The notes under the pieces were generated by a model. It did not search any database. It saw only the letters and a list, made by a program, of their open reading frames with translations, and was not told the origin of the DNA. A program made the position numbers and the translations under genes. From Pseudomonadota bacterium (GTDB taxonomy: Bacteria; Pseudomonadota; Alphaproteobacteria; SP197), in assembly GCA_039028155.1 (NCBI GenBank), contig JBCCIS010000001.1, positions 62,001-126,000 of the forward strand: a DNA stretch of 64,000 nt. Reading direction: 5' to 3'. Positions within the stretch are counted from its first letter, which is position 1. Every line of letters begins with the position of its first letter. Below are positions 1 to 64,000 of the stretch, in pieces.

Positions 1-1968
1 GGCGGCACCTACACGGATGCCGTGTTGTTCGACACGGCCACCGGCACCGTCATGGCCAAGGCAAAGTCGCTGACCACCAAACACGACCTGACCGAAGGCG
101 TGCGCGGTGCGGTCGACAAGGTGATCGGCAAGAGCGGCACGGAGATCGGTCTGGTCTCGATCTCGACCACGCTGGCGACCAACGCCATCGTTGAAGGGCA
201 AGGCAGCCCCGCCGCCTTGGTGCTGGTCGGCCATCAGCCGCGCGACCTCGAACGGCCCGACATCGCGAGCGCGCTTGCCCAGGATCCAGCCATCCTGGTT
301 GCCGGCGGCCACGACGCCACTGGCGACGAGACTGCCGAACTGGACCTTGAGAGCGTGCGCGACTTCGCCCAGGCCCAGCAGGGCCGTGTCGCCGCCTTCG
401 CGGTCTCGGCCATGTTCGCCGTTCGCAATCCCGCCCACGAGATCGCCGTGCGCGACCTGATCCGCGCGGAGACCGGTTTGCCGGTAACCTGTGCACACGA
501 ACTGAGCTCAAACCTGGATGCGCCACGGCGCGCCCTGACGGCGCTGTTGAACGCACGGCTGATCCCCCTGATCCAGGACCTGATCCTGGCCGTGCGGGGC
601 CTGATGCAGGGTTATGGCATCGCAGCACCCTTGATGGTGGTGAAGGGCGACGGTTCCTTGATCGATGCCGACGTGGCGCTCGTCTCGCCGGTCGAGACGA
701 TCATGTCGGGGCCGGCGGCAAGCGTCGTTGGCGCGCGCCAGCTTGCCGGGCTCGACGACGCCTTTGTTTCCGATATCGGCGGCACCACGACCGACGTCGC
801 GTTGGTGACCGAGGGTACGCCGCAGTTGAGCCGCGATGGCGCGGAAGTCGGCGATTTCCGCACCATGGTCGAGGCGGTGTCGGTCCACACCAGCGGGCTT
901 GGCGGCGACAGCGAACTGAACCTGGACGGGCATGGCCGCATGGTCGCCGGCCCGCGCCGCGCGGTGCCGCTCAGCCTGCTCGCCAGCAGTCATCCGGCCG
1001 TGCTGCGCGAGATGGAACGCCAGGTCGAGCGCGGCTACGCCAACCAGTGGGACGGCCAGTTCGCGCTTCGCCAGCGCGCACTCGACACCTCGCTCGACAC
1101 CATGTCGTCGTCGCAGCGGCGCCTGTGGCAGCGGCTGGAAAACGGCCCAGTTTCGCTCGCGGCACTCTACCTGGACGAGACGCCAACCTTGGCGCTGCGC
1201 CGCCTGACCGGTCGCGGCCTGGTCATCCTGTCACGCCTGACGCCGAGTGACGCGGCCCATTTGCGCGGGCTTCAGGCAACATGGGACCCGCGCGGCGCCG
1301 AACTGGGCGCGACCCTGTGGCTGCGCCAGTGGCAGGCCAGCGGCCACCATGCGCCCGATGATATGGAGAGTTTTTGCGAGGCCGTTTTCGAGACGGTCAG
1401 GACCCAGTCCGCACGCGCCCTGCTGGCCTCGGCCGTCGCCGAGGAATACGGCCAAAGTCTGCCCACCGGACGCGCCGCCGAGCTGTTCATCGACCGGCCG
1501 CTTTCCGGCGAAACCGGCCGCCTGTTCGCCATGAAGCTGGAGCTGCATCACCCGATCGTCGCGATCGGTGCGCCGGCGGCCGCCTATTACCCGCCGGTCG
1601 GCCAACGCCTGGGCACCAGTGTGGTGGTGCCCGAGCACGCCGAAGTCTGCAACGCCGTTGGCGCCGTCGCGGGCGGCGTGACCCAGCGGGTCGACGCCCT
1701 GATCACAACGCCGTCCGAAGGCCTCTACCGGTGCCACATGCCCGACAATGTCGCCGACTTTAAGGACCTGGAACGCGCCGCCGAACACGGCATGGCGGTC
1801 ATTTGCGAGTCTGCCGCCAAGCTAGCCGAGGCGGCCGGTGCCGTGGATGTCACCTTGACGACCCAGCGCGACGACAACGTGGTGCGCGGCTCAGATGGTC
1901 TTGAAACCTTCATCGAAAGCCGCCTCAGGGCAACGGCCACCGGTCGCCCGAGACTGAGCAAAACCTGA
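1..1968 (+). CDS. Hydantoinase/oxoprolinase family protein, 5'-truncated by window edge
   Basis: The reading frame is open from base 1, so the start lies outside the window. The visible part begins GGTYTDAVLFD, the N-terminal phosphate/ATP-binding signature of the hydantoinase A/oxoprolinase fold. The second half has the actin-like DIGGTTTDVALV motif (about residues 255-266). Near the C-terminus is the conserved NAVGAVAG motif. This family makes ATP-dependent openings of cyclic amides such as 5-oxoproline, hydantoins or N-methylhydantoin, usually with a HyuB-type partner. No partner is visible downstream. The gene ends about 100 bp before the SUF operon and is probably a separate transcription unit. 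The substrate cannot be assigned from sequence. Confidence 0.85.
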   Translation, partial: GGTYTDAVLFDTATGTVMAKAKSLTTKHDLTEGVRGAVDKVIGKSGTEIGLVSISTTLATNAIVEGQGSPAALVLVGHQPRDLERPDIASALAQDPAILVAGGHDATGDETAELDLESVRDFAQAQQGRVAAFAVSAMFAVRNPAHEIAVRDLIRAETGLPVTCAHELSSNLDAPRRALTALLNARLIPLIQDLILAVRGLMQGYGIAAPLMVVKGDGSLIDADVALVSPVETIMSGPAASVVGARQLAGLDDAFVSDIGGTTTDVALVTEGTPQLSRDGAEVGDFRTMVEAVSVHTSGLGGDSELNLDGHGRMVAGPRRAVPLSLLASSHPAVLREMERQVERGYANQWDGQFALRQRALDTSLDTMSSSQRRLWQRLENGPVSLAALYLDETPTLALRRLTGRGLVILSRLTPSDAAHLRGLQATWDPRGAELGATLWLRQWQASGHHAPDDMESFCEAVFETVRTQSARALLASAVAEEYGQSLPTGRAAELFIDRPLSGETGRLFAMKLELHHPIVAIGAPAAAYYPPVGQRLGTSVVVPEHAEVCNAVGAVAGGVTQRVDALITTPSEGLYRCHMPDNVADFKDLERAAEHGMAVICESAAKLAEAAGAVDVTLTTQRDDNVVRGSDGLETFIESRLRATATGRPRLSKT

Positions 1969-1998
1969 GAAACACTAGGGTTTTGGGCGATTTCCGGC

Positions 1999-2028
1999 TT
2001 GACACGCCCCTGTCTTTCGACCAGATAA
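1999..2028 (+). promoter_or_regulatory. Candidate sigma-70 promoter of the suf operon
   Basis: A perfect TTGACA (1999-2004) is followed after 18 bp by AGATAA (2023-2028), about 43 bp before the Rrf2 gene start. An AT-rich stretch (2038-2056, TTGGTTCTATATAGATT) lies between it and the start, where an Rrf2 operator would be expected. I could not match it to a defined IscR or RirA box, so the operator is inference. Confidence 0.45.
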
Positions 2029-2070
2029 ACAGGACTGAATTGGTTCTATATAGATTCGGGTGGAAAAACG

Positions 2071-2529
2071 ATGATCCGCTTGAGCCGCATGGCGGACTAT
2101 GGGGTAGTGGTGATGACCTATATGGCCCATCGCCGCGACCAGACGATGAGCGCCCATCAGGTCGCCGAAGGCACCGGTTTGCCGGAGCCAGCGGTGGGCA
2201 AGCTCTTGAAGATGCTGAGCCGGAGCGATCTGTTGGAATCCCATCGCGGCGCCCGCGGCGGTTATGTGCTTACCGGCGCGCCCGATGATATCACGGTCGC
2301 CGATATCGTTACCGCCGTCGAAGGACCGATCGCGCTGACCTTGTGTGTCGATGAGCATCCGGGTAGTTGCGATGTCGAGGCGCTGTGCCCGATGCGCGGC
2401 GGCTGGAACCAGATCAACACGGCACTGCGTGAAGCGCTGGAAGGCGTTACCTTGGCGACCATGGCCTATCCGGTGCCGGGCATGTTTACCGATACGACCG
2501 GTCGGAACGCACCGGCAAGCGCGCGCTGA
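2071..2529 (+). CDS. Rrf2-family Fe-S-sensing regulator of the SUF operon
   Basis: A 152-aa Rrf2 winged-helix regulator. The N-terminal helix-turn-helix spans about residues 10-65 (MRL-like start MIRLSRMADYGVVVM, recognition region around LPEPAVGKLLKML). Three cysteines near residues 92-109 (LCVDEHPGSCDVEALCP) match the [2Fe-2S] ligand set of IscR/SufR-type members. It is the first gene of the suf operon, 20 bp before sufB. That position is the usual one for an autoregulator that senses cluster supply and tunes suf transcription. By family it acts as a DNA-binding dimer whose affinity changes on cluster loss. Related to the SUF-system Rrf2 regulators of alphaproteobacteria. The exact DNA site is not defined here. 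Confidence 0.9.
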   Translation: MIRLSRMADYGVVVMTYMAHRRDQTMSAHQVAEGTGLPEPAVGKLLKMLSRSDLLESHRGARGGYVLTGAPDDITVADIVTAVEGPIALTLCVDEHPGSCDVEALCPMRGGWNQINTALREALEGVTLATMAYPVPGMFTDTTGRNAPASAR

Positions 2530-2549
2530 ACAGGGATTGAGGAGAGACG

Positions 2550-4010
2550 ATGGCCATCCAGGCTGAAACCATCGAGACCGTCAGCGAGGCGACGGACAAG
2601 TACAAGTATGGCTTCGTCACCGAGATCGAGATGGATCGGGCCCCCAAGGGGCTCAACGAAGACGTCATCCGTTTCATCTCGGCCAAGAAGAACGAGCCGG
2701 AATGGCTGCTGGAATGGCGGCTGAAGGCCTATCACCACTGGCTCACCATGAAGGAGCCGACCTGGGCCGCCGTCGGCTATCCGCCGATCGACTACAACGA
2801 TGCCTATTACTATTCGGCACCCAAGAGCGATGCCGACCGGCCCAAGAGCCTGGACGAGGTCGACCCGAAGCTCCTGGAGACTTATGAGAAGCTTGGCATT
2901 CCCTTGAAGGAGCAGGAGGTCCTGGCCGGCGTCAAGAATGTCGCGATCGACGCCGTCTTCGACAGCGTCTCCGTCGCCACCACCTTCAAGGACCGGCTGG
3001 AGAAAGACGGCATCATCTTCTGCTCGATCTCGGAGGCCGTGCAGAACCATCCCGAACTGGTGCGCCAGTACATCGGCTCGGTGGTGCCCTATTCCGACAA
3101 CTTCTTCGCGACGTTGAACTCGGCTGTCTTCACCGACGGTTCGTTCTGCTACATCCCAAAGGGCGTGCGCTGTCCGATGGAGCTGTCGACCTATTTCCGC
3201 ATCAACGCCGCGGAGACGGGCCAGTTCGAGCGCACCTTGATCATCGCGGATGAAGGCAGCTATGTGAGCTATTTGGAAGGCTGCACCGCGCCCCAGCGCG
3301 ACGAGAACCAACTTCATGCCGCCGTAGTCGAGCTGGTCGCGCTGGACGATGCGGAGATCAAGTATTCGACCGTGCAGAACTGGTATCCCGGCGACGAAGA
3401 CGGCGTTGGCGGCATCTATAACTTCGTCACCAAGCGCGGCGTTTGCGAGAAGCGCGCCAAGATCTCCTGGACCCAGGTCGAGACGGGATCGGCGATCACC
3501 TGGAAGTATCCCAGCTGCATCCTGAAGGGCGACGACTCGGTCGGCGAGTTCTATTCCGTCGCCATCACCAACAACCACCAGCAGGCCGATACCGGCACCA
3601 AGATGCTGCATATCGGCAAGAACACGCGAAGCCGGATTATCGCCAAGGGCATCTCGGCCGGTAAGTCGCAGAGCACCTATCGCGGCCAAGTCCGCGTCAA
3701 CGCCATGGCGGCGGGCGCGCGCAACTATACGCAGTGCGATTCACTGTTGATCGGCGACACGTGCGGCGCCCACACGGTGCCCTATATCGAATCGAAGAAC
3801 CGCGGCGCGCGCATCGAGCACGAAGCGACGACCAGCCGGGTCAGCGAAGACCAACTGTTCTACTGCCGCCAGCGCGGCATCGACGAGGAAGAGGCCCTGA
3901 CACTGATCGTCAACGGCTTCTGCCGCGAAGTCTTACAGGAGTTGCCGATGGAATTCGCCGTCGAGGCGCAGAAGCTTGTCGGCATAAGTTTAGAAGGTAG
4001 CGTCGGTTAG
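2550..4010 (+). CDS. sufB: Fe-S cluster assembly scaffold SufB
   Basis: A 486-aa SufB, full length for the family. It has the conserved beta-helix core with [20 protein letters not shown]-like sequence near residues 408-428, and many conserved Cys and His residues. SufB forms the SufB-SufC2-SufD complex in the cytosol, where sulfur from SufS/SufU and iron meet to build [4Fe-4S] clusters. The start at 2550 is preceded by a good ribosome-binding site (GAGGAGA, 5 bp away). It sits second in the operon, after the Rrf2 regulator and 33 bp before sufC. Confidence 0.97.
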
Positions 4011-4043
4011 GACGGCGCATGGCAAAGGGGCTTACATACGGTA

Positions 4044-4799
4044 ATGAACATTCTTTCGATCAAGGATCTGCACGCCACCGTCGACGGCCAGGCGATCCTG
4101 AACGGTATCGATCTTGAGATCGACGCCGGTGAAGTGCACGCGATCATGGGTCCAAATGGGTCCGGCAAATCGACACTGTCCTATGTGCTTTCAGGGCGCA
4201 GCGGCTATGAGGTGACCAAGGGCGAGGTGCTCTATAAGGGTGAAGATCTCTTGGCCATGGAGCCGGAGGAACGCGCCCAGCAGGGCGTTTTCCTGGCCTT
4301 CCAGTATCCGGTCGAGATCCCCGGCGTGCCGACGACGTCATTCCTGAAGCAGTCGATCAACGCGATCAGGAAGGCGCGCGGCGAGGATCCGCTTGATGCC
4401 ATGGAATTCCTGAAGCTTGTGCGAGCCAAGCTGAAGGAGCTCGGCGTCGGCGAAGACATGATCAAGCGCGCGGTCAACACCGGTTTTTCCGGCGGCGAAA
4501 AGAAGCGCATGGAAGTGCTGCAGATGGCGCTGCTTGAACCGTCGCTCGCGATTCTGGATGAAACGGATTCCGGTCTCGACATCGACGCGCTGAAGATCGT
4601 CGCCGACGGCGTCAACGCCCTGCGTCGCGCCGACCGCGCCATGCTGGTGATCACCCACTATCAGCGCCTGCTCGATTACATCGTGCCCGACCACGTACAC
4701 GTGCTATCGGCCGGCAAGATCGTGCGCTCAGGCGACAAGTCGCTTGCGCTTGAGCTGGAAGAAAAGGGCTATGCCGACATCGTGTCGGCGGCAGCCTGA
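4044..4799 (+). CDS. sufC: SUF system ATPase SufC
   Basis: A 251-aa ABC-type ATPase without membrane partner. Walker A is GPNGSGKST (residues 36-44). The ABC signature is FSGGEKKRMEV (about 149-159). Walker B with its following region reads AILDETDSGLDID, the SufC-specific form. SufC powers conformational change in the SufBCD scaffold. It sits between sufB and sufD with 9 bp to the likely sufD start, so translation is probably coupled. Confidence 0.97.
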   Translation: MNILSIKDLHATVDGQAILNGIDLEIDAGEVHAIMGPNGSGKSTLSYVLSGRSGYEVTKGEVLYKGEDLLAMEPEERAQQGVFLAFQYPVEIPGVPTTSFLKQSINAIRKARGEDPLDAMEFLKLVRAKLKELGVGEDMIKRAVNTGFSGGEKKRMEVLQMALLEPSLAILDETDSGLDIDALKIVADGVNALRRADRAMLVITHYQRLLDYIVPDHVHVLSAGKIVRSGDKSLALELEEKGYADIVSAAA

Positions 4800-4808
4800 G
4801 GCTTGGCG

Positions 4809-6113
4809 ATGACGACAAGCGTTCCGTTCATCGAGAACTATAGCGACCTGCGCGCCGGGTTGCCCGGCGCCGGTCTGCCGTGGCTCGACACCTTGCGCGG
4901 CACCGGGCTGGACCGCTACGAAGCGCTCGGCCTGCCGACGCCCAAGGTCGAAGACTGGAAGTACACCAATCTTCGTGCGCTGACCGCGCTGACCTTCGCG
5001 CGTGCCAGCGGCGATCGGTCGGCCGCCATCGACGATGTGCCGTCGCTCGTCTTCGACGGCGACGTCCACCGCATTGTGCTGGTCAACGGCACCGTCAACG
5101 CGGCGCTGAGCGATTTCGACGGCCTGCCGGACGGCCTTTCCGTCCTGCCGTTTGATCAAGCGATCACCCGCGATCCCGGCGCTCTGGAAAGCCATGTCGG
5201 TCACGTCGCCGCGCTGGGCCGCAAACCCTTCGTCGCGCTCAACACCGCCTATCTCGATGACGGCCTGGTGATCCGCGTCGCCGCCGGCGCCAAGATCGAC
5301 GCACCACTACATCTGGCCTTTGTCGGCGCGGCGGGCGACGAGCATCTGGTCTGGCATCCCAGGCTCCTGATCGTCGTCGAGGAGGGCGCCAGCGCGACCA
5401 TTGTCGAGACCCATAGCGGCGCCGGTTCCTACTTCTCCAATGGCGTCAGCGAAGTCACGGTCGGCCGCGACGGCGGCCTGCATCACCTGAAGATCCAGGA
5501 CGAAGCGGCGGCGGCGTTCCACATTGCCGCGATCGAAGCCCGTGTCAGCGCGCGCGCGTCCTATGAGAGCTTCATTCTGTCGACTGGCGCGGCGCTGTCG
5601 CGCAATCAGATCAGTGTGCTGCTGGCCGAGGAAGAAGCACGGTGCCGGGTCAACGGCGCCTATCTGATGCGCGGCAATCAGCATGTCGACACGACAAGCG
5701 TCATCGATCATGCGGTGCCCAACTGCACGACCAACGAAGTCTACAAGGGCGTCTTGGACGATAAGGCGCGCGCAGTCTTCCAGGGCAAGATCATCGTCCG
5801 CAAGGACGCCCAGCACACCGAAGGCCACCAGCTCAACAAGACGCTGCTGCTGTCGGACCGCGCAGAGATCGACGCCAAGCCTGAGCTGGAGATCTATGCC
5901 GACGATGTCGCTTGCGGCCACGGCGCGACGACCGGAGAGATCGATGAGAACGCGCTCTTCTATCTGCGTTCGCGCGGCATCGATGCAGAGATAGCCCGTT
6001 CGATGCTGATCGACGCCTTCGTTGACGAGGCGCTACAGGAAATCAGCCGCGAGGACTTGCACGACACGTTCCGCGCCACCGTCGCGGCGTGGCAGAAAGG
6101 CGGGCTGTCATGA
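4809..6113 (+). CDS. sufD: Fe-S cluster assembly protein SufD
   Basis: A 434-aa SufD, homologous to SufB in its C-terminal beta-helix (the segment around RSRGIDAEIARSMLIDAF is characteristic). It completes the SufBC2D scaffold and is needed for iron acquisition by the complex. The frame also opens with a TTG at 4803, but ATG 4809 is the more likely start. Its stop overlaps the sufS start by 4 bp (ATGA, 6110-6113), a sign of translational coupling. Confidence 0.95.
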   Translation: MTTSVPFIENYSDLRAGLPGAGLPWLDTLRGTGLDRYEALGLPTPKVEDWKYTNLRALTALTFARASGDRSAAIDDVPSLVFDGDVHRIVLVNGTVNAALSDFDGLPDGLSVLPFDQAITRDPGALESHVGHVAALGRKPFVALNTAYLDDGLVIRVAAGAKIDAPLHLAFVGAAGDEHLVWHPRLLIVVEEGASATIVETHSGAGSYFSNGVSEVTVGRDGGLHHLKIQDEAAAAFHIAAIEARVSARASYESFILSTGAALSRNQISVLLAEEEARCRVNGAYLMRGNQHVDTTSVIDHAVPNCTTNEVYKGVLDDKARAVFQGKIIVRKDAQHTEGHQLNKTLLLSDRAEIDAKPELEIYADDVACGHGATTGEIDENALFYLRSRGIDAEIARSMLIDAFVDEALQEISREDLHDTFRATVAAWQKGGLS

Positions 6114-7366
6114 GCAAGGCCGCCGTCTCGAACCCACTCGCCAACGCACCGCTGGATATCGCGCGTATCCGCAAGGACTTTCCGATCCTCTCACGCGAGG
6201 TCTATGGCAAACCGCTGGTGTTCCTGGACAGCGCCGCAAGCGCGCAGAAGCCGCAGGTCGTCATCGATGCCGAACGGCATTGTTATGAAGAGGAGTACGC
6301 CAACGTTCATCGCGGCGTTTACTACCTAAGCCAGATGGCGACGGAGAAGTTCGAGGCAACGCGCACGCGCGTCCGCGAGTTTATAAACGCGGCAAGCGAC
6401 GACGAAATCGTCTTTACCCGCGGCGGCACCGAAGCGGTCAACCTGGTGGCGTCGAGTTACGCGCGCCACCACCTGGAGCCCGGCGACGAGATCCTGATTT
6501 CCGAACTGGAGCACCATTCCAACATCGTGCCGTGGCAATTGGCCGCCGAGGAAAAGGCTCTCACCATCGTGCCGATCCCGATCCTGGACGACGGTCAGAT
6601 CGATATGGCGGCCTATCGCGACGCGCTAGGGCCACGCAGCAAGATCGTCGCCATCACCCAGATGTCGAATGCGCTGGGCGTCGTGACGCCGATCCACGAG
6701 ATCATCCGCCTGGCGCATGACGCTGGCGCGAAGGTGCTGGTCGATGGCTGCCAGGCGATCACCCACAGTCATGTCGACGTGCAGGACCTTGACTGCGATT
6801 TCTACGTCTTTTCCGGCCACAAGATTTACGGGCCGACCGGCGCTGGCGCGCTGTACGCCAAGGCCGAGCTGCTCGACATGATGGCGCCCTATCAGGGCGG
6901 TGGCGAGATGATCGCGCGGGTGTCGCTGCAGAAATCGACGTTCAAGAACGGCGCCGCGAAGTTCGAGGCCGGCACGCCGGCCATCGCCCAGGTGATCGCG
7001 CTGAAGGCCGCACTCGATTATGTCGCCGATCTCGGCATGGACCGCATCGCCGATCACGAGCACATGCTGCTGGAGTACGCCACCGACCGCCTGTCGGCGG
7101 TCGACGGTCTGAGGATCTATGGCACGGCGCCGGCCAAGGCGAGCATCGTTTCGTTCACGCTCGACGGCGTTCACCCTCACGATATCGGCACCATCGTCGA
7201 CCGCGAAGGCGTCGCGGTCCGGGTCGGCCACCATTGCGCGCAGCCAGTCATGCAGCGCTTCGATATCGCGGCGACGGTGCGGGCCTCGTTCGGGCTCTAC
7301 AACACGACCGACGATATCGACCGTCTGGCCGAAGCTCTGGGCGCGGTTAAGGAGATGTTCGGCTGA
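6110..7366 (+). CDS. sufS: Cysteine desulfurase SufS
   Basis: A 418-aa class II cysteine desulfurase that takes sulfur from L-cysteine as a persulfide for cluster assembly. The PLP lysine is in SGHKIYGPTG (K238). The catalytic cysteine is in RVGHHCAQPV (C376), the short-loop SufS form. ATG 6110 overlaps the sufD stop. A longer version from 6089 would overlap sufD by 25 bp and has no support. The stop overlaps the sufU start (TGATG, 7364-7368). SufU next door is its expected sulfur acceptor. Confidence 0.96.
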   Translation: MSKAAVSNPLANAPLDIARIRKDFPILSREVYGKPLVFLDSAASAQKPQVVIDAERHCYEEEYANVHRGVYYLSQMATEKFEATRTRVREFINAASDDEIVFTRGGTEAVNLVASSYARHHLEPGDEILISELEHHSNIVPWQLAAEEKALTIVPIPILDDGQIDMAAYRDALGPRSKIVAITQMSNALGVVTPIHEIIRLAHDAGAKVLVDGCQAITHSHVDVQDLDCDFYVFSGHKIYGPTGAGALYAKAELLDMMAPYQGGGEMIARVSLQKSTFKNGAAKFEAGTPAIAQVIALKAALDYVADLGMDRIADHEHMLLEYATDRLSAVDGLRIYGTAPAKASIVSFTLDGVHPHDIGTIVDREGVAVRVGHHCAQPVMQRFDIAATVRASFGLYNTTDDIDRLAEALGAVKEMFG

Positions 7367-7827
7367 TGGATGAGCTGCGCGAACTCTACCAGGAGGTCAT
7401 CCTGGACCATGGCCGCAACCCCCGGAACTTCGGCCATCCGCCGTCGTGCAACCGGCAGGCGGACGGCGACAACCCGCTATGCGGCGACCAACTGACGGTC
7501 TACCTGAACGTCAGTGATGACGGCATCGTCGAGCATGTCGCCTTCGAGGGACGCGGATGCGCGATTTCCATGGCATCGGCATCGATGATGACCGAGCTGG
7601 TCAAAGGCAAGACGGCGGCCGAGGCCGAGGCTCTGTTCGAGAAGTTTCATCATCTTGTGACCGACGACACGGTCGATCTGGACATGGCGGCGGAAGATGA
7701 GGACCTGGAGAAGCTGGTCGTGCTCTCCGGCGTTCGGCAATTCCCCATGCGGGTCAAGTGTGCCACCTTGCCCTGGCATACCATGACCGCCGCGATTGAC
7801 GGCAAGGGAACGGTGACGACGGAGTGA
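7366..7827 (+). CDS. sufU: SufU-type sulfur transfer protein
   Basis: A 153-aa IscU-fold protein of the SufU type. Ligand residues are C39 and D41 (NPLCGDQ), C65 (GRGCAIS) and C132 (RVKCATLPW), with the extra insertion between the second and third cysteine that separates SufU from IscU. SufU takes persulfide from SufS by a zinc-dependent exchange and hands it to SufB. Start and stop overlap or abut sufS and the SufT-like gene, so it belongs to the same polycistron. Confidence 0.94.
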   Translation: MDELRELYQEVILDHGRNPRNFGHPPSCNRQADGDNPLCGDQLTVYLNVSDDGIVEHVAFEGRGCAISMASASMMTELVKGKTAAEAEALFEKFHHLVTDDTVDLDMAAEDEDLEKLVVLSGVRQFPMRVKCATLPWHTMTAAIDGKGTVTTE

Positions 7828-7829
7828 TC

Positions 7830-8303
7830 ATGGACGAAACCCGCACCCAGCCAGGCGCACCGACGCCCACACCCGATCCAGCGCCCGCGCCCCGCCCCGC
7901 CGAAGACGCGGCGCCGGCGCCCGCGATGGGCGAGAAGGCCCATGAAAGCTGGACGCCCGACGACGCAGCCGATCCGACCAAGATCGAGCAGCAGGAGGGC
8001 GAACCGCTGATCAGCGACATCGTCGATGCGATACGCACGGTCTTCGATCCTGAGATTCCGGTGAACATCTACGATCTCGGCCTGATTTATGCCATCGATT
8101 CGCGTCAGGATGGTTCTGTGAAGGTCGAGATGACCCTGACCGCGCCGGGTTGTCCTGTCGCCGAGGAGATACCGATTTGGGTACGCGACGCCGTCGCGAC
8201 CGTGGAAGGCACGACCGATATCGATGTCGAGATTGTCTGGGACCCGCCGTGGGACCCCTCGATGTTGTCGGAATATGCTAAGATAGAACTCGGGCTGTTT
8301 TAG
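7830..8303 (+). CDS. SufT/MIP18-family Fe-S maturation protein
   Basis: A 157-aa protein with a proline- and alanine-rich N-terminus (residues 1-60, low complexity, PTPTPDPAPAPRPAEDA). A MIP18/DUF59 domain follows (about 65-157) with the family motifs DPEIPVNIYDLGLIY and TLTAPGCPVAEEIP, the latter holding the conserved cysteine. Members assist delivery of Fe-S clusters to target proteins (SufT, and CIAO2 in eukaryotes). It starts 2 bp after sufU; the GTG at 7824 is an alternative. The disordered N-tail is lineage-specific. Confidence 0.88.
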   Translation: MDETRTQPGAPTPTPDPAPAPRPAEDAAPAPAMGEKAHESWTPDDAADPTKIEQQEGEPLISDIVDAIRTVFDPEIPVNIYDLGLIYAIDSRQDGSVKVEMTLTAPGCPVAEEIPIWVRDAVATVEGTTDIDVEIVWDPPWDPSMLSEYAKIELGLF

Positions 8304-8329
8304 GCCCTTTAGGGAGCGGAACGAGGACC

Positions 8330-8674
8330 ATGTTTGGAAGTCCCGACAGCAAACTCTTTACCTTGACCGACAAGGCCGCTGAGCGCGCCAAGGTCTTGCT
8401 CGCCCAGAACGATCAAGCGATCGGTCTGAAAGTCGGCATCAAAACAGCTGGCTGTAGCGGTTTCTCCTACACCATGGACTATGCCGAGGAAGTGACCGGC
8501 AAGGAGGACGTGGTTGAGGAAAAGGGCATCAAGATCCTGATCGATCCGACCGCGACCATGTTTCTGATCGGTACCGAACTGGACTGGCACGAGGACAAGC
8601 TTGAATCCCGCTTCGTCTTCAACAATCCCAACGCCAAAGGCATGTGCGGCTGCGGCGAATCCTTCACGGTTTGA
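8330..8674 (+). CDS. A-type Fe-S carrier (SufA/IscA family)
   Basis: A 114-aa HesB/IscA-fold protein. The three ligand cysteines are C42 (KTAGCSGF) and C106/C108 (GMCGCGESF), the CX63CXC spacing of A-type carriers. It would take clusters from SufBCD and pass them to apo-proteins. It is the last gene of the suf operon, 26 bp after the SufT-like gene. I leave the symbol empty because sufA, iscA and erpA cannot be told apart safely here. Confidence 0.9.
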   Translation: MFGSPDSKLFTLTDKAAERAKVLLAQNDQAIGLKVGIKTAGCSGFSYTMDYAEEVTGKEDVVEEKGIKILIDPTATMFLIGTELDWHEDKLESRFVFNNPNAKGMCGCGESFTV

Positions 8675-8718
8675 TCCGACGACATAACCCCATGGGCGCG
8701 CCTCAGAGGTTCACGCGT

Positions 8719-10677
8719 ATGAACATCAGGCGGATTGTCACAGTACTGGCGGTGTTCCTTAGCGTAGCGATCACCGCGGAGGCGCGCGCGCTTTCCGAAT
8801 CCGATCAGGCGCTCTACGCCCAGGCATTCGAGGAAGTCGAGGCGGGCAATTGGCAGGACGCCTATGGCTTGGCCGCGCGCGCCAACGACCAGCGCCTGGC
8901 CGAGGTCATCTATTGGCTCGACCTGCAGGACCGTGAGACCGAGGAATCGTTCAGCGAAATTCTCGGTTTCATGCTGGATCATCCCGACTGGCCGCGGCTG
9001 ACGACCTTGCGCGGTATCGCGGAAGAAGCGATGCCGCATGACCTGCCGGCGAGCGATGTCATTGCCTACTTCACGGCATACCCGCCGGTCGAGACCGCCG
9101 GCATCGTACGCTACGGCTTGGCGCTGATCCGCAGCGGTCAGGATGCCGAGGCGACAGCCCTGGTTCAAACGGCCTGGATCGAGGACGACTTTTCGGCAGC
9201 GGAAGAAGCCGACTTCCTGAAGTACTTCAGGTCACGCCTGACGCTGGACGATCACCTTGCGCGGCTGGATCGCCTGTTGTGGGAAGGCAAGACGATCTCC
9301 GCCAAGCGCATGCTGAACCGCGTCGGACAGGACGAGGCCGCGCTGGCTTTCGCGCGCATCACGCTGCGGTCGGGCGAGCCGGGCGTCGATGGGGCGATCA
9401 ACCGCGTGCCTTCTGAATTGCACGATGATCCCGGCTTGATCTTCGAACGGCTGCGTTGGCGCCGAATCAAGGGGTTTGATGATTCGGCGGCCGAGCTGCT
9501 GATGCCCTCGCCCGACGAACTCGTCTACCCCGACCTTTGGGCGCGCGAGCGTTTGATCCTTGCGCGGCGTTACCTCGATAACGGCGATGCGGCGACCGCC
9601 TATCGCCTGCTGGCCGACCACGCCAACATCAACGGCGCGTTCCATCACGAGGTCGATTGGCTGGCCGGGTGGGTGGCGCTTCGCAAGCTCGACCAGCCGG
9701 CGGTCGCGCTTGATCATTTCATGACCTTCTATGACGGCGTCGGCTATCCGATCAGCCGCTCGCGCGGCGCCTATTGGGCTGGCCGTGCGTCAGAGGCCAT
9801 GGGCGACATGGAACAGGCCCGCGTCTGGTACGACCTGGCCGCCGACCATGGCAATACGTTCTATGGCCAGCTCGCCGCCGAGAAGCTTGATGTCGCGCCG
9901 CGCTTCGCCGAAGTGCCGCAACCCACCGAGTCCGAGACGAACGCCTTTGCCGCCGATGAACTGGTGTCGCTGGTGCGCCTGCTGGACGAGGTCGGCGCGC
10001 GCGATCAGGTTCGCCGCTTTCTGCTGCACATTGGCGATCGCGCGGATTCGCCGGCCACGCTGCATTTGAGCGCGCAACTGGCCCTGGTACTGGGCCGCCC
10101 CGATCTTGCCGTCAGCATTGCCAAGGCCGGCGTCCGGCGCGGCACCATTCTGGTCTATGCCGGCTATCCGATGATCGACCTGCCAACCGAGTCGGCCGTC
10201 GATCCAGCACTGACGCTTGCGGTCATCCGACAGGAAAGCTCATTCAATCCCGGTGCTATCAGCTCCGCCGGCGCGCGCGGCCTGATGCAACTGATGCCGG
10301 CGACCGCACAGGGCGTTGCCGACGACCTCGGCATCTATCACACGCGCGGCAAGCTCACGAGTGATCCCCTCCACAACATGCGTCTGGGCACCGCCTACAT
10401 GGCCGAACTACTGGATGCCCAGGGCGGCTCCTATGTCCGCGCCATCGCCGCCTATAACGCCGGTCCGTCGCGCGTCTACCGCTGGATCAACGAGTACGGC
10501 GATCCCACGTCGCCCGACATCGATATCATCGACTGGATCGAACAGATCCCGTTCAGCGAGACCCGCAACTACGTACAACGCGTGCTGGAAGCCCTTGTCG
10601 TCTATCGCGTCCTGCACGGTGTCCAAACCGCCAGCCTGAACGACTCACTGACCGGCCACTGCGCCGCAATGTGTTAG
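8719..10677 (+). CDS. Periplasmic soluble lytic murein transglycosylase (Slt70-like)
   Basis: A 652-aa exported protein. The start at 8719 puts a clean signal peptide at the N-terminus (MNIRRIVTVLAVFLSVAITAEARA). An alpha-helical superhelical region of repeated helix pairs covers about residues 40-470, as in Slt70. The C-terminal SLT domain (about 485-640) has the catalytic glutamate E506 in IRQESSFNP. It also has GARGLMQLMPATA and IAAYNAGPSRV. The enzyme cleaves peptidoglycan glycan strands to 1,6-anhydro-muropeptides. It lies 44 bp after the suf operon but is functionally unrelated and may have its own promoter. Confidence 0.92.
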   Translation: MNIRRIVTVLAVFLSVAITAEARALSESDQALYAQAFEEVEAGNWQDAYGLAARANDQRLAEVIYWLDLQDRETEESFSEILGFMLDHPDWPRLTTLRGIAEEAMPHDLPASDVIAYFTAYPPVETAGIVRYGLALIRSGQDAEATALVQTAWIEDDFSAAEEADFLKYFRSRLTLDDHLARLDRLLWEGKTISAKRMLNRVGQDEAALAFARITLRSGEPGVDGAINRVPSELHDDPGLIFERLRWRRIKGFDDSAAELLMPSPDELVYPDLWARERLILARRYLDNGDAATAYRLLADHANINGAFHHEVDWLAGWVALRKLDQPAVALDHFMTFYDGVGYPISRSRGAYWAGRASEAMGDMEQARVWYDLAADHGNTFYGQLAAEKLDVAPRFAEVPQPTESETNAFAADELVSLVRLLDEVGARDQVRRFLLHIGDRADSPATLHLSAQLALVLGRPDLAVSIAKAGVRRGTILVYAGYPMIDLPTESAVDPALTLAVIRQESSFNPGAISSAGARGLMQLMPATAQGVADDLGIYHTRGKLTSDPLHNMRLGTAYMAELLDAQGGSYVRAIAAYNAGPSRVYRWINEYGDPTSPDIDIIDWIEQIPFSETRNYVQRVLEALVVYRVLHGVQTASLNDSLTGHCAAMC

Positions 10678-10686
10678 GAGGGAGCG

Positions 10687-11154
10687 CTACGCTCGCTCGA
10701 TACGGCCGGCATAGCAGCCCTGCTTGGCATTGTGGGCGTGGATGTAGGATGTCCTGGGGTTCTCGAACAATCGCTCGATGGTCGGCTTGACCTCATCACC
10801 AAAGGCCAGATCAGCCTCGACCAGCATGCCCATGGCATCAAACGCGCGCAGTGACTGCGGATAGTCACGCATGACGTCGGGCACGTCGTTCTCGCCGACA
10901 TAGGACTGCTCGGCACCCTCCAGCACATAGATTGCGTGGGTTGCCCGATAGGGCGTGTCCGCCGGCTGGCTGACATGGTTGAGCAGCAGAACCGATTCGC
11001 CGGGTCTGGCGTTGCGCATTTCGATGCGGTCGGTGTAGGCGTTCACCTCATCGGCGACATAGCGTTTGACGCCACGCCGCGCGAGCTCATCGTCGGAAAG
11101 GCCGTAGAGATGCCGGAACGGCTCGGCTGACAGGCCGATGATACGAAAACCCAT
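10687..11154 (-). CDS. DUF1203 domain protein
   Basis: A 155-aa protein that matches the DUF1203 family along its full length, recognised from FRIIGLSAEPFRHLYGLSD at the start and the conserved RPGESVLLLNHV and TPYRATHAIYV segments. No enzymatic function is known for the family. No signal peptide or membrane segment is visible. It converges on the lytic transglycosylase gene with a 9-bp gap and is probably monocistronic. Confidence 0.8.
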   Translation of the reverse strand: MGFRIIGLSAEPFRHLYGLSDDELARRGVKRYVADEVNAYTDRIEMRNARPGESVLLLNHVSQPADTPYRATHAIYVLEGAEQSYVGENDVPDVMRDYPQSLRAFDAMGMLVEADLAFGDEVKPTIERLFENPRTSYIHAHNAKQGCYAGRIERA

Positions 11155-11243
11155 GATCGTTACTCCGCAAGCAAGGGAGTCAACGATCTAGGGTCCCGGG
11201 CCCCATGAGGCCACCCGGTTCTTGCTGCGACGGAAGGCGATGT

Positions 11244-12815
11244 CTATCCGCCGCCGACCACCTTCGCCCATGGCGACATGATGAACGCGGCACCGTCGTG
11301 GGTGCCGTTGTGGTTGTCGCAGACGGCGTTCGGACAGGCATAGAGAGTCGGATTGACCGCATAGGGCAAATCGACCGTGGCGTGCCGGTCGGCAAGCGCC
11401 AGACGAACAGACTCATCAAGCCGGGTGTCGACAGCGATGGCGGCCTCGGCGCTAACGTCGATGCGCGGTTGATGGAACGCGCGGTCGAGATCCCAGCCGA
11501 AATCGCTGACGAAGGAGATCAACTGGAAAACCGACGCCATGATCCGCCGGCCGCCCGAGGCCCCCAACCCCATCAAGCCGGAACCGTCGGCACGCGTCAC
11601 GATGGTCGGTGTCATGTTGCTCAAGGGACGCTTACCCGGAGCCATGCTGTTCGGGCGGCCCGGCCGCGGGTCGAACCACATGATGCCGTTGTTCATCAGG
11701 ATACCGGTACCCGGCAGCATGACGCGGCTGCCGAAGACCGACAGCAGGGTCTGGGTCAGGGCGACGATACTGCCGTCGCGGTCGATGACGGTGAAATGCG
11801 TGGTGCAGCTTTCGCCTGCCTTGTCGCTGTCGCCGAGCGTCGCAAAGCGTTGCTCGTAGGCGCCCTCCATGGCGGCCGCGTAGGCCAGATAGGCATCGGC
11901 ATCCGGTGCTTCACCGGGCGTCCATAAGGCCTCCAGCCGCTGGAAGCTATCCTGCAAGGTCGGGCCGGCGTTAAGGCCGGGCGGCACGTTGATGGTGACA
12001 TCACGATAGCTGCTCTGCACCGCCGCACCGGCGTTTGCCTGATACCCGGCGAGATCCTCAGCCGCCAGGCTCCCGCCCATGGCCGCCATGTCACTGGCAA
12101 TCGACGCGGCAATATCGCCCCGGTAGAAATCGTCAGGCCCGGCCTCGGCCAGGCGTTTAAGGGTCGCGAGATAAGCGTCGTTGCGCCGTGTCGTCAGATC
12201 CGCCGCGTTCAGGCTGATCGCGGGCAACCCATCGGGCAGGAAGAAGTCGCGTGAGGCCGGGTACTTGGCGAGACCGGGCGCCTCGAGCGCAATCCTCAAG
12301 GTCGCGTACCAGTCGATCTTCATGCCACGCTCTGCCAGCGCGATCGCCGGACTCAAGACATCCGACCAGCTCATGGTGCCGAACTTATCGAGCGCCAGAG
12401 CGTGGCCGGCGACGACGCTGGGCACGCCGATCGATAGCGGCCCCTGCACGTTGCAATCGTCGACGACACGCGGCCAGCCGAACAGGTCGGCATCGGTGTC
12501 CTGGCCGACCTCGAGCGGATAGGCGGCGGGGTCGAGCCCAAGCGGCGAGCGTGTGCCGAAGTCAACCGCGTAGGTCCGTTTGGTCTTGGCGTCGTGAAAC
12601 ACCATATAGCCGCACCCACCCAGACCGCTCATCCACGGTTCGGCGACACCGATCGCCATGCCGGTGGCGATGGCCGCATCGACCGCGTTACCCCCGGCAT
12701 CAAGCACCGCCGCGCCGATTTCCGAGGCCTCATGGTGATGGCTCGCCACCAGACCACCGGCTGAGCGGACGGCAGGTTTGGTGACGGTCCAGGTTTCGTC
12801 GATCGATACAGACAT
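11244..12815 (-). CDS. Gamma-glutamyltransferase family protein
   Basis: A 523-aa Ntn-hydrolase of the gamma-glutamyltranspeptidase family. The autoprocessing site and nucleophile is T338 in ESCTTHFTVID. Downstream are NNGIMWFDPRPG and PLSNMTPTIV of the small subunit. No signal peptide is visible, unlike periplasmic Ggt, so it is probably cytosolic and closer to the acylase-like branch. It is divergent from a PuuB-like FAD oxidase across 96 bp. Glutamylated amines could be a shared substrate theme, but this is inference. Family members cleave gamma-glutamyl amides or cephalosporin-type acyl amides. Confidence 0.88.
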   Translation of the reverse strand: MSVSIDETWTVTKPAVRSAGGLVASHHHEASEIGAAVLDAGGNAVDAAIATGMAIGVAEPWMSGLGGCGYMVFHDAKTKRTYAVDFGTRSPLGLDPAAYPLEVGQDTDADLFGWPRVVDDCNVQGPLSIGVPSVVAGHALALDKFGTMSWSDVLSPAIALAERGMKIDWYATLRIALEAPGLAKYPASRDFFLPDGLPAISLNAADLTTRRNDAYLATLKRLAEAGPDDFYRGDIAASIASDMAAMGGSLAAEDLAGYQANAGAAVQSSYRDVTINVPPGLNAGPTLQDSFQRLEALWTPGEAPDADAYLAYAAAMEGAYEQRFATLGDSDKAGESCTTHFTVIDRDGSIVALTQTLLSVFGSRVMLPGTGILMNNGIMWFDPRPGRPNSMAPGKRPLSNMTPTIVTRADGSGLMGLGASGGRRIMASVFQLISFVSDFGWDLDRAFHQPRIDVSAEAAIAVDTRLDESVRLALADRHATVDLPYAVNPTLYACPNAVCDNHNGTHDGAAFIMSPWAKVVGGG

Positions 12816-12911
12816 GGCGGGCTCCCCTCAAACGATGTTGCGCGCGAGCCTACGTCGGCTAAGCTCCGGCGTCATCCTGCCTCCGCATGCCCCCAAGACG
12901 GAGTTCCCCAC

Positions 12912-14210
12912 GTGGACCACCCCCTGTTTGCCGACGACATGAAACTCACGCCTTACTGGTGGGACGATGCGCCGCGTCCCGAGGTCTCAAAGCAGGCCCT
13001 GCCGGACCAGGTGGATGTCGCGATTGTCGGCGCCGGCTATACCGGCCTGACCGCCGCCCTGGTGCTGGCGCGCGCGGGCCGTAGCGTGCTGGTGCTTGAG
13101 AAAGGCGAGATCGGCGTCGGCTGCAGTTCGCGCAATGGCGGACAGATCGGCTCTGGCGTCAAACCGGGGCTCGACGAACTGACCAAACGCTATGGCCGTG
13201 ATGGCGCGATTGCCATGATGCGCGAGGGCTACGCCTCACTCGACTACATCAAGGCCTTTGTCGAAGCCGAGAACATCGACTGCGATTTCCGTCACTGCGG
13301 CCGCTTTATCGGCGCCCACCGCGCCAACCGCTATGAGCAGATGGCGCAGAACTTCGAATCACTGAAGAGCATCGTGCCGATTGAATGGGAGATGGTGCCC
13401 AAGGCCGAGATGCACAACGAGATCGGCTCGGATGCCTATTTCGGCGGCGCGATCATGCCGCACCACGCCGGCCTGCAACCGGCCAAGTATGTGAACGGAC
13501 TCTACGAACGCGCCGCGGCAGCCGGCGCCCAGATCGAGACCGAGACGCTCGTTATCGGCATCGATAAGGAAAGCGATGGCTCGTCCGTCGTCACCGAACG
13601 GGGAAAGGTCAAAGCGCGCGAAGTCATCGTCGCCACCAACGGCTATACCACGCGCCTGACGCCGGGCCTGCAACGCCGGCTGATCCCGATCGGCAGCTAT
13701 ATGATCGCCACCGAAGAGATCCCGGACGATGTGATGGCGCGCCTGTCACCCAAGCAGCGCGTCATGAACGACACGCGCAAGGTCGTCTACTACTTCACCA
13801 CCTCGCCCGATCACAAACGCATGGTGTTCGGCGGACGGGTCGCCCTGAAGGAAACCGATCCCAAAATCAGCGGCCCGCGCCTGCACGCGGTGATGGCCGG
13901 CATCTGGCCGGAGCTGAAGGACGTCAAGATCAGCCACTCCTGGATGGGTTTTGTCGCCTACACCTTCGACCACCTGCCCCATATCGGCCAGCGCGACGGC
14001 GTCTGGTTCTCCATGGGCTACTGCGGCTCCGGCGTCGCCTGGGCGAGCTATCTGGGCCACAAGCTGGCGCATAAGGTCTTGGGTAACGAAGAAGGCAAGA
14101 CCGCCTTCGACGGTATCAGCTTCCCGACCCGACCTCTTTACACGGGCGATCCGTGGTTCCTGGGTGTCGCCGTCGCCTACTACCAGGCGATGGACCGCTG
14201 GGGCCCCTAG
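12912..14210 (+). CDS. FAD-dependent amine/amino-acid oxidase (PuuB/OrdL-like)
   Basis: A 432-aa D-amino-acid-oxidase-superfamily flavoprotein. The Rossmann dinucleotide motif is VAIVGAGYTGLTAALVLARA (about residues 37-56), followed by SSRNGGQIGSG, the form seen in gamma-glutamylputrescine oxidase. The C-terminal FAD contact is MGYCGSGVAWASYLG. It starts at a GTG (12912); ATG 12939 is an alternative. Likely reaction: oxidation of a secondary amine to aldehyde or imine plus H2O2. Divergent from the gamma-glutamyltransferase gene, it may use a glutamylated amine. Sarcosine- or dimethylglycine-like substrates are also possible given the betaine genes nearby. Confidence 0.85.
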   Translation: MDHPLFADDMKLTPYWWDDAPRPEVSKQALPDQVDVAIVGAGYTGLTAALVLARAGRSVLVLEKGEIGVGCSSRNGGQIGSGVKPGLDELTKRYGRDGAIAMMREGYASLDYIKAFVEAENIDCDFRHCGRFIGAHRANRYEQMAQNFESLKSIVPIEWEMVPKAEMHNEIGSDAYFGGAIMPHHAGLQPAKYVNGLYERAAAAGAQIETETLVIGIDKESDGSSVVTERGKVKAREVIVATNGYTTRLTPGLQRRLIPIGSYMIATEEIPDDVMARLSPKQRVMNDTRKVVYYFTTSPDHKRMVFGGRVALKETDPKISGPRLHAVMAGIWPELKDVKISHSWMGFVAYTFDHLPHIGQRDGVWFSMGYCGSGVAWASYLGHKLAHKVLGNEEGKTAFDGISFPTRPLYTGDPWFLGVAVAYYQAMDRWGP

Positions 14211-14211
14211 T

Positions 14212-14262
14212 TGCTTAGCGGATACCAGCGTTGCTCCGGCCCGCTCCCCCGCCCGGCGTTGC
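14212..14262. repeat. Partial copy of hairpin repeat family 2
   Basis: The segment TTGCTTAGCGGAT (14214-14226) followed by a C-rich CTCCCCCGCCCGGC stretch resembles the left part of the repeat at 61008-61060. Only the left flank and arm are present. The segment also has outer AGTTGC/GCAACT complementarity, so it could act as a terminator-like stem between the converging oxidase and betI genes. Confidence 0.4.
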
Positions 14263-14276
14263 AACTAGATTGACAC

Positions 14277-14858
14277 TCAACCAGCGGCCGCCAGATCGGC
14301 AACGTGGTCCCGGGCGATCTGGTGGATGACCTCCAGGTTGAAGCCGTCGGGATCCTGGGTGTGGCGTAACCACATGCCGTAGATCAGCGCGACGATGGCC
14401 TGGGCCCGGACATCCACCTTGTCGGCGGCAACGACTTTCTCCAGCCGTGGCCGCAACAGGCCGAGTAGGTTATCGTCCATCTCACGCAGGATGCGCGCGT
14501 AATCGGGGTTGCCGGGTACCTGGGCATAAAAGCTGAGCCAGGCGCTGATCGCCTCCGGCGAGCGCTGGGACGGCGCGAAATTGCCGTCGATGATGGCGAT
14601 CAGTTCCTCTTCCGGTGTTGTTGCGCCAGTCAGCATGGCCGCCGCGCCGGCCATGGTTTCGGCGGCCAGCGACTGCATGGTCGCTTCGAGCAACTCACCC
14701 TTGCCGTCGAAATAGTGATTAACCAGGCCGACCGACAAACCGGCGCGGCGGCTGATCTTGGCCACGGTCGCGTCGCGGAAGCCGTCCTGGTGGATCGACT
14801 CGATGGTCGCTTCGATCAACTGCCGGCGGCGCACCGGCTCCATACCTACCTTGGGCAT
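14277..14858 (-). CDS. betI: TetR-family choline-responsive repressor BetI
   Basis: A 193-aa TetR regulator. It begins MPKVGMEPVRRRQLIEATI, the BetI-specific N-terminus. The HTH follows at about residues 25-48 (TVAKISRRAGLSVGLVNHYF). The length matches E. coli BetI (195 aa). BetI represses choline-to-betaine genes until choline binds. Here it is the third gene after proV and the permease (24-bp gap), so it is probably co-transcribed with, and regulates, the transporter. No betA or betB occurs in the window. Confidence 0.88.
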   Translation of the reverse strand: MPKVGMEPVRRRQLIEATIESIHQDGFRDATVAKISRRAGLSVGLVNHYFDGKGELLEATMQSLAAETMAGAAAMLTGATTPEEELIAIIDGNFAPSQRSPEAISAWLSFYAQVPGNPDYARILREMDDNLLGLLRPRLEKVVAADKVDVRAQAIVALIYGMWLRHTQDPDGFNLEVIHQIARDHVADLAAAG

Positions 14859-14882
14859 GGGGCGTTTATCGTATGGGACGCG

Positions 14883-17006
14883 CTAATGGTCAATCAGGCC
14901 GAGATCGCGTTTCTTCTGCTTGGCCCAGGCTTGAATGACGCGGTCGGCGACCATGGCCATCAGCGCCATGCTGCCACCGGCGATAAATCCCTGGCCGAAC
15001 TTGGCGTTGGTCAGGCTGTCATAGACCCACTGGCCCAGGCCGCGTGTGCCGACCAGGGCGGCGATCACCAGCATGGCGAGTGCGAACATGATGACCTGGT
15101 TCAGGCCCAGCATGATTTCGGGGATCGCAAGCGGCAGTTTGACGCGCCACAGGATCTGGCTCTCTGTACAGCCCATACTGCGCGCCGCCTCAACGGCGGA
15201 GGGGTCGACATGACGCAGGCCGTACTCCGTATAGCGGATCGCCGGCACGATCGAATACATAATGATCGCCAACAGTGCGGAGAAGTCGCCGACCAGGAAG
15301 ACCATGATCACGGGGATCAGGAAAACGAACAGCGGCATGGTCTGCAGCGTGTCGTTGATCGGCCGCACGATGGCCGAGACGCGGTCGTTCTGCGCCGCCC
15401 AGATACCGATGGCGCCGCCCAGCAGGAAGCAGATGATGACCGACGTCGCGGCCAGATAGAACGACAGCATGGCGCGCGGCCAGGCGCCGGTAACCAGCAT
15501 GAAGAGCAGCGCCAGGCACGCGAACAAACCGACACGCCAGCCGCCGACCTGGAACGCGATCAACGTCACCGCACCGATGAAGACGGGCCACGGCGTTCCG
15601 GTCGAACCGAAGAAGAAGAGCATGGTCAAAAGACCAACCACGACACCGGCGCGCCAGCCGAACTTGCGTACCGCCGCGGCCCCGGCCAGTAGCGCGATGA
15701 ACCAATAGATGGCGGCCGCCGTCGCCGTCATCTCGAAACCCCAGTTATCGGGACGGGCGATCCGTTCCAGGCCCGCCTTCATGGGCAGCATGAAGTAGTA
15801 AAGCGTCGACGTCTTGATGCTGTCGGTCAGCCAGAAGAAGTTCCGCGTGAAGGCGTTAACCCAACCGTTCAGGATGTCGGCGGGATAGACGACCCACGCG
15901 GTCGGATAGTTGCCGAACTCCGGGATCAGGCGGGCCAGAACGACACCGGTCAACGTGGCGAGGACAAACGCCACAAGATAAGGGTGGCGCTGCAAGAGGC
16001 CGCCCTTGCGCGCGACATGGATCTCGCCCGTGCGCTCGGCAAAGCCACGGCTGATGCGGTCCATCATCATGGCCATCAAGACGATCACGATGCCGGCCAA
16101 CAGGCTCTGGCCGGTCTGCGCCTTCCGCATGGTCGAGAGCACTTCCCAGCCGATATCGGCAAAGCCGCCGATAATGGCGGCGATGATCACCATGGAGAGC
16201 GCGGCCATGATGGTCTGGTTGACGCCGACCATGATGGTCGGCAGCGCCGACGGCACGCGCACCATGAACATCAACTGGAACTCGCTGCAGCCCGACATGC
16301 GACCGGACTCGATGACGTCGGCGGGCACACGCGACAGACCCAGCATGCAGTTCCTGACCATGGGCGGGCTGGCATAGATGGCGCTCGCCACCATGCCGAC
16401 CACCGGGCCGACGCCGAACAGGATCAGGATCGGCACCAGATAGGCGAAGGTCGGCACCGTCTGCATGACGTCGAGCAGCGGTTCGATGATGCGGCGCGCC
16501 CAGCGGAACTTGTAGGCCAAGAGGCCCATGGTGAAGCCCAGCGTCAGCGACAGCGGCACCGACATGCCGACCAGCGCCAGGGTGCTCATGCTCTCGTCCC
16601 AATAGCCGACCACCAGCATGTAGGCGAGTGCCGCGACGCAGAACGCGGAAAGCCGCCAACCCTTGGCCGCGTAAGCCATGATGGCGACGATCGCGATGGT
16701 CGCCGGCCACGGCAGCCAATGCAGCAGGCCCTCAAGCCATTCCATGGGATAGGACAGCACCATGGAGATGAACCGGAAGATCACCTTGAAGGTATCGGTG
16801 AACCAATCCATGGCCACATCAAGCCAACCGGAAAGCGGGACGACCCAGGCATTGGGATAACGGACCGCCCAGGCGACCTCATCACGGAACACGAGAAACA
16901 GAATGGCGATAACGCCAAAGGCCAACCATGCCAAAAGCTGGGGATCAGCGAGCTTGCTGGTGCCGGCAAACGGGCTTTCAGGGCGGTCCCGTGTCGCGAT
17001 ACTCAT
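14883..17006 (-). CDS. Betaine/proline ABC transporter permease with two permease domains
   Basis: A 707-aa integral membrane protein, about twice the length of ProW. Two BPD_transp domains are visible. The first (about residues 140-320) contains the EAA-like region around SGRMSGCSEFQLMFMVRVP. The second (about 500-690) contains AARSMGCTESQILWRVKLP. Each is preceded by extra membrane segments. The duplicated form supplies both halves of the channel from one chain. It overlaps proV by ATGA (17003-17006) and precedes betI. Likely cargo: glycine betaine, choline or DMSP. No periplasmic binding protein gene is adjacent, so one must be encoded elsewhere. Confidence 0.88.
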   Translation of the reverse strand: MSIATRDRPESPFAGTSKLADPQLLAWLAFGVIAILFLVFRDEVAWAVRYPNAWVVPLSGWLDVAMDWFTDTFKVIFRFISMVLSYPMEWLEGLLHWLPWPATIAIVAIMAYAAKGWRLSAFCVAALAYMLVVGYWDESMSTLALVGMSVPLSLTLGFTMGLLAYKFRWARRIIEPLLDVMQTVPTFAYLVPILILFGVGPVVGMVASAIYASPPMVRNCMLGLSRVPADVIESGRMSGCSEFQLMFMVRVPSALPTIMVGVNQTIMAALSMVIIAAIIGGFADIGWEVLSTMRKAQTGQSLLAGIVIVLMAMMMDRISRGFAERTGEIHVARKGGLLQRHPYLVAFVLATLTGVVLARLIPEFGNYPTAWVVYPADILNGWVNAFTRNFFWLTDSIKTSTLYYFMLPMKAGLERIARPDNWGFEMTATAAAIYWFIALLAGAAAVRKFGWRAGVVVGLLTMLFFFGSTGTPWPVFIGAVTLIAFQVGGWRVGLFACLALLFMLVTGAWPRAMLSFYLAATSVIICFLLGGAIGIWAAQNDRVSAIVRPINDTLQTMPLFVFLIPVIMVFLVGDFSALLAIIMYSIVPAIRYTEYGLRHVDPSAVEAARSMGCTESQILWRVKLPLAIPEIMLGLNQVIMFALAMLVIAALVGTRGLGQWVYDSLTNAKFGQGFIAGGSMALMAMVADRVIQAWAKQKKRDLGLIDH

Positions 17007-18067
17007 GTCAGGGCCTCATCGTCATCTTCGCTGGCCAGCGCCGACAGCACGGCTTGCGGTGAAACCTGGCCGACCACGCTGCCCGCATCGGCAACCGCGA
17101 TTGCGTCCAGACCCTCGGAAAACTTCGGCATCAGGTGCTCCAGCGTCATGTCGGGCGGGACCGCCTGGCTCATGTCCAGGCCATTGGTCGCCTGGGTCAT
17201 GATGTCGCCAGCCGTGATCACCTTCACCCGCGGCACGTCCTGGGTGAACTCCTCGACATAATCGTCGGCGGGCGTCATCACGACTTCCGCCGGCGTGCCG
17301 ATCTGGACGACCTTGCCGTCTTTCATGATGGCGATACGGTCGCCCAGGCGAAGTGCCTCCAGGAAATCGTGGGTGATAAAGACGATCGTCTTATGCAGCA
17401 GCTTTTGCAGGCGCATGAACTCGTCCTGCATCTGGCGTCGGATCAGCGGGTCGAGTGCGGAGAACGGCTCGTCCAGGAACCACAGTTCCGGTTCGACCGC
17501 CAGGGAGCGCGCGATGCCGACACGCTGCTGCTGACCACCGGAGAGTTGGCGCGGATAACTGCCCTCGCGTCCGTCAAGGCCGACCAGTTCGATCATCTCC
17601 ATGGCGCGCGCCAAACGTTCCTGCTTGTCGATGCCCTGAACCTGCAGCGGAAAGGCCACGTTCTCCAGAACGTTCAGGTGCGGCAGCAGACCGAAGTTCT
17701 GGAACACCATGCCCATCTTGTGGCGACGGATATCAATCAGCTGTTCCTTGGAGACACGCAGCAGGTCCTCGCCATCGAGCAGGACCTCGCCCGCCGTCGG
17801 CTCGACCAGGCGCGACAGGCAGCGGACCATCGTCGATTTGCCCGAGCCCGACAGTCCCATGATGATGAAAATCTCACCAACGTGGACGTCGAACGATACG
17901 TCGCAGGCAGCGCCGATGTGACCGCTTTCCCGAATCTGCTCGAGCAGGGCACCAGGTTCGGCGACCTTGCCGTTGCCGTTATCGAAGAAACCGTCGGCTT
18001 CCGGTCCATAGACCTTCCACACATTGCGGCACACCAGTTTGACGTCGCGCTCGCTGCTTTCGACCAT
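17003..18067 (-). CDS. Glycine betaine/proline ABC transporter ATPase ProV
   Basis: A 354-aa ATPase of the ProV/OpuAA type. Walker A is MGLSGSGKSTMVRCL. The signature is LSGGQQQRVGIARSL. Walker B is ELWFLDEPFSALDP. The long insert before Walker A (residues about 20-55) is typical of this family. Two weak CBS-like segments lie at the C-terminus (about 265-350), where ProV/OpuAA senses ionic strength. Start 18067 is chosen because AGAGGG lies 6 bp upstream; an upstream in-frame ATG at 18148 has no such site. First gene of the transporter-betI operon. Confidence 0.9.
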   Translation of the reverse strand: MVESSERDVKLVCRNVWKVYGPEADGFFDNGNGKVAEPGALLEQIRESGHIGAACDVSFDVHVGEIFIIMGLSGSGKSTMVRCLSRLVEPTAGEVLLDGEDLLRVSKEQLIDIRRHKMGMVFQNFGLLPHLNVLENVAFPLQVQGIDKQERLARAMEMIELVGLDGREGSYPRQLSGGQQQRVGIARSLAVEPELWFLDEPFSALDPLIRRQMQDEFMRLQKLLHKTIVFITHDFLEALRLGDRIAIMKDGKVVQIGTPAEVVMTPADDYVEEFTQDVPRVKVITAGDIMTQATNGLDMSQAVPPDMTLEHLMPKFSEGLDAIAVADAGSVVGQVSPQAVLSALASEDDDEALT

Positions 18068-18429
18068 TGCCCTCTTTCGCCCACCCGCCGGACTGTTGCC
18101 GTCCGTGACGCGTGAATTACCCTTAACGTCTTGTCTGTTGGCCGGCATTGCCGGCGAATCATCCGACAGTTAGCCACGACCGGCGCTCAAGGTCCACACA
18201 CGCAACCGCCAGCATGGACGCCCCTTGCCCACCCGGGGGTCGCGGACGGTTGTATCCGCCGGGCTTCTATCACTTTCCACTTGCACCCCTCTAACCGCGC
18301 ATCCCTTACGAAGTGCCCCTATCTTCACCCGGGCTGCCCGTTGTTCACCGATAGTAAACGCCGCATCCATTTGCCATACTTTGTCGTCCTGTGCGGGTCC
18401 GAGCGTGTTCCCATGATCTTGGGCACAGG
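18068..18429. promoter_or_regulatory. Divergent intergenic region between the proV operon and the APC permease gene
   Basis: This 362-bp stretch holds no convincing gene. It must contain the promoters of both divergent units. A short perfect hairpin (GCCGGC-ATT-GCCGGC, 18141-18155) lies in the proV leader. An AT-richer segment is at about 18340-18385. A BetI operator is expected here but I could not identify one by eye. Confidence 0.4.
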
Positions 18430-20049
18430 ATGGCTCGTCTTGGGGGGCTTCACTTGCAGCTCGAACGGTCGATCGGCCTTATTGGCCTGACCTTCGTCGC
18501 GGTCGGCGGCGTGCTGGGTTCCGGATGGCTGTTTGCGCCGCTCCTGGCGGCCGAGCAAGCAGGCCCCGCTGCCGTGCTGGCCTGGGTCATCGGCGCGTTC
18601 GCCGTCCTGCTGCTGGCGATGACATTCGCCGAGGTCACGGCAATCCTGCCCGTCGCCGGCGGCTTGGCGCGCATCCCCTATTTCAGCCACGGTAACGTGG
18701 TTGCCGGGATCATGGGTTGGACCGCCTGGATCGGCTACGCGGTCATGGCGCCGATCGAAGTCTCGATCATGCTGAACTACTTGGCACCGGAGGCTCCCTG
18801 GGCATTCGGGGCCAATTCGACACGCGATGCCATCGTACTGTCGCCTTACGGTGTCGGCCTGGTGGTTCTCATGATGGCGGTCATGACCGTCATCAACGCC
18901 TTTGGCGTCGCCTTCTTCGCGCGGATCAACACATCGCTGACCTGGTTCAAGATCATCCTGCCGATCGTCGTTGGCGTCATCCTGATCGCCAGCCGGTTTG
19001 ATGTGTCGAACTTCACCGATCACGGAGGATTTGCGCCGTTCGGCCTGTCAGGCGTCTTCGCAGCCGTGACCACCGGTGGTGTCGTGTTCGCCTTCATCGG
19101 CTTCCGCCACGCCATCGACATGGCTGGCGAGACCAAGAACCCCCAGGTGACGATCCCGATCGCGTTGGTATTGGCCCTCGTAATCTGCGGCGGCATCTAT
19201 CTGCTTCTGCAAGTCGCCTTCATCGGCGCTCTCGACAAACAGGAGCTGGCCAACGGTTGGAAAGGGATCACCTTCGGCCATGACGGCGGGCCCTTGGCGG
19301 CGATTGCGCAAACACTCGCGTTGTTGTGGCTGGTATCCGTGATCGTCGGCGGCGCGATCATCTCGCCATTTGGCTCGGCCCTGGTCGCAACCGGCTCCAA
19401 CGGGCGTCTGGTGATGGCGCTTGCGAACAACGGATTTTTCGGCGCGACGCTCAAAAAGCTGTCGCCACGCGGCGTGCCGCTGCACGCGCTTGTCTTGAAC
19501 CTGGTCGTCGGAACGATCGCGGTCATCGCGCTGCCGTTTCACGAGCTCGTCGCCCTGAACTCGTCGGCCATCACCCTGTCGCTGGCATCGGGCCCCCTGG
19601 CACTCTTGGCCTTGCGCCGCCTGGCGCCCAATCAGGAACGCTGGTTTCGGCTGCCGGCCGCGCCCGTTCTGGCGGGCCTGGCGTTCATCTTTGCGACACT
19701 GATCGTCTACTGGTCGGGCTGGGATACGTTGCAGAGCCTGGGTCTGGCGATGGGGGTTGGCGTCGTCTTCTTTGTCTGGCGTCACCGCAGCACAGGTCTT
19801 CAGGGGCTGGAACTGCGGGGCGCAAACTGGCTCCTCCCCTACATCGCCGCCATCGGCCTGGTGTCGGCGTTCGGCCAGTTCGACGGCAGCGGCGACATCC
19901 CGCTGGGCTGGGACATGGCCATCCTGGCGGCGGTGTCCGTGGTGCTTCTCGTGCTTGCGGTGCGGGTCAGGATAAGCCGTGAAAAGTTCCAACAACGCCA
20001 CCGCATGAGCGTCGCAACGGCGGACCCGCCACCGCAAGACATACAGTAA
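18430..20049 (+). CDS. APC-superfamily amino acid/amine permease
   Basis: A 539-aa membrane protein with about 12-13 hydrophobic segments. The first segment (GLTFVAVGGVLGSGWLFAP) carries the G-S/A-G-x-x unwound helix motif of amino acid/polyamine/organocation transporters. A second conserved loop is FIGFRHAIDMAGETKNP (about residue 235). It likely imports an amino acid or small amine by proton or sodium symport. The start is placed at ATG 18430 with an upstream AGG-rich site; 18391 is a longer alternative. Substrate unknown. Divergence from the betaine transporter suggests a nitrogenous osmolyte, but that is inference. Confidence 0.85.
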   Translation: MARLGGLHLQLERSIGLIGLTFVAVGGVLGSGWLFAPLLAAEQAGPAAVLAWVIGAFAVLLLAMTFAEVTAILPVAGGLARIPYFSHGNVVAGIMGWTAWIGYAVMAPIEVSIMLNYLAPEAPWAFGANSTRDAIVLSPYGVGLVVLMMAVMTVINAFGVAFFARINTSLTWFKIILPIVVGVILIASRFDVSNFTDHGGFAPFGLSGVFAAVTTGGVVFAFIGFRHAIDMAGETKNPQVTIPIALVLALVICGGIYLLLQVAFIGALDKQELANGWKGITFGHDGGPLAAIAQTLALLWLVSVIVGGAIISPFGSALVATGSNGRLVMALANNGFFGATLKKLSPRGVPLHALVLNLVVGTIAVIALPFHELVALNSSAITLSLASGPLALLALRRLAPNQERWFRLPAAPVLAGLAFIFATLIVYWSGWDTLQSLGLAMGVGVVFFVWRHRSTGLQGLELRGANWLLPYIAAIGLVSAFGQFDGSGDIPLGWDMAILAAVSVVLLVLAVRVRISREKFQQRHRMSVATADPPPQDIQ

Positions 20050-20242
20050 CAGTCAAACATTCAGACAAGCCTTCCAGCAAGTTTCCGTGCTAGACTTACC
20101 TGATCGCATGGCGGCTCCCCCATCGCTCGGCTATTACTTGCCAATCCGTGATCGACGTACGTCCGACTCGGTGGAGAGGGGTGGAGCACATAGCAGCGGT
20201 CCATGTGGGTTTGGCGGTGCCTGGTGACGTCGTGGAGGTGTA

Positions 20243-20605
20243 ATGGGTTCATCGATTTTGGTTGTCGACGACAGCAAGCTCGCGCGACTTATGGTGACCA
20301 ACCTGATCGTCGAGCGTTGGCCGCAGGCACAGATCGAGGAAGCGGAAAGTGCGGACGAGGCATTTCTCGCCATCGAAAAGAACATTCCCGACCACGTCAT
20401 CATCGACCACAACATGCCAGGCATGGACGGGCTTGACCTGGCGCGCCAATTGCGCGACGTCGCGCCGCAAGCGAGCCTTACCTTGTTGACCGCGAACATT
20501 CAGGTTTCGATCCGCGAACAGGCGGAAGCGCTGGGCTGTCGGTTTATCGCCAAGCCCGTCAACGAAGAAAAGATCTCTGACTTGCTGGCGGAGCTTGGCG
20601 ACTGA
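20243..20605 (+). CDS. Single-domain CheY-like response regulator
   Basis: A 120-aa receiver domain without output. The acidic pocket is D9/D10, the phosphoacceptor is D55 (HVIIDHNMPGMDG), and the switch residues are T83 and K104 (AKPVNEE). A strong ribosome-binding site (GGAGGTG) lies 4-5 bp before the ATG. The stop is 4 bp before the cheC start. The likely job is to carry phosphate from the hybrid kinase or CheA to the motor or another partner, with CheC next door as its phosphatase. Confidence 0.9.
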   Translation: MGSSILVVDDSKLARLMVTNLIVERWPQAQIEEAESADEAFLAIEKNIPDHVIIDHNMPGMDGLDLARQLRDVAPQASLTLLTANIQVSIREQAEALGCRFIAKPVNEEKISDLLAELGD

Positions 20606-20609
20606 GCCG

Positions 20610-21218
20610 ATGACGCAGTACTTCACGGCGGACGAGAGCGATGCCTTTACCGAGATCTTCAACATCGGTGCGGGCAAAGCCGCCAACGCGCTCAGCGAGT
20701 TACTCGATACACCGATCGAGTTCACGGTCCCCTATTGCGTTATCCTGCCGGTCGATCACGCGGCCGACTTCTTGCGCGACCGGTTCGGCACCAACATCAG
20801 CATGATCAGCCAGGACTTCTCCGGCCCCTTTGACGGATCGGCCCTGCTGATGTTCCAGGAAGCTAGCAGCCTGAAACTCGCCCAGAGCGTTCTGGGCGGT
20901 GATGAACCGGTTGAAACCCTGACCGAGCTGGAGCGCGAGGCGCTGACGGAAATCGGCAACATCGTGCTCAATGCCTGCTTGAGCAGCTTTGGCGACCTGC
21001 TCGAACGCGAGGTCGCCACATCCTTGCCGCGCTTTTCGCTTGGCGACAGCGCGGAACTTCTGAACCAAACCAGTGGTTATGACCTGGTCCTGATCGTCAA
21101 AGTCGATTTTCGTGTCAGGGGTGGCGAAATCGAAGGCTACGTCACCTTCGTGTTAAACATCGACTCGGTAAAGGCCTTTCGCGAGGCCGCCAGCCGATTG
21201 ATGGAGAGCCTGCACTGA
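20610..21218 (+). CDS. CheC-family CheY-P phosphatase
   Basis: A 202-aa CheC/CheX/FliY-fold protein. Both phosphatase half-sites are intact. The first is DAFTEIFN, then 22 residues to P. The second is ALTEIGNIVLNACLSSFGD with the same E-x2-N-x22-P spacing. The family dephosphorylates CheY-P and often pairs with CheD; no cheD is in the window. It lies between a single-domain receiver and a hybrid kinase, so it probably acts on one of those receivers. A TTG at 20595 would overlap the previous gene; ATG 20610 is preferred. Confidence 0.87.
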   Translation: MTQYFTADESDAFTEIFNIGAGKAANALSELLDTPIEFTVPYCVILPVDHAADFLRDRFGTNISMISQDFSGPFDGSALLMFQEASSLKLAQSVLGGDEPVETLTELEREALTEIGNIVLNACLSSFGDLLEREVATSLPRFSLGDSAELLNQTSGYDLVLIVKVDFRVRGGEIEGYVTFVLNIDSVKAFREAASRLMESLH

Positions 21219-21226
21219 GGCAGTGA

Positions 21227-23602
21227 ATGGCAAGCGCGCGCGCTGAGCTGGAGAACAACCTGGAAGCCGTCGACCTGTTCGGCGCGGCGCTGGGCCGGTG
21301 CGACAACGGCGTCGCCCTGCTCGACGATAGTCGGAACATCGTCTTCTGGAACGACTGGATGGTCAGCGCCAGCAACATCGCCGGCGGCGATGCGCTTGGC
21401 CAAAACCTCAGTCAGCTCTTCCCTGAGGCGCAGTTGCGCCGCGTTGACCGCGCCATCGCCGCGGCGTTGGAGGATCGCCAGGCATCGGTCCTCTCGCGCG
21501 CGCTCAACCCGACGCTGTTTCCGCTGTTCCACAGGACGGCAAAAGGCAAACGGGGGGGCGCCATCGAACATCAGGCCGTGATCAAGCCGCTCGATACCGT
21601 TGCCGGACGGTATTGCCTGCTGCAGATTTTTGATGTTTCCGATGCCGTTCACCGCGAGCGGTACCTGAAGGACCAGGCGGCGACATTGAGCCGGTTGGCC
21701 GACGAACTGACGGCAAGCGAACAACGATTGCGCCGTCTTCTCGAAGCAAGCCCGACCGGCGTCGCTATCATCGCCAATGACGGCATCATACAGTTCGCCA
21801 ATCGCCGTCTGGCCGAACTGTTCCTGGCGACGACGGGCGCGGTCGCCGGGCGTCATCTCGCCGACTTCTTCATCGAGCCGACCGATCTGGTCGAACGCGC
21901 GCGCCAAGGGGTCGAGCGCCTGGAGGTTCGTTTCCGCCGCAACGACGGTTCGAACCTGTGGGCGCAAGTAACCGGCGAGGAGATACGCTACGAGGACGCC
22001 ACGGCCGTGCTGTGCTGGGTCTATGACATCTCCGAGCAAAAGGAAGCCGAGCTGCTGCTGACCGGCGAACGTGACCGGGCACAACACATTGCTCAGACCA
22101 AGACCGACTTCCTGGCCATGGTCAGCCATGAGATCCGCACGCCGCTGAACGGCATTCTGGGCATGGCCCATATGCTGGGCGATACCGGTCTTGAGGCGCG
22201 CCAGCGCGAGTTCGTCGACACCATCCAGTACTCGGGCGAAGCGCTGCTGACGATCTTGAACGAAGTCCTCGATCTCTCGAAGTTCGAGGCTGGCGGCCTG
22301 AAGCTCGAAGAAAGCGACGTCGACATACGCCGCCTTGTCGACAGCATGATGATGTTGATGTCGGCGCGCGCCGGCGAAAAGGACCTGGATCTCAGCGCGC
22401 GGATCAACGACGACGTGCATGAGGTCGTGGTCGGTGACGCCGGGCGGCTGCGGCAGGTCCTGCTGAACCTGATCGGTAATGCAATCAAGTTTACCGAACA
22501 AGGCTCCGTTGTCGTCTCGGTCGAGCAGCTTGGCCAAACCGATGATGACGTCACGCTGATGTTCTCGGTGACCGACAGCGGAATCGGCGTGCCGGAGGAC
22601 GTCCGCAGCAAGCTCTTCACCGAGTTTTACCAGGTCGACCCCTCGATCTCGCGCCGCTTCGGCGGTACCGGGTTGGGCTTGGCGATCTGCCGGCGCATCG
22701 TCGAGGCGATGGACGGCACCATCGGTGTCGACAGCACGCCCGGCGACGGTAGTCACTTCTGGTTCCAGGTCACGCTGGAAAAGGGTGACCCCGACCGTGC
22801 GTCATCGCCGCGCGCGGTGCGCGCCACCGTCGCCGACGTCCCACGATTGAAGGTTCTGTTGGTCGAGGACAACGAGATCAACCAGAAGGTCGCCTTGGGC
22901 ATGCTGGCACGCGACAATCACGATGTCAGCGTCGTCGCCGACGGCCAGGGCGCCATTGATCACGTGCGGCGCGAGACGTTCGACCTGGTGCTGATGGACA
23001 TACAACTGCCGGGCATGGACGGCCTTGAAGCGACGCGCCGCATCCGCGCGCTGGACGACATCGAGAAGGCCAATACACCAATCGTGGCGCTGACCGCCAA
23101 CGCGATGCCGGAGGATGTTCAGACCTGCCTGGCCGCAGGCATGAACGACGTCCTGGCGAAACCGATTGATCCCGGGCGGTTGAACAAGGCCATACTCGAT
23201 GTCGCCGACCTGCCGGTGCCGACGGCTGGAGGCCGCAGACCTGCCGCGGTCGTCGACGGCATCGATTGGTCGACCATTGATGGCCTGACCGAGACCATCG
23301 GCTCCGACAAGCTGGTCGAACTGTTCGACCTGTTCGACACCTCGTGGAGGGAAACACTGGATGAGATGACGGGTGCCATCGACTCAGGCGACCGCGATGG
23401 TCTCAAACAACTCGCCCATCGTCTGAAGGGCAGCGCGCTGAATCTGGGATTGCATGGAATCAGCGACGCGACCGTCGCCATCGAAAATGGCATCCGCCAG
23501 GAAGCGCCGTTGGAAGGCTTCGCGCCGATGGTCAGCGAGTTGGAAACACTTTGCCGCGAGACTCAGTCGGCCCTCAATAAAGTGCGGCCCGTTATCTCCT
23601 AG
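21227..23602 (+). CDS. Hybrid sensor histidine kinase (PAS-PAS-HisKA-HATPase-REC-HPt)
   Basis: A 791-aa cytosolic multidomain kinase; no membrane segment is visible. Two PAS-like domains lie at about residues 15-135 and 165-275, joined by a short coiled coil. HisKA has H301 in MVSHEIRTPLNG. HATPase_c shows LIGNAIKFTEQG and GTGLGLAICRRIVE. A receiver (about 545-665) has D591 in LVLMDIQLPGMDG. The C-terminal HPt has H731 in LAHRLKGSALNLG. All four phosphorelay residues are present, so a full intramolecular relay is possible. Its stop shares the palindrome CTAG with the cheA stop on the other strand. Confidence 0.93.
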   Translation: MASARAELENNLEAVDLFGAALGRCDNGVALLDDSRNIVFWNDWMVSASNIAGGDALGQNLSQLFPEAQLRRVDRAIAAALEDRQASVLSRALNPTLFPLFHRTAKGKRGGAIEHQAVIKPLDTVAGRYCLLQIFDVSDAVHRERYLKDQAATLSRLADELTASEQRLRRLLEASPTGVAIIANDGIIQFANRRLAELFLATTGAVAGRHLADFFIEPTDLVERARQGVERLEVRFRRNDGSNLWAQVTGEEIRYEDATAVLCWVYDISEQKEAELLLTGERDRAQHIAQTKTDFLAMVSHEIRTPLNGILGMAHMLGDTGLEARQREFVDTIQYSGEALLTILNEVLDLSKFEAGGLKLEESDVDIRRLVDSMMMLMSARAGEKDLDLSARINDDVHEVVVGDAGRLRQVLLNLIGNAIKFTEQGSVVVSVEQLGQTDDDVTLMFSVTDSGIGVPEDVRSKLFTEFYQVDPSISRRFGGTGLGLAICRRIVEAMDGTIGVDSTPGDGSHFWFQVTLEKGDPDRASSPRAVRATVADVPRLKVLLVEDNEINQKVALGMLARDNHDVSVVADGQGAIDHVRRETFDLVLMDIQLPGMDGLEATRRIRALDDIEKANTPIVALTANAMPEDVQTCLAAGMNDVLAKPIDPGRLNKAILDVADLPVPTAGGRRPAAVVDGIDWSTIDGLTETIGSDKLVELFDLFDTSWRETLDEMTGAIDSGDRDGLKQLAHRLKGSALNLGLHGISDATVAIENGIRQEAPLEGFAPMVSELETLCRETQSALNKVRPVIS

Positions 23603-26328
23603 CGCGGTGTCGCGGTGGCCCCCGAGAACGCCAGACGCATCAAGCCGTCGGGGTCCAGGATCAAGACGATGCGTCCGTCGCCCAGCGTCGACACACCGCC
23701 GATGCCAGGGATTGATGCAATGCCGGGATGGCTCTCCTTCACGTAGATATCCCGGCGGTTGATGACACGGTCGACACCGACGCCGAGCCGTCGTTGGCCC
23801 AACGCCAAAACGACAACACGGCGCTCGCCATTGATGGTGGTCGCTGACGGTACGTTCAATAGATCGCCCAAGCCGACAATCGGCAGCGGCGATTCCTGAC
23901 CTGCCCCAACCCGCTCCTCGGCCGCATTGGGGCTCGTGACCTGATGGACAAAACGTTCGGGGATGGCAAAGACCTGATCACCCTGCTGAACAACGACTGT
24001 CGTCTGGATAGCCGCGGAAAGCGGCAGATCCATAATGAACCGGGTACCCTTGCCCAAGCTGGTGCGGACACGTATCGCGCCGCCCAAACGCACGATCGCG
24101 CGGTCGACAACATCCATCCCGACGCCACGGCCCGACGTCTCCGTCACGGCTTTCGCGGTCGAGAAACCGGGCGCGAAAAGCAAGCGGCTGACGTCGTCGT
24201 CGGCCATTTCGGCGACGACTTCCTGGCTCGCCAGTTCCAGCTCGACGGCCCGCGCACGGATCTGATCCAGATCGATGCCACGCCCGTCATCACTGATTTC
24301 GATGATGACGCGGTCGCCGCGCTGTTCGGCCGATAGGGCGATCGTCGCCTGTTCGGGCTTGCCCAACGCACGCCGCTCTTCCGGCTGTTCGACGCCATGA
24401 TCGACCGCGTTGCGGATCATGTGGTTCAGCGGGTCGGAGAGAACATCGACCATGCCCTTGTCGATCCGCGCATCGCGGCTTTCGACGAGGACACGAATGT
24501 CCTTGTCGTGGCGCCGCGCCAGATCGCGTGCGACCCGCGGAAACCGCTGCAGCAGCGCATCGACCGGCACCACACGCAAGTCCAGTGCATCGCCTTGCAG
24601 CAGTTTCAGCGTACGTCCGAGATCCTCGGTCAGAGCGGTCAAGCGGCCGTTCCACTGCTCGAAGTGGCTGAGCAATTCGCCACAGTCGACACCCGCCTCG
24701 TCTGCCTGGCGTAACACGTTCATCAGCGCCGGCATCAGATCCGCCCTGCCGGTCGCATGTTCATAACCCGCCTGAATGTGGACGAGATCGCCGATGCGGT
24801 TCATGAACGAGTCGAGCGCCTGGCCGGTCACCCGTACCACGTGATCGCCCTGGCGCTCCTCGGTCTTGCGCCTCTGTGCCTGTCGCTCGCGGCCGTCGCA
24901 GACGTGAAACGCGGTCAACGACTGTGTCGGATCAATCGACGATAGGGCTTCGGCCAGATCATCCTCGGGCGTGCGCATGGCGATCAGCAATCGTGTTGCC
25001 GGCTGGCCATCCACATCGACGATGCGGCTGCCGATCAAGTCTCCATGCTCAGGAATCCATGCGGCCAGTTGATCGGCAAACTGGGGGTCGCTCTCAAGCT
25101 GCGCATCCAGTTCGACCAACTGAATGTTCGGATCGTCGGCGGCGGCACGCAAACGATCGGACGCATCACCAGGCAGCAACGCCAGAAGCGCCATGTCGAC
25201 GCCAAGCGCCTGCAGCCGGTCGCCGAGAACCGGGTCGACCAAGCCGTCGGAGGCGCCGCGCAACGCCTTGATCAATTCGTCGGCTTTCGATTCCGGCAAA
25301 TCCCCCGGCGGATCCAACGCAATGGTCGCGGCGATCCCTTCGGCCGCGTCCATCATCAGCTCCTTCAACTCATTGCTGATCGCGCCACGCCGCAGGACAT
25401 CGGCGCAAAGCCGCGCCACCCGGCCGCTATGGGCAAGCTCCAGCAGATCGGTGTGATCGGCGATCGCCTCCATGGCGAGCGCGGCCGCATCGGGGTCGTC
25501 ATCACGCGCTTCGCCGCTGAATAGGGCCGCAGCTCTGGCGCACAGCTTGCCGATATCGCCTGCGCCGCGTTGCGCGACCATATCCAACAAAACGAGACGG
25601 CCGGCGTCGCGGCCGGTCAACTCCTCCAAGGTGGCCAGACTGACCGCGGTGTCACGCAACAGGGCGACACCGGGACCATCGCGGTGCACGGCCCGGCTCA
25701 ATCCGCGCACACGCCGGCGGAACCCGTGCAGGCCGAGTTCGCCCGCGGCACTGTCCAGCTTGACGAGATCATCGTCGAGGGCGCGCATGGCATCCGACGA
25801 GGCCGACACCATCGCATCGACCAAGGCAGTCATGGTGACGAGCACCCGATCGGCGAACTTGGCCAACTCGTCGTCTGGCGAACCACCGGTCGTTTTCTCG
25901 CTCGAAGGCTCTGGCGCATCTGCCCCGGGCTCGGCGGCTGTCGAGCCGGCCAAGGTGTTTTTCAATGCTGGAACCAGGTCGTCGGGCGGAGGGCTATCGG
26001 CGCGTTCGGCGACCGCGCGCTCTTGCATCGATCGCAGCGCATCAAGCGCGCGCACCAGAATGTCGACCAGCGGCGCGCCCAGCGCCGTCTTGCCCTCACG
26101 GGCCGGCGCCAGCGCCGACTCCGCCGCGTGCGCCAAGACCTCCATGCCCGCCATGCCCATCGCCGCGGCAAGACCCTTCAGCGAGTGGAATGCACGGAAC
26201 AACGAAGCAATCGTCTCGTCGTCGGCCGCGGCGGCATCAAGGCCGCCAAGCATGGTCTCCAACCCGTCCAGATGCTCTTGCGTCTCGACCTCAAACTGCT
26301 GCCACAGCAATTCGGTGATATCGGCCAT
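23599..26328 (-). CDS. cheA: Chemotaxis histidine kinase CheA
   Basis: A 909-aa CheA. The P1 HPt has H48 in AFHSLKGLAAAMG. A long helical region (about residues 130-490) follows, longer than usual and possibly containing degenerate HPt-like modules. The P3 dimerisation segment starts near SFMNRIGDLVHIQAG. The ATPase has DPLNHMIRNAVDHGVE (N box), ISDDGRGID (G1) and SGRGVGMDVV (G2). A CheW-like P5 closes the chain. Last gene of the che operon, 3 bp after the receiver gene. It phosphorylates CheY and CheB in response to MCP signals. Confidence 0.95.
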   Translation of the reverse strand: MADITELLWQQFEVETQEHLDGLETMLGGLDAAAADDETIASLFRAFHSLKGLAAAMGMAGMEVLAHAAESALAPAREGKTALGAPLVDILVRALDALRSMQERAVAERADSPPPDDLVPALKNTLAGSTAAEPGADAPEPSSEKTTGGSPDDELAKFADRVLVTMTALVDAMVSASSDAMRALDDDLVKLDSAAGELGLHGFRRRVRGLSRAVHRDGPGVALLRDTAVSLATLEELTGRDAGRLVLLDMVAQRGAGDIGKLCARAAALFSGEARDDDPDAAALAMEAIADHTDLLELAHSGRVARLCADVLRRGAISNELKELMMDAAEGIAATIALDPPGDLPESKADELIKALRGASDGLVDPVLGDRLQALGVDMALLALLPGDASDRLRAAADDPNIQLVELDAQLESDPQFADQLAAWIPEHGDLIGSRIVDVDGQPATRLLIAMRTPEDDLAEALSSIDPTQSLTAFHVCDGRERQAQRRKTEERQGDHVVRVTGQALDSFMNRIGDLVHIQAGYEHATGRADLMPALMNVLRQADEAGVDCGELLSHFEQWNGRLTALTEDLGRTLKLLQGDALDLRVVPVDALLQRFPRVARDLARRHDKDIRVLVESRDARIDKGMVDVLSDPLNHMIRNAVDHGVEQPEERRALGKPEQATIALSAEQRGDRVIIEISDDGRGIDLDQIRARAVELELASQEVVAEMADDDVSRLLFAPGFSTAKAVTETSGRGVGMDVVDRAIVRLGGAIRVRTSLGKGTRFIMDLPLSAAIQTTVVVQQGDQVFAIPERFVHQVTSPNAAEERVGAGQESPLPIVGLGDLLNVPSATTINGERRVVVLALGQRRLGVGVDRVINRRDIYVKESHPGIASIPGIGGVSTLGDGRIVLILDPDGLMRLAFSGATATPR

Positions 26329-26331
26329 GGC

Positions 26332-26736
26332 CTACTTGATTCCCAGCGTGCGCCGCGCAGCCTTCAGAATATCGTGGCCACGCTTGGAATCGAGATCCAG
26401 GCTCAAGGCGCCGGACGGTTTGCCGACGACGTCGGCGGCGCCCAAGCGGCGCGCCTCGACCGCTTGCGGCGAGGCGATTTGTGCGATCGACGAGACAACG
26501 ATGACCTTGGCACGGCTGAACAGCGAAAGACGCTTCAGGGCCTCGATCCCGTCCATGACCGGCATTTCGATATCCAGCAGGATGAGGTCGGGATCAAGCT
26601 CGCGTGCCTGCTCGATCGCTTCGGCACCGTTCGCGGCCTGGCCAACCACATCGAAAGTCTCGTCGGCTGATACAAGGTCGGCCAGGACGGCGCGCATCAT
26701 GGTCGAATCATCGACGATCAGGACGGTCTTGGTCAT
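26332..26736 (-). CDS. CheY-like receiver resembling a CheB receiver domain
   Basis: A 134-aa single receiver domain. The pocket is D9/D10 (VLIVDDSTMMR), the phosphoacceptor lies in LILLDIEMPVMDG, and K is in VVGKPSGALSLDL. The alpha4-beta5-alpha5 region (RLGAADVVGKPSG) looks more like the receiver of CheB than like enteric CheY, so it may descend from a CheB that lost its methylesterase domain. It overlaps cheB by 4 bp and precedes cheA by 3 bp, and is therefore the likely main CheA target of this operon. Confidence 0.9.
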   Translation of the reverse strand: MTKTVLIVDDSTMMRAVLADLVSADETFDVVGQAANGAEAIEQARELDPDLILLDIEMPVMDGIEALKRLSLFSRAKVIVVSSIAQIASPQAVEARRLGAADVVGKPSGALSLDLDSKRGHDILKAARRTLGIK

Positions 26737-27797
26737 GGCGACACCGCCTTTTCCTGCGCCGCCGAAAACGCCGACAGCCGGCGCACGATACCGCCTATGG
26801 TGAGCACGTCACTGGCCGCGCCGTTGTCGATCGCGGCACGCGGCATACCGTCGACAACACAGGTTTCCGGCGACTGTACGAGGACCGGGTGACCTTTGTC
26901 GGCGAACGCCCGCGCGCCTTCGGCACCGTCCTGGCCCATACCGGTCAGGATGACGGCGACAGGATGTTTGGCGCATGTCAACGCGGTCTTCAGAACCAAG
27001 TCGGCCCAGGGATGCACCGGCTGGTCGGCCGTCACCGCGTGCATGATAGCCATGGCGCCACTGGTGTCGGTGACAATCTTGCTGTCGGTGCCGCCCGGCA
27101 GCACTACGATCGCGCCGTCGCGAAGGATCATGCCGCTTTCCGCCTCAACCACCTCGCGCCCGCTGCGTGTCGCGAGGTGGGTGGCAAAGTCGTGGGTGAA
27201 TCCACTCGGCATATGCTGCGCGATGACAATCGGCGGACCACCGGGCTCAAGGCCGGTGACGAACTCCGTCAACGCGCGGGGGCCACCGGTCGATGCCGCG
27301 ACGATCACAAGGTCGGTTTGCTCGTGCGTCGCACAGCTTCTCGCCGGTGCTATTGCCTTTTCCGGTTGGGCCGGCTTTCGGCGGGGCGGCGGCCCTTGTG
27401 TCACCCAATGGCGCACCTTGGCGGCCAATTCCTTTTGGATCCACGCCATGTCCAGATCGGCGAGATCACTGCCCTTTGCCACGATGTCGACGGCGCCCAG
27501 GTCAAGCGCGCGGATGGTAGCGCGCGCGCCTTCACGTGTCTCTGTGCTGACCATGATGACCGGACAAAGCTGATCGGCCGCGATCGTCTTCAGTGCGGCC
27601 AGCCCATCCATGCCGGGCATGATGATATCAAGTGTCATGATGTCCGGGCGGATGCGCCGCGCCAGATCAATCGCCTCCTCGCCGTCGCGGCCCTCGCCGA
27701 CAACGGAAATACCATCGGCTTCCAACATCTGCCGTATGGCGATGCGCATGAAGGCGGAATCGTCGACAACCACGGCGCGGATCGAATCGGACGTCAT
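26733..27797 (-). CDS. cheB: Chemotaxis protein-glutamate methylesterase/deamidase CheB
   Basis: A 354-aa CheB. The receiver spans about residues 1-125 (AVVVDDSAFMR; TLDIIMPGMDG). The C-terminal methylesterase shows the triad environment: Ser in VAASTGGPRAL, His in VIAQHMPSGFT and Asp in LTGMGQDGAEG. It removes methyl groups from MCPs when phosphorylated by CheA. ATG 27797 overlaps the cheW stop (ATGA). A much longer in-frame extension upstream lies inside cheW and is rejected. It works against CheR in adaptation. Confidence 0.95.
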   Translation of the reverse strand: MTSDSIRAVVVDDSAFMRIAIRQMLEADGISVVGEGRDGEEAIDLARRIRPDIMTLDIIMPGMDGLAALKTIAADQLCPVIMVSTETREGARATIRALDLGAVDIVAKGSDLADLDMAWIQKELAAKVRHWVTQGPPPRRKPAQPEKAIAPARSCATHEQTDLVIVAASTGGPRALTEFVTGLEPGGPPIVIAQHMPSGFTHDFATHLATRSGREVVEAESGMILRDGAIVVLPGGTDSKIVTDTSGAMAIMHAVTADQPVHPWADLVLKTALTCAKHPVAVILTGMGQDGAEGARAFADKGHPVLVQSPETCVVDGMPRAAIDNGAASDVLTIGGIVRRLSAFSAAQEKAVSP

Positions 27798-29119
27798 GCC
27801 GCGCGCCTTTCCTGAAGAATTCGCCGCGTGTCGACCAGGTGGATGGTGTTGGCGGATCCCGCGATCCGACCGGCAACAAACGGTTGATCGGACGTCTCGA
27901 CCCGCCCGGCGCCGACGTCGTCGACCTGACCCAAAGCGTCGCACATGAACGCGATGTCGCCCTCCGGTGTCGAGACGACGGCGGCCACGCCGCTTTGCTT
28001 GCGCGGCGCCATGTAAACGCGATGCAGATCGATCGCCGGCAGGGTATCGCCGTAAAGCGCGACAAACCCGTCGTACTTCGACAGTTTCTTCGGCAACGGC
28101 GCGTAGTCCAGCGGCGTTCCCACGGCGCGCACCAGGTCGGCCGCCAAGCCATACCAGGTCTCGTTGACACGAATGGTCAGCAAACGCATACGCTCGCCGG
28201 TTGGTGCATCGCGTTTCTTGGCGAGCGGCAGCCCCGGCGCGCGGCTCGCCTCGACCGGCCGTTCGAATTGGCGCGCCAAGTTCTGCAGACCAAGCCGCTC
28301 AACCGCAGAACCATCGTCAAGGTAGAGGCGTTCATCGTCGCCATCGATTTCGTGACGACAAGGCTGGATGCCGTGTACGACATCGACGGCAAAACCGATC
28401 TCCTGGCCCGCGGAGACGACGACGATGACGGACGCCGGCTGTTGTGCATCATCGTTGCCAAGTTCTTTCGCCAGCGACACGATCATGCAGCCGTCATCGC
28501 GCGATCGTCCCAGCAGCGACGGCGGACCCTCCAGTCGATGAATGACCGTCGGCATGTCGGCCAATCGTTTGACCAGTTGTGGCACGATGGCGAATGTCCG
28601 TCCGGCGCATTCAACGATCAACCGATCCTCGATCACCGTCATATCGTCCGCGCGCTGAGCCGCCGCGATACCCCAGGCCGGTTCCTCGATCTGATCGTGT
28701 CGGTCGATCTGCGGTTCGAACGTCAGGACTTCGGGCGAGACCACGCGATATGCCTCGCCGCGATACCGCACGTGACCGTCAAACAAATCGGCGGCCACCG
28801 TCGCATCGTGATCGCGCGAGTTGGTCACCACATGACGCGAGACCATCGTCTCGACGGCGGTCACGCTCAACGCCGTGCCACCCGCGCCGTTGTCGACAAG
28901 GATGAGACGATCGGCGTCGCCGGTTTCAGCGCCAGGATCAAGACGCCGCCTCAGGCTTTGCTGCGGCACGGCCGTGACGAAGGCCGCGGTCACGCCGTCA
29001 ACAAAGTCAGGCGCGAAGGGTAGCGGCGCGACGCTGCCTTTGCGCGCGATCCCCAGAACGCTCGATGCTCGCAGGGCATAACATTGCCCGGCGTCGCGAA
29101 AGAGAAGGAACGCCGGCAT
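27794..29119 (-). CDS. Multi-domain CheW scaffold protein
   Basis: A 441-aa protein, about three times the size of CheW. Three CheW-like modules can be read. One covers about residues 1-120 (FLLFRDAGQCYALRASSVLG). One covers about 165-295 (RLIVECAGRTFAIVPQLVKR). The third, best conserved, covers about 310-435 (MRLLTIRVNETWYGLAADLV). CheW couples MCPs to CheA; tandem modules could bridge or extend arrays. It lies between cheR (6 bp) and cheB (4-bp overlap), and no single-domain cheW is present, so this protein probably does the whole job here. Confidence 0.8.
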   Translation of the reverse strand: MPAFLLFRDAGQCYALRASSVLGIARKGSVAPLPFAPDFVDGVTAAFVTAVPQQSLRRRLDPGAETGDADRLILVDNGAGGTALSVTAVETMVSRHVVTNSRDHDATVAADLFDGHVRYRGEAYRVVSPEVLTFEPQIDRHDQIEEPAWGIAAAQRADDMTVIEDRLIVECAGRTFAIVPQLVKRLADMPTVIHRLEGPPSLLGRSRDDGCMIVSLAKELGNDDAQQPASVIVVVSAGQEIGFAVDVVHGIQPCRHEIDGDDERLYLDDGSAVERLGLQNLARQFERPVEASRAPGLPLAKKRDAPTGERMRLLTIRVNETWYGLAADLVRAVGTPLDYAPLPKKLSKYDGFVALYGDTLPAIDLHRVYMAPRKQSGVAAVVSTPEGDIAFMCDALGQVDDVGAGRVETSDQPFVAGRIAGSANTIHLVDTRRILQERRAA

Positions 29120-29125
29120 CCGACA

Positions 29126-30016
29126 TCAATCCAGTTTTCGATAGATGACGGCGTTGTCAGCTTGGCAACGCTCGTACCGCCCGGCGTCGGCGATCCGGTC
29201 GGTGACGCCCAACAACAGAAGCCCGCCTTGCGCCAAAGATCGGGTCAGCAATTCCTGGGTATGGACCTGACCTTCATCCTCAAAATACATCATGACATTG
29301 CGGCACAAGACGATGTCGAAGGCATCGCCGGGCGGACGTTCGCCCATCAGGTTGTGCTGGTGAAAACGGACGAGCGCGGTGAGCTCCGGATGCACGCTCT
29401 TGCGATAGGGCTGCGCACCCTCCACGTCCATGAAATAGACCATGTTTTCGGCCGGCATCTGTCTGAACGAATCGAGTCCGGGTCCGCCGTAGACGCCATC
29501 CCTGGCCTTCATGATCATCTGCGTGCTGATGTCGGTTCCCAGGATATCGACCGCCCATGCCTTCGGTTCGCAACCGGCCTGCAAAAAGGCGCGCAGCACC
29601 AGAATGGCAAGCGTGTAGGCCTCCTCACCGGACGCGCAGCCGGCCGACCAGATGGCCAGACGGCGGTCGCCGGCACGGGCACGCTCTTCAATCAGTTCGG
29701 GCAGACCATGCAGGCTCAGCATGTCGAGCTGCGCGGGATCGCGGAAAAAGAAAGTCTCGTGAACCGTGACACCCTCGACAAGCGCCAACCATTCGGGGTC
29801 GTGGTCAGGGCGCGTGACCATGTGTTCGACCCAATCAACGGCTTCGTCGGGCGTGAACCTGGCAACGGCCGAATTCAGCTTGCGCATCAGCAACTCGTCG
29901 CGGCGAAAGCCGCAGCGGCCACGTAGATCAGCAAACAGCCGCTCGGCACATGCCTCCAAACAGCCGTCCGGCATCTGCAGACCCGGGGTTGCCACGCTTG
30001 TCATCATCTCTGGCAC
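29126..30016 (-). CDS. cheR: Chemotaxis protein methyltransferase CheR
   Basis: A 296-aa SAM-dependent methyltransferase. The N-terminal helical domain spans about residues 20-85. The catalytic part shows TVHETFFFRDPAQLDML, then the SAM loop IWSAGCASGEEAYTLAI, then FDIVLCRNVMMYFE. It methylates glutamates on MCPs. Start choice is open: GTG 30016 has GAGG 5 bp upstream and no overlap with the MCP gene, ATG 30007 is close, and ATG 30046 would overlap the MCP stop. Second gene of the operon. Confidence 0.93.
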   Translation of the reverse strand: MPEMMTSVATPGLQMPDGCLEACAERLFADLRGRCGFRRDELLMRKLNSAVARFTPDEAVDWVEHMVTRPDHDPEWLALVEGVTVHETFFFRDPAQLDMLSLHGLPELIEERARAGDRRLAIWSAGCASGEEAYTLAILVLRAFLQAGCEPKAWAVDILGTDISTQMIMKARDGVYGGPGLDSFRQMPAENMVYFMDVEGAQPYRKSVHPELTALVRFHQHNLMGERPPGDAFDIVLCRNVMMYFEDEGQVHTQELLTRSLAQGGLLLLGVTDRIADAGRYERCQADNAVIYRKLD

Positions 30017-30023
30017 GGTTGCC

Positions 30024-31529
30024 TCAAACAGTCTTGAAACGGTCAACCTGATCGCGCGAGCGCTGGGCGAGTTTCGAAAGCTCGATCATGGTTGCGGTAA
30101 TTTCTTCTGCCGCGGTCGCATTGCCCTGCCCGATCTCGCGCAGCGATCCAACGTTGACTTCGATGCGCGCAACGGCGGCGCGTTGCTCTTCAACGGCGGT
30201 CGCCACGGATCTGACCATGGCGTCTGACTCCGACACGCGCTCGGCGATCTGGTCCATGGAATGGCCCATGGTCTCGGCCGACTCAACACTGCGCGCGGCG
30301 TCGGCTTCCGCCTGTTTGGCGAGCGCCAGAATTTCCTGCGCCGATTCCGCGGCATCCTCGGCAAGTTGCCCGACCTGCTGCGCGACGACGGCGAAACCCT
30401 TGCCCTGGTCGCCGGCACGCGCGGCCTCGATCGAGGCGTTCAGCGACAACATGTGGGTCTCGTTGGCGATCCGCGTGATCGCGTCGGAGATCCTGTTGAT
30501 GCGCTTGCTGTCCTCGGCAATGCCACGCGACGTCCTGAGCATGGCTTCCATGCGCTGACCGCCATCCTCGACCAGGCGCGCGGCCGCGGCGGCCTGTTCG
30601 GAGGCTTCGCGCGTCGTTTGCGCCGCCTCGGTAATCGACAGGCTGGTCTGCTGCATGGCATCGACAATCTGGTTCAGATCATCGATCTGCGTCTGGGCGC
30701 CTTCGGCGACTTGGCCAATCGCGTTGCTGGCCTGGGTCGCGCCGCCGGCGACCTGGGTTGTGTTCTGCGATAGCTCGCGCAGTGCGTTTTGCGTCTGCTC
30801 CATCAGCGTGTTGAACGAGGCGGACGCCTTGCCGATCTCGTCGTCGCGTTCGTAGACATGGCGGCGCGTGAAGTCGAGCTCGTCGGCGACCTCTTCCAGC
30901 AGCCGGCTCAACTCGCTGACCGGCCTGACGATATGGCTGCGCACCAGAATGCCGGCGAACACGGTCAGCAGCAGAATGCTGACCACAGGGCCCACGACAA
31001 TCGGCAGCCGGGCGTCCTGCAGCAGCATCAATGTCGTTTCGCGATCGGCGAACACGCGCTCAGCGATGTCATCGGCCAGCGTCTTGATCGCCGCCAGCGC
31101 GTTGTTCAGTTCGATCGACTGCGCCTGGCCAATCTCCTGTGTCTCGGGATCGGCGATGTAGTTCCTGAGTTCGTAGATCGACGTCAGCAGTTCGTTATGC
31201 CCTGCCTGGATCCACTCCTGGTCGGCCAAGACTTCCAGGGAAGCGCCGATTTCGGTGGTGAGCGCCGCCATCTCGCCGCGCGCCTGCAGCCGTGTCGTGC
31301 TGTCCACGCCCTGGCGTGCGCGTAGCTCCAATAGCGACAACTCCAGAAGGTCGCCCCTCAGGTTCTGGATCAAGATGATGTCTTCGAAGTACTGATTGGT
31401 CAGTCGGTCGATCCTGAGCTCGACTTCGCGCAACTGGACAATCGCGTTGGCGACAAGAGCCAAAGCCAGCAGCACCGCCAAAAAGAGCAATGCATAGAGC
31501 TTCGTACTGATCGACATCGAACGAAACAT
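30024..31529 (-). CDS. Methyl-accepting chemotaxis protein
   Basis: A 501-aa transmembrane receptor. TM1 is at about residues 10-32. A periplasmic four-helix-type sensor region of about 150 residues follows. TM2 is around PIVVGPVVSILLLTVFAGIL. A HAMP domain and a long cytoplasmic coiled coil complete it. The signalling tip is recognisable (LNASIEAARAGDQGKGFAVV). No CheR-tethering pentapeptide is seen at the C-terminus. ATG 31529 has GGTGGG 4 bp upstream. It heads the che operon, so it is the likely dedicated receptor for this CheA. Ligand unknown. Confidence 0.93.
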   Translation of the reverse strand: MFRSMSISTKLYALLFLAVLLALALVANAIVQLREVELRIDRLTNQYFEDIILIQNLRGDLLELSLLELRARQGVDSTTRLQARGEMAALTTEIGASLEVLADQEWIQAGHNELLTSIYELRNYIADPETQEIGQAQSIELNNALAAIKTLADDIAERVFADRETTLMLLQDARLPIVVGPVVSILLLTVFAGILVRSHIVRPVSELSRLLEEVADELDFTRRHVYERDDEIGKASASFNTLMEQTQNALRELSQNTTQVAGGATQASNAIGQVAEGAQTQIDDLNQIVDAMQQTSLSITEAAQTTREASEQAAAAARLVEDGGQRMEAMLRTSRGIAEDSKRINRISDAITRIANETHMLSLNASIEAARAGDQGKGFAVVAQQVGQLAEDAAESAQEILALAKQAEADAARSVESAETMGHSMDQIAERVSESDAMVRSVATAVEEQRAAVARIEVNVGSLREIGQGNATAAEEITATMIELSKLAQRSRDQVDRFKTV

Positions 31530-31720
31530 GGCACCCACCTTTTCGTCACGACATAAACGTCGTGACCATCCCCACTGCGGTGTCTTTATCTCATAAGAGC
31601 GCGCTATAGTTAACGCAGACCATAACCCATCGGTTGTGGCGTCAAAGGCCTGCCACCCAGAAATCGGGCGCTATATGATCACCGTCACATACCCGATCGG
31701 CCAGAATAAGGACGTCAATA

Positions 31721-32857
31721 ATGCTGACCCAAACCCAGGTCCGGCAACTATATCGCGAAACCGGCGAGGCGCAGGGCCTGCCGGGCTTTGTCTACACCTC
31801 CGAAGACTTCGCGCGCGCGGAGCATGAAAAGCTGTTCGCGCGCACCTGGATGTGTGCGGGCTATGCTCATGAAATAGCACAACCGGGCGATGTATTACCG
31901 CGCACCGTCGCCGGTGTGCCGATCCTGTTTACCCACGATCGGGACGGTCAAATCGGCTGTTTTCACAATATCTGCACGCACCGCGGCAGTTTGCTGGTTC
32001 CAGAGGCGAAATCCGGCGCCCAGACGCTGCAATGCCGCTATCACGCATGGACCTTTGATCTGGCTGGCAACCTGCGCGCGACGCCCCATTGGGGCGGCCA
32101 TAACCAGCCAAAGGCGAACGGCTTCGACCGCAGTTGCCACGGCCTCAAGCCCGTGCGCATGGCGCGCTGGCATGACTGGCTCTTCGTCAACCTGGACGGC
32201 AACGCGCCGCCGTTCGAGGACTATGCGGCGCCGTTCCAGAAACACTTCGACGAGTACGATCTGGACCAGGCGGTCTGGACGACGTGTCTGCCGTTCGACA
32301 TCAACGGCAATTGGAAGCTGGTCGCCGAAAATTATCTGGAAGTGCTGCATCTGCCCTATGTCCACACGGTCCTGGCCGAGGCCGCGCCGTTCCAGGAGCA
32401 CGATATCATCACCGACGGTGCGTGCCTGGGGACCGTGATCGACACCGGCCTGCCGGCAAGCTGGTCCGAAGACAACCTGCCGCGCTGGCCTGGCATCGCG
32501 GCCAACGCGCAGAACGCGAAGAACATGGCACTGTTCCCCAACTTCAAGCTGGTGATCGGTCCGGACCACTGTTGCAGCATGGTCGAGTTCCCCGCGGGCG
32601 CTTCGAAGTCGCACCAGCGCTGGGACTTCTACTTCGTCGGCGAAGGCGGCCGTGACGCGCGCTATGAGGCGGCCCGCGACGCGATCATCGAGTTCTATCG
32701 CAAGACCAATGTCGAGGATTTCGAGGCGGTCGAAGGCGTGCATGCCGGCCACATGTCGCCCGCCATGACCGGCGCGCAGTTCTCAGGCGTGTGGGAAGGC
32801 GCGGTGCATCACTTTCAGAAACTGGTCGCCGATGCCATGGTCGACGACAACACTTAG
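31721..32857 (+). CDS. Rieske non-heme iron oxygenase, alpha subunit (carnitine/betaine monooxygenase type)
   Basis: A 378-aa ring-hydroxylating-type oxygenase. The Rieske [2Fe-2S] ligands are C85/H87 (ICTHRG) and C105/H108 (CRYHAW). The mononuclear iron histidines are H210 and H215 in ENYLEVLHLPYVH. Overall form is that of CntA/YeaW and GbcA, which oxidise quaternary amines, rather than of aromatic dioxygenases, and no beta subunit is nearby. A reductase partner (CntB/GbcB type) is also absent. A BKACE gene follows after 66 bp, which points to carnitine or another betaine as substrate. The ATG is preceded by AAGGACG. Confidence 0.85.
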   Translation: MLTQTQVRQLYRETGEAQGLPGFVYTSEDFARAEHEKLFARTWMCAGYAHEIAQPGDVLPRTVAGVPILFTHDRDGQIGCFHNICTHRGSLLVPEAKSGAQTLQCRYHAWTFDLAGNLRATPHWGGHNQPKANGFDRSCHGLKPVRMARWHDWLFVNLDGNAPPFEDYAAPFQKHFDEYDLDQAVWTTCLPFDINGNWKLVAENYLEVLHLPYVHTVLAEAAPFQEHDIITDGACLGTVIDTGLPASWSEDNLPRWPGIAANAQNAKNMALFPNFKLVIGPDHCCSMVEFPAGASKSHQRWDFYFVGEGGRDARYEAARDAIIEFYRKTNVEDFEAVEGVHAGHMSPAMTGAQFSGVWEGAVHHFQKLVADAMVDDNT

Positions 32858-32923
32858 GTATCGTCGACAAGCCGTCGTCGCGGTGCTAAGGCCGAAGAAA
32901 CACAAACCAGAGGAGCCAACGCC

Positions 32924-33805
32924 ATGAATACCGACGTCTTCATTACATGCGCCCTGACGGGAGCCGGCGACACGGTGGGTAAGAGCGACAAGGTTCCCGT
33001 CACACCCGAACAGATTGCCAATGATGCCATCGAGGCGGCCAAGGCCGGCGCGGCGATCGCCCACATTCATGTGCGCGATATCGAGACCGGCCAAGGCAAC
33101 CGCGACCCCGAACTGTTTCGCGAGACGGTCGCGCGTATTCGTGACAGCGATACCGATGTCATCATCAACCTGACGACGGGCATGGGTGGCGACTTCGTGC
33201 CCGACCCCGACGACCCGACCAAGCTGGCGGAAGGTTCCGACATGGCGTCGGCCGAAGAGCGCGTCATCCATATCGAGGAGCTGCTGCCGGAGATCTGCAC
33301 CCTGGACGTCGCAACCATGAACTTCACCCACGGCGCCTTCATGAATGTGCCCCAGGTGCTGCGCGTCATGGCCGACCGCATCAAGGCCGCGGGCGTCGTA
33401 CCTGAGCTGGAGTGTTTCGACCTCGGTCATGTGCGATTGGCCAACCAATTGATCAAGGAAGGCCACATCGACGAACCACCGCTGTTCCAGCTGTGCATGG
33501 GCGTGCCGTGGGGCGCGCCCTCCGATCCGGAATCGGTCATCGCCATGCGCAACCTGCTGCCGGAGAACGCCACGTGGTCGGGTTTCGGCATCAGCCGCAT
33601 GCAGATGCCGATGGCAGCACAGATGGTCATCCTGGGCGGCAACGTGCGGGTCGGCCTGGAGGACAACCTCTACCTGTCGCGCGGCGTCCTGGCCAGCAAC
33701 GGTCAGCTGGTCGAGCGTGCGGTCGATATCGTCGAAAACCTCGGCGCGCGCGTCATGTCGCCGGCCGAAACCCGCGAGAAACTAGGCCTGACGCAGCAGC
33801 ATTAG
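32924..33805 (+). CDS. Beta-keto acid cleavage enzyme (BKACE, DUF849)
   Basis: A 293-aa TIM-barrel zinc enzyme of the BKACE family. The zinc histidines are H47 and H49 in AIAHIHVRD, and the family start FITCALTGAG is present. BKACE enzymes split a beta-keto acid with acetyl-CoA into acetoacetate and a new CoA ester. One well-known subgroup cleaves 3-dehydrocarnitine to betainyl-CoA plus acetoacetate. Co-orientation with a CntA/GbcA-like oxygenase supports that kind of substrate. A good ribosome-binding site (AGAGGAG) lies upstream. The precise substrate class needs active-site comparison. Confidence 0.87.
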   Translation: MNTDVFITCALTGAGDTVGKSDKVPVTPEQIANDAIEAAKAGAAIAHIHVRDIETGQGNRDPELFRETVARIRDSDTDVIINLTTGMGGDFVPDPDDPTKLAEGSDMASAEERVIHIEELLPEICTLDVATMNFTHGAFMNVPQVLRVMADRIKAAGVVPELECFDLGHVRLANQLIKEGHIDEPPLFQLCMGVPWGAPSDPESVIAMRNLLPENATWSGFGISRMQMPMAAQMVILGGNVRVGLEDNLYLSRGVLASNGQLVERAVDIVENLGARVMSPAETREKLGLTQQH

Positions 33806-33818
33806 ACTTCGAGAAACG

Positions 33819-35093
33819 TTAGTCCAGCAACGCGGCTTCATAGGGAAACTGCGACAGCTGTTCGTAGCCGTCCTGCGTGATCAGGACCTGCTGTTCCAGC
33901 TTCACGCCGTCGCGTTCGCCGACGGCACCGATATAGCTTTCGACGCAGATCACCATGCCGGGCTCGATCGTGCCGTCGTAGACGAAGCTGTCGCGGAAGA
34001 CCGGTTTGACCTGCGGATATTCGTCGCACATGCCGACACCGTGGATGACGCAGGCATAGGCGTTCTGCTGGAACTCCTCGGGCACCGGCCAGGCTTGTTC
34101 GCGGATCTCGCCCAGGGTGATGCCGGGACGCATTAGTTTGAGGTTGGTCTCGACCTCCTCCATGGCCAGCCGGTAGAGCTCCTTCTGGCGCTTCGTCGGC
34201 TTGGACGGACCACAGTGAAAGGTCCGGGAGATATCCGCGAAGTAGCCATACGGCCCGACCATGTCGGTATCGAAACCGACGAGGTCACCGTCCTCGACCT
34301 TTCGCTGCGAAGCCTCCTGCAGCCACGGATTGATGCGCGACCCCGACGCCAGCATGCGGCCTTCGTGCCAATCGCCGTTGTTGGCGAGGTTGGTGTAGTT
34401 GAGCAGTGCCCATAGCTGCACTTCGGTGACGCCCGGACGCAGCGCTTCTTTCATCTTGGTAGCGCCCAGCTCAGCGACCGCGACCGCCCACTTGATGCAC
34501 GCAACCTCGTCGGGCGATTTGATGACGCGTGCTTCCTCGGCGATCTGAACGCCATCGCCCACATCCAATCCGCGCTGCATCAGGGCCTGAGTAACGCTCG
34601 GATTGGTGTACTCGATCATGACGCGACGATTGTCGGTACCGATCTCGCTTAAGTAGTCGACGACATCGCCTGCCAACAACCGTGCTTCCTCGGGCAGTTC
34701 CTGCGCACCGTCGAAGAAGGAGTGCGCCCGTCCGGCGCGCGCCTCGTCAACACCGGGCGGGTTACCGTAACTGTTGTAGATGAAGACCGGACCCTCTTGC
34801 GGAACGAAGAGATAGGTCGAGGGAATGTGGGACTGGAAGAGCTCGTACGTCCGGTAGTCGACCGCGTAGCGCAGGCTGATCGGGTTAACCAGGATGCACA
34901 TCGCGGCGTCATGGCGCTTCAGCGCGTCGCGGATGCGGCCCAGGCGATACTTGTGCAACCGGTCGAAGTCGACCACAGGTGGCTCGCGGTACCGGGTGAG
35001 ATCGCTCCAATCGTCGTTCGAGACAATCGCGTCGATGGTGTGCTCAGACATGAAGACGTTCCGCAGCCGTCCGTTAACGTCGCGCACCATCAC
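33819..35093 (-). CDS. M24-fold metalloenzyme, candidate DMSP lyase DddP
   Basis: A 424-aa pita-bread (M24) protein with an N-terminal creatinase-like domain. Visible catalytic set: D275, D277 and D287 (FDTDMVGPYGYFAD), H351 and D357 (HGVGMCDEYP), Y346, E385 (VESYIG) and E400 (KLEQQVL). From memory, DddP of Ruegeria uses D295, D297, D307, Y366, H371, D377, E406 and E421. The spacing here agrees at every step except one residue between H and the first E. Ordinary Xaa-Pro peptidases share five of these residues but not the extra Asp, Tyr and Asp. It converges on the BKACE gene (13-bp gap). An Xaa-Pro peptidase or creatinase role remains possible. ATG 35051 is an alternative start. Confidence 0.62.
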   Translation of the reverse strand: MMVRDVNGRLRNVFMSEHTIDAIVSNDDWSDLTRYREPPVVDFDRLHKYRLGRIRDALKRHDAAMCILVNPISLRYAVDYRTYELFQSHIPSTYLFVPQEGPVFIYNSYGNPPGVDEARAGRAHSFFDGAQELPEEARLLAGDVVDYLSEIGTDNRRVMIEYTNPSVTQALMQRGLDVGDGVQIAEEARVIKSPDEVACIKWAVAVAELGATKMKEALRPGVTEVQLWALLNYTNLANNGDWHEGRMLASGSRINPWLQEASQRKVEDGDLVGFDTDMVGPYGYFADISRTFHCGPSKPTKRQKELYRLAMEEVETNLKLMRPGITLGEIREQAWPVPEEFQQNAYACVIHGVGMCDEYPQVKPVFRDSFVYDGTIEPGMVICVESYIGAVGERDGVKLEQQVLITQDGYEQLSQFPYEAALLD

Positions 35094-35160
35094 GCCCGAA
35101 CCGGCGTCGTGTCAAAGGTTTGTCGAAGGTGTTGGCGAGGCCGCGCGTCAAGAGCGCCGG

Positions 35161-35913
35161 TCAGGTTCCCGCTTGTTCGGGCCCCCAGACAATCTCGCGC
35201 GCGCCCAGGATCGGCCCCAACCCCTCGGGCTGGACAATGATCGCACAGCCGAAGTCATGACCACCGTCGGCGGCAAGCGCTTCCCACGGCAGGGTGATCG
35301 CCATCGCCTCGCCGTCCCACATGCCGATCGCCGTCAGCTCTTCGACAATATTGGCGTGATAAAGCGTCCGCCCGGCATTCTCTCCCGCCAGCACATCCGT
35401 CTCATCGTCGAGCAAGTAGCGCACGAACCAGATTGTCGCTTCGCCATCGTAATCGGCGGCCGGGATGGAGACGGTCAGCGCCTTTCTGTCAGACCAGGTC
35501 AATCCGATGTTCAGATCGATGGCCTTGTTGTTCTTGGCATCGTCGATCGCCTCCATCACCTGACCACGCGCCGACCCCACAACATGCTCGGCACCGTCGA
35601 CCACCATCTGCGGTGTGTAGACCATCGGCGAACCAAGCGACCGGGCATAGGAACGCTGGCGGTTGGTAAAATCCTTGGTCGCGAAGCGATCGCTCCAGCC
35701 GAGGTAATCCCAGTAATCGACATGAAACGCGAGCGCCAGCACATCGTCGTGCTGCCGCAGTTCGCCCAACAAAAGGTCAGCCGGCGGACATGAACTGCAG
35801 CCTTCCGACGTGAACAGTTCGACGACGACAGGTGAGCTGTCTGCCTTGGCCACCGTCGGTGCGCCGGTCATCAGAACGAGGGCCGACGTGGCGGCCAGAA
35901 AAAGCTTTCGCAT
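35161..35913 (-). CDS. DUF1223 exported thioredoxin-fold protein
   Basis: A 250-aa secreted protein. The signal peptide is MRKLFLAATSALVLMTGAPT up to about residue 24. The mature part starts with VVVELFTSEGCSSCPPAD, a CxxC pair in a thioredoxin-like setting that defines DUF1223. The family is common in alphaproteobacteria and has no proven function; a periplasmic redox role is plausible. ATG 35913 is preferred over 35949 because it begins the signal peptide directly. It follows the M24 gene on the same strand and lies 67 bp upstream of it. Confidence 0.82.
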   Translation of the reverse strand: MRKLFLAATSALVLMTGAPTVAKADSSPVVVELFTSEGCSSCPPADLLLGELRQHDDVLALAFHVDYWDYLGWSDRFATKDFTNRQRSYARSLGSPMVYTPQMVVDGAEHVVGSARGQVMEAIDDAKNNKAIDLNIGLTWSDRKALTVSIPAADYDGEATIWFVRYLLDDETDVLAGENAGRTLYHANIVEELTAIGMWDGEAMAITLPWEALAADGGHDFGCAIIVQPEGLGPILGAREIVWGPEQAGT

Positions 35914-36034
35914 GGGCTTGATAGTGAGTAGCAGGTCCGTAACCGGCAACTCACGTTGTGGTTATGGCGCCGTTTGCATGTCGCTCGAAACGGCGGAATT
36001 CTAGGGCCTGCGGCACACCAAGGGAACGCCAATT

Positions 36035-36631
36035 GTGATCTATCTGGCACGTCACGGGCAAACCGTGTGGAACCGGGTCGACCGGCGCCAGGGCCGGCGC
36101 GACTCGCCGTTGACAATGCGAGGCATTAACCAAGCCAGGGCCGTTGGGTGCCTGCTGAACGACCTGCTGGGCGAGACACCCTTACCGATCATCTCGAGCC
36201 CCTTGGGGCGGGCCTGGCAGACCGCCGTCATCATTGCCGAGACACGCGGCACCGCCGCCGGCGCGATCACGCATGACGATCGTCTCGCGGAAGTCTGCTA
36301 CGGACGATGGGAAGGACTGACGGCCGCTGAGATCCGCGAGACGGATCCTGAGAATTGGGCACGGCGGCAAGCAGACCGTTGGTCAATCGCACCCCCACGT
36401 GGTGAGTCCAACGTCGATCTGCAGCGACGGGTCGGGGCCTGGCTGTCGGAGCAGGACAAGACAAGGGATATCATCGTGGTGGGTCACGGAGCGCTGAACC
36501 GCGCCCTCGTCGGCCTTATGGCGGATCTGACTCCGGACCAGACACTCGCCCTGCCGGAAGATCAGGAGAGCATTTTTCGGCTGTCCGACGGGTTCTATGA
36601 CATCTTGAGCGCGAACAGCGATATGGCTTGA
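36035..36631 (+). CDS. Histidine phosphatase family protein (phosphoglycerate mutase-like)
   Basis: A 198-aa histidine phosphatase. The catalytic RHG motif is LARHGQTVWN at residues 5-14. The second histidine is in VVGHGALNRAL, and E is in the DDRLAEVCYGRWEGLT motif typical of GpmB/CobC-like phosphatases. It removes phosphate from small metabolites or cofactors; the substrate cannot be assigned. It starts at GTG. The GNAT gene follows after 18 bp and may be co-transcribed. Confidence 0.85.
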   Translation: MIYLARHGQTVWNRVDRRQGRRDSPLTMRGINQARAVGCLLNDLLGETPLPIISSPLGRAWQTAVIIAETRGTAAGAITHDDRLAEVCYGRWEGLTAAEIRETDPENWARRQADRWSIAPPRGESNVDLQRRVGAWLSEQDKTRDIIVVGHGALNRALVGLMADLTPDQTLALPEDQESIFRLSDGFYDILSANSDMA

Positions 36632-36649
36632 GCGAATGAGGTACAGCCG

Positions 36650-37240
36650 ATGCTGACAATCCGGCCCCTCACGCCTGCCCTCATGGGCAACATGGGAGAT
36701 GTGTTGCGCGGCAGTTGGGGCGCCAGTTGCTGGTGCATGTTCCCCCGCCTGACCGAAGCGCAGACGCGGGATCTACCGGGCGACGGACCCCTAAAGCAAC
36801 GCCGGCGCGACGCCATGGAGAAACTTGCCAGGCGACGGCGTCCGCCTGGCTTGCTCGCCTTTATCGACAGCGAACCCGTCGGATGGGTCGCTTTGGGACC
36901 ACGCAGCGAGTTCGGTCGTGTCGACGCCTCGCGCGCCACACCGCGCGCGGACGACGTCGATGTCTGGATCATTCCCTGCGTCACCGTCGCTAAGTCGGCG
37001 CGCGGTCGTGGCGTGGCGGTCGCGCTGATCCGTGCCGCCGTCGACTATGCCGCCAAGGAGGACGCACCGGCGGTCGAGGCCTATCCACGGGCCGGTACCG
37101 CGCGCGTTGGTGACGACAACGTCTATTTTGGTACCGAGCCCTTGTTTCGACGCGCGGGTTTCAAGGTGATCCGTAAACCGCTCAAAGACCGACCACGCAA
37201 CTGGCTGCCGCGTGTCGTGATGCGTGTTGACACGGGTTAA
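36650..37240 (+). CDS. GNAT-family N-acetyltransferase
   Basis: A 196-aa acetyltransferase-like protein. The acetyl-CoA loop is VAKSARGRGVAVALIRAAVD (motif A, R/Q-x-x-G-x-G/A form). The beta4 strand before it is VDVWIIPCVTV. A Trp/Cys-rich N-terminal segment (GSWGASCWCMFPRL) is typical of a GNAT subgroup of unknown substrate. Located 18 bp after the histidine phosphatase gene on the same strand. Confidence 0.8.
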   Translation: MLTIRPLTPALMGNMGDVLRGSWGASCWCMFPRLTEAQTRDLPGDGPLKQRRRDAMEKLARRRRPPGLLAFIDSEPVGWVALGPRSEFGRVDASRATPRADDVDVWIIPCVTVAKSARGRGVAVALIRAAVDYAAKEDAPAVEAYPRAGTARVGDDNVYFGTEPLFRRAGFKVIRKPLKDRPRNWLPRVVMRVDTG

Positions 37241-37313
37241 TAATGCAGACGCAGGCGTGAACCCGGTCGAGCGGCCGAAACCGCTATGATCGCGGGTCGT
37301 AAGCGGCCAGGTG

Positions 37314-38078
37314 CTAGATGCGGTCCATCCAGTCGGCGCATCGCGCAGCAACCGTGTCCCACCCAGGCTCCAAAAAGATGAAGTGGGCCTGGTTTGGCGC
37401 CTCATAGTATGTCGCGCGCTCGCCATAGAGCTCGGCGATCTGCTTACCGACGATGGTCGGCACCGCGCGGTCCTCGGCACCGGAGACCACAAGCACCGGA
37501 CAGGTGACCTTGTCGATGTCGACCTCGGTCGCGCGGTGATCGTCGAACATCCAAAAGAACATCTCGAACATGACTCGCCCGGACTCCGGCCCCAGTCTGT
37601 CGAACACGGCGTGTTGCGTCTCCTCGTCGAGTTTGTTGAGCGCAAACGGCGCGATCAGATCGAAGTCGATGCGCATGGGCGCTTCCCAGAACGCGCCGCC
37701 CGCCATCAGGCCCCGCGCCACGGCGCGCTGATCATCGGTCGACGGCAACACGCCCCACGGCGCGTTCGAGTTCAGCAGAACCAGCCCTTTCGCCAAGCCG
37801 CGCGCCGCGAGTTTCTGGGCGATGAGAGCGCCGACGGCATGGCCGCCGATGATTGGTGGTGAATCAAGCGTCTCGACAAAGGCGGCGATGTCGTCGGTGT
37901 AATCAAGGATGCTGGTATCGGCAAACGCGGGGTCCGGTTCAGCGTGAGGGTCGCCGTCGTGAAAGCGCAGCGCCGGGGTATGGCTTGTCCACCCGCGGTT
38001 CTCGAAGTAGCCGGCGAACTTCTCCATGCTCCAGGGCCCGGCGAAGGCGCCGTGTATCAAGACTACCTGCTTATCCAT
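37314..38078 (-). CDS. Alpha/beta hydrolase-fold protein lacking the serine nucleophile
   Basis: A 254-aa alpha/beta-hydrolase. The oxyanion region is VVLIHGAFAGPW, the acid site is SGAEDRAVPT and the late histidine is in NQAHFIFLEPGWD. The nucleophile elbow, normally G-x-S-x-G, reads GGHAVGA, with A81 where serine should be; the codon is GCC, so this is not a silent reading issue. The protein may be a pseudoenzyme, a binding protein, or use chemistry that needs no nucleophile, as some cofactor-free dioxygenases do. ATG 38078 has GGAGG 6 bp upstream; a longer frame to 38300 is rejected. Confidence 0.82.
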   Translation of the reverse strand: MDKQVVLIHGAFAGPWSMEKFAGYFENRGWTSHTPALRFHDGDPHAEPDPAFADTSILDYTDDIAAFVETLDSPPIIGGHAVGALIAQKLAARGLAKGLVLLNSNAPWGVLPSTDDQRAVARGLMAGGAFWEAPMRIDFDLIAPFALNKLDEETQHAVFDRLGPESGRVMFEMFFWMFDDHRATEVDIDKVTCPVLVVSGAEDRAVPTIVGKQIAELYGERATYYEAPNQAHFIFLEPGWDTVAARCADWMDRI

Positions 38079-38339
38079 TCTGGTCCTCCGGGTTGTCCCG
38101 CGCCCACATCCTAAGGGCCGTGAACACAGGCCGCCAGCGCCACCCCCGCCCCTGCCGGTCTCCTGGCGGTGACGTGTAGACTTGTGATGTGACCGACAGA
38201 CATCCGCCGACCGGGTTTCGGCCGCCAGAAGGGGCGGGTCAACGCCGGGCAACGCGCCGCGGGATGTTGTCGTCGGGCTTGGCGAGACGCCACCCCGCAC
38301 GCTAGCTTCATGGTCCGTCGAACGACCGCCAAGGAAACC

Positions 38340-38963
38340 ATGGCGAAGTCAAAGGAATCGGCCGCCAGGGTGGAGCGCCTGGTCGAAAGCCTCGTTAACG
38401 ACATCACCTATGGTGCCTACCAGACCGGTGATCGCCTGAAGCTTGTCGATTTGCAGCGCCGTTATGACGCCACGCAGTTCGAGGCACGCAAGGCACTTTC
38501 GGTCCTGGCAAACCGGCGTCTTGTCGAACACGTACAAAATGCGGGCTTTCGCGTGCGCGTGAACGACGACAAAGAGCGTTCAGATTTCGACTACGTTCGC
38601 GTCCTGCTTGAGACGACCGCGGCCCGCTTTGTCATCGCCCGGGTCACAGACGACGACATCGCCGACTTGCGCCGGCTTGCCCAGGCCTTTGAACAGTCCA
38701 TAGATCACGTCGGACGCAACGATCAGATCGAAGCCAACGAGAACTTTCATTCACGGTTCTACGAGATTTGCGGCAACGAGGTCCTGGCCAAGACAATCTC
38801 GGATCTGCGCAATCGCTACGACATCGCGACATCCGGACGCTGGCGGTCCCTGGAAGGCCTGAAGATCTCGGCGGCCCAACATCACCTTCTGGTCGACGCG
38901 GTCGAGGCACGTGACGTCATGCTCCTGGAGCGACAAATTATCGAGCACGTTCAGGGTTTCTGA
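38340..38963 (+). CDS. GntR/FadR-family transcriptional regulator
   Basis: A 207-aa regulator. The winged helix is at about residues 5-75 (LVNDITYGAYQTGDRLKLVD then ARKALSVLANRRLVEHV). An all-helical FCD ligand domain covers about 85-205. It shows D/H metal-site residues (ENFHSRFYEICGN; SAAQHHLLVDAV). FCD regulators bind carboxylates, often with a metal ion. ATG 38340 has AAGGAAA upstream. Directly downstream are a TTTTTTGCGCAAAAAA palindrome and the promoter of a substrate-binding protein, which it probably controls. Confidence 0.85.
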   Translation: MAKSKESAARVERLVESLVNDITYGAYQTGDRLKLVDLQRRYDATQFEARKALSVLANRRLVEHVQNAGFRVRVNDDKERSDFDYVRVLLETTAARFVIARVTDDDIADLRRLAQAFEQSIDHVGRNDQIEANENFHSRFYEICGNEVLAKTISDLRNRYDIATSGRWRSLEGLKISAAQHHLLVDAVEARDVMLLERQIIEHVQGF

Positions 38964-38965
38964 GC

Positions 38966-38981
38966 TTTTTTGCGCAAAAAA
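38966..38981. promoter_or_regulatory. Perfect 16-bp palindrome, likely operator
   Basis: TTTTTTGCGCAAAAAA is a perfect palindrome located 3 bp after the GntR stop and just upstream of a promoter. A related half-matching site TTTTTACGCAAA lies at 39017-39028, downstream of the -10. Flanking a promoter with two like sites fits repressor binding. A weak bidirectional terminator is the alternative. Confidence 0.45.
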
Positions 38982-38982
38982 C

Positions 38983-39010
38983 TTGGCTTGAGCTGACCGC
39001 GGTGTAGAAT
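38983..39010 (+). promoter_or_regulatory. Candidate promoter of the substrate-binding protein gene
   Basis: TTGGCT (38983-38988) and TAGAAT (39005-39010) are separated by 16 bp and lie 60 bp before the start codon at 39070, between two similar palindromic sites. Confidence 0.4.
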
Positions 39011-39069
39011 TCCCCCACTTTTTACGCAAATACGCGTGACCAGCGCTACTGCCGCCAAAGGGGATTCCG

Positions 39070-40191
39070 ATGAACCTGATGAAACAGCCCAATGTTGATC
39101 GCCTGTTTCGCGACCTCGTCCACGGTCGTGTCGACCGAAGAGATGTCATGGGATTCGCCGCGACGGCGGGCCTAGCGTTTGCCGCAATGCCGACGACCCG
39201 CGCTCGTGCCGCCTCCGACATGGTCACCTATTACACCTGGGGCGGTTACGACATCCCGGAGTTGTACCAACCCTTCATCGCGAAGTACGGCGAACCCGAT
39301 ACCGCACCGTTCGGCGGCACCGAAGAGGCGCTGGCGAAGATCCGCGCGGGATACGAGCCCGATGTCGCCCACCCCTGTCTGGAAGACATGCGCATCTGGT
39401 ACGACGCCAATGTGCTGGCGCCGGTCGACACGTCCCGCGTCGCCAATTGGGATAGCATCTTTCCGCAGATGCGCGATGCCGGGGATGTGTCCTTTGACGG
39501 CGACTACTACATGGTGCCGTTCGACTGGGGCAACAGCTCGATCCTCTATCGCACCGATCTCGTCGAGGTCGAGGAGGAGAGCTGGTGCATGTTGTTCGAC
39601 GAGCGATACGAGGGAAAGATTGCCGCGCGAAACAGCATCGCCAACGTGCGCGCCGCAGCCCTGTGTTTGGGTTTTGACATGTTCACGCCGACTGACGAAC
39701 AACTCGGCGGTCCGATTGCCGATCTGCTGCGGGTGCAGCGCGGTCTGGTTCCTTTCTATTGGGACGACCAGACTTCAGGCGAACAGGCGGTCGCCACCGG
39801 CGAAGCGGTCATGATGTACGCCTGGAACTCCGCCGTGGTCGAACTGAAGAAGCAGGGATTGCCGATCGCCTACGCCAATCCCAAGGAAGGACGGTGGACC
39901 TGGATGTGCGGCATGGTGCGTGTTGTCAGCGGCCAAGCCGACGAGCAGATGCAGTACGACTTTATCGATGCGATGCTGGCGCCGGAAACCGGCAAATGGC
40001 TGATCGAGAACTATGGCTATGGTCACGCCAACAGCGAGTCCTTCAAGATCGCTGATCCCACGACCCTTGACGAACTCGGCCTGAACGATCCGATCGCGGT
40101 CTTCGAACGCGGCATTTTCCTGGCCGCCGGCGACCCCGACACCGAAGCAAAGATGGTCGAGCTGTTCGACAACGTGATGGCTGGCTTCTGA
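39070..40191 (+). CDS. Tat-exported ABC substrate-binding protein, polyamine (PotD) type
   Basis: A 373-aa periplasmic binding protein. The N-terminus has a twin-arginine signal (VDRRDVMGFAATAGLAFAAM, cleavage near residue 49). The mature start VTYYTWGGYDIPELYQPF and the later PFDWGNSSILYRTDL and AYAWNSAVVELKKQG are typical of spermidine/putrescine-type binding proteins. No permease or ATPase gene is adjacent. It is a paralogue of the protein at 43541-44707. Possible cargo: polyamine, or another amine. Expression is probably under the GntR regulator just upstream. Confidence 0.87.
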   Translation: MNLMKQPNVDRLFRDLVHGRVDRRDVMGFAATAGLAFAAMPTTRARAASDMVTYYTWGGYDIPELYQPFIAKYGEPDTAPFGGTEEALAKIRAGYEPDVAHPCLEDMRIWYDANVLAPVDTSRVANWDSIFPQMRDAGDVSFDGDYYMVPFDWGNSSILYRTDLVEVEEESWCMLFDERYEGKIAARNSIANVRAAALCLGFDMFTPTDEQLGGPIADLLRVQRGLVPFYWDDQTSGEQAVATGEAVMMYAWNSAVVELKKQGLPIAYANPKEGRWTWMCGMVRVVSGQADEQMQYDFIDAMLAPETGKWLIENYGYGHANSESFKIADPTTLDELGLNDPIAVFERGIFLAAGDPDTEAKMVELFDNVMAGF

Positions 40192-40286
40192 GTATCAACG
40201 ATTGTCCTGTGGCGTTGACCGTGTCGCGTCAGTAGGGAACATGATATGTCGAAGGGTCTTCGGTAACTGCGTGCAGTGATCACTTA

Positions 40287-41390
40287 ATGACCGCATCCTT
40301 TCCCTTGATCGAAGCGGGCGGAACACCGCTTGAGCGCGGGCGACAGATTGGCCGGCAGGCCGGCGATCGCATTGCCGTCAGCGTTGGCATCTATGAACGC
40401 GCACTGGCGCGCGGCAATCTGACGTGGCCGGAAGTACAGGCAATCGCGGGCCGATACCTGCCGCGCCTGGAATCGTATGAGCCGCGCTATGTCGAGGAGA
40501 TCAGGGGCATCGCCGAGGGTGCCGAGCATCCGGTCGAGGACATCGTCGCGCTGAACGCGCGCACCGAGCTGCTCTATGACAAGAGCCTGCGCACCGATCC
40601 GACGCCCGACGGCTGCACTGGCGCCATCGCCCTACCCGACATCACCGCCGACGGTCACATGCTGCATGGCCAAAACTGGGATTGGATCGACGAGTGCAAG
40701 GATTCCGCCGTCGTCATCCGCCACGAGTTGGAGGACGGCACACGCCTTCTTGTTTTTGTGGAAGCCGGTATTGTCGCGCGCGCCGGGTTCAACAGTCACG
40801 GCATCGCGGTCACCGGCAACTTCCTGGCCTGCCCGCAGCCGCCGGCCGACGGCGCCGTTCCCCTGCCCCTGATGCGGCGAAAGATCATCGAGTCCAGGAC
40901 CTTCGCCGAGGCGCTGAAGCATGTCCTGTCCACGCCGCGATCGTTCGCCAACAATCTCATGATTTCCGATGCCGCGGGCGAAGCCGTCGACCTGGAAACA
41001 ACGCCACAGGAGGTCTTCTGGGAAAAGCCTGATGGCGGTCTATTGGTGCACGCCAATCATTTCCGCACCGACGCCGCGCGCGCGCGTGTCGTCGATACCG
41101 GCCTCGCCATCTCGCCGAGTTCAATCTATCGCGACAGTCGCGTCGAACGTCGCCTGCGCCAAGGTGCCGGCAATGTCGCGCGCGGCGATCTGGAAGACGC
41201 CTTCGCCGACACTTATGGCGCGCCGTCCGCCGTACTTGCGTCGCCCGGCGCGGACGAGGAGGCGAATGTCAAACAGCCGTCGTCCACCGTCGCCACGGTC
41301 ATCATGGATACGACCGCCGGCATCATGTGGGTGGCGCCTGCACCTTACGCGGGCGAGATCGCCTTTACCGAATACCGCTTGAACGACTGA
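40287..41390 (+). CDS. C45-family autoproteolytic acyltransferase/amidase
   Basis: A 367-aa Ntn-hydrolase of peptidase family C45, the isopenicillin N acyltransferase family. The self-cleavage site and nucleophile is C110 in TPDGCTGAIALP. The conserved GQNWDWIDECKDSAVV follows. The family processes itself into two chains and then cleaves or transfers acyl amides. It lies 95 bp after the amine-type binding protein gene on the same strand, so N-acyl amines or peptides brought in by that system are plausible substrates. No signal peptide is visible. Confidence 0.85.
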   Translation: MTASFPLIEAGGTPLERGRQIGRQAGDRIAVSVGIYERALARGNLTWPEVQAIAGRYLPRLESYEPRYVEEIRGIAEGAEHPVEDIVALNARTELLYDKSLRTDPTPDGCTGAIALPDITADGHMLHGQNWDWIDECKDSAVVIRHELEDGTRLLVFVEAGIVARAGFNSHGIAVTGNFLACPQPPADGAVPLPLMRRKIIESRTFAEALKHVLSTPRSFANNLMISDAAGEAVDLETTPQEVFWEKPDGGLLVHANHFRTDAARARVVDTGLAISPSSIYRDSRVERRLRQGAGNVARGDLEDAFADTYGAPSAVLASPGADEEANVKQPSSTVATVIMDTTAGIMWVAPAPYAGEIAFTEYRLND

Positions 41391-41434
41391 CGGCTTCGCG
41401 CCGCCGGGCCCGTTGCCGTCCTGTCGACCGCTTC

Positions 41435-42322
41435 CTATTGCGGGCCGAGACTGGTCAGCTTCTCGGGATTGCGGACCATGTAGATTGTCGATATCCGGCC
41501 CTCATCAACACTGATGCTGAACGTCTGGTCCAGTTCGTCATCAACGAACACGAGCATACCGGGCCGGCCATTGATGACAGCGTCGGAAATCCGAACTGAT
41601 GCGCCTTGCTCCCTGGCCTTGCGCGCGATGCCAAGGAAGAACCGCGCGACCTTGTCGGCGCCGTGGATAGGGTTAAGCGCAGCCGTCTTCACACCGCCAC
41701 CGTCCGTGTACAGCATGACCTCTTCCTGCAGCAGGTCCTTCAGACCGTCGATGTCGCCGTTCTCAAGCGTCGCGAAAAAACGCGACGTGAGATTTCGATG
41801 CGCTTCAGGAGGCGCGGCTTGCGAAGGACGCCGGCCTCTGACTGCCTTGCGCGCCCTGGCGGCAAGCTGCCGGCATGCCGCATCGCTCTTGCCAAGCGTC
41901 TTGGCGATATCGGCGAACGGCAGATCGAAGACGTCGTGCAACAAGAACGCCGCGCGTTCGGGCGGTGTCAGCGTCTCAAGGGTTAGAAGAAGAGCAAACG
42001 ACAGGTCATCCGCCAGCTCCGTCGCGGCCGCGGGCGAAAACTCCTCCGTCGACAGAATGGGTTCCGGCAGCCATGGCCCCACATAGCTTTCGCGCCGCGC
42101 TCTCGCCGACTTCAGCTGGTCGAGGCACAACCGCGTCGCTACCGTCATCAGATAGGCTTCGGGGTCTTTCACGTCCGCCGTCGCGGAAGAAGCGCGTATC
42201 CACGTTTCCTGCACGACGTCTTCGGCGTCGGCGCGGCTGCCGAGCATGCGGTAAGCAAGCCCCAGCAGCCGCCCACCATGAGCTTCAAAGGCAGCCTGCA
42301 GGGTGACCTGATCGGTGCTCAT
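41435..42322 (-). CDS. ECF41-type RNA polymerase sigma factor with SnoaL-like domain
   Basis: A 295-aa extracytoplasmic-function sigma factor. Sigma region 2 covers about residues 8-75 and region 4 about 105-160. The linker has the ECF41 motif WLPEP (84-88). The C-terminal SnoaL-like domain (about 175-290) carries DGGG (207-210), the second ECF41 signature. In this group the C-terminal domain replaces an anti-sigma factor and controls activity. The target is usually the adjacent carboxymuconolactone decarboxylase-type gene, and such a gene overlaps this one by 4 bp upstream (ATGA, 42319-42322). Confidence 0.93.
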   Translation of the reverse strand: MSTDQVTLQAAFEAHGGRLLGLAYRMLGSRADAEDVVQETWIRASSATADVKDPEAYLMTVATRLCLDQLKSARARRESYVGPWLPEPILSTEEFSPAAATELADDLSFALLLTLETLTPPERAAFLLHDVFDLPFADIAKTLGKSDAACRQLAARARKAVRGRRPSQAAPPEAHRNLTSRFFATLENGDIDGLKDLLQEEVMLYTDGGGVKTAALNPIHGADKVARFFLGIARKAREQGASVRISDAVINGRPGMLVFVDDELDQTFSISVDEGRISTIYMVRNPEKLTSLGPQ

Positions 42323-42864
42323 GCCGCCTCTTTCATGGGGCTGACTTGCCGTTCGCCAACGTGGACGCGGCTGCAAGTCTTGCCGTAACCAAGCCCGGTC
42401 TTGACCATGGGAAACACGCGTGAGACCTGGGCCGCGAGGGTCAATGCGATGACGCCGGCATCGCCGTACGCGCCCCGCACGGCCTCTCGCGCTGCTTCGT
42501 CATCACTCGATCGGGCCAGGATCGCCGAAGCGAAGCGATAGCCCAATGCCGTATCGGACGACATGATGGCTAGGTCTCCGGTCAGCACCGCTTCGATTTG
42601 ATCCGAAGCCACACCGGCTTCGCGCGCCATATCGACCGTCAACTGGACGCAAGGACCGCAGTCTTCGTACAGGACGCCTCGTAGACCGGCTGCCATATGC
42701 GCGTTCACCGGCACCGCCTTTCTGTAGCCGGCGAGTTTCGACAGCGCGTTAAACGAGCCCATCACATCCGGCGTCGTCTCCAGCATGTGCAGCATGTAGC
42801 CGACATCATAGCCATAGCGATGACCAAATTTCAGGATCATCTTTCTTGCAACAAACCTAAACAT
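42319..42864 (-). CDS. Carboxymuconolactone decarboxylase/AhpD-like protein
   Basis: A 181-aa CMD-fold protein with a redox CxxC pair, C69 and C72 (YEDCGPCVQL), as in AhpD-type peroxidase partners. ECF41 sigma factors are typically encoded beside such COE (CMD, oxidoreductase, epimerase) genes and drive their transcription. Start ATG 42864 is chosen because the upstream extension to 43023 lies wholly inside the membrane-protein gene. Likely role: oxidative-stress or electrophile detoxification; the substrate is unknown. Confidence 0.87.
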   Translation of the reverse strand: MFRFVARKMILKFGHRYGYDVGYMLHMLETTPDVMGSFNALSKLAGYRKAVPVNAHMAAGLRGVLYEDCGPCVQLTVDMAREAGVASDQIEAVLTGDLAIMSSDTALGYRFASAILARSSDDEAAREAVRGAYGDAGVIALTLAAQVSRVFPMVKTGLGYGKTCSRVHVGERQVSPMKEAA

Positions 42865-43246
42865 AGCTGTTTCCCTCGACTTTTGGGTTTCGCGGCCAAG
42901 CCGCCCAAAGCGCCAGCAAGGCGGGTATGGTGAGAACAAGAACATCGCTCGATGGGTGGTGGACATGCCCGGTGAGGATGTCCACCAGATGAATAAGGCC
43001 GTGGACGCACAGGAACCCGGCACCTGTCATCGCCGCGGGCCACAGCGAAGGCCGCCACAGACAGGCAAGCAACGAAAGGCCAGATACGATGAAGGCCGCG
43101 CCAACGTCCTGAACCAAATGGACGTTATAGGGTCCCGTATAGGCGGCAATCTCGGTGAACCAGGACTCGCTTGCAGCCAGCATGAAGGCGCCATTCGCAA
43201 GAGCGAACAGGCCGTTCGCCCCCAGGATGAGCCGTTTGAGCATCAT
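42857..43246 (-). CDS. Small integral membrane protein, four TM segments
   Basis: A 129-aa protein with four predicted membrane segments, around residues 5-22, 45-62, 68-85 and 103-117. Histidines lie in loops 3 and 4 (HGLIHLVDILTGHVHH). It overlaps the CMD gene by 8 bp, so it is the first gene of a three-gene operon with the CMD protein and the ECF41 sigma factor. It resembles small DoxX-like membrane proteins in size and layout, but I cannot assign a family with confidence. Confidence 0.75.
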   Translation of the reverse strand: MMLKRLILGANGLFALANGAFMLAASESWFTEIAAYTGPYNVHLVQDVGAAFIVSGLSLLACLWRPSLWPAAMTGAGFLCVHGLIHLVDILTGHVHHPSSDVLVLTIPALLALWAAWPRNPKVEGNSYV

Positions 43247-43266
43247 GACAATCTCCTCTCGCCCCT

Positions 43267-43368
43267 AGAGCAGATCCTGTCTTGGTGGATCTGCTCTACT
43301 CATAGATAGAGAGCGGATTCACATGGCTGGGTGGAACCGTCTGACGGTTTCATCCAGCCATGATCCGA
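43267..43368. repeat. Dispersed hairpin repeat family 1, copy 1
   Basis: Left half: AGAGCAGATCC (43267-43277) and GGATCTGCTCT (43287-43297) form a perfect 11-bp stem with a 9-nt loop. Right half: 43322-43340 and 43344-43362 form a 19-bp stem with two mismatches and a 3-nt loop. The middle contains CTCATAGATAGAGAGCGG. The same elements occur in inverse orientation at 56196-56332, with about 31 extra bases in the left stem region. Intergenic, just upstream of the ECF41 operon. Confidence 0.8.
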
Positions 43369-43489
43369 TCTAAGACGAGACAGGCGCCATGGATGTGACA
43401 GAGAAAGAGAGATTCTTTGATCAGCGGGCGCCATGCGTGGCGCGAGGACTGGTCTGCGGTCCCACCAACAGCATCATCCGCAAAAGAAA

Positions 43490-43515
43490 GAGGCCGGCGT
43501 CGCAACGCCGGCCTC
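43490..43515 (-). terminator. Rho-independent terminator of the binding-protein gene
   Basis: A perfect 11-bp GC-rich stem (GAGGCCGGCGT / ACGCCGGCCTC) with a 4-nt loop lies 25 bp after the stop of the minus-strand gene at 43541. Read on the minus strand it is followed by CTTTCTTTTG. Confidence 0.8.
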
Positions 43516-43540
43516 CTTGCCGCAAGAGAACAACAGTTGC

Positions 43541-44707
43541 CTAGAAGCCGGCTTTGATCTCGTCGAACATGTTGATGTACTTCTCGCGCACATCCGGCTC
43601 GATCTCACCGAAGAAACGGCTGCTGGCCATCATGGTGGCGGGGTCGCTGATGCCGAGATCAGCGAGCGTCGCCGGATCGACCAGTTCGAACGACTTCTCA
43701 TTGGAATGGCCATAGCCATACATCTCGATCAGGTTCTTGCCCGATGCCGGTGACATCCAGGCATCGATGAACTCATAGGCTCTGTCTTCGTCACCGGGAC
43801 CATCGACCAGCAAGGTCAGCCCGCAGACCCAGGTCCAGATGCCTTCCTTGGGGTTCATGTAGACGACGTCGACGCCCTGGTTCTTAAGCTCGACGACCGC
43901 GCTGTTCCAGGCATAGGACGCGACGAGCTCACCGGATGCCAGGGCCTGCTCAACACTGCTCTGATCGGTCCAGTAGAAGCGCAGAATCTCGCGCTGCTTC
44001 CTCAGCAGCACCTCGGCCTCGGCCAGCTCCTCATCGGTCATGTCGAACACGTTCTCTGCGCCGATGACCGAACCGACCACGGCCATCACACCGTCGACGG
44101 AATCGAAGATGCCGAGACGCCCGGCATACTTTTCGTCGAACAGGATCGCCCAGGACTCGTTTTTCTGATCCGCGGTGTCGACATATTCCGGCGCCAAGTC
44201 AGGCCGGAACAGGACGGAGGAATTGCCCCAGTCGGCGGGGATGAAATAGGTATTGCCGTCCTCGCCAATGCTACCCGGAAGATCGGTCAGGCTGGGAAAC
44301 ACGTCGGCGTAGTTCGAAAGACGGCTGGTGTCGATCGGCCGGATGACACCGGCATCGCGCCAGCGCCGGGTGCTGTAGGTGCACGGGTGCGCCACATCGG
44401 CACGAAAACCGGAACGCAGTTTCTGAAGTGCCTCCTCCTCCTCGCCGAACAGCGAGTAGGCGGGTGTCGCGCCATACTTTTCAGCATATGGCACATAGAA
44501 TTCGGGATACTCGTAGCCGCCCCAGTCAAACACATATAGCGAATCGTCGATCGGCAACGAGTCCTGGGCGCGAGCACCGCCCGGCCCGAATGTCATCGTC
44601 ATCATGCCGACGCCTGCGGCGGCAAGCGCACCCGTCGCCTGTCGCCGCGTCAGGTCGCAATTGTCGATACGCGAACGGAATTCCTTAATGTCCATGGATT
44701 TCGCCAC
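43541..44707 (-). CDS. Tat-exported ABC substrate-binding protein, polyamine (PotD) type
   Basis: A 388-aa binding protein paralogous to the one at 39070-40191. The twin-arginine signal is LTRRQATGALAAAGVGMMTM with cleavage near residue 48. The mature start LYVFDWGGYEYPEFYVPYAE, then PADWGNSSVLFRPDL and SYAWNSAVVELKNQG, follow the same order. GTG 44707 is favoured because GGAGG lies 8 bp upstream; ATG 44695 is an alternative. It is monocistronic with a strong terminator. No permease or ATPase gene is near, so it must work with a transporter elsewhere. Confidence 0.87.
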   Translation of the reverse strand: MAKSMDIKEFRSRIDNCDLTRRQATGALAAAGVGMMTMTFGPGGARAQDSLPIDDSLYVFDWGGYEYPEFYVPYAEKYGATPAYSLFGEEEEALQKLRSGFRADVAHPCTYSTRRWRDAGVIRPIDTSRLSNYADVFPSLTDLPGSIGEDGNTYFIPADWGNSSVLFRPDLAPEYVDTADQKNESWAILFDEKYAGRLGIFDSVDGVMAVVGSVIGAENVFDMTDEELAEAEVLLRKQREILRFYWTDQSSVEQALASGELVASYAWNSAVVELKNQGVDVVYMNPKEGIWTWVCGLTLLVDGPGDEDRAYEFIDAWMSPASGKNLIEMYGYGHSNEKSFELVDPATLADLGISDPATMMASSRFFGEIEPDVREKYINMFDEIKAGF

Positions 44708-44894
44708 AGCCCTTTCCTCCCTCTTGATTCGGGATTCAGCGTAGTCCAGCCATCAGGTTGAATCCACGGACTGCCCGTGCACGTATGGCGTAGCAGACGA
44801 GCCATGCTGCGGTTGTCCCAGCATGCTCTCGCCTCGACGCTCTTTTCTTGGACCTTCGAGTAGACTCTAATCGCCACCAGAAGGCGACACGACG

Positions 44895-45845
44895 ATGAAG
44901 GGCGCGGGCCAGGTGCGACAACCAGCAAATCCGGGGGCTGAAGACCTGAACAGGATCTATGAGCAGGGCTGCGCGTTTGCGCGATCCGGCGACTTTGACG
45001 CCGCCGAACCCCTATTGCGTCGCGCGTGGCAAGGGCTGCCCGGTCACCGCCGTGTCACCGCCGACCTGGCGCAGGTGCTCATGCGCCGTGGCGCGGTAGA
45101 AGACGCCACCGATCTGGCCAAGGCACAACTGGCGCGCAATCCCGGTGACAGTTTCGCACTTGCCTTGGCGGCGGTGACGGCCGTCGAGCTGGGCAAGCAG
45201 GAAGAGGCGCACCGGCTTATGGATTTCCAGCGCCTGGTGCACGCCATCGCCATCCCGGTGCCTGACGGCTATGAGGACATGGCGGCGTTCAACAAGGCAC
45301 TCAGCACCGCCGTTCTGGGTCGCGACGACCTTGAAAGGAACAAAGCCGATCGAACCACATTGGGCGGATTCCAAAGCGGCGCTCTGTTTCCGGCCAAGGC
45401 GGGCCCGCTGGCGTCACTGCAGACGGCGCTCGCCGCCGCCGCGAACGACTACACGACGCGGCTGCCCCATGACTTGAGCCACCCCTTTCTGGCGCAGCGC
45501 CCGGCACGGGTGAGGCTTCACGGATGGGCGACGGTGTTGGAGACCGGCGGTCACCAACAGCCACACATCCACCCAAGCGGCTGGCTCAGCGGCGTCTATT
45601 ACGCACAGCTTCCGGGCATCGACCAGGCTGCGTCAGGCGACCGCGCGGGACACCTGACATTCGGCGAGCCGAGCTCGGGGTTCTTTCCCAAGGCACAGCA
45701 CCCGACCTATGGTGTTGCGCCCAAGGAAGGGCATGCCGTGCTGTTCCCGTCCTATATGCACCACCGCACTGAACCGTTTGCCGGATCGCAAGCGCGCATC
45801 TCGTTGGCCTTTGACCTGGTGCCACGGCGATCAGCAGCAAGTTGA
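44895..45845 (+). CDS. Putative 2OG-Fe(II) oxygenase with N-terminal TPR-like region
   Basis: A 316-aa protein. Residues about 15-110 form TPR-like helix pairs (GDFDAAEPLLRRAWQGLPGH and the next two units). The C-terminal part matches the putative 2OG-Fe(II) oxygenase family. Iron ligands are in QQPHIHPSGWLSGVYY and in PSYMHHRTEPF, with the 2OG-binding arginine in ARISLAFDL. Likely reaction: hydroxylation of a protein or small molecule using 2-oxoglutarate and O2. It stands alone between two minus-strand genes. Confidence 0.8.
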   Translation: MKGAGQVRQPANPGAEDLNRIYEQGCAFARSGDFDAAEPLLRRAWQGLPGHRRVTADLAQVLMRRGAVEDATDLAKAQLARNPGDSFALALAAVTAVELGKQEEAHRLMDFQRLVHAIAIPVPDGYEDMAAFNKALSTAVLGRDDLERNKADRTTLGGFQSGALFPAKAGPLASLQTALAAAANDYTTRLPHDLSHPFLAQRPARVRLHGWATVLETGGHQQPHIHPSGWLSGVYYAQLPGIDQAASGDRAGHLTFGEPSSGFFPKAQHPTYGVAPKEGHAVLFPSYMHHRTEPFAGSQARISLAFDLVPRRSAAS

Positions 45846-45981
45846 CGTGCACCGCGTGCCGCGCGGGCGCGTGTCGCACGAAGGGAACTGGTTAGGCGCT
45901 GCGTCCTGGCGACTGCGTTCACGGCAACGCGCGAGGCGATGGGCGGACTTGAGCGTCATGGCCGGATTGACGCGGACAAGT

Positions 45982-46398
45982 TCAGCGGTCCCGACTACCC
46001 TCCGCCGGGTTCGCGCAGAAGATCGCGACCTTGTTGCCCAGGGGATCGCGCAGATAGCCGACATAGAAGTGATCGCTGTAGTCGGCTCGGAAGCCGGGAG
46101 CGCCCTCGTCGGAGCCGCCTGCCCGAAGACCAGCAGTGTGTACGCTACGGACCATCTCCTGCGTTTCGGCCTGAAAAGCCGTCATGGAGCCGTTGCCAAC
46201 GCTCGCCTCTTTCCCATCGTAAGGCTTCGCCACGTAGACCGCGGCGGGGCCAAAGGACCCCTCGGGCACGTCGGGAAAGGTGAATTCGATGCCGTTCGGT
46301 ACGTCCTTCTTTGTGTAACCGAGCGGGGTCAGGACCGCCGCATAGAAACGTCCCGAGAGCGCGATATCGTTCGAACCAATCCTGATATAGCTCAGCAT
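45982..46398 (-). CDS. VOC-family (glyoxalase/bleomycin-resistance fold) protein
   Basis: A 138-aa single-chain VOC protein. It begins MLSYIRIGSNDIALSGRFY, with the first beta-alpha-beta unit. It ends YVGYLRDPLGNKVAIFC, the conserved last strand with the DP-x-GN motif. VOC proteins are metal-dependent lyases, dioxygenases or binding proteins. ATG 46398 is the natural start of the fold; the extension to 46488 adds unrelated sequence. Confidence 0.8.
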   Translation of the reverse strand: MLSYIRIGSNDIALSGRFYAAVLTPLGYTKKDVPNGIEFTFPDVPEGSFGPAAVYVAKPYDGKEASVGNGSMTAFQAETQEMVRSVHTAGLRAGGSDEGAPGFRADYSDHFYVGYLRDPLGNKVAIFCANPAEGSRDR

Positions 46399-46570
46399 GC
46401 CGTCGCTCCTGTCCGCAACATTTCCTCCGAAAGCTCGAAGCGCGTCTCCGTCTCGGGCGAGTGTACCTACCAGAATATGGACGGTCATCTATGCGCCCCG
46501 ACCGGAGCCGCGCGACATGTGCGAGGGTCGTGTTGAAGCTGCCGCGCAGCTTGCCGGCACGGCAGCCGGT

Positions 46571-47503
46571 CTAACTCTCTGCCAGTTGCGACTTCAGGAA
46601 GCGGCAGATCAGGCCATATTCGTGGGCCGCATCCGCGCCGGTGAAGCGGGCGCGCATAAAGCCATGGATCATGCCGCGCGCCTCGCGGTAACAGACCTGG
46701 CTGCCGGCGGCGGCCAGCTTCGAGGCATACACACGCGCGTCATCCCGGATCGGATCGATCCCGGCCGCGTGCACCCAGGCCGGCGGAAGGCCGGCGTGGC
46801 TCTCGGCCATGACCGGGCGGGCGTAGGGGTCCGACGTCTCGCGGTCGTGCGGCAGGTAGAGGTCGCGATACTTTTTCGTGCCCGCCGTCGTCAGACCGGG
46901 GCTGTCGGCATGCTCGACATAGCTCGGATAGTCCTGGTCGAGCCCGGTGCTGGGATAGACCATGACCTGGCAGGCGAGCGCGGGCCCACCGCGATCGCGC
47001 GCCCAAAGCGCCAGCGAGGCGGTGAAGTTGCCGCCCGCGCTGTCGCCGGCCAGAGCGATGCGCGCGGGGTCGATGCCCCACGCCGCGGGCTCTTGGGCCA
47101 CGGCGAGCAGGACCGCGCGGCAATCGTCGACCGCGGCGGGATAGGGGTTTTCCGGCGTCAGCCGGTAGTCGACGCTGACGACCACGGCGCCGGCACCTTC
47201 CGCGAAACCCCAGGCGATCGAATCGGAGCTGTCGAGGTCGCCCAGCATGAAGCCGCCGCCGTGCATGTAGATGATGCAGGGGCGCGGCCCGGCCGGCCCC
47301 TCGGGCCGGTAGACGCGCACCGCGACCGGCGGCTCCGCCGCGACGGTGCGGTCCTCGATCGCCATCGATGCCGGCGCCGGCCGGTTCAACGCGTCGGTAT
47401 AGGCCCGCCACGAAGCGCGCTTGGCCTCGACCGTGTCGCCGTCGGGACCAGCCGCGGCACTCGCGTCGATCAGCACCTGCATCTCCGGATGTATCTCAGC
47501 CAT
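46571..47503 (-). CDS. HSL-family alpha/beta hydrolase (esterase/lipase)
   Basis: A 310-aa hormone-sensitive-lipase-type esterase. The oxyanion motif is YMHGGGF (residues 79-85). The nucleophile is S155 in GDSAGGN. The acid lies in AGIDPIRDDA and the histidine in GMIHGFM. ATG 47503 is preferred because AGAGGAC lies upstream. The frame stays open for another 59 codons upstream, where it encodes a piece of adenylate cyclase, described separately. A close paralogue is at 61155-62117. Likely hydrolyses short acyl esters. Confidence 0.87.
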   Translation of the reverse strand: MAEIHPEMQVLIDASAAAGPDGDTVEAKRASWRAYTDALNRPAPASMAIEDRTVAAEPPVAVRVYRPEGPAGPRPCIIYMHGGGFMLGDLDSSDSIAWGFAEGAGAVVVSVDYRLTPENPYPAAVDDCRAVLLAVAQEPAAWGIDPARIALAGDSAGGNFTASLALWARDRGGPALACQVMVYPSTGLDQDYPSYVEHADSPGLTTAGTKKYRDLYLPHDRETSDPYARPVMAESHAGLPPAWVHAAGIDPIRDDARVYASKLAAAGSQVCYREARGMIHGFMRARFTGADAAHEYGLICRFLKSQLAES

Positions 47504-47680
47504 CGTGTCCTCTGTGGGCAGGCATTGGTGTGTCTCGCGCAGGCTGGATAGGCACCGAAGCGTACCCACCTCGTCAGCGCCCATGAGGGCCGCATAGCCA
47601 ACCACATCGGCGGCCACGATTGCCGCAAGCCCGCGATGTACTCGTGGTTTGCTCGCGGCACGGTCCCGCATGATGTGCAT
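47504..47680 (-). pseudogene. N-terminal fragment of a class III adenylate/guanylate cyclase
   Basis: The codons upstream of, and in frame with, the esterase read HRGLAAIVAADVVGYAALMG then ADEVGTLRCLSSLRETH. This is the start of the catalytic domain of alphaproteobacterial class III cyclases, with the first metal-binding Asp in AADVVGYA. About 55 residues remain; the rest of the catalytic domain is missing. It is probably a relic fused to the esterase gene by deletion. A real 369-aa fusion protein from ATG 47680 cannot be excluded. Confidence 0.65.
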
Positions 47681-47749
47681 CAGCAGCCGCAGTCTAAGTC
47701 AACCGCATTCTGGCTTGAACCGCGACTTTGCGATGACCGAAACGGGCTC

Positions 47750-48128
47750 TATGCATTCATGGCGCGCGTATGCAGGTCAGCCAAAGAAGGATGGACAAGA
47801 TCAAGGTGAGCTAGCCCTTCGAGTGTAACCCGACGCATGTCGTCGTGCTCGTGACCACCAGGGTTCTGGATCATTTCGGCCCAGTGATCGATGACGACCA
47901 CGCTGAACCCGAAACAATCGATCCGTTGGGTTTCCCATGGCCCTCGCCTGGGATCTAGGCCTTTACTCCGAGCGCTTCTAAGAGTCCCTTTGCGAGCCCC
48001 TTATCGCGAGACTCAAGCTCATCGAGGCGACCAATCGGCACATCCCACACGCCGGAATACTTGGCGCAGTCGTTACTGGAAGACAAACGAGTGTTCTCGC
48101 TGTTCTTATGCCGAACAGTATCGCCGCT
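47750..48128 (-). pseudogene. Probable frameshifted gene remnant
   Basis: Two minus-strand frames each look protein-like but neither has a start or a full length. The upstream one ends YSGVWDVPIGRLDELESR then DKGLAKGLLEALGVKA and stops at about 47954. Shifting by one base, the frame continues PWETQRIDCFGFSVVVIDHW and goes on through HEHDDMRRVTLEGLAHLDLV to a stop at 47750. Together they read as one protein broken by a single indel near 47955. I do not recognise the family. The rest of the 47504-48128 interval holds only this remnant and the cyclase fragment. Confidence 0.4.
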
Positions 48129-48641
48129 CTACGTCGTCGATGGGCCAAGCAACTGGAATCGATCGAGAACGCGCATGCCAGACGCGTCGGTCTCCGTGTA
48201 GGCGATCTCGCTGAGATCGACTTTGCCCGAGACTCTGACGGCTGAGAGGTCCGCCAGCGCTTCCGGGCCTCGACGCGAGGTCCGTGGATGAACCACCGTG
48301 ACGTGCGGCTCGATTGGAAGCATACGGAATGGCGTTGAGAGTATCGCTGCCCGCAGCGTGCTCCACGTTCTGGCTAGATCCGTTACAGAAAACCAGACTC
48401 CGCCTCGACCCTCTTGTTCTCCAGACACTTTTCCAAGTGTGACGGTGAATCGCGATGTATGGTTTGCAGCACGCGCAGCGCGCGACATGAGCAGAGTCTC
48501 GTCGTCATACTCCTCCGGGTACGCTAGGGAAATGTGCGCGGGCGATCTTGCAGCCATCACGGGGTCCCAGCGTTGCCGCAAGACTTCAATCTGATCGGCG
48601 ACCGGTCCCGCCAGAATGAACTGCAGATGTCGTCGCCTCAT
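48129..48641 (-). CDS. 2H phosphoesterase (2'-5' RNA ligase-like)
   Basis: A 170-aa protein with the paired motifs of 2H phosphoesterases: H36-x-S38 (AHISLAYPEE) and H113-x-T115 (EPHVTVVHP). The family includes bacterial 2'-5' RNA ligase/cyclic phosphodiesterase ThpR and related enzymes that act on 2',3'-cyclic phosphates. Spacing of about 75 residues between motifs is normal. It lies in an eroded region but its own frame is intact. Codon and base use look less GC-rich than in the flanking operons. Confidence 0.78.
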   Translation of the reverse strand: MRRRHLQFILAGPVADQIEVLRQRWDPVMAARSPAHISLAYPEEYDDETLLMSRAARAANHTSRFTVTLGKVSGEQEGRGGVWFSVTDLARTWSTLRAAILSTPFRMLPIEPHVTVVHPRTSRRGPEALADLSAVRVSGKVDLSEIAYTETDASGMRVLDRFQLLGPSTT

Positions 48642-48718
48642 CGTGTCAGTGTCACTGCATTCTCGAAAGGCCGCTACAACAGTGCGCGCCTCGCGTCCCG
48701 GTTGGACGGCTTGGGGGC

Positions 48719-48960
48719 CTAGAGGCCGGGAAGTTCGACGAAGCTGCCTGGCCGGGCCATGTCACCGGCGCTTCGAAACCCATAACCGCAATCCCGGCAC
48801 CCCACCAGCCACTGGAGATGACGAAAACTCCTGGAACAATCATCGTTAGTGGCCACATTGCGGACAAAGCCTGCCTGGCAAACCGCCCAACGCCTTTTTG
48901 TGCTCGTTTGCTGATCCATTTTTCTGTTGATTGATCTTCTCGAACTCCGATGCTGCGATG
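48719..48960 (-). pseudogene. Possible frameshifted zinc-ribbon protein remnant
   Basis: One minus-strand frame ends ALGGLPGRLCPQCGH and stops. Shifted by one base, the frame continues with CSRSF, then VGCRDCGYGFRSAGDMARPG, and stops at 48719. Two CxxC knuckles split over two frames suggest one small zinc-ribbon protein with an indel near 48850. The remaining part of 48642-48981 shows no other feature. Could be chance; the evidence is only the paired motifs. Confidence 0.3.
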
Positions 48961-48981
48961 CGAACTCCCGGGGGACCTAGT

Positions 48982-50616
48982 ATGGAGCGCAACAAACATC
49001 CCATGGACACGGTATTGGTCGTTGGCGGAAGAACCACCGGTTTGATGATGGCAGCAGAGCTGGCCCGGCGCGGCATACCGACGCGCTGCATCGACAAGTC
49101 GCCCGGCATCGACCCCCATGTCCGCGCCAACCTGCTGCACTCTCGCACGCTGGAGATCTTTCAAGGACTTGGAATCGACGAACAGATCACCACCGGCTCG
49201 GTCCCCGAGAAGGGGTTCATCTTCTATCGCGACGGAGAGCTTGTCGGTGAAAGCCCCCATGCGCAGATCGACTCGCCATTTCCCTATGGTCTGTCACAGT
49301 CGCAGGCGTACGTCGAAGCCACACTGGAATCCCATCTGAACAACCAGGGCGTCGACGTTGAGCGTAACGTTTCGTTGACCGCTTTGTCACAGGATGACGA
49401 CGGCGTGACCGTCACCTTGCAGCACGATGACAAGCAGGAAGAGACGGGTCGCTACCAGTGGGTGATCGCCTGTGACGGCGCACATAGCGCGGTGCGCCAC
49501 CTCATCGGTGCACCATTTGATGGCGAGGCCGACGACATCCCTTACATCCTCGGAGATGCCTTGATCGCTGGAGATGACGATCTTGCACCTGACCGGGGTC
49601 ACGTTTTTTTCCACGGCAGCGGCGAGCTCTATCTGTTCACGCGTCTACCGGGCAACAGGCATTTCATCGTTGGCACGCTCGACACCGGCGCAAGCACAAA
49701 GGGCGCGCCTCCGCTCGAAGAACTGCAGGCAATCGTCGCGGAAAGAGCCAGGCCGTCCCTGCATTTGTCCGATCCCCATTGGCTTGCCTATTTCCGGATT
49801 AGCTACCGGCTGGTGCCGCACTACCGTCGGGAAAGAGTGTTCTTGGCGGGCGACGCCGCTCACGTTCACAGTCTGCTGGCGGGCCTCGGGATGAACACGG
49901 GGATCCAGGACGCTCACAACCTGGCTTGGAAACTTGCTCTCGTCGCTCAGCGCAAAGCCTCTGCAGAACTTCTGGACAGTTACGAAGCCGAGAGACGCAT
50001 CGTGGCCAACGAAGTTATCGACATGACCCGGCAGATCACAGACACCATGGAGACCTATGGGGGCCTATCAGAGGCGGAACGGGATACGTTCATTTCGAAC
50101 TTGTTCATGCCGGAGCCCGATCGATTGGATGCCGCCCGTCATTTGCAGGAAGTCGATCTGGATTACAGCGCAAGCCCACTTACGCTCTCTTTGGATGATG
50201 CCTTCACAGGCGGACCAACGCCCGGAACCAGAGCGCCTGATGCTAGCGATCTGGTCTTTGCCGGCAAGCCGACGACCTTGTTCAAGCTGCCCGCAGACGA
50301 TCAGTACAGATTATTCTTTTTCTGCGGTGATAAGAGCGATGCACCAGTCGCGGACATCAAGGAGGCCGTTGAGTCATCACGGCGCTTTAGCTCCGTGCTG
50401 ATGCCCTACATCGTGACGAAGGAAACTGTGGGCGACACATTTGGAGAGCTTGCGGTGCTCGTGGACGGGCAAGGGACCATGCATCGCCAATACGCCGCAA
50501 GCACACCCTGCATTTATCTGGTACGTCCTGATGGCTATGTGGCCTATCGGAGCACGGAGATCAGCAGCGTCGACATGTACTTCAAGCATTGCGAACACTG
50601 GCAGCTTGATAACTGA
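48982..50616 (+). CDS. FAD-dependent monooxygenase (phenol hydroxylase/PheA-TfdB type)
   Basis: A 544-aa flavoprotein of the aromatic hydroxylase family. The dinucleotide motif VLVVGGRTTGLMMAAELARR (residues about 10-29) has G-R-T where GAGP or GGGP is usual. The second FAD motif is RVFLAGDAAHVHS. The DG motif is VIACDGAHSAVR. The C-terminal thioredoxin-like domain (about 390-540) is present. Start 48982 has GGGGGA upstream; an ATG at 48931 is less likely. A second member lies at 54543-56138. Possible neighbour function with nitrile hydratase is unproven. Confidence 0.85.
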   Translation: MERNKHPMDTVLVVGGRTTGLMMAAELARRGIPTRCIDKSPGIDPHVRANLLHSRTLEIFQGLGIDEQITTGSVPEKGFIFYRDGELVGESPHAQIDSPFPYGLSQSQAYVEATLESHLNNQGVDVERNVSLTALSQDDDGVTVTLQHDDKQEETGRYQWVIACDGAHSAVRHLIGAPFDGEADDIPYILGDALIAGDDDLAPDRGHVFFHGSGELYLFTRLPGNRHFIVGTLDTGASTKGAPPLEELQAIVAERARPSLHLSDPHWLAYFRISYRLVPHYRRERVFLAGDAAHVHSLLAGLGMNTGIQDAHNLAWKLALVAQRKASAELLDSYEAERRIVANEVIDMTRQITDTMETYGGLSEAERDTFISNLFMPEPDRLDAARHLQEVDLDYSASPLTLSLDDAFTGGPTPGTRAPDASDLVFAGKPTTLFKLPADDQYRLFFFCGDKSDAPVADIKEAVESSRRFSSVLMPYIVTKETVGDTFGELAVLVDGQGTMHRQYAASTPCIYLVRPDGYVAYRSTEISSVDMYFKHCEHWQLDN

Positions 50617-50682
50617 CAAAAAGCCGGTCGGTCTCTTCGCGGATCACGGTTGAGTTCAGGCGCTCGCTGTCGACCGCGTCGG

Positions 50683-51039
50683 TCAGTCAGCCTGGTCGGG
50701 TGGTGTGCCTGTCGCAAGGACGACGGGTTGGCCATGCGGGGTGCGGCGGTAGGCCCGTTCCCAATCGCCGCGCCGCTGGTTCAGCACCGACCTGGTGAGC
50801 AGGCCTCTTTCAGTGACCAGTCGCTCAAGAGCGGCAATGACGTGCTTGTAATAGGTTGTGCCGTCGGCTTTGTCGCCAGACGCTCGTGCCTTCTCGATTT
50901 CCTCTCCCAAGATGGCTGACCACTCCGCGGGCGTAATGAGGCCGGCTTCCTGAAGAGCAATGGACAGAGCGAACGCCTCGGCCTGCCAGGGTTCCTTGAA
51001 ATCCGCATCGGCAGGGCGTGTCGTCTCAGGCTGGTTCAA
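50683..51039 (-). CDS. Nitrile hydratase accessory protein (P14K/NhlE type)
   Basis: A 118-aa protein homologous to the N-terminal half of nitrile hydratase beta subunit (FKEPWQAEAFALSIALQEAG, then WSAILGEEIEKA). Small beta-like activators such as P14K/NhlE carry the alpha subunit and load cobalt by subunit exchange. The best start is TTG 51039, overlapping nthB by 14 bp; the frame upstream lies inside nthB and is rejected. It is third in the operon after alpha and beta. Confidence 0.8.
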   Translation of the reverse strand: MNQPETTRPADADFKEPWQAEAFALSIALQEAGLITPAEWSAILGEEIEKARASGDKADGTTYYKHVIAALERLVTERGLLTRSVLNQRRGDWERAYRRTPHGQPVVLATGTPPDQAD

Positions 51040-51682
51040 GATAGCTTTCCCACAAGTCGGCGAAGACCGTTCCTTGCCCCAGCCCCGCATCGTCCCAAAG
51101 ATCCTGGGCAGCGAAAGCGATGCAGTAGAGCGGCTCCGCACGGGCGTCGCCATGGGCGTTCGCGTCGGGCAGAACGTGCCAGCCGTGATACCGCTCGACG
51201 GTACCCACGTGACCGCGCACATAACGCGGCAAGCGGGTCGCTCCAAGCGGACTGTGGAACGTCGCACGCACCCGGTCGCCCGTGCCGTATCGGGGATCTC
51301 CCTCATCGGGACGCCGACTTTCGAGACCCTGTTCCAAGATCATTGAAACTGCCTCGGGCGGCACCGGATCACCGACGTCTTCCGGTAGGCTGGTCGCCTT
51401 GCCCGTCGTCAGCTCCTCGACGCTGACCCAGTCCCCATTGGCCAGAACAGCGGCGTCCCGCCAGTACCAACGATCATAGTATGTGGTCGTCAGATAGGCG
51501 GTGGCAGTCATGCACTCCATCATGTGGCGCAGCCAGTTGACGTTAAAACCACCCGGCTGCGTGTAAGACGACTCGATGCAAAACGTGCGCAGACCCCAAT
51601 CCGACTTCGAAAGTGGTTCTTCGCGTGTCGGCTCAAGCGGGCCAAGGCCGTGCATCCCGCCCATGTCATGAATGCCGTCCAT
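51026..51682 (-). CDS. nthB: Nitrile hydratase beta subunit
   Basis: A 218-aa beta subunit. The family start MDGIHDMGGMHGLGPL is perfect. The C-terminal SH3-like barrel shows GDRVRATFHSPLGATRLPRY and ends with LWDDAG and LWESYLEP. Together with alpha it forms the enzyme that hydrates nitriles to amides. It is 3 bp after nthA. Confidence 0.96.
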   Translation of the reverse strand: MDGIHDMGGMHGLGPLEPTREEPLSKSDWGLRTFCIESSYTQPGGFNVNWLRHMMECMTATAYLTTTYYDRWYWRDAAVLANGDWVSVEELTTGKATSLPEDVGDPVPPEAVSMILEQGLESRRPDEGDPRYGTGDRVRATFHSPLGATRLPRYVRGHVGTVERYHGWHVLPDANAHGDARAEPLYCIAFAAQDLWDDAGLGQGTVFADLWESYLEPA

Positions 51683-51685
51683 GGC

Positions 51686-52333
51686 TCAGCTCCTTTTTGC
51701 GGGGGCGACAACCTTTGCGGTGCCGACCATAGCGTCTCGGGAAACAAGGGCGGCGAGCTCATCTTCCTGGAGATCCTCGGTGCCGGCAGGCCGTTCGGGA
51801 AGCACCAAGTATCGGATTTCGGCCGTGCTGTCCCACACCCGCACGTCGACGTCGTCATCCAGTTCCAGCCCGAACTCCATGAGGACACCGCGTGGATCGC
51901 GCACGACGCGCGCACGATACGCAAATGACTTGTACCAGATCGGTGGAAGCCCCAGCACGGCCCATGGATAGCAGGAGCACAACGTGCAAACGACGAGGTT
52001 GTGACGTAGAGGCGTGTTCTCGACAACGATAAGGTTGTTGGCTTCAAGCTTCGGGCAGCCCGCTTCGACGATCGCCTTGGGCGCATCGGTCATCAGCCGC
52101 TCCTTGAACGCCGGGTCGGTCCAGGCCTTGGCGACAACACGCGCGCCGTTCTTTGGACCGACTTCCTCGCAAAAAACCTCAACCCAGCGATCGACGGTGG
52201 CGCTGTTCAGAAGGCCCTTTTCGACCAGCAGGCTCTCCAGCGCCTTGACCCTGAGCGCCGGATCCGAAGGAAGGTGCGTATGGAGGTGATCCATGAGCGC
52301 CATCGCTCGTTTGGTGTCCCGTGGCACAGTCAC
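51686..52333 (-). CDS. nthA: Nitrile hydratase alpha subunit, cobalt type
   Basis: A 215-aa alpha subunit. The metal-binding claw is [11 protein letters not shown], with ligands C116, C119, S120 and C121; C119 and C121 are the residues oxidised to sulfinic and sulfenic acid. Threonine after the first Cys marks the cobalt type (the iron type has serine). GTG 52333 has GGAGG 7 bp upstream and is preferred over 52357. First gene of a nthA-nthB-accessory operon. No amidase or cobalt transporter is adjacent. Confidence 0.95.
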
Positions 52334-52838
52334 GTCGCGTCCTCCCGATAGGCCCACACCGTCAGCGTTGGAACGTTGTCATGCGAACGGTATCAGATTG
52401 CGCGGAAAAATGCCCGCACAGAGCCGACGCCCGGTCATGCCCGCAGGACCCGCCATCAAGGAAGAGGTGATACGGCGTCGCCCAACCTCGCGGTCCGCCG
52501 CACTGACGTTCGCGCGTCAGGGAGAATGGTGCCCCCAGGGAGACTCGAACGCCTGCGTCCTTGCGGATAACAGATTTTGAGTTGAGGTCTGTGGATCAAC
52601 GACCCTAACGTGCGGCTCGCTCTGCTTCGTCTAGGTCGAGGTGCAGAACGATGGCGGCGCGTCACAACTGCTTTTGCACTTCGACCACACAGCGGATGCC
52701 GCAATACCGTGCGTGTATCACTGCCGTGTTCCTTGAGCGCGAGGACTGTGGCATGACGGACAAACTTACCACTTCATGAAGTCCTCGCAACGACTTGCGA
52801 ACCACGGCAATCACCCCCAAGCCCGACAAGGAAACACT
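52334..52838. other. Gene-free interval with nitrile hydratase promoter and tRNA remnant
   Basis: About 500 bp without a convincing gene. It must hold the promoter of the nitrile hydratase operon (right part of the nthA side), a tRNA-Leu fragment (52527-52582) and the upstream region of the haem-binding-like gene. The long minus-strand frame through 52662-53156 runs antisense to that gene and is not real. Confidence 0.5.
52527..52582 (-). pseudogene. Decayed 3' fragment of tRNA-Leu
   Basis: These 56 bp match the 3' part of the intact tRNA-Leu at 53549-53604, including the encoded CCA and the anticodon loop, with four visible mismatches, three of them in the region of the T-stem/variable arm. 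Similarity stops abruptly inside the anticodon stem. Orientation is the same as the intact gene. It looks like a partial duplication or an old attachment-site scar. Confidence 0.75.
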
Positions 52839-53351
52839 ATGATCAATCGCCCAAAACTCCTGAGTGTCATCGCCCTCGCCAGCCTCGTTTTGACGGGAAC
52901 CGCCAGGGCCGAACCGCATATGGAGATGAGCATTCCGCTCGACTGGGCGCTCAAAGCCGCCACGGTGGCGTCCGAGACTTGCTTCGATATGGGCTTTGCC
53001 ACGACGGTCACCGTGGTGGATCAGCGCGCGCAGCCACGTGTCCAGCTCATGCGCGAAGGAGCGTTCCCGCACACTGTCGAGACCAGCAGTCGCAAGGCGA
53101 TCACGGCTGCCTCTCGTCGCGAGTCGACCTCGGTGATCGAGGCCGAGAACGAACACGAACCGACCTTGGGTGCGGTGTTTAACGAGATCGGGCTGATCAC
53201 GCTCTCCGGCGGCATTCCAATCCTCTACGACGGGGTGGTAATCGGCGGCATCGGGATCGCCGGATCGCCCGGCGAAGATGCGAGCGGCAAAGAGTTCGAC
53301 GACATCTGCGCCGAGGCCGGGATCGCCGCGATCGCCGATTACTTGAAATAG
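52839..53351 (+). CDS. Exported GlcG/HbpS-family (DUF336) protein
   Basis: A 170-aa protein with a signal peptide (MINRPKLLSVIALASLVLTG, cleavage after ARA) and a DUF336 domain: VTVVDQRAQPRVQLMREGAF, then SRKAITAASRR, then GGIPILYDGVVIGGIG. Family members bind haem or act in glycolate/diol utilisation; exported forms such as HbpS bind haem. ATG 52839 has AAGGAAA upstream. It sits between the tRNA fragment and the intact tRNA, and could have arrived with that rearrangement. Confidence 0.82.
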   Translation: MINRPKLLSVIALASLVLTGTARAEPHMEMSIPLDWALKAATVASETCFDMGFATTVTVVDQRAQPRVQLMREGAFPHTVETSSRKAITAASRRESTSVIEAENEHEPTLGAVFNEIGLITLSGGIPILYDGVVIGGIGIAGSPGEDASGKEFDDICAEAGIAAIADYLK

Positions 53352-53375
53352 GCCGAAGCGACATCTTGCTTCGGC
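53352..53375 (+). terminator. Hairpin directly after the DUF336 gene
   Basis: GCCGAAGC and GCTTCGGC form a perfect 8-bp stem with an 8-nt loop beginning one base after the stop codon. There is no T-run, so it may act as a weak terminator or an mRNA end stabiliser. Confidence 0.45.
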
Positions 53376-53548
53376 GCTCGCCTAGCCACGGAGCGCCGGT
53401 TTGGCTTAACAAACGTGAACCGTTGTTGAACACCGGAGGACGGCGCACGGACAACTTTTGCTGACGTAGTTACACAACAATTACACATCGCAAGAACGAG
53501 GCCCGGACAGATGTGCCCGAAAGGCTCAGCTAACTGATTGATATGAAG

Positions 53549-53635
53549 TGGTGCCCCCAGGGAGACTCGAACTCCCACGTCCTTGCGGACAACAGATTTT
53601 GAGTCTGCCGCGTCTACCAATTCCGCCACAGGGGC
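53549..53635 (-). tRNA. tRNA-Leu (anticodon CAA)
   Basis: Read on the minus strand, the acceptor stem GCCCCTG pairs with TGGGGGC, followed by discriminator A and an encoded CCA. The D-arm contains GGAATTGGTAGACGC, the anticodon loop is CTCAAAA (anticodon CAA), a long variable arm follows (TTGTCCGCAAGGACGT), and the T-arm is GGGAGTTCGAGTCTCCC. The long variable arm and the loop identify a leucine tRNA reading UUG. 87 nt including CCA. Confidence 0.96.
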
Positions 53636-53701
53636 CCCGAAATCCGGGCGGCGAGCATACGCGCGCGCCCGCGCGGGTCAAGCGCCGCCTGCCGGCGGCT
53701 G

Positions 53702-54493
53702 CTACCAGCTGTTGCGCAGTTCGCGCAGCTTCAGAAAGACCGTTTTGGCGTCCGGCTGGTCCGGCAGATCCGGGAAGGCCTCGCGCAGGCGGGCGATGAC
53801 GCTGGGGCTGTGCAGGCGGAAGAAGGTGTTGATCTCCTTCTCCATCGCCAGCGTCGACACCAGCGCGTCGTCGGGGTCCTGATCGGCGACATCCTCCAGG
53901 ATCTCCGCCGCGCGCGCGTTGTCAGGCTCGCGGTCGAGCGTGAACTTCAAGTTGCTCGCGAAGTAGTCGTGGCCCGGGTAAACCAACGTCTCGTCTGGCA
54001 GCTTGGCGAGCTGGCCCGCAAAGGTCGTGTAGAGCTCTTCGGGATGTCCACCGTGGTGACAGTTGCCGGCGCCGGCGTTGAACAGGGTATCGCCGCAGAA
54101 CAACGACGGCTGGTCGGTGCGGGACAACAGGCTGACATGGCTCATGGTGTGACCGGGCGTGTCCAAGACCTCAAGCTCGACGGTCTTGCCGATCTTGACG
54201 ACATCGCCTGCGCCAAGGCCGATGTCGATACCGTCGATCTTGTCCCCGGCGTTGGCGGGTGCCAGGAGCTTCGCGCCGGTTGCCGCGATCACCTTCTTGT
54301 TGCCGCCAATGTGATCCTCGTGCTCGTGGGTGTTGAGGATCTGGGCGATCGTCCAGCCCTTGTCCTTGGCGCGCGCCAGGCACTTCTTATGGTCAAACGG
54401 GTCGACGGCCATCGCCTCGCCGGTCTCCGGGCAGGCGATCAGATAGTTGAAGTTGCGATAGGCATTGCCTGTCCAGATCTGGTCTACGATCAC
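53702..54493 (-). CDS. Hydroxyacylglutathione hydrolase (glyoxalase II)
   Basis: A 263-aa metallo-beta-lactamase-fold enzyme. The binuclear metal motif is THEHEDHIGG (H56, H58, D60, H61), with further ligands in DTPGHTMSHV and FCGDTLFNAGAGNC. The C-terminal region carries YPGHDYFASNLKF and RLREAFPDLP, as in glyoxalase II. It hydrolyses S-D-lactoylglutathione to lactate and glutathione. It lies 66 bp beyond the tRNA and is probably transcribed alone. Confidence 0.88.
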   Translation of the reverse strand: MIVDQIWTGNAYRNFNYLIACPETGEAMAVDPFDHKKCLARAKDKGWTIAQILNTHEHEDHIGGNKKVIAATGAKLLAPANAGDKIDGIDIGLGAGDVVKIGKTVELEVLDTPGHTMSHVSLLSRTDQPSLFCGDTLFNAGAGNCHHGGHPEELYTTFAGQLAKLPDETLVYPGHDYFASNLKFTLDREPDNARAAEILEDVADQDPDDALVSTLAMEKEINTFFRLHSPSVIARLREAFPDLPDQPDAKTVFLKLRELRNSW

Positions 54494-54542
54494 GGCTCAT
54501 GTCCTTATGTTGAGTGTGGCATTACCATAACACCGCATGCCC

Positions 54543-56138
54543 TTAGGACGCCAAGCCAGGCAATGCGGTCGTCATCGCCGCAATGACGGGCTCGGCATTA
54601 TCGGTTCCGTCGGCACGGCAGCCGATCCGGCCATCGGGCCTGATCCACGAGACGGCGCGGTCGATGACGCCAAGCCTGTTGTGCATGTCGAGATCGCTGT
54701 CGAGGTAGAAGACGCCTTCGCCCGCGTCGAGCGCACGCCTGGCCGCGGCCGTCTCAGCATCGTGGGCGACGACAACAACGTCGACATCGCCAACGTTTCT
54801 TTCAGCGAAAGCCAACGCCGAAGCCACCAGACGATCGGCCTCCGGCCCGCCTTCGCACGCGCTGACCAAAACCGTATGGGTCGGCGCCGTCAATAGGGAC
54901 GTCAGGTAAACGGCGTCGCCGTTGATGTGACGTAGCCGCAAGTCGGCATGGATGAAGTCGCCGGGGCCAGGCCCAATGGCGGGTCGCTCGCCGCTGGCGA
55001 TCACGCTGGGTCCGTAAGCGCCCATGATCTGGCTGTATCCGTTCGCGCCGTCGCGTATGGCGGCGCCGGTTGAGACGGCAAACTCCCGGATGGCGCGGGA
55101 GCGTTCGACCGGATCTTCAATGATCCAGCGGCAATCGTTCTTGTGACCGAACTCGCATGTCGCCTCCGCCACCGGCCGGCGTTCGGCTTCGTAGGTCTCC
55201 AGAAGATCGGTGGCCGCATCGCCCTTGACGACGGCCGCCAACTTCCAGCCCAGATTAATGGCGTCCTGCAGACCCGTGTTCAGACCGGCCGCGCTGGCAG
55301 GCGACATCGAGTGGGTGGCATCGCCCGCCAGAAGGACCCGGCCCTTGCGATAGGCCGACGCCAGACGTGCCGCGCAATGAAACGCGTTATCTGAAATCGC
55401 CGGGCCGAGCACGGCATCGGGAATGCGCTCGCTGAGATAGTCGCGGGCGTGACTCCAGGAGTCGGCCAAGGGTTCGCGGGTGATCGTATAGATTCGGAAT
55501 GCCGACTTTGTCCGGTAGATCGCCATAAAGACGGGATCGAGGAAGTTGACGCCGTAGGTGTCGCCGTACGACCAGCCATCGATCTGGGCGTCCAGTACGT
55601 GCCAGTGAAGACTGATGTCGTGACCGTCGAACGAGACGCCGATCTTGTCACGAACGGTGCTGTGAACGCCGTCGGCGCCAACCAGCCAAGCGGCCTGCGC
55701 TTTCTGGTCGTGACCGGCCCGATCGTGCAGGGTCGCTGTGACGCCCTTCTCGTCCTGCACGACGTCGGTCAGCGTCAGGCCCCGTTCGACAACGACGCCC
55801 AATCCTTCCAAGCGCGCCGTCATGATCGGTATCAGCACGTCCTCGCCCAGATTGATGCTCCACGGCCAGCGCCGCTCCGGCGAGCGCGCCGAAAGCACGG
55901 TACGGCCCTCGAATGAATACAACACGGCCTCAGACGGCACGCTTCCGGCCACAACCTCGTCGAGGACACCCATCTGCTCGGCGGCATAAAGTGTCGATGG
56001 CTTGACCACCAGGGCGCGCGGACCGCTAGGCATCACTGCGTCACGTTCGACGACACGAACATCGACGCCGCGTTTTGCCAGTTCGATGGCAAGCGCCAGG
56101 CCGGTCGGCCCGGCACCGCAGATCAAGACGTCGGTCAT
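54543..56138 (-). CDS. FAD-dependent monooxygenase (aromatic hydroxylase type)
   Basis: A 531-aa flavoprotein. The dinucleotide motif is DVLICGAGPTGLALAIELAK (residues 3-22). The DG motif is LVGADGVHSTVR, and the second FAD motif is RVLLAGDATHSMSPASAAGL. A C-terminal thioredoxin-like domain (about 395-525) ends with WIRPDGRIGCR. The family hydroxylates phenols, polyketides or similar rings using NAD(P)H and O2. It is related to the enzyme at 48982-50616. No aromatic catabolic operon surrounds it, so the substrate is open. Confidence 0.86.
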   Translation of the reverse strand: MTDVLICGAGPTGLALAIELAKRGVDVRVVERDAVMPSGPRALVVKPSTLYAAEQMGVLDEVVAGSVPSEAVLYSFEGRTVLSARSPERRWPWSINLGEDVLIPIMTARLEGLGVVVERGLTLTDVVQDEKGVTATLHDRAGHDQKAQAAWLVGADGVHSTVRDKIGVSFDGHDISLHWHVLDAQIDGWSYGDTYGVNFLDPVFMAIYRTKSAFRIYTITREPLADSWSHARDYLSERIPDAVLGPAISDNAFHCAARLASAYRKGRVLLAGDATHSMSPASAAGLNTGLQDAINLGWKLAAVVKGDAATDLLETYEAERRPVAEATCEFGHKNDCRWIIEDPVERSRAIREFAVSTGAAIRDGANGYSQIMGAYGPSVIASGERPAIGPGPGDFIHADLRLRHINGDAVYLTSLLTAPTHTVLVSACEGGPEADRLVASALAFAERNVGDVDVVVVAHDAETAAARRALDAGEGVFYLDSDLDMHNRLGVIDRAVSWIRPDGRIGCRADGTDNAEPVIAAMTTALPGLAS

Positions 56139-56195
56139 GAGTTGGCGTACCCCTCGCGTGCCGGCGATCCCGGCAAGAAGCTCCTATGCTATCAC

Positions 56196-56332
56196 TAGAG
56201 CGGGTGATGGTTAGGTGGAACATCTGACGGTCCCAGCCAACCATGTGAATCCGCTCTCTATCTATGAGATGAGCAGATTCACCCGTCTTGACGGAATCGC
56301 GAAGCGATTCCACCAAAACAGGATCTGCTCTA
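56196..56332. repeat. Dispersed hairpin repeat family 1, copy 2 (inverted)
   Basis: On the opposite strand this 137-bp segment matches copy 1 (43267-43368): the same AGAGCAGATCCTGT start, TTGGTGGA, then CTCATAGATAGAGAGCGG and ATTCACATGG. It has 31 extra bases containing a perfect stem (GGAATCGC-TTC-GCGATTCC) that copy 1 has lost. The other end is more diverged. It lies in the divergent gap between the FAD monooxygenase and the PuuE gene. Confidence 0.8.
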
Positions 56333-56359
56333 TTGGGTTAGGCAAGGAGGAGGCGTCAC

Positions 56360-57280
56360 ATGGGTCGTCATGACGTACGCGATTTTGTCGGCTACGGGCG
56401 CAACCCACCCGACGCCGATTGGCCGGGCGGCGCGCGGCTCGCGATCAATTTCGTCATCAACTACGAGGAGGGCTCGGAGTATTCATTGAGCCGGGGCGAC
56501 AGTGATGACGAGGTCACGCTGACCGAGGCCGAAAGCCCCGTCGTGCCGGCGGGCACGCCGGACTTGGCCGCGCGCAGCATGTTCGAATACGGCAGCCGGG
56601 TCGGCTTCTGGCGCCTCTACCGCCTGTTTGCCGAACGCGGCCTCAAGCCCACCATCTTCGGCTGCGCCATGGCGCTGGAGCAAAACCCCGATGCCGCCGC
56701 GGCAATCCGCGAGGCCGGGTTCGATGTCTGTTGCCACGGCTGGCGCTGGATCGAACACTTTCGTCTAAGCGAGACCGAGGAACGCGACCATATCCGCCGC
56801 GCCATCCAGTCTCTGGAGACCACGGTCGGCGCCCGACCGCTGGGCTGGTATTGCCGCTATGGTCCCGGCGTCAACACGCGCCGTCTGCTCGTCGAGGAAG
56901 GCGGCTTTGTCTATGACTCCGATGCCTATAACGACGAGTGGCCCTATTGGACGACGGTCGGCGGCACACCACACCTGGTCGTGCCCTATTCGCTGACCAA
57001 CAACGACGGTCAGTTTTCTCGTGGTGGCTTCGCCACCGGCGACGACTTCTTCCATTTCTGCCGGGACGCCTTCGATATGCTCTATGGAGAAGGCGCCACG
57101 GCGCCGCGCATGATGTCGGTCGGCCTGCACTGCCGGCTGATCGGTCATCCCGCGCGCGCCGCGGGACTTGCCCGCTTTCTCGACCATGTCACCGGTTTCG
57201 ACGATGTCTGGGTCGCCCCGCGCCTGGATATTGCCCGGCACTGGCGCGAACGCCATCCGCCGCCGTCAGGTGACGTCTGA
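56360..57280 (+). CDS. puuE: Allantoinase PuuE (polysaccharide-deacetylase fold)
   Basis: A 306-aa polysaccharide-deacetylase-like protein of the PuuE type: RDFVGYGRNPPDADWPGGAR at the start, INFVINYEEGSEYS, then GWRWIEHF and VGLHCRLIGHPARA. PuuE is the metal-independent, urate-pathway allantoinase that opens allantoin to allantoate. No other ureide genes are adjacent, but the partial hydantoinase-family gene at the window start acts on similar cyclic amides. The LysR gene downstream may regulate it. Confidence 0.87.
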   Translation: MGRHDVRDFVGYGRNPPDADWPGGARLAINFVINYEEGSEYSLSRGDSDDEVTLTEAESPVVPAGTPDLAARSMFEYGSRVGFWRLYRLFAERGLKPTIFGCAMALEQNPDAAAAIREAGFDVCCHGWRWIEHFRLSETEERDHIRRAIQSLETTVGARPLGWYCRYGPGVNTRRLLVEEGGFVYDSDAYNDEWPYWTTVGGTPHLVVPYSLTNNDGQFSRGGFATGDDFFHFCRDAFDMLYGEGATAPRMMSVGLHCRLIGHPARAAGLARFLDHVTGFDDVWVAPRLDIARHWRERHPPPSGDV

Positions 57281-57487
57281 TCGTCGCTCCAGCCCCAAGC
57301 ACGCCCTAATCGTGGTCGGGAGCGACCGTCGTACTTGCGCCTTTGGCGCAGGTTCCAAGCGCCAGTCCGCAGGCTGAGAGCCATAGCGGAAAGTCGCCGT
57401 ACGCGTAGCCTCGAAGACAGAGTCGGCAAGGATGTGAAGCATGGCGGGTTCCTCATGTCGGGTGTGCCATGAAGATAGGGATCTCCG

Positions 57488-57510
57488 ACTAATCTCGAAA
57501 ACGAATTAGT
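57488..57510. promoter_or_regulatory. LysR-type operator
   Basis: ACTAAT-N11-ATTAGT is a perfect interrupted palindrome of the T-N11-A type bound by LysR regulators. It lies 36 bp before the LysR start codon, where autoregulation is expected. The surrounding 57281-57545 interval is otherwise gene-free and markedly AT-rich near the start. Confidence 0.7.
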
Positions 57511-57545
57511 TTGATATCAGTCATCACGTTCTGTTATTAGAAATT

Positions 57546-58409
57546 ATGGCCAGGGACCTGGAAATCGACCTGCTGCGCGCGATGGTCGCCGTCGCGGGCA
57601 ACGAGAGTTTCACGCAAGCCGCCGCCTTTCTGGGCCGCACCCAGTCGGCCGTCAGCATGCAGATCAAGCGCCTGGAGGAGATTGTCGGGCTGCGCCTGTT
57701 CGAGCGGACCAAGAAGTCGGTGAGAATCACGGCCGAGGGTGAGACGCTGTTGGTCTATGCCCACCGCATGCTCCGCATGAACGACGAGGCGCTGTCACGA
57801 CTGATCGCGCCCGATGCCGACGGTTTGGTGCGCCTGGGCGCGCCCGACGACTACGCCACCTGTCTGCTGCCGTCGGTGCTGGCATCGTTTTCCAAGGCGC
57901 ATCCGTTGGTGCGTCTGGAGGTCATCTGCGACAACGGTATCGATCTTCTGAAGCTGTTGGATGACGGCAAGCTGGACCTGGTGCTCGCAACCCACCCGGT
58001 CACCAGCATCGCCGGCCAGGTGATCCGCCGCGAGCCCCTGCATTGGGTCGCCTCACCCGGGTTTTCCCACGACGAGACCGAACCGCTACCGCTGATCCTG
58101 TTTTCGCAAGGTTGTGTCTGCCGCGAGATCGCCTTGCGCGCCCTCGACAGCATGGATGTGCCGTGGCGGATCGCCTATTCGACCCGCAGCATCGCGCTGA
58201 TCAGGAACGCCGTCGAAAACCGATCCGGCGTCACGGTGATGGAAGCCTCGACCATTCCGGCTGAGTTCGAAATCCTGGACGGCAAGAACGGCTTTCCCGC
58301 GCTACAGGATGTCGTCATTTCGCTGCACCGCCCGGGCGGCGACGAAACGCCAGCGACCGTCATGGCCGCCGATCACCTGACCCGCGAGCTGAAGACGGCG
58401 CGAGTCTAG
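57546..58409 (+). CDS. LysR-family transcriptional regulator
   Basis: A 287-aa LysR regulator. The N-terminal HTH reads NESFTQAAAFLGRTQSAVSM (about residues 19-38), and QIKRLEEIVGLRLFERT follows. The periplasmic-binding-protein-like effector domain covers about 90-285. An operator is present just upstream. Its stop shares CTAG with the stop of the converging acetolactate decarboxylase gene. Possible targets are puuE upstream or itself. Confidence 0.9.
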   Translation: MARDLEIDLLRAMVAVAGNESFTQAAAFLGRTQSAVSMQIKRLEEIVGLRLFERTKKSVRITAEGETLLVYAHRMLRMNDEALSRLIAPDADGLVRLGAPDDYATCLLPSVLASFSKAHPLVRLEVICDNGIDLLKLLDDGKLDLVLATHPVTSIAGQVIRREPLHWVASPGFSHDETEPLPLILFSQGCVCREIALRALDSMDVPWRIAYSTRSIALIRNAVENRSGVTVMEASTIPAEFEILDGKNGFPALQDVVISLHRPGGDETPATVMAADHLTRELKTARV

Positions 58410-59155
58410 GGCGTCGCCAAGTCCAGCCCCTCAAACGCCGGCGATGTCGGCATGATGACCGTGACCGTCGGCGAGCGGTCGAGCGACACCACGCCCATGT
58501 CGGTCACCAGGTCCAGAACATGGCCACCGAAGGTTCGGTCCTTGCTGACGGCGTGCAGGTGCCAGACCGGTGCATTAATGCCAGCAAGCCACGGCGGATA
58601 CCAGAAGCCAACCAGTGTCATCTCGACATGATTGACGGTCCACACCGCCTGGCTGGTAAGAGCCTCCACCAAGGGCGGATAGGGTTCATCCTGGCGCGCG
58701 GGCGCGCGATAGGTCAGCGACCGGAAGGTGCCGTCGATCCTGACCGCGATCGGCGTGTTGGACGCGCCGATCCGTTCGGAAAGAATGGCGGCAAGGCCCG
58801 CCATGTCGAGCCCGTCGGGCAGGGCGAGTTCGTCGTCGACCTCGAACGGCGTCACAGCGGCGAACGGCGTTTCGGTCTCAGGCGGTGCGATATCCAGCGA
58901 CCCGTCATGGCGGGCGCGCCAGAAGACGCCGTCGACGACGATCATCTCACCATCCAACCTGTCGAAGGTGCCGAGCCCCAGATCACCATAGCCGGCCATC
59001 TCGTCAACCGTCATGTCACCATCGTAGAGACCGCCACTGAGCGCATCGAGCGTCGAGTACTGCGTGACCGCATCATTGTCCTGGGCGGCCGCCGGCACGC
59101 CCGCGCCGGATACGGCCAAAACGAGACAAAACAGGCGAAAGACGCCAATCACCAC
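58406..59155 (-). CDS. Exported alpha-acetolactate decarboxylase
   Basis: A 249-aa BudA-family protein: STLDALSGGLYDGDMTVDE, then GLGTFDRLDGEMIVVDGVFW, and the zinc site HLHAVSKDRTFGGHVLD (three histidines). Family members decarboxylate acetolactate to acetoin. Unlike the usual cytosolic enzyme it carries a signal-peptide-like start (FRLFCLVLAVSGAGVPAAAQ), so it is probably periplasmic. GTG 59155 has GGAGAG upstream; GTG 59152 is equally possible. The longer frame to 59362 lacks support. No acetolactate synthase or butanediol dehydrogenase is near. Confidence 0.85.
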   Translation of the reverse strand: MVIGVFRLFCLVLAVSGAGVPAAAQDNDAVTQYSTLDALSGGLYDGDMTVDEMAGYGDLGLGTFDRLDGEMIVVDGVFWRARHDGSLDIAPPETETPFAAVTPFEVDDELALPDGLDMAGLAAILSERIGASNTPIAVRIDGTFRSLTYRAPARQDEPYPPLVEALTSQAVWTVNHVEMTLVGFWYPPWLAGINAPVWHLHAVSKDRTFGGHVLDLVTDMGVVSLDRSPTVTVIMPTSPAFEGLDLATP

Positions 59156-59307
59156 AACACTCTCCAGACGGTCAAGCGGAGGCGGATCATCGTCTGACGG
59201 GCCCGCCGAAACAAGCGCACAGGTGACGGCGAGCCGGATTGAGGTTATCACGCACGCGGCATTGCCTGCCCGGCGGGCCGTTCGGCTGAACTCTGGATCC
59301 TCCCTCC

Positions 59308-59892
59308 ATGCTCCATCGCCTTTATGCCTGGACCATGCGAATGGCCGAACACCGGCACGCACCCTACTGGCTGTTCGTGGTGGCCGTGGCGGAGGCGTCG
59401 GTTTTTCCGATCCCCGTCGAAGGCATCCTGCTGCCGATGATTTTTGCCCAGCCCCGCAAGGGCTGGTGGTACTCGACGATCGCGACGGCCGGCACCATCG
59501 TGGGCGGCGCCATCGGATTTGCCATCGGCTATCTGCTCTATGATTCCGTCGGCAAGGCGATCCTGGAGTTTTATGGCCACACGGACGCCTATAAGAACTT
59601 CGCCGAGCTCTACCGCGAATGGGGCGGCTGGATCGTGTTTGCTGGCGGTTTCACGCCGATCCCCTACAAGGTCGTTTCGATTGCCAGCGGCGTCGTCCAT
59701 ATGGACTTCTTTGTCTTCATCCTGGCGTCGTTGATCTCGCGTGGCCTCAGATTCTATATCCAGGCGGCAATCCTGTGGTGGTTTGGCGAGGCCGCCCGCA
59801 CCTTCGTCGAAAAGAACCTGGTCTACGTCACACTCGCGGCTTTCGTGCTGTTGATCGCCGGTTTTGCCATCATCGAATGGTTATGGCACTGA
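59308..59892 (+). CDS. VTT-domain membrane protein (DedA/YqaA type)
   Basis: A 194-aa integral membrane protein of the SNARE-associated/VTT family. The conserved loop FAGGFTPIPYKVVSIASGVV (about residues 112-131) is the YqaA signature. About five hydrophobic segments follow the family pattern. Related proteins flip or move lipids. It is 28 bp before dsbB and probably shares a transcript. Confidence 0.88.
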   Translation: MLHRLYAWTMRMAEHRHAPYWLFVVAVAEASVFPIPVEGILLPMIFAQPRKGWWYSTIATAGTIVGGAIGFAIGYLLYDSVGKAILEFYGHTDAYKNFAELYREWGGWIVFAGGFTPIPYKVVSIASGVVHMDFFVFILASLISRGLRFYIQAAILWWFGEAARTFVEKNLVYVTLAAFVLLIAGFAIIEWLWH

Positions 59893-59920
59893 GCCGCAAG
59901 GCCGACCATATGGGAGTTGG

Positions 59921-60460
59921 ATGAGCGGTATCGTCACATCGGTTCTGGACCGGCCGCGCCTGATCGGCCTATTGCTGGCGCTGGCCAGCGCGGCCATGTT
60001 GGGCGGCGCATTCTATTTTCAGCATGTCGAAGGATTGGCGCCCTGCCCGCTGTGCATCGCGCAGCGTTGGGCACACGCGGTGGTGCTGGTGATCGGCCTG
60101 ATCCTGGCGCTGGGCGTCGGCGGCAAGCGGCTCGGCCGGCCCTGGCTCGCGGCACTGACCCTGGCGCTTCTGGGCAGCGCCGGCATCGCGGCCTATCACG
60201 TCGGTGTCGAGCTGCACTGGATCGAAAGCGCGTTTTGCGGTGTCAGCGATGGCGCCAACACGATCGAGGATTTGAAAGCCCAGCTTTGGGAGACCGATGT
60301 GGTGCGCTGCGACGAGGTGCCGTGGTCCCTGTTCGGCATTTCCATGGCCGGCTACAATCTCCTGATCTCGCTGGTGCTGGCGGCAGTCGCGCTGTTCGCG
60401 ACCGTTCGTCCGCGTCCCAAGGGTGATGTATGGCAAGCGCAACCAAACCAAAACGCCTGA
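59921..60460 (+). CDS. dsbB: Disulfide bond formation protein DsbB
   Basis: A 179-aa DsbB with four TM segments. The first cysteine pair is in LAPCPLCIAQRW. The second pair is FCGV and VRCDEVPWSLFG, separated by about 27 residues in the periplasmic loop. DsbB reoxidises DsbA and passes electrons to ubiquinone. ATG 59921 has GGAG 6 bp upstream; an extension to 59864 overlaps the previous gene. The end overlaps coq7 by 31 bp. Confidence 0.92.
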   Translation: MSGIVTSVLDRPRLIGLLLALASAAMLGGAFYFQHVEGLAPCPLCIAQRWAHAVVLVIGLILALGVGGKRLGRPWLAALTLALLGSAGIAAYHVGVELHWIESAFCGVSDGANTIEDLKAQLWETDVVRCDEVPWSLFGISMAGYNLLISLVLAAVALFATVRPRPKGDVWQAQPNQNA

Positions 60461-61002
60461 CCGGCCAGGACCGCCTGCCCGGCGATCCCGATCCCAAGGC
60501 CACGGTCGAGGCGATGATCCGCGTCGACCACGCCGGTGAGTACGGCGCGCGGCGCATCTATGACGGGCAGCTCGCCGTGCTCGGCAGGAACGCGGCCGGC
60601 GGCAGCATTAAGCATATGGCCGACCAGGAGGCCGAGCATCTGGAGACCTTCGACAAGATGATCGTCGAACGGCGCGTGCGCCCGACCGCCCTGGCGCCGG
60701 TCTGGCATGCCGCCGGTTTCGCGCTGGGCGCGGCGACCGCCATGATGGGCGAGCGCGCGGCGATGGCCTGCACCGCCGCCGTCGAGGACGTGATCGACGA
60801 ACACTACGCCAAACAGGCCGAGCAGCTCGGCGACGACGAGGCGGACCTGAAGGCGACCATCGAACAGTTCCGCGCCGACGAGAGGGAACACCACGACACC
60901 GCCATCGACCACGGCGCTGAACAGGCGCCAGGCTACGAATTGCTGACCGGCGCCATCAAATCCGGCACCCGCCTCGCCATCTGGCTCTCGACGCGCGTGT
61001 AG
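60430..61002 (+). CDS. coq7: Demethoxyubiquinone hydroxylase Coq7
   Basis: A 190-aa di-iron hydroxylase. Iron-ligand regions are MIRVDHAGEYGARRIY (E37 region), HMADQEAEHLETF (E67/H70), and FRADEREHHD near the C-terminus. It hydroxylates demethoxyubiquinol in ubiquinone synthesis. The 31-bp overlap with dsbB, whose electron sink is ubiquinone, makes a meaningful pairing. It is followed by a hairpin repeat. Confidence 0.94.
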   Translation: MASATKPKRLTGQDRLPGDPDPKATVEAMIRVDHAGEYGARRIYDGQLAVLGRNAAGGSIKHMADQEAEHLETFDKMIVERRVRPTALAPVWHAAGFALGAATAMMGERAAMACTAAVEDVIDEHYAKQAEQLGDDEADLKATIEQFRADEREHHDTAIDHGAEQAPGYELLTGAIKSGTRLAIWLSTRV

Positions 61003-61026
61003 GTATTGCTTAGCCGATCGTGCACC

Positions 61027-61126
61027 AGCCCACTCCCCCGCCCGGCCACCCGGAGGATGCTGCCATGGGTGGCCTCGGCGAAAACGCCTCTCGGCGTTTT
61101 GCCCCGGAGGCGGGAGAGTGGGCCGG
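61027..61126. repeat. Hairpin repeat family 2, copy A
   Basis: About 100 bp with outer arms GCCCACTCCC and GGGAGAGTGGGCC. A GAAAACGCC/GGCGTTTT hairpin is inside. An inner inverted pair GGCCACCC (61044-61051) and GGGTGGCC (61067-61074) encloses 15 bp. Copy B (63065-63163) has the arms inverted but the inner 15 bp unflipped. The left flank also resembles 14212-14262. Confidence 0.82.
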
Positions 61127-61154
61127 CCACGGCGAACCATCGGGTGACCGCCCG

Positions 61155-62117
61155 ATGAGCAGCGCCGTTCAAGCGATCGTCGCGCGCTACGACATCCACC
61201 CTGACATGGTCCCCATGCTCGAGGAGTTCGCGAGCCTGCCAATCGCCCAGACGATCCAGGAAGGCCGCGAGATCTGGGGCACGTTCTGCCGCAGCGCGAT
61301 GCGACCGCGCCCCGACGGCATGACGGTCACCGACGGCACGATCCAGACGGACGCCTCCTCCATCCCGATCCGCACGTATCGACCCGCCGGTGCGTCAGAT
61401 CCATCGCCCGGCATTCTTTACATTCACGGCGGCGGGTTCATCTCCGGCGACCTCGACACCAACGACACCGTGGCCTGGGGGCTGGCCGATGAGACCGGCG
61501 CGGTCGTGGTCAGCACGCACTATCGCCTGGCGCCGGAACATCCCTTCCCGGCCGCCCACGACGATTGTTACGCCGCGCTGTGCCACGTCGCCGGGAACGC
61601 CGCCGCGTTCGGCATCGAACCCGCGCGCCTCGCCATCTGCGGCGACAGCGCCGGCGGCAATCTGGCCGCGACCGTGACGCTCGCCGCGCGCGACCGGGGC
61701 GGTCCTCAGATCGTGGCGCAAGCGATCCTCTATCCCGGCTTCCGCACCGACGGGACGCTGCCGAGCTTCACGACGTATGGCGAGGCGCCGATCCAGAACA
61801 AGGCGTCGACCGACAAGTATCGCGCCCTCTACATGCCGGACCCCGCGACCCACACCAACCCTTACGCCTGCCCGTTGATGGTAAGCGATTACGGCAGTCT
61901 ACCGCCGGCGCTGATCCACGTCGCCGGCGTCGACGCCGCGCGCGACGAAGGCGAGCTCTATGCCGAACGCTTGGCGGACGCTGGCGTCGATGCCACCTAC
62001 CGCGTCGCCGAAGGCATGATCCACAGCTTCATGCGCGCCCGCTTCGACGGCCCCGCCGCCGCCGCCGAATTCAAGGTTGTGACGGACTTTCTATCGAAGC
62101 ACCTGTTCGGCGCGTAG
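61155..62117 (+). CDS. HSL-family alpha/beta hydrolase (esterase/lipase)
   Basis: A 320-aa hormone-sensitive-lipase-type esterase. The oxyanion motif is YIHGGGF (residues 89-95). The nucleophile is S165 in GDSAGGN. The acid lies in AGVDAARDEG and the histidine in GMIHSFM. ATG 61155 is chosen because the 135 bp of open frame before it are the family 2 repeat, not coding sequence. Strongly similar to the protein at 46571-47503, so one is probably a duplicate. Converges on the MscS gene with a 4-bp gap. Confidence 0.88.
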   Translation: MSSAVQAIVARYDIHPDMVPMLEEFASLPIAQTIQEGREIWGTFCRSAMRPRPDGMTVTDGTIQTDASSIPIRTYRPAGASDPSPGILYIHGGGFISGDLDTNDTVAWGLADETGAVVVSTHYRLAPEHPFPAAHDDCYAALCHVAGNAAAFGIEPARLAICGDSAGGNLAATVTLAARDRGGPQIVAQAILYPGFRTDGTLPSFTTYGEAPIQNKASTDKYRALYMPDPATHTNPYACPLMVSDYGSLPPALIHVAGVDAARDEGELYAERLADAGVDATYRVAEGMIHSFMRARFDGPAAAAEFKVVTDFLSKHLFGA

Positions 62118-62121
62118 CCCC

Positions 62122-62961
62122 CTACTCCGCCGCCTCCTGCACCATGTGCACGGTGCGTTGCGGGAACGGGATCTCGATGCCCCTGGCGTCGAGCTTTTCC
62201 TTGAAAGCCTTGGTCAGGTCCCAGCGGATCGGCCAGACGTTGTCCTGCTCGGTCCACAAGCGGATCGTAAGGTCGACGGCGCTGTCGCCCAGATTGGTGA
62301 TGATGACCTGGGGTTCCGGGTCCTTGAGCACGCGCGGCTCCGCGGCGATGACTTCTTCGACCGCCGCCATGGCGTCGTCCATGTTCTCGCCATAGCCGAT
62401 GCCGATCGTCCAGTCGACGCGGCGGATCGGGTGGTGGCTGTAGTTCTTCACCGTCGTGCCCCAGACATCGCTGTTGGCGAGGATGACCTGGACGTTGTCG
62501 GGCGTGGTGAGCTCGGTGAGGAATAGACCGATGCTCTCGACGGTGCCGGACTCGCCGCCCGCCTCCACGTAATCGCCGACGTTAATCGGCCGGAAGAAGA
62601 GCAGCATGATGCCCGCCGCCATGTCCGACAGCGTGCCCTGCAACGCCAGGCCGATGGCCAGGCCCGCCGCGCCCAGCACAGCGAGCAGGCTCGCCGTCTG
62701 GATGCCGAACTGGTTGAGCACGGCGACACCAACCAGCACCAGGACGATGTAGCGCACGGCGCTGGAGAGAAATCTCTGCAGTGTCGGGTCGATGTTGTCG
62801 ACCCTGGAGAGCGCGCGGGCCGTCGCGCGGCGCGCCCAGCCGGCAACAATAAAGCCGACGATGATGAGGGCGAGCGCGCCCAAAAGACTGAGGCCGTAAT
62901 CAACCGCGATGGCCGACAAATCCGCTGTCAGCTTGCTGATATCTTCCTGTGAAAAATCCAT
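62122..62961 (-). CDS. Small-conductance mechanosensitive channel (MscS family)
   Basis: A 279-aa MscS-type channel. Three N-terminal TM segments are visible; the third, pore-lining one is rich in Gly and Ala (ASLLAVLGAAGLAIGLALQG). The conserved beta domain follows, with RPINVGDYVEAGGESGTVES. The C-terminal alpha-beta domain completes it. Opens on hypo-osmotic shock to release solutes; this fits a genome with betaine uptake genes. The length is typical for MscS. Confidence 0.92.
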   Translation of the reverse strand: MDFSQEDISKLTADLSAIAVDYGLSLLGALALIIVGFIVAGWARRATARALSRVDNIDPTLQRFLSSAVRYIVLVLVGVAVLNQFGIQTASLLAVLGAAGLAIGLALQGTLSDMAAGIMLLFFRPINVGDYVEAGGESGTVESIGLFLTELTTPDNVQVILANSDVWGTTVKNYSHHPIRRVDWTIGIGYGENMDDAMAAVEEVIAAEPRVLKDPEPQVIITNLGDSAVDLTIRLWTEQDNVWPIRWDLTKAFKEKLDARGIEIPFPQRTVHMVQEAAE

Positions 62962-63064
62962 CGAACACTCCCGCCTGGCAAAAATCTCGCAGCGGGGCGT
63001 TCTCTTTCAGATTTTGGGGCTTTGTTCAATGGCAAGGGAACCTTGCCACAGTGTTGCCGGCGCC

Positions 63065-63163
63065 GGCCCACTCCCCCACCTCCGGGGCAAAACGCCGAGA
63101 GACGTTTTCGCCGAGGCCACCCCGAGGAAGCTGCCATGGGTGGCCGGGTGGGGAGTGGGCCGG
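63065..63163. repeat. Hairpin repeat family 2, copy B
   Basis: Reverse complement of copy A (61027-61126) over the arms and the GAAAACG hairpin, with near-identical sequence. The inner segment 63123-63137 (between GGCCACCC at 63115-63122 and GGGTGGCC at 63138-63145) reads in the same + direction as in copy A (13 of 15 identical), so it is flipped relative to the arms. Intergenic, between mscS and the HNH gene. Confidence 0.82.
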
Positions 63164-63185
63164 TGATGCCGCTTGGCGAAGCGAC

Positions 63186-63746
63186 TCAGTCCGTCTCCAG
63201 CTCGCTATCCCAGTAGAGATAGTCGCGCCAATCCTCGTGCAAAAAATTGGGCGGGAAACCCCGCCCGTTTTCACGCAACTGGTACGTGCTGGGGGCAAGC
63301 GGCTTAAGACGCGGCAACATGCCGGCCTCGCGGGGCATGCGGTTGCCTTTACGCATGTTGCAGCCGCTGCAGGCGGTGACGACGTTTTCCCAGCTCGTGC
63401 GCCCGCCCTTCGACCGCGGGATGACGTGGTCGAAGGTCAGCTCGCGCGTCTCGAAGCGGTCGCCGCAGTACTGGCAGGCGAACATGTCGCGCAGGAAGAC
63501 GTTGAAGCGGGTGAAGGCCGGGCGCTTGTTGAGCGGAATGAACTCTTTCAGCGCGATGACGCTGGGCAACCGCATCTCGAACGACGGCGAGCGCACGACG
63601 CGGTCGTATTCGTTCAGCGTCATCACCCGATCCATGAACACCGCCTTCACCGCGTCCTGCCATGACCACAGCGACAGCGGAAAATAGCTGAGCGGCCGAA
63701 AGTCGGCGTTCAGCACCAAGGCCGGGCATGCTTCGGGCGGTGCCAT
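63186..63746 (-). CDS. HNH endonuclease family protein
   Basis: A 186-aa HNH nuclease. The zinc/ββα core is at residues about 90-135: C91/C94 (CQYCGDRF), catalytic H107 (LTFDHVIPRSKGG), N121 (WENVVTAC) and C126/C129 (CSGCNMRKG). An N-terminal region of about 85 residues (LVLNADFRPLSYFPLSLWSW) is conserved in a widespread chromosomal HNH group that is not part of a restriction or phage cassette. Its substrate is not known. Confidence 0.85.
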   Translation of the reverse strand: MAPPEACPALVLNADFRPLSYFPLSLWSWQDAVKAVFMDRVMTLNEYDRVVRSPSFEMRLPSVIALKEFIPLNKRPAFTRFNVFLRDMFACQYCGDRFETRELTFDHVIPRSKGGRTSWENVVTACSGCNMRKGNRMPREAGMLPRLKPLAPSTYQLRENGRGFPPNFLHEDWRDYLYWDSELETD

Positions 63747-63990
63747 CCGCGCTCTCCATCTCCTTATCGTCTCGTTGGCGGCCGGGCCGGTCCCGGCGGC
63801 GGGCGTATCATAAACAAGTCGGGCCGGACGTTAACACCGTAAATTGTCTGTTCGATGACAGATGCCCCAAGATGTTGGGTCTGGTCACGAATACACCGCC
63901 GGGCAAACGGCACCAGTGACGATGATGCACGCCGGCGCGACATTGCTATAGGATGCGGCCCTCACGCTGTTGTTTCCCGGAGAATGCTGC
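63747..63990. other. Intergenic region
   Basis: About 240 bp without a convincing gene. It must contain the promoters of the HNH gene (minus) and of the gene starting at 63991. A TATAGGAT stretch at about 63947-63954 could be a -10 for the latter; no clear -35 is seen. Confidence 0.35.
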
Positions 63991-64000
63991 ATGTCCGCCG
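63991..64000 (+). CDS. Start of a gene cut by the window end
   Basis: ATG 63991 follows CGGAGAATGCTGC, a fair ribosome-binding site, and begins MSA. Too little is visible to name a product. Confidence 0.35.

What the first reader, a model, noticed from the sequence alone, without database searches (positions are those of the whole stretch)
33819..35093. M24-fold protein with the full catalytic residue pattern of DMSP lyase DddP
Besides the five metal ligands common to M24 enzymes (D277, D287, H351, E385, E400), it has D275, Y346 and D357. Their spacing matches the extra metal Asp, the Tyr and the catalytic Asp I recall for DddP of Ruegeria (D295, Y366, D377). Five of six intervals agree exactly and one differs by a single residue. 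It sits tail-to-tail with genes for quaternary-amine oxidation and beta-keto acid cleavage, so sulfonium/ammonium osmolyte use is a coherent theme. If right, the organism could release dimethyl sulfide.
Basis: partly seen in the sequence, partly recalled or inferred. Interest (0 to 1): 0.7.

Follow-up and report, generated by a model that had tools for sequence, protein, structure and literature searches.

The report
DddP-like metalloenzyme, probably betaine pathway
The gene is a real cousin of the marine DMS-releasing enzyme DddP and keeps its catalytic residues, but it belongs to a separate, uncharacterised branch that sits among genes for breaking down betaine-type compounds, so release of dimethyl sulfide cannot be inferred from it.

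Summary
The ORF (minus strand, 424 aa) has all six DddP metal ligands, the Tyr and the catalytic Asp at DddP spacing. DddP (RlDddP, RdDddP) is its closest solved relative by sequence (E 6e-72; next M24 enzyme 9e-18) and by fold.

The inference "therefore DMSP lyase" does not hold. The pattern is shared by a whole family: in 158 aligned members D295, D307, H371, E406 and E421 equivalents are invariant, D297 is in 155, Y366 in 157 and D377 in 153. The window protein fails four DddP tests: NCBIfam score (287 against cut-off 600 bits), identity to ratified DddP (33% against a published 40% rule), clade placement (AU p = 0.0002) and the N-terminal appendix.

Family members across proteobacteria lie near quaternary-amine catabolism genes: GbcA/Stc2-like Rieske oxygenases (4-bp gene overlaps in four orthologs), MttB methyltransferases and betaine transporters. 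On the same replicons, 7 of 7 M24 regions carry such genes against 0 of 7 control regions.

Best reading: a binuclear-metal C-N (or C-S) bond-cleaving enzyme for a betaine-like zwitterion, substrate unknown. DMSP cleavage as main or side activity is not excluded. The window's own Rieske-BKACE pair is a separate module in relatives.

The parts
33819..35093 (-). DddP-superfamily M24 protein, 424 aa as ORF; probable true start ATG at 35051
   Evidence: start by comparison with orthologs
33894..34271 (-). Active-site span: D275, D277, D287, Y346, H351, D357, E385, E400 (RlDddP D295, D297, D307, Y366, H371, D377, E406, E421)
   Evidence: residue map and conservation over 158 family members; ligand roles from PMC4108388
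32924..33805 (+). Beta-keto acid cleavage enzyme (BKACE), convergent neighbour; substrate unknown
   Evidence: PF05853 335 bits; closest NCBIfam model KCE below its cut-off; conserved with the Rieske gene in relatives
31721..32857 (+). GbcA/CntA-like Rieske oxygenase alpha subunit, with a Glu at the CntA bridging position
   Evidence: below the GbcA cut-off (120 against 670 bits)
14277..14858 (-). BetI-like repressor, about 20 kb away; context only
   Evidence: PRK00767 173 bits over cut-off 118
14883..18148 (-). Betaine/proline/choline-type ABC transporter: double-domain permease (14883-17006) and ProV-type ATPase (17003-18148); context only

Best explanation
The protein is a member of a large, mostly uncharacterised DddP-like family of M24-fold enzymes, in a clade separate from true DddP. 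Shown: family membership, conserved metal and catalytic residues, loss of both M24 peptidase histidines, and association of the family and of this clade with quaternary-amine catabolism genes. Inferred: as a homodimer it holds two metals (probably iron); these bind the carboxylate of a small zwitterion carrying a quaternary ammonium (or sulfonium) group; D357, helped by Y346, acts as base and the C-N (or C-S) bond is cleaved, working beside Rieske or MttB enzymes that strip methyl groups. The substrate is unknown and is probably a betaine other than DMSP.
For: DddP is the nearest solved relative by sequence and fold. Catalytic residues are invariant in the clade and nearly so in the family. 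Position 258 is Leu where half of the other M24 proteins have His, and position 357 is Asp; loss of these histidines is linked to loss of peptidase activity in DddP (PMC5395565). A GbcA/Stc2-like Rieske gene lies directly upstream on the same strand in 8 of 71 orthologous loci, with 4-bp overlaps in L092, L115 and L122, and directly downstream with a 4-bp overlap in L138. In 16 family genomes, Rieske genes lie within 4 kb of 8 of 80 family M24 genes (1.2 expected) and MttB genes of 11 of 80 (1.5 expected). On the same replicons 7 of 7 M24 regions carry Rieske, MttB or betaine-transport genes against 0 of 7 control regions (Fisher p = 0.0006). A GbdR-like regulator is present in the Mesorhizobium cluster.
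Against: No substrate has been demonstrated for any family member outside DddP. Only 36 of 78 orthologous loci showed a recognised quaternary-amine gene within the fetched flank (many contigs are short). In the window the M24 gene is convergent, not in an operon with the Rieske gene, and that Rieske is only about 30-35% identical to the operonic one. The enrichment counts include related loci and are not independent. A hydrolase reaction of creatinase type is not excluded.
Confidence: 0.5

Rival explanations
1. It is a functional DMSP lyase, a divergent DddP that releases DMS and acrylate from DMSP as its main job.
For: All residues shown to be essential in DddP are present. A Fusarium DddP only 32% identical to RdDddP was reported to give DMS from DMSP in E. 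coli (PMC4108388), so low identity alone does not exclude activity.
Against: Below the DddP cut-off, outside the DddP clade, different positions at W95, A103, H252, I263, T265 and F278, no N-terminal appendix. No acrylyl-CoA reductase AcuI over cut-off in the own genome or 8 relatives; this is weak, since AcuI occurs in 46% of sampled Alphaproteobacteria.
Confidence: 0.15
2. A hydrolase of creatinase or ectoine-hydrolase type that splits a C-N bond of a zwitterionic methylated compound with water.
For: M24-fold creatinase and ectoine hydrolase act on small zwitterions and are found among structural matches. Same gene-context evidence as the best explanation.
Against: Creatinase and DoeA are far by sequence (32 bits to 1chm; 39 and 20 bits to the ectoine hydrolase models). 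The DddP-type Asp in place of the M24 His is conserved, which fits proton abstraction better.
Confidence: 0.22
3. An ordinary Xaa-Pro peptidase, as relatives are annotated on plasmids.
For: M24 Pfam domain; PGAP annotation of relatives.
Against: Prolidases are about 180 bits worse. The column with His in half of the other M24 proteins is Leu258, and Asp357 is DddP-type. It joins DddP, not the other M24 proteins of the genome, in the tree.
Confidence: 0.05

Closest known systems
DddP DMSP lyase (NCBIfam NF043017; RlDddP 4rzy, RdDddP 4b28)
   Same: Fold, six metal ligands, Y366 and D377 equivalents, NPW motif, replacement of M24 catalytic histidines
   Different: About 33% identity, separate clade, Phe86 for Trp95, Tyr94 for Ala103, Asn232 for His252, His243 for Ile263, Leu258 for Phe278, no N-terminal appendix, different gene context
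DddP-like 'Xaa-Pro peptidase family' proteins of rhizobial, Burkholderiales and Pseudomonas plasmids
   Same: Same superfamily and active-site pattern, quaternary-amine gene neighbourhoods
   Different: Other clades, 36-48% identity except Mesorhizobium orthologs (63%), which belong to the same clade
Creatinase and ectoine hydrolase DoeA (M24B)
   Same: Pita-bread fold, small zwitterionic substrates
   Different: Distant sequence by the searches made here; different reaction (hydrolysis)
Xaa-Pro dipeptidase and aminopeptidase P
   Same: Fold and five shared metal ligands
   Different: Catalytic His residues not conserved, about 20-24% identity to the genome's own and related M24 proteins

Membership tests
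DddP DMSP lyase | Six metal ligands D295, D297, D307, H371, E406, E421 | tested here: met
   ligand list from PMC4108388
DddP DMSP lyase | Catalytic-site Y366 and D377 | tested here: met
   Y346 and D357; but also in 157 and 153 of 158 family members, so not discriminating
DddP DMSP lyase | M24 histidines replaced by Asp and Phe | tested here: inconclusive
   Asp present (D357); the column of RlDddP F278, His in 4 of 8 other M24 proteins, is Leu258. That F278 is the Phe meant in PMC5395565 is inferred from the alignment
DddP DMSP lyase | NF043017 score above the curated cut-off of 600 bits | tested here: not met
   287.5 bits
DddP DMSP lyase | At least 40% identity to a ratified DddP (criterion in PMC6309047) | tested here: not met
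   33.2% to RlDddP and RdDddP; criterion; other ratified DddPs, including the fungal ones, were not in hand
DddP DMSP lyase | Placement in the clade of characterised DddP | tested here: not met
   (AU p = 0.0002 against one clade of DddP plus window clade)
DddP DMSP lyase | N-terminal loop-helix appendix (RdDddP residues 10-50) | tested here: not met
   appendix described
DddP DMSP lyase | DMS and acrylate from DMSP | not testable with these tools
   needs an enzyme assay
M24 Xaa-Pro peptidase | Catalytic histidines near the metal site | tested here: not met
   L258 and D357 at the aligned positions
Ectoine hydrolase DoeA | NCBIfam score above cut-off (575 or 613 bits) | tested here: not met
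   39 and 20 bits
Creatinase | Close sequence kinship to solved creatinases | tested here: not met
   32 bits to 1chm against 246 bits to DddP
DddP-like M24 superfamily (defined here) | Score far above other M24 proteins plus D297 and D377 equivalents | tested here: met
   family members at or above 170 bits, other M24 proteins at or below 71 bits; residues

The most novel reading that the evidence does not exclude
The DddP-like M24 family as a whole is a family of betaine (quaternary ammonium) C-N lyases working with Rieske and MttB demethylases, of which the marine DMSP lyase DddP, with its millimolar Km, is one derived or promiscuous branch. The window clade is one such enzyme with a new substrate.
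Probability: 0.25. Interest if true: 0.7.

Novelty: new variant of a known kind. Interest (0 to 1): 0.42.

Why it matters
DddP is counted as the most abundant bacterial DMSP lyase gene in the ocean (about 65% of ddd genes, PMC10686828). Residue-pattern or modest-identity calls would sweep in a wide family with other likely roles: two paralogs in this genome reach 40-41% identity to RlDddP yet lie outside the DddP clade. If the family acts on betaines, it fills a missing step in methylated-amine catabolism and offers an origin for DddP's weak affinity for DMSP.

Tried and rejected
Viral contigs: no relatives. AcuI as a sign of acrylate handling: absent in 9 genomes with a window-clade M24 and present in 9 of 12 DddP genomes, but found in 53 of 115 sampled Alphaproteobacteria, so only weak evidence. 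Window Rieske and BKACE as partners of the M24: rejected as a conserved module, because in relatives they travel together on other contigs and the operonic Rieske of other orthologs is a different paralog. The tryptophan said to bind DMSP sulfur could not be identified by number (one search found no open text), so W95-to-F86 is noted without claiming it is that residue. Literature on an M24 enzyme in betaine clusters: nothing found.

Full report
What is there. The interval 33819-35093 encodes a 424-aa protein on the minus strand. Orthologs mostly begin at or after residue 15, so the real start is probably the ATG at 35051. Pfam finds the M24 domain. The best NCBIfam model is DddP (NF043017) at 287.5 bits, well below its 600-bit cut-off but far above every peptidase model (76 bits or less). 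In the PDB, RlDddP and RdDddP score 241-246 bits; the next M24 enzyme scores 68. The AlphaFold model (mean pLDDT 88) also finds DddP first (E 8.5e-43, TM 0.85), ahead of prolidases at 1.5e-23. The overall rmsd to DddP is large (about 10 A), so fine pocket geometry should not be read from this model.

The residue pattern. The pattern is not specific to DMSP lyases. In 158 family sequences the ligands are at or near invariance, Tyr366 is present in 157 and Asp377 in 153, while 8 other M24 proteins lack the pattern. The pattern therefore marks the DddP-like superfamily.

How large the family is. Among 385 alphaproteobacterial genomes drawn evenly, 78 had a member at E 1e-60 or better but only 12 had one over the DddP cut-off. 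The window's genome holds four members; against the DddP model they score 418, 402, 384 and, for the window gene, 287 bits, so the window copy is the least DddP-like. The family is common on plasmids of Rhizobium, Sinorhizobium, Mesorhizobium and Burkholderiales. Orthologs of the window gene at 58-94% identity occur in Alpha- and Gammaproteobacteria and one Acidimicrobiaceae genome assembly.

Where it sits. An IQ-TREE quick tree of 98 rows puts the characterised DddPs in a 26-row clade (support 99) and the window protein in a different 21-row clade (support 100), with several other clades between. Forcing the two into one clade is rejected (AU p = 0.0002). A caveat: the groups were named after seeing the tree, and the fungal DddPs with proven activity were not available here. 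One of them is only 32% identical to RdDddP, so distance alone does not exclude DMSP lyase activity.

What differs from DddP. Compared over 84 window-clade and 26 DddP-clade sequences, near-fixed differences include F86/W95, Y94/A103, N232/H252, H243/I263, G245/T265, A261/C281 and F285/C305, plus L258/F278. The N-terminal appendix of DddP is missing; a short W29-S-D-L motif stands there instead. Whether all these line the pocket is inferred, not shown.

Gene context. On annotated plasmids the family lies beside glycine betaine or choline transporters, MttB-family methyltransferases, GbcA/Stc2-like Rieske oxygenases, sarcosine oxidase, betaine-homocysteine methyltransferase, GbdR-like regulators and mandelate-racemase-family enzymes. 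Even a canonical DddP in Loktanella lies next to a GbcA-like oxygenase and GbcB-like reductase. Seven control regions chosen on the same replicons showed none of the Rieske, MttB or betaine-transport genes, against 7 of 7 M24 regions (p = 0.0006); the count was made by eye on product names. In 16 genomes of the window's family, Rieske and MttB genes are about sevenfold over expectation within 4 kb of family M24 genes; related loci make these counts non-independent. In the window clade itself, a Rieske gene directly precedes M24 on the same strand in 8 of 71 loci, with 4-bp overlaps in three of them, and in a further locus (L138) follows it with a 4-bp overlap. That Rieske is closest to solved demethylase-type and carnitine monooxygenase structures (that 4qup is the stachydrine demethylase Stc2 is from my own knowledge) and carries the bridging Glu seen in CntA. 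A gammaproteobacterial subgroup has a different conserved cluster with a GntG-like PLP aldolase and two unknown proteins.

The window's own neighbours. The Rieske and BKACE genes are real, but in related genomes they form a pair of their own, apart from the M24 ortholog. The tail-to-tail position in the window is shared with its genus-mate only. The window further carries a BetI-like repressor and a ProV/ProW-type transporter 16-20 kb away, and the genome holds 15 MttB-family genes, so the organism is rich in quaternary-amine functions in general.

Mechanism. By analogy with DddP (PMC4108388; PMC5395565), two metals would hold the substrate carboxylate while Asp357 removes the alpha proton and the beta C-N or C-S bond breaks. 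The residues are shown; the reaction and substrate are inferred. Elimination is preferred over hydrolysis because the Asp that replaces the peptidase His is kept, but this is not proven.

Verdict. A true and well-spotted resemblance, an over-specific conclusion. The protein works perhaps like DddP but is not filed as DddP, since score, identity, clade and N-terminal tests were not met. The wider interest lies in the DddP-like family being tied to betaine catabolism.

Noticed in passing
L166 (G000:C19) 8957-11721: A near-complete DddP-like gene is followed by a short fragment of a second copy. In relatives (G007, G008, G011, G012 and others) two full family genes stand in tandem next to an MttB gene, which suggests a heterodimer and decay of one copy here.
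   Followed up: partly
L102, L104, L110, L112, L114, L116, L125, L134: Gammaproteobacterial orthologs share a cluster: MFS transporter, GntG-like PLP aldolase, M24, unknown 176-aa and 470-aa proteins without Pfam match, plus TauD, DAO-type oxidase, malonyl-CoA synthase and amidase in some. It recalls the hydroxylase-plus-aldolase logic of trimethyllysine to carnitine conversion.
   Followed up: partly
L182 8623-13007: Canonical dddP of Loktanella salsilacus lies beside a GbcA-like Rieske oxygenase (392 bits), a GbcB-like reductase and an old-yellow-enzyme-type flavoprotein, a betaine-demethylation layout.
   Followed up: partly
window 14883-17006: A 707-aa ABC permease with two permease domain stretches, next to a ProV-type ATPase and a BetI-like repressor; looks like a two-domain betaine/choline permease.
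   Followed up: no
L180 (G009:C31) 4600-11250: Four Rieske oxygenase alpha subunits in a row with a DddP-like M24 gene among them.
   Followed up: no
window 31721-33805: Rieske-BKACE pair conserved as a unit in at least eight related genomes; substrate unknown, possibly a carnitine-like beta-keto quaternary amine route.
   Followed up: partly
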